A DNA stretch of 22,596 nt, taken from positions 1 to 22,596 of IMG/VR virus record IMGVR_UViG_3300014501_000083, one strand, 5' to 3'. Positions 1 to 22,596 of this stretch are shown here, one piece after another. Each line of letters starts with the position of its first letter. The stretch's first letter is position 1. The DNA comes from a virus. Below the pieces are notes generated by a model that worked only from the letters and a program-made list of their open reading frames with translations, did no database searches and was not told where the DNA came from. A program made the position numbers and the translations under genes.

Positions 1-34
1 CAAGGAGGCCTCTTCTCCTGAGGATGAACTATGA
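1..34 (+). CDS. C-terminal end of an upstream gene (partial)
   Basis: Frame 2 is open from the window edge and ends at a TGA at 32-34, giving a tail that reads KEASSPEDEL. The stop overlaps the ATG of the next gene in an ATGA arrangement, the same junction seen several times elsewhere in the window, which supports a real coding end. The acidic tail says nothing about function. By position it is probably another tail or baseplate gene. Confidence 0.5.
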   Translation, partial: KEASSPEDEL

Positions 35-1863
35 CGGACTATACCTATACTCTGAGCCCGCCAAGTACGGATGTAAACGAGAACATACGACTCGGGTATC
101 GCACGCCCCGTAGTATATTGCTCCCTCCGTACTTGGCAATGAATCCATACTTCGTTACGTTGATGGACGCCATTGACGCCGTGTTCGAACCCCTAGTAGA
201 TCAGAAGACTGAGATCCTAGGTAACCTACGCAACATGTGGGTTACGAATCCGGCGTTGGAAAACAATCAGATTGCTAACTCTGAGATGATCCCCTTCGAA
301 GGGTGGTCGCAACCTGAGCGGGAAATTCTGGTTAAGCAGGTCAACATGTTGGGCATGAAGTTGCAGTCTGCTGGTATCCTTACCAACGATAACTACCAGT
401 CTATCTCTAGATGGGTAGGGGAATACTGGTTTGGCAAGGGCACTTCATCGTTCATAGACTTCATGAACTACTGCTTGTCGGCATCGTTGAATTTTGAACA
501 GTTGTGGACGGAGGACTACGTCACATTCTACCCGACAGGAGATTCCAATATCGGTACTCCATTGTGGGAAGGCGGTACTTGGTACCCAACTCCTAATGTG
601 TCCATTACTGTAGCCGGTGGCTTGCAGAATTTGGATGTTCAGACGCTGACTACCTTCTTCTACGAAATTGCTAACTACAATATCGTGCTGCATAATATTG
701 CTATTACCTATGATATTCCCATATCTACTACCATACAGGGGATGAACGCACCAGTAGTAGCACTTGGTATGTACCTGAAGCAGGCAGTACCTATTTCAAA
801 TCTTTATAGCTATGGTGCAAATTCTCCTGCTCTTACCATAACAGATGAAGTACCAACCGCTGCATACACGCTAAATCCTGGCAATACAGATCTCACGGGC
901 GTCTATTTGCTTGGGGCTCCTACCTCTTGGTTGAAAGACACCTTAAGTAGGTTGTGGCCTTTGTACGATGGTCCGCAGCAGGTTCCAGTGCTTGAGACAG
1001 AGCTCCCGACTACCTTGTGTGGACCAGTAGTAACTGGCGCTACTTCAGCTATATACGGACCTATTCAATGGAAAGCTGTACCTAGTGGTACGTACTCTGG
1101 TGGGAGACTTCCGGTATTTGGGCTTATAACTAATACGTACACTAACTATATCGCCAATGGTAATATGGCAGGTGCTACTAATGGTCCCTTTGTAATAGGA
1201 CAGCAAAACCCTCCGTACTGGGGGCTAGCTTATAACCTTGGTAATCACGGACTCACTGCATCCATATTAGATAGCGGTACTGTAAATGGGTTCTCTTATA
1301 TAGACCTAGTGGTATCTGGCACTCCTACGGCTAATGGATCATATTTTCTAGGATCGTCTGACGTTCCCTGTCCCAGTACTGGTTACCTAACCTATAGTGG
1401 GTACTTCGAGTTAATGGCCGGCACTGTTGCGCCTTGGGTTGTGGTCGGTAGCATTAACTCTAATGGGGTATTCCTGGGTCAGACTCAAGTAGCTACTGTA
1501 GTACCAACTTCTTCTATGGCTCAGGTTCAAGGTACGCCTTGGCCGGTGCTACCGGGAACTGCTACTTGCTTCACTCAGATCTACTTCAGCTATAGTATGG
1601 GAGTACCAGTGAGTTTTACTCTACGCATAGCGAACCAGCAACTAGAAAACGGGGAGGCTGTGACCCCCTACATACCTACTACTACAGGTCCTGCTTCTCA
1701 GGCTGAAACATTCGGACCTATCCCTACGTCTAAGACTGCACAGCTTGGCGAGGTCCCAGTTAACGTAGTGGGGTTCAACACGTACTTGCTAGTAAATCCT
1801 ACAGGCTTTGCTGAATTTGTTCCAGGCTCTGGCTTATATACTCCCTATTGGACTGCTCCCTAA
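31..1863 (+). CDS. Tail-tip/baseplate structural protein with C-terminal carbohydrate-binding-like domain
   Basis: This 610-aa protein has two parts. Residues 1-330 are a mixed helical region rich in aromatic residues (for example PPYLAMNPYF at 32-41), the kind of conserved connector expected of a baseplate or tail-tip protein; I do not recognise the family with certainty. Residues about 371-555 look like a beta-sandwich carbohydrate-binding module: the segment starts NYIANGNM, contains WGLAY and SGYFELMAGT, and ends with LRIANQQLENGEAVTPYIPT, the closing motif typical of phage CBM-like modules. The start codon overlaps the preceding stop and follows a GAGGAT ribosome site. The next gene starts immediately after its TAA, implying co-translation. 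It probably links receptor-binding proteins to the tail; that role is inferred from position and domains. Confidence 0.7.
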   Translation: MTDYTYTLSPPSTDVNENIRLGYRTPRSILLPPYLAMNPYFVTLMDAIDAVFEPLVDQKTEILGNLRNMWVTNPALENNQIANSEMIPFEGWSQPEREILVKQVNMLGMKLQSAGILTNDNYQSISRWVGEYWFGKGTSSFIDFMNYCLSASLNFEQLWTEDYVTFYPTGDSNIGTPLWEGGTWYPTPNVSITVAGGLQNLDVQTLTTFFYEIANYNIVLHNIAITYDIPISTTIQGMNAPVVALGMYLKQAVPISNLYSYGANSPALTITDEVPTAAYTLNPGNTDLTGVYLLGAPTSWLKDTLSRLWPLYDGPQQVPVLETELPTTLCGPVVTGATSAIYGPIQWKAVPSGTYSGGRLPVFGLITNTYTNYIANGNMAGATNGPFVIGQQNPPYWGLAYNLGNHGLTASILDSGTVNGFSYIDLVVSGTPTANGSYFLGSSDVPCPSTGYLTYSGYFELMAGTVAPWVVVGSINSNGVFLGQTQVATVVPTSSMAQVQGTPWPVLPGTATCFTQIYFSYSMGVPVSFTLRIANQQLENGEAVTPYIPTTTGPASQAETFGPIPTSKTAQLGEVPVNVVGFNTYLLVNPTGFAEFVPGSGLYTPYWTAP

Positions 1864-2976
1864 ATGTCTACATACGAAATCCCCACCTTCTATGATTCTG
1901 TCAATCAGGTAATACGGTCGATGGATAATACAGCGCTCCTTCCACCTGCGCAGATGCCCATCAGCGCCCACGCTGGTAATAGCATACAATCTCTCAGTGA
2001 TGGTCTATATGTAGGCTCCCCGACTGCCTTACCATCCGTTGTCTACGTTAATACTGCAACTGGTGTTAACGCAGTAGGTAATGGAACTCTAGCTATTCCA
2101 TATCAGACTTTAGACTACGCACTATCTCAGCTAAGCTCTGAATCTGTCGCTGGCCAACTTCAGACCTCAACTGTAGTAGCTTTACAGGCAGGGCAGACCT
2201 TCAGTACTTCAGCTGACGTTAATCTGTATGGTGGGACACTCACCCTAACATTCTATGGGGATCCCAACTATGGTTCTTATAATAGCCCCCCAGTAGCAGG
2301 AACCACTAATCCTTGGTTGATGACTGACTTAGCACGGCCTATCATCCAACCTCAGGTGTCAAGCGTCAATGGTTATTGGCATCTAGCCGGAATCAATGTG
2401 TACGGAGGTAACGTAATCCTGCAAGGTGTTGAGGTGATGTTACCTATGGCGCCGGCACAGCCTTCCATCTCTCTATATTCTAATGCAGCGGACTACGTGC
2501 GATCCCGGCAGCTTGATATTAATGGCTTTCTAAAGCTGGCAGGCACTATTGTTAACATGCAAGACATTACATCATACTGGGGTATTCTAGGCGTTAGCGC
2601 CCAGTCTGCATTCACGCTCATTCAATATGGGTCTCAATTTCAGGTAGGTGGTGAGATACAGACTGCTGCGGTTACTCCTACCCTTGCTGAGCTAGCAGCC
2701 ATTGCATACTTCATCAAGTTTTATCCAGATTACGTCGGCAATAACCAGCAGCAGGGCCTCCTGTATAGCACGGCCACTACTACAACTCCAGCGTCTGGCA
2801 TGTTGAGAGTGCTGTGGGCGGACACACAATCCTTCACAGTGGAAACTACTAAGACTAACCTTGCTTCATTCCCCGTCTGCTACGATTTGACGTACGGTTT
2901 GCGTAATTATATGTACGGTATTATGTACGATTCTGTAAGTCGCCCGTGGAATGTACATAGCAGCCGTGAGATTTAA
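1864..2976 (+). CDS. Virion structural protein, probable tail fibre/appendage component
   Basis: This is a 370-aa protein starting directly after the previous stop codon with no gap. Residues 59-90 (VVYVNTATGVNAVGNGT followed by PYQTLDYAL) resemble the opening of DUF1565/beta-helix repeats, where a G-N-G-T loop is followed by a P-[YF]-x-T-[IL] strand. The rest is rich in Ser, Thr, Gly and Asn with beta-strand-like patterns (for example GGTLTLTFYGDP, GGNVILQGVEVML), consistent with a short parallel beta-helix. There is no signal peptide, membrane segment or recognisable catalytic motif. Its place between a tail-tip protein and a tail fibre argues for a particle-borne adhesin or connector. The family assignment is weak; the coding call itself is strong. 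Confidence 0.6.
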   Translation: MSTYEIPTFYDSVNQVIRSMDNTALLPPAQMPISAHAGNSIQSLSDGLYVGSPTALPSVVYVNTATGVNAVGNGTLAIPYQTLDYALSQLSSESVAGQLQTSTVVALQAGQTFSTSADVNLYGGTLTLTFYGDPNYGSYNSPPVAGTTNPWLMTDLARPIIQPQVSSVNGYWHLAGINVYGGNVILQGVEVMLPMAPAQPSISLYSNAADYVRSRQLDINGFLKLAGTIVNMQDITSYWGILGVSAQSAFTLIQYGSQFQVGGEIQTAAVTPTLAELAAIAYFIKFYPDYVGNNQQQGLLYSTATTTTPASGMLRVLWADTQSFTVETTKTNLASFPVCYDLTYGLRNYMYGIMYDSVSRPWNVHSSREI

Positions 2977-2996
2977 CTTACCCCTGAGGTTTTCAA

Positions 2997-4757
2997 ATGA
3001 GCGGTACACCAACTTTTCAGATAACCAATGCAGGGCTTCAGGCCGCTTCTATAGCCAGTCCTACCGGCCCTTGGATATCAATTACTGGTTTTCAAATTGG
3101 TTCAGGATACGGCTACACTCCTCTTCCTACTGATCCAGGCCTAAGCGGTTCTCTTCTGTTTTCAGGAACACCGACCTCCTACCAGAATATAGGTAGCGGA
3201 ACCTTGGATATTTTGTGCGAGATTCCTCCAAACGCTGGACCTTTCCAGTTTGGCGAAATCGCATTGATGCTACCTGGCAATGTTATGTTTGCCAAGGCAG
3301 TGTTTCCAGTTGCGCAAACCAAATTTAGTGCCTTAGGTAGTAATGTAGTATCTTCCTACGAACTACACTGCCTGTTGACACTTGCTCAGGGCACCGCCAT
3401 TTTTCAGATCACTACTGCAGTACCTACTACACTGCTCCAGGTCTTTAGTTGGTCGGATATTTATCCCCCTAGACTAAGTGCAGATCCTACTGTTCCTCTT
3501 GTGCAGGTGATGGAACTTTCTGAGTATGGTGACGCAACTTTGTTATCGAATGCAAGTAACAGTAAATGGAGTATTGAGGGATCAACATATCAGAGGTACG
3601 ATAACCAAGGGGGCGGCCCTTCTTTTTCCGTAGCCAACGCATCGTCTACCTGGATTGAGATTCTCGCAGCTTCCTTAAATCCGCTTGATCTTACGAACAT
3701 CAATAGCAATCGTTTCGTTATTGAGACACCAGATAACTACTTCCGTTCTGTTAGTACCGTAGTACCGTCAGGTTCAAGTTATAGATTTACTCTTAACGGT
3801 ACACCGCTGCAGACGGTGCCTGCCGTTGGTTCTAGCGTTGTTATCTATCGTGATGATCAGGCGCAAGGGGTATCTTATTATTCACAGATACTTGACCCTC
3901 TGTACTATGATAAAGCTCAACTTGCTCTGAACACAGGTACGGTTAACGCGTATGCTGCTACGTATAAGCAGAAGAATCCGATTCCTTACGAGGGGATGAT
4001 TCGTTCCCTAGATGTCGGTAACATTACTAACACTGGCGCTTCTACGTTTGCCTGCGATGGAGGAGCACCTTACCCGATTATTGGGCAAGCCAGTCTACCT
4101 TTACAAGGTGGGGAGATTAGCGGGGCAGTCACTCTCCGATTTAGTACAGCTAGTAACAATTGGATTATTCAGAGTAGTGCGTCCGGAGCATTACAGATCC
4201 CTAATGCGCTGCACAGTCAACACGCGTTATCATTAGGACAAGCACAGGCAGATTTCGCAGCTCTCAACGGTAATGCAAGTCTTCCGTTTTACGCTTCTCT
4301 TCTGGAGTCTGAAGTCTTCCAGGCGCCTGCTGGGGTCCCTGCGTTACTAGAGAGCGATGTTTACACGGCATCTGTAAACAGAGCAGGTAACAATTATGTA
4401 CAGCACTATGCGGCTCCGGCTACTACAGGCCAGGCGGCAGTTATTCTGTCTCAGTTTCCTAGCTCACTAGATATCAATGGTTATAAAAAATATCCTGATC
4501 CTAGCAGCCCAACTGGATACTTCATTGAGCAGTGGGGTACCGGAACGTACCCCACTCAGTTGACAACAACAAGTAATTTCCCGATAGCATTCCCTGTAGC
4601 TGTTTTAAATTTCACTGTGTCTCTCGGGTCTGGCATCAATTTGACTACATTCAATGATTGTGGCGGAGAACCGATTAGCTTATCTCAGTTTCAGATTAGC
4701 GTAGGATCCACATCCATCGGATCTGACGCGGTGTGGTGGACTGCCAAGGGATATTAA
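2997..4757 (+). CDS. Tail fibre protein with DUF3751-like anchor and gp53-like tip
   Basis: This is a 586-aa fibre. Residues 1-140 form an N-terminal virion-attachment domain like those of tail-collar fibre proteins, with landmarks FQIGSGYGYTPLPTD (32-46) and GPFQFGE (81-87). The same landmarks recur at the N-terminus of the 1404-aa fibre at 17153-21367. The middle is Ser/Thr/Gly-rich shaft. Residues about 495-586 match the C-terminal gp53-like fibre tip: YFIEQWGTGTYP near its start and a terminal WWTAKGY. The start has a GAGG ribosome site 7 nt upstream. A DUF4376 assembly gene follows after 10 nt, the classic fibre-then-chaperone order. The tip is the likely receptor-contact part. Confidence 0.8.
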   Translation: MSGTPTFQITNAGLQAASIASPTGPWISITGFQIGSGYGYTPLPTDPGLSGSLLFSGTPTSYQNIGSGTLDILCEIPPNAGPFQFGEIALMLPGNVMFAKAVFPVAQTKFSALGSNVVSSYELHCLLTLAQGTAIFQITTAVPTTLLQVFSWSDIYPPRLSADPTVPLVQVMELSEYGDATLLSNASNSKWSIEGSTYQRYDNQGGGPSFSVANASSTWIEILAASLNPLDLTNINSNRFVIETPDNYFRSVSTVVPSGSSYRFTLNGTPLQTVPAVGSSVVIYRDDQAQGVSYYSQILDPLYYDKAQLALNTGTVNAYAATYKQKNPIPYEGMIRSLDVGNITNTGASTFACDGGAPYPIIGQASLPLQGGEISGAVTLRFSTASNNWIIQSSASGALQIPNALHSQHALSLGQAQADFAALNGNASLPFYASLLESEVFQAPAGVPALLESDVYTASVNRAGNNYVQHYAAPATTGQAAVILSQFPSSLDINGYKKYPDPSSPTGYFIEQWGTGTYPTQLTTTSNFPIAFPVAVLNFTVSLGSGINLTTFNDCGGEPISLSQFQISVGSTSIGSDAVWWTAKGY

Positions 4758-4767
4758 AGGAATTATC

Positions 4768-5331
4768 ATGGGACAGAAATACGCAGCTTTCGATGAACAA
4801 GAGAATGTCGTTGGACACTATGATGACGTAGATAGCCCAGTGCCCCCAGCGGTAAAGAATGTTATCAAGATCACAGATGAGGAGTGGTCAAAATGTATCT
4901 CAACTCGTGGTTACAAGGTTAGCAACGAAAAACTAGTTGCTCCACCCGCACCTAGTGTACAACAGCTTCTCAGTGATGCTCAGGCAAAACAAAATACACT
5001 ATTAACCAGAGCCTACGATTTAGTCATCCAGTCTCCTGTCAGCTACACAACACAGGCAGGAATCACTAACGTGTATCAAGCTGATACTAGAAGCATTGCT
5101 GCTTTGAACGCCGCCCTTCAGACGTTCTCGAAAACTCTACCGCCAGATTTCTACTGGATTGCTCTAGATAACACCAAAGTGCTTTTCACCTACGCAGATC
5201 TCCAAGGGCTTGTTGAATCTATAGGAACTAGTAGGCACTCGTTGTTTCAGCAACTGCAGAAGCTGAAGACTAGTGTACGAAACGCCAAGAACGTTAGTGT
5301 AGTTAAACAAATTGTGTGGGTATCACCATGA
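4768..5331 (+). CDS. DUF4376-type tail fibre assembly/accessory protein
   Basis: This 187-aa protein begins with a short variable N-terminus (MGQKYAAFDEQENVVGHYDD), followed by a Pro-rich linker (APPAPS near 58) and a helical DUF4376-like region from about residue 70 to 183. That region shows the usual order: an LLTRAYDLVI helix, an aromatic YTTQAG strand, then VLFTYADLQGLVESI. Proteins of this kind lie just downstream of tail fibre genes and are generally annotated as assembly chaperones or fibre accessory parts. An AAAGGA ribosome site lies in the 10-nt gap after the fibre gene. The stop TGA overlaps the ATG of the next gene (5328-5331), so the phosphoesterase is translationally coupled to it. 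Confidence 0.65.
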   Translation: MGQKYAAFDEQENVVGHYDDVDSPVPPAVKNVIKITDEEWSKCISTRGYKVSNEKLVAPPAPSVQQLLSDAQAKQNTLLTRAYDLVIQSPVSYTTQAGITNVYQADTRSIAALNAALQTFSKTLPPDFYWIALDNTKVLFTYADLQGLVESIGTSRHSLFQQLQKLKTSVRNAKNVSVVKQIVWVSP

Positions 5332-5837
5332 GAAAGATCGAAGCTCGTATTCTCTACGACTCCATCAAACAGCTTAACCCAGAGGGTGGTCTATATGTTT
5401 GGGTGGTACCCTCTGCTCGTTCCACCTTAAAGCTGCAGAAGTTAATGCAGGGTGCACCCTTCAAGATTAGGAACACTACTCAACTGCACTGCACGATCAT
5501 GTATCATCATGACGTACTGCCTGAGCAGATTGAAGTTCCAGACGATCGGGAGATGGTGGGATTGCTTAGGGAATTGGTGATCTGGGAGGAACCGGACGGA
5601 GAACTTATTCTGGTAGGACTAATTCATTCAGAGGATCTGCAAGAGTTGCATGAGGAATTAAGTGCTCAAGGTCTAAAACATTCCTTCGAGGACTACACAG
5701 CACACATCTCTCTGGGTAAGGACCTACAGAAAGATCCGCAAACACTAGAGTGGATCGAAGAAAAGAATGCGATGCTAGATGGTCTTCCGTTTGTCATCGA
5801 CTTCGATGCGTGCATCAAGGGTAGTTCGCTGGCCTAG
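5328..5837 (+). CDS. 2H phosphoesterase, candidate Acb1-like anti-CBASS nuclease
   Basis: This 169-aa protein carries both signature motifs of the 2H phosphoesterase superfamily: H54-C-T56 in LHCTIMY and H126-I-S128 in AHISLGK, 72 residues apart. This family cleaves 2',3'- or 3',5'-phosphodiesters such as cyclic nucleotides. The residues around the motifs (GLYV at 21-24, APF at 43-45, a Leu/His/Glu-rich helix before GLKHSFEDYTAHIS) resemble my recollection of phage Acb1 (T4 gp57B), which destroys cyclic oligonucleotides made by CBASS. I chose ATG at 5328, overlapping the previous stop, over a GTG at 5316. Other 2H roles, such as RNA end or ADP-ribose-type phosphoester processing, cannot be excluded. 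The superfamily call is firm, the anti-CBASS role an inference. Confidence 0.75.
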   Translation: MRKIEARILYDSIKQLNPEGGLYVWVVPSARSTLKLQKLMQGAPFKIRNTTQLHCTIMYHHDVLPEQIEVPDDREMVGLLRELVIWEEPDGELILVGLIHSEDLQELHEELSAQGLKHSFEDYTAHISLGKDLQKDPQTLEWIEEKNAMLDGLPFVIDFDACIKGSSLA

Positions 5838-5844
5838 TTTGAGA

Positions 5845-5854
5845 ACTGTAAATA
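5845..5854 (+). promoter_or_regulatory. ACTGTAAATA motif upstream of the 51-aa gene
   Basis: The same 10-mer occurs at 10575-10584. In both places it lies in an intergenic gap ahead of a plus-strand gene, 26 and 23 nt before the start codon. The inner TGTAAATA differs from the T4 late promoter box TATAAATA at one position. I see no matching -35 box here. It may be a phage promoter element, but two copies are thin evidence. Confidence 0.25.
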
Positions 5855-5856
5855 AA

Positions 5857-5880
5857 GAGTATCTTAACCAGGAGATACTC
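5857..5880 (+). promoter_or_regulatory. RBS-sequestering hairpin before the 51-aa gene
   Basis: GAGTATCT (5857-5864) and AGATACTC (5873-5880) form a perfect 8-bp stem with an 8-nt loop TAACCAGG. The stem ends exactly one base before the ATG at 5881. The Shine-Dalgarno AGGAG (5870-5874) is split between loop and stem, so folding should limit ribosome access. There is no U-tract, so it is not a terminator. Confidence 0.5.
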
Positions 5881-6036
5881 ATGTCTAATATTTATGGTTT
5901 GAAGCCAGTGCTAGAGGTAACAGACGCAATGGTGAGCGCGGGACTTAGGCAGCATCCAATGCCACCTGAAACTATGCGTAGTATTTTAGAGAACGCATTG
6001 TGCTACGCAGAACTCCCGAAGCCTGTTCCGAAATAA
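5881..6036 (+). CDS. 51-aa hypothetical protein
   Basis: This is a short gene, last in the left plus-strand unit. The chosen ATG at 5881 has AGGAG 6 nt upstream; a longer in-frame reading from 5779 would overlap the phosphoesterase gene and lacks a ribosome site. The product (MSNIYGLKPVLEVTDAM onward) is 51 aa and neutral, with a predicted helix around METMRSILENAL-like residues 31-41 and a Pro-rich end (LPKPVPK). There is no signal or membrane segment and I do not recognise a family. Its initiation site is enclosed in a hairpin, and a strong terminator follows within 55 bp, so expression is probably tuned at translation. Confidence 0.6.
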   Translation: MSNIYGLKPVLEVTDAMVSAGLRQHPMPPETMRSILENALCYAELPKPVPK

Positions 6037-6089
6037 AGAATTGGGTCGAGGAATTCCTGATTGATCTCAGTTGTTGCTGTAAACGAAAG

Positions 6090-6122
6090 AAGGGACTACC
6101 AATGATGAGTTGGTAGTCCCTT
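6090..6122. terminator. Bidirectional intrinsic terminator between convergent units
   Basis: A perfect 13-bp stem, AAGGGACTACCAA (6090-6102) with TTGGTAGTCCCTT (6110-6122), closes a 7-nt loop TGATGAG. On the plus strand it is followed by a T-rich tail (TTTGTGCTTT). On the minus strand the complement of the left flank (aaacgaaag) gives a T-rich tail too. It lies between the 51-aa gene (ends 6036) and the minus-strand gene ending at 6143, exactly where two convergent transcripts must stop. Confidence 0.9.
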
Positions 6123-6142
6123 TGTGCTTTGTTGCTCTTAAA

Positions 6143-6574
6143 TCAGCCACTAAAGGCGTACGGAATGTATGCAATGAAGCCTGTTACCGGAGTTCCTGCA
6201 ACAGGATTGACAAGGGTAACAGCAGACAAACTATCATCGGTGATATACAGCTGTTCCATGTACACTGTGTAGTTAGCAACAGTTGGTGCCTGCACAGTGC
6301 CTGTAGTCTTGGACAGATTTAAGGTTAGTGTTCCTCCGTTCGAGTACACGAGGAGGCCAGCAGCACCCGAGGGAAGAACTAGAGGTGTACCATTAACGAT
6401 ACTGAACTGCTGTTGAACTGCACCATTACTGGCATCCCAAGAACTATAGAAGTTGCCGATGTTCCGGGTAATTTGATTCTGCCCTAGACTCGCCTTGACT
6501 GACAAGTTTAGAGTATTGAGCGGAGTCTGCGGTAGGCTAACAATTCCGCCCCCTGCGTTGAATACAGTACTCAT
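6143..6574 (-). CDS. 143-aa hypothetical protein, possible small virion/fibre-tip protein
   Basis: This is the last gene of the lysis/tailspike unit, 143 aa, with AGGAG 7 nt before its ATG. The composition is dominated by Gly, Ser, Thr, Val and Asn, and the strand-like segments (AGLLVYSNGGTLTLNLSK, YTVYMEQLYITDD, VTGFIAYIPYAF) alternate hydrophobic and polar residues as in an all-beta jelly-roll. There is no leader, membrane helix or cysteine. It resembles free-standing tip or decoration domains encoded next to tailspikes, but I do not recognise a named family. It stops just before the shared terminator. Confidence 0.6.
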   Translation of the reverse strand: MSTVFNAGGGIVSLPQTPLNTLNLSVKASLGQNQITRNIGNFYSSWDASNGAVQQQFSIVNGTPLVLPSGAAGLLVYSNGGTLTLNLSKTTGTVQAPTVANYTVYMEQLYITDDSLSAVTLVNPVAGTPVTGFIAYIPYAFSG

Positions 6575-6584
6575 TTATCTACTC

Positions 6585-6812
6585 CTATGCACCAGAGATT
6601 TTGAGAATGCGCTGCTCGCGCTCAAAATCTTCCCGGCAGTAAGAATCACACCAAAGTTTTGGTGACGAAACAGGGCTACTGCAATAATAACAGTAGCCAC
6701 TATATGGCATATTGGACGCTTTGCTACGCGCCTGCCGAATACGTTGCAGCTCGTATTCCTTTAACTTGTCTTCTACTTCCATAGCGTGGTCCGCCGAATC
6801 TGAAAATCCCAT
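6585..6812 (-). CDS. 75-aa small zinc-finger protein
   Basis: The N-terminal half is charged and helical (residues 10-33). The C-terminal half holds a four-cysteine cluster C41-x2-C44-x10-C55-x3-C59 followed by an acidic helix (REDFEREQR), the layout of a small treble-clef or zinc-ribbon finger common in phage accessory proteins. The ATG at 6812 has AGGAG with 6-nt spacing and is preferred to the adjacent GTG at 6815. DksA/TraR family membership is unlikely because the spacing of the cysteines differs. The gap to the next gene is 10 nt. The target is unknown; nucleic-acid or protein binding is possible. Confidence 0.65.
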   Translation of the reverse strand: MGFSDSADHAMEVEDKLKEYELQRIRQARSKASNMPYSGYCYYCSSPVSSPKLWCDSYCREDFEREQRILKISGA

Positions 6813-6852
6813 CACAGTCTCCTACTCAATATTGCTAAGTTAATCCTAGTTG

Positions 6853-7143
6853 CTACTCTTCTACATCTTCGTCGGGATCTTCAACACTGGAGATATGCGT
6901 GTCCGTGTCTACAGCTTGGTTCGAGGGCATGATAGAAGCATTTCTACTAATCGACCCTTGCTTCAGAGTAGAAGCCAATCTCTTTGCCGCGTTAAGCTTG
7001 AATGCAGCATTAAGAAGGATCTCTGACTTCGGATGCACTTCTGGTTCTAGATCAACTCCTGTCGGTAGGTAAGGGGCATCAAGGTCGCGTACTTCTGGAG
7101 TGGTCATTACTGACCAACTCTCTGCGCTAACTTTTCGTTTCAT
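6853..7143 (-). CDS. 96-aa hypothetical protein with acidic tail
   Basis: The ATG at 7143 overlaps the stop of the tailspike gene (ATGA, 7143-7140), indicating translational coupling; an ATG at 7155 is possible but extends the overlap. The product starts basic (MKRKVSAESW), has a helical middle (SEILLNAAFKLNAAKRLAS) and ends in a strongly acidic stretch (VEDPDEDVEE). No family is recognised. Being coupled to a tailspike gene, it might assist its folding or be a minor virion component, but nothing in the sequence shows this. Confidence 0.6.
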   Translation of the reverse strand: MKRKVSAESWSVMTTPEVRDLDAPYLPTGVDLEPEVHPKSEILLNAAFKLNAAKRLASTLKQGSISRNASIMPSNQAVDTDTHISSVEDPDEDVEE

Positions 7144-9449
7144 AGACCGCACCATGCCCAGCCGCCTGGGACGTTTGTATTAAAGTAAACACCCATACCT
7201 GGGAGGAGCGTGAATATACAAGGGCCACTATTAATTGCCACTGTACCTAGAATTGTAAAGGTGCTACCAAGCGCTGATGGATTTACAAGGACGGGCTGAT
7301 AGGCAGCTGAGGTATCTGTCTGAATAGTGACCTGCACAGGAAATGGATTCGTATTCACCACAGTAAAACCGGCACCAGTTCCTGCAGGTAGTCCGGGAAA
7401 AGCAAGGTAAGTTGGATTGAAGCCATAGTTGTTAAGGACGGAGGCATTACGTGGTAGTGCACTCGTGACCATCGAGTTTAATATACCTGCGCTGATAGGT
7501 GTAGTCTGCATAGCGCCTGTGAATGCGCAGTTCTGGATCACTACACCTGACAGGTGCGCTTCTCCCGTACTGTTAATGCCGGTAGATGCATTATTATCTA
7601 TAGCTGCGCCTAGGAAGAAGATATTAGCTATCAGGTCACTATTGGTAATGGCCGCACCGTTCAAGACAGCACCTGAACCCGGTACTGTAGCTCCGTTGTT
7701 CGAAATCTTCGAACCGTTGAAGTACACATGATTGACAGGGAATCCAACGCTTGAAAATGCTCCACCGTTGTTATACGTAATAACCACACCTTTACCACCT
7801 ACTGCCCCACTCGTCGTCCCTGGATTATTGGAAAAGTCGCACAGAGAGTCGAAGTAAAGATAGCTTCCGGTCGTAATAAGCGCACCATTGTTAAAATTAC
7901 GGGCACGGAAGTTCTTAAAGTATAGATTATTCGTATTAGTGAAAGAAATCCCTGTGGCATTATTTGCTGAGGCAGGCTGGTCGTAATTGATACCTAGACC
8001 TACGTTCCCTGCGCCACCAGTCACAATACTATAACCTGTGAGATCTATATTTTCGAATACACAATCTTGCATGAACGCGGTGTCGAAGCCTTGCCCGATC
8101 TGATCTGCAGTGATATTTGACCACCGACCCTTAACAAGCCAATCCCCTCCGAAAGCTGCACCGGAGTCACCCCAATTACCAGTGAAGTGAATATCATCAA
8201 TCGTGAAGTTCACATAACTTGCGGTGTTTATACCTACACTTTCCTGCCCCGAAGTAAGTCCTGTGCGATTACCTTGTAGATTCAATCCTTGAATCTTCCA
8301 GTTCTGACAGTTATATATTGTGAAGATACAGGAGTAATTCGCACCGTTCGCAGGCACTAAGGTTACATCCTTACCACCCCAGACTCGAAAATTATTCTTA
8401 TTCTGGATCAGTATGTTTTGTGGATTATAGTAGCCTGGCTGGGGTGAAGCTGATATTGTTGCCAGAAGATACGTACCGTCTGGTAGCCATACACTGTCTG
8501 AGAATACGACCGCAGCCTGTACGGCATACGTATCGTTTGCTATACCATCTCCCTTAGCTCCGAATTGCTTTACGTTAGCAACTCCCGCCATCTGTATGTA
8601 CCACCGCCCTCCATCTGCAGCTACAAGATACGAACCGCCGGTGTCAGAGGTAAAGAACTGACTAGACTCAGTAATAGAAGTACTAATGGTGTACGTTCCA
8701 GTGTTACCAGCACCCGTGTCAAATCCAGAGATATAGCCAATGGTAGCGCCCGTAGTACTCAAGTTAACAGTCATCCCTACTGCTAGTGCTCCACTGCTAA
8801 CAGCCGTTACCGTCATCAACGAACCAGCAGTACTCACTGAAGGAACAACCATACCCATGACCAAGCCAGTCATAGGCTCTGTCCAGTTAGTGCCTATTGC
8901 TATAGGTGTTGAGTTCTGCTTGGTCTCCGTACCTGTTGCAGTAGATACATAGACGTTATATCCTGTAGCCCCAGGCATTGCTACAGGAGAGGTCACCATT
9001 AGTAAGAAGTCAAGAGCAACCGCTAGGCTGGCTTCCGTTGATGCCCTTGTTTCACCTGCAGCCGTTACGTACGTTACCTTAACAAAGTACGTCATAGCAG
9101 CTAACGTTCCACCAGCGGTACTCGATAGAGTGGGAGCAACCGGTGCTGTAATAGCAGTAATCGAACCCGTATACACAGCACCTGAGGTGGTATCACTAGA
9201 ATTGTAGTGGTAAGTCCCCTGCCCACCATCTCCAGAACTATAGTATCCTAGGGTGTTAGCGTTGGGCACTCCAGTTTTCAGGAGTTTCCTTATTGCAGCT
9301 ACTGAACTCACTATCTGCGTAGTGTTAGCAAGATAAGCTGCTAACGAGCCCACGCCACCTTGAGCAAATCCAATTTCGGTAGCACCTCTAGTTGAGTCTG
9401 TTTGATTTGCAATTCCTAGTACGTCTGCTGGACTCAAAATTCCACTCAT
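7140..9449 (-). CDS. Tailspike with right-handed beta-helix and inserted Ig-like modules
   Basis: This is a 769-aa tailspike. Residues 1-90 are the anchor and neck, including GDGGQGTYHYNSSDTTSG (73-90). Residues about 291-680 are a Pectate_lyase_3-type beta-helix, opening with ANVKQFGAKGDGIANDT (291-307) and WLPDGTYLL. Residues about 690-769 are a beta-rich cap ending GGWAWCGL. The neck motif normally runs straight on to GGSYLVAADGGRWYI (271-285), but here about 180 residues intervene: a FN3-like module (95-198, with ATGYNVYVSTATGTETKQN) and a second small beta module (209-263). Such spikes bind and often depolymerise surface polysaccharide. Active-site residues cannot be assigned by eye. It has an AGGAA ribosome site and lies 10 nt after the endolysin gene. 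Confidence 0.85.
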   Translation of the reverse strand: MSGILSPADVLGIANQTDSTRGATEIGFAQGGVGSLAAYLANTTQIVSSVAAIRKLLKTGVPNANTLGYYSSGDGGQGTYHYNSSDTTSGAVYTGSITAITAPVAPTLSSTAGGTLAAMTYFVKVTYVTAAGETRASTEASLAVALDFLLMVTSPVAMPGATGYNVYVSTATGTETKQNSTPIAIGTNWTEPMTGLVMGMVVPSVSTAGSLMTVTAVSSGALAVGMTVNLSTTGATIGYISGFDTGAGNTGTYTISTSITESSQFFTSDTGGSYLVAADGGRWYIQMAGVANVKQFGAKGDGIANDTYAVQAAVVFSDSVWLPDGTYLLATISASPQPGYYNPQNILIQNKNNFRVWGGKDVTLVPANGANYSCIFTIYNCQNWKIQGLNLQGNRTGLTSGQESVGINTASYVNFTIDDIHFTGNWGDSGAAFGGDWLVKGRWSNITADQIGQGFDTAFMQDCVFENIDLTGYSIVTGGAGNVGLGINYDQPASANNATGISFTNTNNLYFKNFRARNFNNGALITTGSYLYFDSLCDFSNNPGTTSGAVGGKGVVITYNNGGAFSSVGFPVNHVYFNGSKISNNGATVPGSGAVLNGAAITNSDLIANIFFLGAAIDNNASTGINSTGEAHLSGVVIQNCAFTGAMQTTPISAGILNSMVTSALPRNASVLNNYGFNPTYLAFPGLPAGTGAGFTVVNTNPFPVQVTIQTDTSAAYQPVLVNPSALGSTFTILGTVAINSGPCIFTLLPGMGVYFNTNVPGGWAWCGL

Positions 9450-9459
9450 AATCTATTCC

Positions 9460-10122
9460 TCACCACGTAAATATTGCGTTAGCTTGATTTAGCAGAGGCA
9501 TCCGCTGCGGAACGGTTACTGTCGAACCATTGATAATCTTAGTCACCTGGGTGAACGAGTCTGTATCAGCCAACGCGTTTAGATTGTTCGACTGCCAGAA
9601 CCAACCAGCGCTCAACATTGCATCTTTTGGAGCAGCTACCAGATCTGGGTTATTCAGATACGTCGAGGGGTCATTATACAAATACTTTGAAGCTGCTGCA
9701 TAGTTGTTATGGAACGTCAGATTGAACCCTCCGCGACCCCGATAGGCAAAGCCATCACCGGAAGCTACGTCCCCATTGCCCTCACGAGCTGCGTACACGA
9801 GGTTAGCGAGTTTTTCTGGAGCGTTAACGAAGTCTGGTGCGTATTCCATACCCGGCGCATTCTCATCCATAGAGAATCGCGAAGGCCATACAGTTACCAA
9901 TCGTTCTGCGTGTGAGTAAGTTAGATCCTCCTCCCAAGTGGTGAACCCACCAGTCTCGAACGAGGATTGTGCAAGAAAGTAACGCACCCGTCTCGGTGAG
10001 GAACTGATACTAAAACGATCCATCGTTGCGTTAATAGCATCAGTAAGACTACTAAGTGTTGACGAGTTGGTAAGATGTGATGCGAACTTTGCCAACTGTG
10101 CCGTGGTGATATTGAAAGTCAT
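9460..10122 (-). CDS. Endolysin, GH19 chitinase-like lysozyme family
   Basis: This 220-aa enzyme is of the glycoside hydrolase 19 type used by many phages of Gram-negative hosts to cut peptidoglycan glycan chains. Landmarks are the helix ending AQSSFETGGF (51-60) with likely catalytic E56, EEDLTYS (64-70) with likely second acid E65, WPSRF (79-83), YRGRGGFNLTFHNNY (127-141) and AGWFWQSNNLNALAD (172-186). The usual His of the family's H-E-[ST] motif is Phe here (SFETG), a variation I believe occurs in other phage members. There is no signal peptide or SAR segment, so export relies on the holin encoded 18 nt upstream. The length matches single-domain GH19 endolysins. Confidence 0.9.
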   Translation of the reverse strand: MTFNITTAQLAKFASHLTNSSTLSSLTDAINATMDRFSISSSPRRVRYFLAQSSFETGGFTTWEEDLTYSHAERLVTVWPSRFSMDENAPGMEYAPDFVNAPEKLANLVYAAREGNGDVASGDGFAYRGRGGFNLTFHNNYAAASKYLYNDPSTYLNNPDLVAAPKDAMLSAGWFWQSNNLNALADTDSFTQVTKIINGSTVTVPQRMPLLNQANAIFTW

Positions 10123-10140
10123 TGCTCAGTCCCTCTAAAG

Positions 10141-10509
10141 TTACTCTTCGTTCTTGGGATCAACAGACTTGCCATTGATCGTAGGTTCGTACTGAATGCC
10201 AAATTTAATTCTCCACAAGGCTTCTAGTTCACGTGTTGCGTGATTACCCATTAAGCCTGAGGTGGCAATTAGAACAGCAGAGAGCGGACCACTGATGTTT
10301 GTCCACTGGCACAACCAGAAGGTAATCAACCCCATGAATCCAGCGGTCACTACATCTCGTATCAAGATGAAGATACTAAAAGCAGTGGGGGACTTATTCA
10401 AATATCTAACACAACCACCAGCGCAGGACAGTCCTATTACCCAAACATAGGTCACCCAGGAGTAACCACCGAAGGGATTCGTTTTGGCTGCCAGATCGTT
10501 CACGTCCAT
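10141..10509 (-). CDS. Holin, three-helix LydA-like
   Basis: This is a 122-aa membrane protein directly upstream of the endolysin. Three hydrophobic segments are visible at about 17-34 (WVTYVWVIGLSCAGGCV), 44-67 and 73-89, followed by a charged C-terminus (VDPKNEE). The third helix with GLMGNHATRELEALW resembles the G-x2-G-x-H region of LydA-type phage holins. It would form inner-membrane lesions that release the endolysin at lysis time. The ATG has AGGAG 8 nt upstream and I see no dual-start motif. No spanin gene is apparent nearby. It is the first gene of the minus-strand unit ending at 6143, so it is driven from the divergent region at 10510-10607. Confidence 0.8.
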   Translation of the reverse strand: MDVNDLAAKTNPFGGYSWVTYVWVIGLSCAGGCVRYLNKSPTAFSIFILIRDVVTAGFMGLITFWLCQWTNISGPLSAVLIATSGLMGNHATRELEALWRIKFGIQYEPTINGKSVDPKNEE

Positions 10510-10553
10510 GTTACCTACTCCTCTATGAGTCTAAAGTTATTACTATTATGAAA

Positions 10554-10582
10554 TTGATAACTAGGATGTGCGTGACTGTAAA
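10554..10582. promoter_or_regulatory. Candidate symmetric divergent promoter
   Basis: TTGATA (10554-10559), 17 nt, TGTAAA (10577-10582) reads as a sigma70-like promoter on the plus strand. Its reverse complement, TTTACA, 17 nt, TATCAA, reads as one on the minus strand. Each has a 5/6 -35 box and a 4/6 -10 box. It lies in the 98-bp gap between the divergent holin gene and the 98-aa gene, the only obvious place for both promoters. Confidence 0.4.
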
Positions 10583-10584
10583 TA
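10575..10584 (+). promoter_or_regulatory. Second copy of the ACTGTAAATA motif
   Basis: This is identical to 5845-5854 and lies 23 nt before the ATG at 10608. It overlaps the -10 side of the candidate divergent promoter. Its recurrence at a comparable distance from a start codon hints at a phage-specific promoter box. Confidence 0.25.
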
Positions 10585-10607
10585 CATTATAACTAAAGGA
10601 GTAACCT

Positions 10608-10904
10608 ATGCTGATAACTGGCGTATTAATTACCAACAAGGCGCACCTACTTGTGTGCAATCGAGAACTCACACTCTTTCTTCAGACCTATGTCGAAACC
10701 AATATTGAAGGGATGAACCCCTCTACTCTAGATCCTACTTTCATTGCTGCCCATCTGCAGAAGGATTTGGAAGCAGCCTTCGGTCACAAGTTTAGTGTCA
10801 AAAGTATCGACGCTTCTACTGGTGACCCTATAGATGATCTAACCTACATGGTAGCTCTTGAAGTCAGCAACCCCCTCAACGCTCCCTCACTACGGATTCA
10901 CTAA
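10608..10904 (+). CDS. 98-aa hypothetical protein
   Basis: This is the first gene of the central plus-strand unit, with a strong ribosome site (AAAGGAG) 7 nt before ATG. The product has a hydrophobic start (MLITGVLITNKAHLLVC) that looks like a beta strand rather than a signal peptide, a helical middle (AAHLQKDLEAAFG) and a C-terminal strand (TYMVALEVS). No family is recognised. Only 2 nt separate it from the next gene, so it is co-transcribed with the four genes leading to the exonuclease, suggesting an early or accessory function rather than a virion part. Confidence 0.65.
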   Translation: MLITGVLITNKAHLLVCNRELTLFLQTYVETNIEGMNPSTLDPTFIAAHLQKDLEAAFGHKFSVKSIDASTGDPIDDLTYMVALEVSNPLNAPSLRIH

Positions 10905-10906
10905 CT

Positions 10907-11215
10907 ATGACCGACTTCATGTTTGACAACTCGAACTACAATAAAGCTACTGTCACGATCAGAAACGATGGTACAGTTGAGATCGCTGAAGGTGTCACCT
11001 TAGATGAAGCATCTCATGAATTCTGGGACGCAGTCCAGACTCTAGGTCTTGAGCAACGACAGACCATCCTAGAGGAAGCTGCGAGGGTATGCGATGCTCT
11101 TGCAGAAGAAGCTGAGGAAGATACGCAGCTTGAGCACGACGAGCGATTCTGTGTCTACGCCAAGAAGTACCGTAAAGCAGCTCAACAAATTCGCACACTA
11201 AAGAAAAAGAAATGA
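10907..11215 (+). CDS. 102-aa hypothetical acidic helical protein
   Basis: An N-terminal beta-like segment (KATVTIRNDGTVEIAEGVTL, 13-32) is followed by long helices rich in Glu and Ala (TILEEAARVCDALAEEAEED) and a basic tail (RTLKKKK). Coiled-coil or oligomerising behaviour is plausible. Its stop overlaps the next start (ATGA, 11212-11215). There are no catalytic motifs and the family is unknown. Confidence 0.65.
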   Translation: MTDFMFDNSNYNKATVTIRNDGTVEIAEGVTLDEASHEFWDAVQTLGLEQRQTILEEAARVCDALAEEAEEDTQLEHDERFCVYAKKYRKAAQQIRTLKKKK

Positions 11216-11592
11216 AACAAATTTCAGATGAACTCCTAGCAGACACGATCGAGGAGATCGAAGAGTATGAGGAAATCCTTGAAAAGGAAAGAGGTTGTGG
11301 TTACAGCTTGGAACAACTGGAAGAACGAGGCCTACTTCCAGAGGTACTATTGAAACTTCGAGAACTCCGCGATACAGAACCCGTCAAGGAATTTGGAGTC
11401 ATCTCTGACAAACCTCTAGACCTTCCTCCTGGTATAACTTTAACTGGGTCCCTACCTGCAGAAGCCGAAGATGTGCCTTATGTATATATCACTTCTGCTA
11501 CTGTCAAATTCGGAGTCGGTAATTTCCCTATTGAAGTTGCGGCACAAGCTCTAAGTATCGCACAATGGTTAGCTGCACAGGAGAAGAAATGA
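11212..11592 (+). CDS. 126-aa hypothetical protein
   Basis: This gene starts at the ATGA overlap with the preceding gene and ends in another ATGA overlap with the following one, so three genes are translationally linked. The first 50 residues are a highly acidic helix (DTIEEIEEYEEILEKER). A Pro-rich linker (PLDLPPGI) leads to a compact C-terminal region (YVYITSATVKFGVGNFPIEV and a helix AAQALSIAQWLAAQ). Strong negative charge can indicate a protein- or DNA-mimic-type interactor, but that is speculation. No family is recognised. Confidence 0.65.
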   Translation: MKQISDELLADTIEEIEEYEEILEKERGCGYSLEQLEERGLLPEVLLKLRELRDTEPVKEFGVISDKPLDLPPGITLTGSLPAEAEDVPYVYITSATVKFGVGNFPIEVAAQALSIAQWLAAQEKK

Positions 11593-12158
11593 CCTCATTG
11601 AAAATGACGCTAACTTACCTTGCAAACTATCTTGATCACACAAGATACGCGCAGGAAAAAGCAAAGCTGGAGGGTCAGTCTTTCTATACTAGAGGGCCAA
11701 TCTTAGAAGACTTCGGAGTTGATAGTGAGGGCTTGAAGTTACTCGTAGAGAACCTTGAACTAAAAGATCAGGCCCTGAGGTCTTGCATCAAGGCGCTACA
11801 ACTTGCTCTACCCCCTATGCAGGTAGATGAACAAGGGAATGGACCTGATTGCACGACCATCTTTCAGGCAATCATCGATGCTAGCCAGGCTCTTACCCAA
11901 GGAAAAGAAATGAATGAACGTCCTGAGTGGGTCCGCTGCATTAGACGCACACATGCAGAACACGATAAAGAATCTTGGTGCGGAAAGCCTACCTACAGTT
12001 TTGATAAGCCCTTCCTTGCTGTAGATCACGCAGCCGAGAACGGATTGCAAGGAGGGCGATTGATGGCCTGCCGTGAATGTGTTGCAGCGGCTGTTCTAGC
12101 ACTGCAGAATGGTCACGATGACTCTGAATATCCTAGAGTAACTGCAAATGAAAACTAA
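11589..12158 (+). CDS. 189-aa hypothetical protein with Cys/His-rich C-terminal domain
   Basis: I chose ATG 11589, which overlaps the previous stop and follows AGGAGAAG. Residues 1-107 are mostly helical (LEDFGVDSEGLKLLVENLEL, then LRSCIKALQLAL). From M108 a different module begins, NERPEWVRCIRRTH, with C117, H122/H125, C131, H147 and C161-x2-C164, a likely zinc-binding arrangement. An internal ATG (11910) in the same frame has its own AAGGA ribosome site 6 nt upstream and could yield an 82-aa C-terminal protein, so this may be a fusion of two once-separate genes. It overlaps the exonuclease gene by 11 nt. Function is unknown; a nucleic-acid-related role fits the neighbour. Confidence 0.65.
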   Translation: MTSLKMTLTYLANYLDHTRYAQEKAKLEGQSFYTRGPILEDFGVDSEGLKLLVENLELKDQALRSCIKALQLALPPMQVDEQGNGPDCTTIFQAIIDASQALTQGKEMNERPEWVRCIRRTHAEHDKESWCGKPTYSFDKPFLAVDHAAENGLQGGRLMACRECVAAAVLALQNGHDDSEYPRVTANEN

Positions 12159-13083
12159 AGAACGAATTCTAGCTGTAGATGGTAACTGGGTACTTCATAG
12201 GGCAGCCTTTACCCTGAAGACCTCTCGACCTATCGGAGAAGCACTAGCATACAAATTTGTCGGTATGATCTGCAAAGACGCATTATCCGTCAAAGCAAAC
12301 TATCTACTGGTAGCCTTTGACGGCCCTGACGTATTCCGATACAAGGTGTATCCTCAATACAAAGAAAGTAGGCGAGAAGGTAGAGGCGCACCTGTTGACG
12401 CTGAGAACGCCGAACCTGCTTTAGACGTGTACCAATACCTACCTGACGTCTACGCGCTACTCCACAAGCTTGGTATAATTTTCTTCCAGCCGAAGACGTA
12501 CGAAGCTGATGACGTACTATGTAGTGTGGCTAAATTCTACGGCAAAGACTACAAGGTGGTCTGTGATACAGTAGACAAAGATGCTTACCAGTATCTGGAG
12601 TCCCGTAACGTATGTCTGTATGATCCCTCTGCCAAGGGTAAAGATGGTAAGTCTAAACCTCGATATATTTATTGTGAAGACGCAGAAAAGAAAAAAGGTG
12701 TTTCGGTTTCACAGATGGTGGATTATCAGACGTTGATAGGTGACTCAGGGGATTCTATTCCTCCGATCAAAGGTATTGGACCTGCTAGGGCGAAGGCTAT
12801 ATTAACGAAGTACGGGTCGATCAAGAACTGGCACAAGAAGTGCAAAGAAGATTTGGAATTCATTACTGCGGAAGCAGATAACATTAGACGTAACCGCAAG
12901 CTCGTTAAATTGTGTGAAGATGTACTACCACCTAACGAACTGCAAGAATGGAAGCTCCGGAAGAACGATAAAGTTTATAAAGGAGATAAGTTCCTTAGCC
13001 GAAGCTTCCATGATTATTTATTATTTTTATATCCGCGTACTAGAGGCCTTGGGCTTATTTTAGAGGCTATCCATTCAACGTAA
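12148..13083 (+). CDS. 5'-3' exonuclease / flap endonuclease (FEN superfamily)
   Basis: This 311-aa enzyme is related to the Pol I 5'-nuclease domain and phage T5/T7-type exonucleases, which remove 5' flaps, RNA primers and nicked strands. The acidic metal-binding set is intact: D11 (AVDGNW), D58 in AFDG, Y-K-R helical arch (FRYKVYPQYKESR), E119/D121/D122 in EADD, D143/D145 in DKD, and D199 and D202 in GDSGDSIPPIKGIGP, the last also giving the helix-hairpin-helix DNA contact. The family usually reads GDSSDNIPG, so SIPP is a mild variant. The final 17 bp overlap the 3' end of the opposing tailspike gene with no terminator between them. It is a DNA-metabolism gene isolated among structural genes. 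Confidence 0.9.
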   Translation: MKTKERILAVDGNWVLHRAAFTLKTSRPIGEALAYKFVGMICKDALSVKANYLLVAFDGPDVFRYKVYPQYKESRREGRGAPVDAENAEPALDVYQYLPDVYALLHKLGIIFFQPKTYEADDVLCSVAKFYGKDYKVVCDTVDKDAYQYLESRNVCLYDPSAKGKDGKSKPRYIYCEDAEKKKGVSVSQMVDYQTLIGDSGDSIPPIKGIGPARAKAILTKYGSIKNWHKKCKEDLEFITAEADNIRRNRKLVKLCEDVLPPNELQEWKLRKNDKVYKGDKFLSRSFHDYLLFLYPRTRGLGLILEAIHST

Positions 13084-14524
13084 TCGCGTACCGAGGAGAT
13101 GCAGATCCAGAAGTTGTAGAAAATATACTCTGAATCGAAATCTCAGCACCCGCACCTACTGAGTAAGCCGGACTTGGCGTTATAGTAGTACTATACATAC
13201 CACTAGAAATAGTACCCGTTGCTATAGTGACACCTGCTACCTGTAGGTTAAATAAGAAGGTCTGTCCTGCAGCGGGTGTATTATCCACAAATACGTTTGC
13301 GAACATGATGTTACCAGCATAGGGCGCACTCCATGCTGCATTTGATAACCCTACCGATGTATTAGCACCGTAGTTAATTGTAGTATTTTGCGCTTGAGGA
13401 GTACTAGCCGTACCTACTAAACTATAAATAGAATCGTAGCTGCCGTAGGCTTCAAAGCCTTTGGCGTAGCTACCAACACCATTAAGGTTAAATAACGTAG
13501 TCCAATTTGAGGTACTATCAATACAACCTCCGATCACCTTAGTCCCGCTTGAACCACTCACCTCCTGAACGCATGCGGTAGAACTACCCGACAGCGAAGA
13601 GAATGACGTGTTGAACAGGGTGTTATTATAGGAGTTGTTAAACACAATGCCGTGATGCCCTGAATTAACTGCTTCTATAAAGCAGTTGGTAAACCGGCCT
13701 CGAACTGAATTCACCTGATTAAATATGTCACCTAGGGCGTTGTCAAACGTGCAACCGATCCAGCCGAAATCATTATTGTTACCCTGCAAGTTCACTACAT
13801 TTGAAGTAGCATTATAGATATGTGAATTAGAAACTACAGTTGTCAGAGCCCCGTTCAAGGCCAGTAAACAATAAGCTACCTCGAAACCTCCGTTCATCTG
13901 AAAGCCATCGATAGTGGAATCTGAATGGAAAGCACCTAAAGTAATACCCGCATTGCCTGCAGTTGTTGAATAGATACGAATATTCTTTACGCGTACGTCG
14001 TGTGCGTAGGTGCTAGACGTTGGATTACCATTGAGCATTAACGAAGTATGACCAATCGGCACATTATTGAAGAACAGATTCAACAGGTCTAAAGTTTGAG
14101 CATACGTGGTATCGAATGTATTACCCGTACCGTTTGTACCATCAAAATAAAGGTCACGAATCGTACTCACTGCATTAAAACAGTTTGCTGCTATGGTGGG
14201 ATATTTTATACCAGTACCAGTTTGGATCAACGCACTTGCTACACCAACACCAAAGAATTCAAATCCAGCAACTGCTGGCATTGTTAGGGTTGTGAACTTG
14301 AAGGTGCCTGGCGGAATAAATACAGAGGTAGCACCGGAATTCAGTGCAGCTTGAATGGCTACGGTATCATCCGTAATGCCATTACCCGTAGCGCCAAAAT
14401 CTTTAACACTAGCTACCTCCTGCAATTTACTTTGCACTGTTCTTGGGACAGCCCCCGTACCAACCTGCGTAAATGCTGCAACATCTTGTATCGCTAACTC
14501 TGCTATATACTGTTGTGGATTCAT
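13067..14524 (-). CDS. Tailspike with right-handed beta-helix (pectate-lyase-like)
   Basis: This is a 485-aa spike. A short anchor carries GTGAVPRTVQSKLQE (22-36), nearly the same as in the 540-aa spike at 15482-17104, followed by the beta-helix opener SVKDFGATGNGITDDT (39-54) and VFIPPGTF. The helix continues to about residue 385 with many N-rich turns. Residues about 390-485 are a C-terminal jelly-roll (APYAGNIMFANVFVD, TFLFNLQVAGVTIATG) likely to trimerise or bind glycan. AGGAG stands 7 nt before the ATG. With only 20 residues ahead of the shared motif, it lacks a large baseplate anchor and may dock onto another fibre. Enzyme activity is plausible but its active site is not identifiable by eye. 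Confidence 0.85.
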   Translation of the reverse strand: MNPQQYIAELAIQDVAAFTQVGTGAVPRTVQSKLQEVASVKDFGATGNGITDDTVAIQAALNSGATSVFIPPGTFKFTTLTMPAVAGFEFFGVGVASALIQTGTGIKYPTIAANCFNAVSTIRDLYFDGTNGTGNTFDTTYAQTLDLLNLFFNNVPIGHTSLMLNGNPTSSTYAHDVRVKNIRIYSTTAGNAGITLGAFHSDSTIDGFQMNGGFEVAYCLLALNGALTTVVSNSHIYNATSNVVNLQGNNNDFGWIGCTFDNALGDIFNQVNSVRGRFTNCFIEAVNSGHHGIVFNNSYNNTLFNTSFSSLSGSSTACVQEVSGSSGTKVIGGCIDSTSNWTTLFNLNGVGSYAKGFEAYGSYDSIYSLVGTASTPQAQNTTINYGANTSVGLSNAAWSAPYAGNIMFANVFVDNTPAAGQTFLFNLQVAGVTIATGTISSGMYSTTITPSPAYSVGAGAEISIQSIFSTTSGSASPRYAITLNG

Positions 14525-14555
14525 ACATTACTCCTAAACTATTTTGGAACATAAA

Positions 14556-14750
14556 ATGCGTAAACTTGATTTCGAAACTAAAGACCGGATGCTACTCGAC
14601 GTACTAGAGAGTGCGTTGATACTGAAAGAGCCTTATAGAGCTAACCGGATTAAAGAGATCCTTAGTGTTACCCATGAGAGAGGGTACGCAGAATGCCAGA
14701 AGGATCTGCGTAACGTACTCGGAGTACCTCATCCCGTTAATGGTTGGTGA
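14556..14750 (+). CDS. 64-aa hypothetical protein, lone plus-strand gene
   Basis: The ATG at 14556 gives a well-formed charged helical protein (MRKLDFETKDRMLLDVLE, RANRIKEILSV, GYAECQKDLRNVLG). A TTG at 14544 would add four residues. The ribosome site is weak (GGA). It diverges from the 485-aa tailspike gene across 31 nt, and its TGA abuts the stop codon of the convergent gene at 14751. It is therefore wedged into a minus-strand run with no visible promoter or terminator. I judge it real from its amino-acid pattern, with moderate confidence; its function is unknown. Confidence 0.55.
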   Translation: MRKLDFETKDRMLLDVLESALILKEPYRANRIKEILSVTHERGYAECQKDLRNVLGVPHPVNGW

Positions 14751-15470
14751 TTACGCTGAGGGCCACGTAGTGTCTTGCACTTCTGCTACAGTAGTAGCAG
14801 CCTTGACCTGAGCTTGCAGTCCCGCATTCTGTAGCTGTAGACTAGATATAAAATGTTGTTCATCCATACCTAGCTGCCTAATCTGCGGCGCAGTGTGCGC
14901 CAAGTACACCCACTCTCCACTAGAACTACAACACCAGAGTGGCGTTGTCCAAATTCTCCACTTACACGTCCCATCTTCGGTGACCGTTCCTACTGGAATA
15001 CTCCAATTCTGTTCATTGCGACTGGAAACTCCGGCCTCTACGCAAATAAATACCTGTGAAGCAGCTGTAATTACTTCTCCTGCTTTATGAGTTCCTCCTG
15101 CAGCCCACGGCGGAGCATTGATCACCATGTTTGCTACATTTAGAGCCCGCCCGAGATTTAACTGATCTGTTTGCTGCATTGGGTATGTGTAAGGTGCTCC
15201 CAGTGCTGAAGAGGAGAATCCTGTGCCTATCGCTGCCTGACACGCAGCGTTCAAGGCAGCAGACTGAGTAGCCTGCGCTTCTGCTAGAGTAGGAGCTACT
15301 ACTGCGGCTTCCGTAGTTAACGTGACTTGCGGAACCGTTGCTGAACTTGCTTTATTTCCAGCCTTCACCCAGTCAAGATAATTCTGGTAGTCTGTGTTAG
15401 ATGGATCCGCAGGGATGAACGCTCCGTCTGAGCGCAAAATGCTAGTGCTGTTTGGGATTAGTGAGTACAT
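14751..15470 (-). CDS. DUF4376-type fibre assembly protein with CBM5/12-like insert
   Basis: This is a 239-aa protein. The N-terminus (RSDGAFIPADPSNTDYQNYLDWVKAG, 13-38, in pieces) is typical of tail fibre assembly/DUF4376 proteins, and two helical parts (about 59-118 and 195-236) fit the DUF4376 fold. Between them, residues about 119-174 form a separate module: PPWAAGGTHKAGEVI, SQVFICVEAG and TEDGTCKWRIW, the W-x-G-V-Y/F-C-DGT-W pattern of CBM5/12-like chitin-binding modules found in phage fibres. GAGGAA precedes the ATG, and the gap after the 540-aa spike is 11 nt. With a binding module it may remain on the virion rather than act only as a chaperone. Confidence 0.65.
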   Translation of the reverse strand: MYSLIPNSTSILRSDGAFIPADPSNTDYQNYLDWVKAGNKASSATVPQVTLTTEAAVVAPTLAEAQATQSAALNAACQAAIGTGFSSSALGAPYTYPMQQTDQLNLGRALNVANMVINAPPWAAGGTHKAGEVITAASQVFICVEAGVSSRNEQNWSIPVGTVTEDGTCKWRIWTTPLWCCSSSGEWVYLAHTAPQIRQLGMDEQHFISSLQLQNAGLQAQVKAATTVAEVQDTTWPSA

Positions 15471-15481
15471 AGTGTTCCTCG

Positions 15482-17104
15482 TTAGCCAATTAAAGTCCCA
15501 GACAAGAATGTCTGAATAGGAGACGCCGGGATCGTCATGACTTTCGTCCCTCCGTATGCAGCAACTTGTAGTGTCAGTGTATCGCCTGCTTGCATTGCAA
15601 ACTGATCAGCTATCGATAAGTTATACGTAGTAGCCGCAAGATCTAGTTCACCTTGCGACGTTTGAGACACGCTACCCATCTGTACAAGATGTATTTGTGC
15701 AAACGTCTGGCCTAAACCGGCTTGCAGTCTACACGCTGCATTAAACTGATATATACCTGTTACAGGTGCCATAAATACTCCGGTCCCGATATTAAAGACC
15801 GAGCCATTTAAATAGCTGGTAGCGTTCAGCGGGACCGTGTACATAGTACCATCCCCGGTAACATCAGTTAGGGTTGCATTGTTATACGCCCTGAAGCTAC
15901 ATACATAACCTGCCTTTGGGTTGACGCCTCCTGCATTGCTGTCAACTATAATCGCAGGGGCCATGATACCAGACAACGTGTTATTAGTGCAGCCAGCATC
16001 GATCTTTATATCGAAGCCTGTATTACCTTGAAACGTATTAGCAGCCATGACATTCGAAAAGCATCCACCTCCCGTACCGTAATGCAACCAAATACCCCCA
16101 CCTGTGTTATTAGTGAGATTATTGCCTGAGACAGTACAGAAATTAGTAGCACCAATGTTATTCTGGAACTTGATACCTGGAAGGTCGCTTTGAGTTGCAG
16201 AAATCTGGTTATTCGTGATGATACTATCTGACGCTGTATCAACCCCAATGCCACCGACGCCTCCTGTCAGGCAGTTATTGAAGACCTTGTTATTAGAGAT
16301 GATATTTCTGTAGCTAGGCAGATCATCAGTGATCCCCTCTAGCTGATTGTTGTACACTACATTATCAGTGCGTACGCAGTCTGGTGCTGTATTCGAAGCT
16401 ATACCTACACCACCATTATCATGCGAAATGCAGCCAGAGACTACAACGAAGGCTGCATCATGACCTAGGGATGCTTCTCCGTCTATGTAAATACCATGCC
16501 CCCCATTCGCGTAGGTATTGATCTTGGATATATGTACATACTGACTAAACACACCTATACCAGAACCACCAGTGCCTGCGGCAGAGTTACCGTTGATAGA
16601 GAATCCTTCAACTACACAATAATTCCCTGTAACGTCAATGGCATCTTGTGTAGCCACAGTTTTAAGCAAAGTCGCTAAAGGCCCACCGAAAAACTTCTGG
16701 CCTTGAACTGATACTGTCAACGGCGTGCTAATGGCATATACACCATCAGGAAGAAATACATCTTTACCAGTATTAAGTGCAACTTGAATAGCACTAGTAC
16801 TGTTTATTGTTCCAGTAGGGTCTGCGCCGAAGTCTAGAACGCTAACAGCCTCTTGCAACTTGCTCTGTACGGTGCGAAGTACCGCACCTGTACCCAGCTG
16901 CTCGAAGCCAACTAATGACGCTCCATTCGGGGATGCTAGTTCTCCAGGAACAACTGAAGCAGACAATGCTGCTATAGCCTCGGTTGTCGTCTGCTTTGGA
17001 ATCCCATCCTGTAAGACTGTTAGAATTTCTGTACCCGCTAACACAGCCACCATCTGATCTTGAGGATCAGTTATTGCTACTGCTTGCGCTAGAGTTGTAG
17101 TCAT
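15482..17104 (-). CDS. Tailspike with beta-helix and C1q-like C-terminal domain
   Basis: This is a 540-aa spike. I chose ATG 17104 (TAGGAA upstream) over a TTG at 17146 that would add 14 residues. Residues 1-60 are a conserved-looking anchor (AVLAGTEILTVLQDG), then GASLVGFEQLGTGAVLRTVQ (61-80) and SVLDFGADPTG (88-98) open the beta-helix, which runs to about 385 with short G/N-rich coils (GGHGIYIDGE, GGVGIASN). Residues about 402-540 look like a C1q/TNF-type jelly-roll: VFMAPVTGIYQFNA (443-456), MQAGDTL (504-510) and a final FLSGTLIG. That domain would trimerise the spike and could contact the receptor. A hairpin before its start may attenuate read-in from the long fibre gene. Confidence 0.85.
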   Translation of the reverse strand: MTTTLAQAVAITDPQDQMVAVLAGTEILTVLQDGIPKQTTTEAIAALSASVVPGELASPNGASLVGFEQLGTGAVLRTVQSKLQEAVSVLDFGADPTGTINSTSAIQVALNTGKDVFLPDGVYAISTPLTVSVQGQKFFGGPLATLLKTVATQDAIDVTGNYCVVEGFSINGNSAAGTGGSGIGVFSQYVHISKINTYANGGHGIYIDGEASLGHDAAFVVVSGCISHDNGGVGIASNTAPDCVRTDNVVYNNQLEGITDDLPSYRNIISNNKVFNNCLTGGVGGIGVDTASDSIITNNQISATQSDLPGIKFQNNIGATNFCTVSGNNLTNNTGGGIWLHYGTGGGCFSNVMAANTFQGNTGFDIKIDAGCTNNTLSGIMAPAIIVDSNAGGVNPKAGYVCSFRAYNNATLTDVTGDGTMYTVPLNATSYLNGSVFNIGTGVFMAPVTGIYQFNAACRLQAGLGQTFAQIHLVQMGSVSQTSQGELDLAATTYNLSIADQFAMQAGDTLTLQVAAYGGTKVMTIPASPIQTFLSGTLIG

Positions 17105-17121
17105 AAATATTCCTATAAGAA

Positions 17122-17144
17122 GGACAGTTTGTTTAGAACTGCCC
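17122..17144 (-). terminator. Candidate weak terminator/attenuator hairpin
   Basis: On the minus strand GGGCAGTT (17144-17137) pairs with AACTGTCC (17129-17122) through 8 bp including one G-U, loop CTAAACA, followed by TTCTTAT. It lies in the 48-bp gap after the 1404-aa fibre gene and before the 540-aa spike gene. The U-tract is short, so partial termination or mRNA processing/stability are equally possible. Confidence 0.4.
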
Positions 17145-17152
17145 AACTTGAT

Positions 17153-20100
17153 TTAAATTTCGGCCGTTAGTGATACGGTACACGTTGCTATCGCACTGTT
17201 AGCGGTACTCTGATATAGTGTCTCCGATCCCATAACCGTATAAGCTGCCCCTGTACCCGTTGATGGAGTACCTGTTACTAGTGTAGGTGTAGTCCTCATA
17301 GTTACTGGCAACCCTGTAGTACCGACGTTTGCCGTAGTACTAGCAAGCAACATAAACGATTGATAGTATCGCTGACACTCTGCAAGTACAGCACTAGCCT
17401 TATTCTTCACAAACGGAGATGCTACCGTAGAACGTTCTAGCTGCACGTTACCAATAGTCCACGTCCCACTAATCTGTGCGCCTACTGACAGCACAATCTG
17501 AATACCAGTAGTAGCCGCAGCAGGGATTGCTATCTGCGTTTGATATAGTGCTACGGTAGGGCTTACAGTGAACGTACCCGTTGCGATCTGAGTTACTGTA
17601 GGGCTTGCAATAGTACCAAACGTATCCGTAGTGTTAGCGTAATAGGCGGTCCACGTAACGGTAGTCAGCAACGAGTTAGACAGCGCAACAGACAACGTTG
17701 CAGTCGTACCGTTCAAGTCGTAACTGTTAGAGGTCTCAATACGTTGACCAAAACTAATACCAGTACAACCTGCTGCTCCTGTGAACTGATATTGATAACG
17801 TTCAGCCGTCAAACCTGATCTACCGCCTGCTACACGCTGACCAGTAACGTTAGCCCCTGTGCAATATGCGTACCAACGGTCAACTGTATAAGCTAGAGCC
17901 GAACCAGCAATAATGGTCTGAAGTGCGCCATTGTTACGTTGGTCGACTCCCATGCCCCCATTAATCAACCGGTTGTATCCTTGCGCAGTACCTTGTGTTG
18001 AACCGTCTGGGAATACAAAACCACCAGACATAGACTGAACAGTACCTGTAGCCGTAGTAGTAGTGAAATGTGCAGCTTCGGGTGTTATGCTACCAATAAC
18101 GAAACTATCCAGTGTAGCTGCACCGCTAGACCCATTAATTGCAGGCGCCTGCACTGTACCACCTACGTTAATAGCACCGGATACCCCGACACCTCCCGTA
18201 ACAACTAGGGTACCCGTAGTGGTCGTTGTAGATGCCGTACCTTCTGTCAAGGTTACTGCGCCGCTAGCTGTCAGAGAAGTATATGCTCCAGTGTTAGGTG
18301 CTAAATTACCTTGCGGGCCTTGGAACGAGCCTGCGTATACTGCACCGGATACACCTAGCCCGCCGGTTATAACGGCACTACCAGTATTAATAGAGGTACT
18401 TGAAATATTTGATTCTATCTCCAGAACACCCATAGAGCTCAATCGCATCTTTTCTGATTTGGTGACCGCCCCACTAGGTGTTACCAAAAAACTTAGTGCC
18501 GTAGGCTGCGAGATATCTGTGAACACGCCTTCAGACACAATTTGCAGAGCTCCTGTACTAACAGGCTGAAACATAGTAGCGCCATAGCCGTGAGCAGCAA
18601 ATGACGCTAATATATCTGCGTTCTGTATTGCTAACGGCGTGGCTGCCGTGCCTCGAGCAGCTCTAGCAGAAACTCCAGCTGTCGGATTACCTGTGTTAAC
18701 ATAGGAATCAATTGCTATCTTTGCTGTCGTCCCATCTAATCCTGTTAGTCGCACCACCGTACCGATAACGGGCATAGCCTGACCAGCAATAGGAGTCACA
18801 CTAGTACTGAATGAAGATGCTCCGCCTACATTAAGTGAACCCGCAATACCTGCACCACCTACAACGGTTAACGCACCTGTTGTAGTAGACGTAGATGGAG
18901 CACTACTACTTGCGGCTACTGTGGTAAACATACCCGGAGTAGTACCAGCCTGAATGTTCGTTAGTGTAGTACCGACAGTTGAGGCACCAAATCCTACCAT
19001 GTTGGCGCCAGTAGGACCGCCTAGCACACCTGTTGGTACAGCGTTCAGCATTGCAACCTGAGTGAAGGCGTCAACCGACAGATCGGTACCGATCGTAGTT
19101 GTGATCCCAATAAGATTGATCGTCTCGCCATCTGTTGCCGTGTAGTCCACACCATTAATCAAACGCAGCGGACCATAGTACACGCTCAGCATATTCGGCG
19201 TGTAGCCTTCCGGCACCGTAAACGCAGTCTGTCCGTTAGTCAGAGTAGGAATCACTTGTGGGGTCAACCCACCTACTAACGCAGCAAGCGTGGCTGCAAC
19301 TGTAGACGCCCCATAGCCAACCAAAGCAGCACCGCCTGATGAGCCTAGCACCGATGCCTCAATAGCGTTAGCAATCGAAATCGAAGCCCACGACTCAACG
19401 TTCAGGATTGTCCCGATAGTACCCGTGATTGTAAGCAGCGTAATCGTCTCGCCGTTCGTAGCCGAGTAATCAACACCATTCACCAGGTGATACGGACCGT
19501 AGAACACGTTCAACAAGTTCGGAGGATACCCGCCGGGTACAGTGTAAATAGTCTGACCAGCACTAGTAGTCGTAATCGATACGTTGTTGTACATGCTGTT
19601 AGGAACAGCAATACTGTACGTCGAATACGAACTAACGGTAAGCACAGCACCAATCTGAATCTGTGCAGCCAATGCCGAATTGATGATGTTGATATTCATA
19701 CCATCTGGTGCGCTAAAGTCTACATTAGGCTGGATACGTAAACCAGCCAAGAACACCTCGACGTAACCAATCGGATACCCTTCAGTAACAAACACAGTCT
19801 GCCCTACTGAAGTTGCAACGATAGTCTGTTCAGTGTGCGTCAACACAGGAGAAATCTGTTGCCACCCACTCCAGGTGCTACCTGTCAGACCGCGCCACCA
19901 CATCGTAGTAGCTGTCGTGAATCGTTGGATCACATCTCCGGTACCCGTGGAATATAGGGGTATTACCTCAATGGTGGCTTCAGCCAATAGGTTACCCGGA
20001 GCGTTAACCAAGGTCGAAACATTAGCAGCCGTAGCGAAATATAGACCAACAGCAACCACTGTATTCAGATCGGTTGACGCACTCAGGGGTGCAGCGTTGA

Positions 20101-21367
20101 TCAACCCAGTTGGTGTTGGTGTAACAGGTAACACTACGTTACCCGAGCTCGGATCAGGCACTACTCCATTGACAGTTTTAACTGGGTTGAACGCCAGGTC
20201 GATCGTACCATCTGCAGCAACAGTCAGATGTGCTTCACTCACTGAAGGTGCCTTAACTCCACCTAATGTCGTGGTCGTGGCGGGAGGCAAAGTGTATGTA
20301 GCCGGGGGGTTCAACAGGTCCGAGTATTGACCTGTTATAGCAACCTGCGCAATATCAATGATGTCAGATGCAGTGAGCTCAACCGCACCGTTCTGGCCGT
20401 TGACCGAGGTAACGGGTAGCATTGCATCGTCGACGTTGAGGTTGCCTAATGCATCTACAGTCAGCGTGCTACCGATGATAACCGCACCAAGCTGAGTCGA
20501 ACTCGCAATCGGAAGGTTAGCAACTGTGGTGCTAAGAATCCGGCGACCGAATACCAAGAACTTGTCGCCAACTGCTGGGAGCATAGCCAGAGGTGTACTG
20601 AATCCCAGCGTGACTGTGTCTCCACTTATCACTGCAGTGCTAACGTAGCGAACAATACCGTAGAGGGCTCCAGTAGCGAACTGTAGAATCACTTCACCAA
20701 AATACTGAGGTGACATCCCAACCGCGTACTGGGAAAATGCAAGCGTCACCGACGAGTTATCTGTAGCCGTGATCGTAGCTGCCGCCTGCTGCGCAAAATC
20801 ATAGGCGTCGAAGTTCCACAGACCGTTGGTATCAGTGTAGGCTAGGAACGCTGATTGTGAAACGTTCGCACCCTGAACCACATAGGCGTTAGGTACCGCT
20901 CCCGAAGACGGCGGCAAGTAGTCAGGACTCTGCAAAACGCCCATGCGGAAGCTGTTGTTGCTCTGATTCAAGTCCAACCACATAGCGTAGTTGGAACCGA
21001 CCATAGACAGGTAAATATCTATGCGAATCGCATTACCCGGATCAACCGAGGTGAGAGCCAGCTTTTGTTCCAGCTGTGACGTGGTACCCAAAGCAAACAG
21101 AGTCGCCCCGACGTACAGCCCGAACTCTCCGAACTGGAAGGGTCCAAGTGGGTAATCGAGGAACAGTGAATACTTGACGATGTTCGCGTTAACTGCGATC
21201 GGTGTGGTAGGGATGCCCGAGAACACCTCCGTACCATGAATCGCTGTGTCGGTAGGCTCCGGCGTATAGTTGTACGCGGAACCCAGTTGAAACGTGTTTA
21301 CTACTACCGGGCCGGTGTTGGCTTCAATTAAAGCAACGCCCGCTGCGGTCAACTGTATCATTGCCAT
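17153..21367 (-). CDS. Long mosaic tail fibre (1404 aa)
   Basis: Domains in order: 1-135 tail-collar/DUF3751-like anchor with FQLGSAYNYTPEPTD (26-40) and GPFQFGE (75-81), shared with the fibre at 2997; 320-375 shaft motif SVNGQNGAVELTASD and YTLPPATTTTLGGVK; about 425-506 pyocin-knob-like region (DLNTVVAVGLYF, WSGWQQI); 512-585, 597-668 and 706-776 three tandem beta repeats; 827-849, 992-1013 and 1048-1070 three G-rich repeats (such as TTTGTLVVTGGVGVSGAINV); 860-985 a fibre module ending SEKMRLSSMGVLEI; 1131-1325 a CBM-like adhesin domain from YNRLINGGMGVDQRN to QLERSTVASPFV with AECQRYY. The start lies 1 nt after the endonuclease reading frame. It is a strong candidate for the main long fibre or for a scaffold carrying the spikes. 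Confidence 0.85.
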   Translation of the reverse strand: MAMIQLTAAGVALIEANTGPVVVNTFQLGSAYNYTPEPTDTAIHGTEVFSGIPTTPIAVNANIVKYSLFLDYPLGPFQFGEFGLYVGATLFALGTTSQLEQKLALTSVDPGNAIRIDIYLSMVGSNYAMWLDLNQSNNSFRMGVLQSPDYLPPSSGAVPNAYVVQGANVSQSAFLAYTDTNGLWNFDAYDFAQQAAATITATDNSSVTLAFSQYAVGMSPQYFGEVILQFATGALYGIVRYVSTAVISGDTVTLGFSTPLAMLPAVGDKFLVFGRRILSTTVANLPIASSTQLGAVIIGSTLTVDALGNLNVDDAMLPVTSVNGQNGAVELTASDIIDIAQVAITGQYSDLLNPPATYTLPPATTTTLGGVKAPSVSEAHLTVAADGTIDLAFNPVKTVNGVVPDPSSGNVVLPVTPTPTGLINAAPLSASTDLNTVVAVGLYFATAANVSTLVNAPGNLLAEATIEVIPLYSTGTGDVIQRFTTATTMWWRGLTGSTWSGWQQISPVLTHTEQTIVATSVGQTVFVTEGYPIGYVEVFLAGLRIQPNVDFSAPDGMNINIINSALAAQIQIGAVLTVSSYSTYSIAVPNSMYNNVSITTTSAGQTIYTVPGGYPPNLLNVFYGPYHLVNGVDYSATNGETITLLTITGTIGTILNVESWASISIANAIEASVLGSSGGAALVGYGASTVAATLAALVGGLTPQVIPTLTNGQTAFTVPEGYTPNMLSVYYGPLRLINGVDYTATDGETINLIGITTTIGTDLSVDAFTQVAMLNAVPTGVLGGPTGANMVGFGASTVGTTLTNIQAGTTPGMFTTVAASSSAPSTSTTTGALTVVGGAGIAGSLNVGGASSFSTSVTPIAGQAMPVIGTVVRLTGLDGTTAKIAIDSYVNTGNPTAGVSARAARGTAATPLAIQNADILASFAAHGYGATMFQPVSTGALQIVSEGVFTDISQPTALSFLVTPSGAVTKSEKMRLSSMGVLEIESNISSTSINTGSAVITGGLGVSGAVYAGSFQGPQGNLAPNTGAYTSLTASGAVTLTEGTASTTTTTGTLVVTGGVGVSGAINVGGTVQAPAINGSSGAATLDSFVIGSITPEAAHFTTTTATGTVQSMSGGFVFPDGSTQGTAQGYNRLINGGMGVDQRNNGALQTIIAGSALAYTVDRWYAYCTGANVTGQRVAGGRSGLTAERYQYQFTGAAGCTGISFGQRIETSNSYDLNGTTATLSVALSNSLLTTVTWTAYYANTTDTFGTIASPTVTQIATGTFTVSPTVALYQTQIAIPAAATTGIQIVLSVGAQISGTWTIGNVQLERSTVASPFVKNKASAVLAECQRYYQSFMLLASTTANVGTTGLPVTMRTTPTLVTGTPSTGTGAAYTVMGSETLYQSTANSAIATCTVSLTAEI
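18158..18889 (-). repeat. Three G-rich fibre repeats within the long fibre gene
   Basis: Copies lie at 18889-18821, 18394-18329 and 18226-18158, each about 23 codons. They follow the pattern T-x-T-G-x-L-x-V-x-GG-x-G-[VI]-[AS]-G-x-[LIV], as in TTTGALTVVGGAGIAGSLNV. Such repeats are common in phage fibre shafts and probably set trimer register. Confidence 0.75.
19040..19834 (-). repeat. Three tandem fibre domains of about 73 aa
   Basis: Copies lie at 19834-19613, 19579-19364 and 19252-19040. The core is GQTxFTVxEGYxPxxLxVxY, then G-x-x-L-x-N-G-V-D-[YF]-[ST]-A-T-[ND]-G. Copies two and three are also followed by a related G-A-x-x-VG[YF]GASTV segment, making a duplication of about 327 bp. Copy one is the most diverged. 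Confidence 0.8.
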
Positions 21368-21368
21368 T

Positions 21369-22373
21369 TTATGTATTCTCCCTACACCTCATGAGCACCG
21401 TACGGGCGCTGTCTGAAGATGTGATTTCGTGAAATGTAGTGTGAACCTTTTGGCGTTTCACTACGACTAGAGCTAAAACAAATTTGGCGCTATTCTTTCT
21501 GCACCAGTCTACCGCAGAACTGAATTTTGCTACGTTATTTTCAAAACGCATATTGACTGTATAGTCACTTTTAACTTCTAACAATATTTTCTTTCCTGCT
21601 ACTGTCCTAATCAAGGCGTCCGGGTAGTATCTGCGGCGTTTACCCTCGAAGGAATATCACACTTCTGGCATCTTACTAGCTGCAGTAACCAACTTCGCTA
21701 TCTTGGATTCTATAGCACGTAACGCATGGTGCTCGTAGCCCTGTACATCATAAAATTTTCCATTCACTACAATCTGTTTGTTACCGAGACTACTCTTCTG
21801 TTGCTTTTCAAACGCGCGCGAATCTTGAAGTGGGAAATCTGTACCTCTTTTGCGTTGAGAGGTAGCCTTATACTTTTCAGACCACTCTATTGTGCTAGAG
21901 AAATATTTTGTACCATACCTCTCCTCCATAGTGTGCTCCGCCATTACACGTAACTTCGTAGAAGAGAAAGTAAATCCACCATACCTCTCACTCATAGTTG
22001 CTTTAGTCTTGGCAAGTACCGTAGGATCTTTTGATACGTGCGATACCCCACGCTTCCGTATATGCGTAGCTTCGATAGTTGCTCGAACTTCAGGCGCGCT
22101 TGCTGAGCATTTGTAGCTGCAGTAGGTTCCTCTGTATCCTTTTATGAAGCTACGGAATTTTGTTCTAGGGCTCCCGCACTTCTTACACAAGTTGTCACTC
22201 GGCTTCAAAAAGTCGTACAACTCTTGTGCTGTATATTTCTCACCTAGGTAGTGTACGAGCCTTCGATGCAACCGTGGATCTTGACGCGCAGTCTTTACCG
22301 GTTGTTGTCCGTGCTCTGTCCTTTGACAGATCCAGTCGTACACTTCACTTCTATCGTACTTTAATTTTTTCAT
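21369..22373 (-). pseudogene. Homing-type PD-(D/E)XK endonuclease interrupted by in-frame TGA
   Basis: Codons 1-238 (22373-21660) encode a zinc ribbon (C63-x2-C66, C85-x3-C89, the latter in YCSYKC), then four [KR]-x-G repeats (HIRKRGVSH, TMSERYGGF, TMEERYGTKYF, TSQRKRGTDF) and VQGYE (210-214... E213). A TGA follows at 21659-21657. The same frame then stays open for 95 codons to a TAA at 21371-21369 and holds the catalytic core: YYPD with D252 and LEVKS with E266 and K268, in the right order and spacing. Read through, the product is 334 aa. The first part alone lacks the active site. Either a nonsense mutation has killed a free-standing homing-type nuclease, or UGA is suppressed. It lies 1 nt upstream of the long fibre ATG and supplies that gene's ribosome site. 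Confidence 0.75.
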
Positions 22374-22403
22374 GATACCAGTAGTGTGGTGGGTAAAAGG
22401 AAT

Positions 22404-22596
22404 ATGAGAAACCTAGTTCGAGCACTACCTCAAACAAGACTGGCCGGTCCTTTCAGTTTCTCACACTCGTCAACCATGTGTTATTCCTCGCGTGGCTAAT
22501 TTCATTTCGTTACCCCATGAAATTGTCAACTTAGCAGCCAATGAGATTAAGAAATTGATACTACTAGAAGCAGCAAAATCGCAGAGCCGGTATCCA
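22404..22596 (+). CDS. Partial gene, apparently frameshifted near its start
   Basis: An ATG at 22404 with AAGGA close upstream starts MRNLVRAL and stops after 31 codons. The neighbouring frame is open from 22417 to the window edge and reads like a normal protein: FEHYLKQDWPVLSVSH, then VIPRVANFISLPHEIVNLAA and a helix ANEIKKLILLEAA. Removing one base at about 22413-22416 would join MRNL to FEHYL. No ATG, and no convincing start, exists in the second frame. An indel, a sequencing error or programmed frameshifting could explain it. It diverges from the interrupted endonuclease gene across 30 nt. The family is not recognised and the 3' end is outside the window. Confidence 0.4.

Follow-up and report, generated by a model that had tools for sequence, protein, structure and literature searches.

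An Acb1-family 2H phosphoesterase, probably directed against CBASS, beside a tail-fibre assembly gene of a likely Burkholderiales jumbo phage

The gene at positions 5328–5837 (+) of the window, a 22,596-nucleotide stretch of a viral IMG/VR record (IMGVR_UViG_3300014501_000083), encodes a 2H phosphoesterase of the Acb1 family, and is thus a new member of an already known family, as seen from Pfam, PHROG, PDB and AlphaFold2 evidence. That this protein is a phage Acb1 acting against CBASS we consider likely, with a probability of roughly 0.83. Its family, its fold and its conserved catalytic and stacking residues come from the window protein itself; its chemistry and the evasion of CBASS are extrapolated by homology from the work on the Acb1 enzymes of T4 and Erwinia phage FBB1. 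The gene would give a little-sampled lineage of jumbo phages an anti-CBASS nuclease that looks functional.

The reading frame translates into 169 residues and a stop; an alternative in-frame start, GTG at 5316, would extend the protein to 173 residues. As the original prediction had described, it contains two H-x-[ST] motifs (and only these two), H54-C-T56 (5487–5495, +) and H126-I-S128 (5703–5711, +), spaced by 72 residues. Across 26 aligned homologues, the H and T of the first motif and the H of the second are invariant; the third position of the second motif is S in the window and in two homologues (L003 and L061), and T in the remaining ones. Taken alone, two such motifs are weak evidence, being only modestly unlikely: composition shuffles of the protein contain at least two of them in 12% of cases, and two with a spacing of 60–90 residues in 2.8%; other evidence was thus sought. 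A chance origin, possible on the motifs alone (2.8%), is excluded by the profile and fold matches, and it is these matches, far above chance, that establish family membership.

The Pfam model for Acb1 (PF23474) matches the protein with 52 bits, against a curated cut-off of 27, and was confirmed on the genomic DNA; PHROG 755 matches with an E-value of 3.4e-22. Against the PDB, phmmer finds 9q2g (E 1.7e-28) and 9q2y (E 4e-27), both deposited as Anti-CBASS protein Acb1 (released 2025-11-05) and titled 'Phosphodiesterase from Burkholderia phage BCSR5', one with the lid closed and one with it open; the match to FBB1 Acb1 has an E-value of 0.005. In profile-profile comparison, the jumbo-phage clade aligns to T4-type Acb1 from residue 12 to about residue 135 (99.6%, E 1e-23). 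Membership among LigT/ThpR proteins or 2'-5' ligases was rejected, since all models tried fell below their curated cut-offs: 2_5_RNA_ligase2 (PF13563) with 22.1 bits (cut-off 27), LigT_PEase (PF02834) with 14.8 bits (cut-off 23.3), and the NCBIfam model TIGR02258 with 19.4 bits (cut-off 65.7). A PADLOC run gave no match, and neither did a search of three relatives for the Acb2/Tad1 hairpin family (PF24729), which was made without a positive control.

The predicted fold agrees. In an AlphaFold2 model built from the 26 homologues (mean pLDDT 90.9), the five top-ranking Foldseek matches are all Acb1 entries, and by VIA-align the modelled fold is closest to the solved Acb1 structures: to 9q2y of BCSR5 with a Z-score of 23.1 (rmsd 1.7 over 160 residues), to the second BCSR5 entry with 20.1, to FBB1 Acb1 (7t26) with 15.8 (rmsd 1.9 over 135 residues), and to a further Acb1 entry with 15.5. 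Folds outside Acb1 – plant CPDase, Usb1 and LigT – reach at most 11.5, with E. coli LigT at 11.4. The original prediction had held the protein to be closer to Acb1 than to LigT/ThpR, and had proposed a profile search against Acb1 and other 2H families and an overlay of its predicted structure on Acb1; profiles, matches to solved structures, and fold all side with Acb1.

In Acb1, the catalytic tetrad is H44/T46/H113/T115 and the nucleotide bases are stacked by Y12/W74/F107/W147, while E141 contacts the adenine (N6) and residues 145–152 form a C-terminal lid (Hobbs et al., 2022; PMC9117128). The tetrad columns are occupied in the window protein by H54/T56 and H126/S128, with a single, conservative exchange of Thr for Ser, and three of the four base-stacking aromatics are retained. 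The counterpart of Y12 is Y23 (5394–5396, +), which is invariant in the 26 homologues; that of W74 is W86 (5583–5585, +), which is W in 8/8 clade members and W, F, or Y elsewhere; that of F107 is F120 (5685–5687, +), a position occupied by F, Y, or H within the clade. To judge from these residues, the protein very likely shares its chemistry with the T4 and FBB1 enzymes. The protein would then be a metal-independent 2H phosphodiesterase, whose U-shaped pocket would bind cyclic di- and trinucleotides made by the CBASS enzymes of the host, with the bases stacked on Y23, W86 and F120; H54/T56 and H126/S128 would enable attack of the ribose 2'-OH on the phosphodiester, and cleavage, with a cyclic phosphate as intermediate, would yield a linear product. 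With the signal removed, the CBASS effector would never be activated. A point against this reading is the tail-fibre-linked position of the gene, which might mean late expression.

In a maximum-likelihood tree, nine proteins split from the T4-type ones with a support of 100/99: those of the window, BcepSauron, BCSR5, Motura, L003, L011, L013, L014 and L018. The members of this clade have in common an N-terminal extension with A6, L/I9 and Y10; W25 is found in all of them except BCSR5, which has F. The closest relatives of the fibre gene and of the Acb1 of the window are found in the Burkholderia phages BcepSauron and BcepSaruman and in Achromobacter phage Motura, and L003, a 219-kb IMG/VR contig (G001), has the same gene order and an Acb1 79% identical to that of the window; these considerations suggest that the window most likely derives from a jumbo myovirus of Burkholderiales. 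BCSR5 itself was looked for in IMG/VR and in the phage collection and was not found. Within the literature library searched, neither a paper on the BCSR5 enzyme nor activity data for any clade member turned up. Two degenerate-pattern scans of genome contigs, for this clade and for the DarA-fused domain of Pantoea described below, yielded no bacterial or prophage homologues, an absence which the pattern pre-filter leaves short of established.

Homologues in BcepSauron and BcepSaruman are annotated as RNA ligase, prohead protease or hypothetical protein; one of them, BcepSauron_269 (L001:7989–8501), is an Acb1 homologue misannotated by GenBank as 'prohead protease' and by RefSeq as 'RNA ligase'. 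The latter label probably entered phage records through PHROG 755, which bears that name. In these phages, the genes under these three labels are Acb1.

The clade departs from T4-type Acb1 at its C-terminal end. The profile-profile alignment stops at about residue 135, before the lid; in the place of the latter, the model has a helix (137–152) followed by two strands (5736–5834, +), in which N147 and L150 are invariant in the clade. The T4-type proteins end in E-Y-x-E-x-L-x-W-like motifs, which the clade lacks, and two MAFFT alignments disagree on the counterpart of E141, placing it on L153 or on D151, so that no equivalent is named here. Since the segment cannot be aligned to T4 or FBB1, recognition of adenine through E141 cannot be assumed, and the base-reading lid of the clade appears to be different, or is at least unalignable. 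A lid probably exists, given that the BCSR5 entries are titled as open-lid and closed-lid. With a different lid segment, the base preference may possibly differ from that of T4 and FBB1, so that base specificity lends itself to a clean experimental test. A further step, which we put forward only tentatively, is that the lid was swapped in the Burkholderiales jumbo clade (the E141 motif gone, N147/L150 invariant, W25 in all but BCSR5), and that these enzymes hence cut different immune cyclic nucleotides, beating CBASS or avoiding Panoptes where T4 Acb1 cannot.

Upstream of acb1 lie a tail-collar/tail fibre gene (2997–4757, +; 586 aa, Gp53-like_C), whose first half is 44–48% identical to the tail collar of BcepSauron and BcepSaruman, and a gene resembling tail-fibre assembly proteins (4768–5331, +; 187 aa), which matches DUF4376 with 44 bits (cut-off 25) and PHROG 188, tail fibre assembly, with an E-value of 1.5e-4. 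Its TGA overlaps the ATG at 5328 by four bases (ATGA), bearing out the overlap that had been claimed, and the two genes are probably translated together by way of it. Downstream, a strong inverted repeat resembling an intrinsic terminator (6089–6123; 15-pair stem, T-rich tail) separates the convergent operons; a 51-residue reading frame between acb1 and this repeat (5881–6036, +) weakly matches PHROG 27390 (E 0.009). Elsewhere in the window are a 5'-3' exonuclease gene (12148–13083, +; Pfam 77 bits), between tail-spike and lysis genes, and, at the edge of the fibre region, a homing-endonuclease-like protein (21657–22373, -; PHROG 3339, E 1.9e-9).

The window, L003, L011 and BcepSauron have the same succession of fibre gene, small assembly-like gene, acb1 and opposing operon. 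The original prediction had seen here a diverged counter-defence enzyme held in the fibre neighbourhood of T4, where the 57A-57B pair is kept by T4-type phages; the Acb1-type 2H enzyme stands, the T4 neighbourhood does not. T4 57A gives no alignment with the 187-residue protein at E<=100 and belongs to PHROG 1002, which the DUF4376 gene does not match; no recognizable homology links the window's small gene to that of L003 or of BcepSauron, the gene having been swapped between window and L003 although acb1 is 79% identical; in the Motura branch, acb1 follows a helicase or an unrelated gene and precedes a gene of about 130 residues and the head protease, and the family occurs in many other gene contexts. 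A common origin of the pair was therefore rejected: the argument from coupling fails, while the identification of the gene holds. The adjacency to fibre genes appears to have arisen independently or to be incidental, a local habit of the phage's own lineage.

The same neighbourhood bears on whether the protein could be an accessory of tail-fibre assembly or structure, with the 2H domain as a relic. The overlap with the assembly gene and the order common to the window, L003, L011 and BcepSauron are what such a protein would show; the strictly conserved catalytic tetrad, the exchange of the assembly gene next to an acb1 that stays 79% identical to that of L003, and the different location of the gene in the Motura branch all speak against it, and we regard it as highly improbable. 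Somewhat less remote, yet still improbable, is a role in RNA end-healing, in which a 2H phosphodiesterase, either resembling LigT/ThpR or acting alongside RNA ligases of the phage, would open the 2',3'-cyclic phosphates of tRNA that host nucleases have cleaved. A function in RNA repair, with 2',3'-cyclic phosphates as substrates, was in fact assigned to the 2H proteins of jumbo phages (Iyer et al., 2021; PMC7824862), in a proposal older than the discovery of Acb1; the Motura-type accession cited there is, we infer, the Motura acb1 gene. This role has on its side the fold shared with LigT and the presence of RtcB, Rnl1 and Rnl2 in BcepSauron and of RtcB in the near relative G001. RtcB is, however, the only one of the three in G001, none of these domains was detected in Motura, and both phages retain the enzyme. 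Given these gaps, together with sequence and fold nearest to Acb1 and scores below all three LigT-type cut-offs, a signal-degrading role is favored, if not proved.

A change of target would be a variant of this signal-degrading role and not an alternative to it: an Acb1-fold enzyme turned by its replaced lid to another signal, such as the Panoptes decoy 2'3'-c-di-AMP, or cyclic oligonucleotides that have 3'2' or 2'3' linkages, lack adenine or are unusual in some other way. The unalignable C-terminal segment, the loss of the T4-type end motifs, and the clade-specific residues A6, Y10, N147 and L150, with W25 (F in BCSR5), all point this way; the catalytic and stacking residues are unchanged, and the standard activity, cleavage of 3'3'-cGAMP and cAAA, was seen in 9/9 additional Acb1 homologues assayed (PMC9117128). 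On balance, we hold such retargeting to be possible and rather doubtful.

Acb1 domains are also found in other settings. In a P1-like phage-plasmid (NZ_CP034366.1, plasmid unnamed3 of Pantoea sp. CCBC3-3-1), the place of DarA is taken by a 1038-residue protein (L063:3937–7050) that combines DarA_N (117 bits) and a weak DarA_C (25.2 bits, below the cut-off of 27) with an Acb1 domain (79.9 bits, residues 689–828) in which both Hx[ST] motifs are intact; no second fusion of this kind was found in PLSDB. DarA of the P1 type is a protein injected with the phage DNA. In Pectobacterium phage CBB, the Acb1-family protein CBB_118 (L064:2489–2932, KU574722.1; 58 bits), whose homologues in related jumbo phages are 72–97% identical, is listed among the proteins detected by mass spectrometry in purified virions (7 unique peptides, 60.4% coverage; PMC5259590). 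Together, the CBB virion protein and the DarA fusion suggest that Acb1 is delivered by the virion in other phages, and they make its delivery along with the DNA directly testable. A 2H-like domain on the portal protein of cyanophage Pam3 is hinted at by a weak match (E 0.06) of its C-terminal part (PDB 8hds_A, residues 497–589) to T4 57B. By eye, a 275-residue IMG/VR protein (L033:4602–5429) carries an acetyltransferase-like N-terminal extension of about 120 residues before its Acb1 domain, and one acb1 (L061:1893–6515) is flanked by two genes resembling ribonucleotide reductase subunits.

Among known systems, the BCSR5 phosphodiesterase is the nearest in structure, sharing 37% identity, the N-terminal extension, the fold and the clade, but having H-L-T as its second motif in place of H-I-S, and F and Y in place of W25 and K131. 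BcepSauron and BcepSaruman share 41% identity and the order of tail collar, small gene and acb1, but with a small gene not detectably related to that of the window. The enzymes of T4 (gp57B) and FBB1 (7t26, 7t27) have the same 2H tetrad, Y/W/F stackers and fold (Z 15.8), at about 22–29% identity; relative to them, the window protein has about 12 extra N-terminal residues, an HxS second motif, and a C-terminal lid segment that differs from theirs and lacks the E141 motif. With bacterial LigT/ThpR it has in common the 2H fold and the Hx[ST] motifs (Z 11.4), but falls short of the cut-offs that define them.
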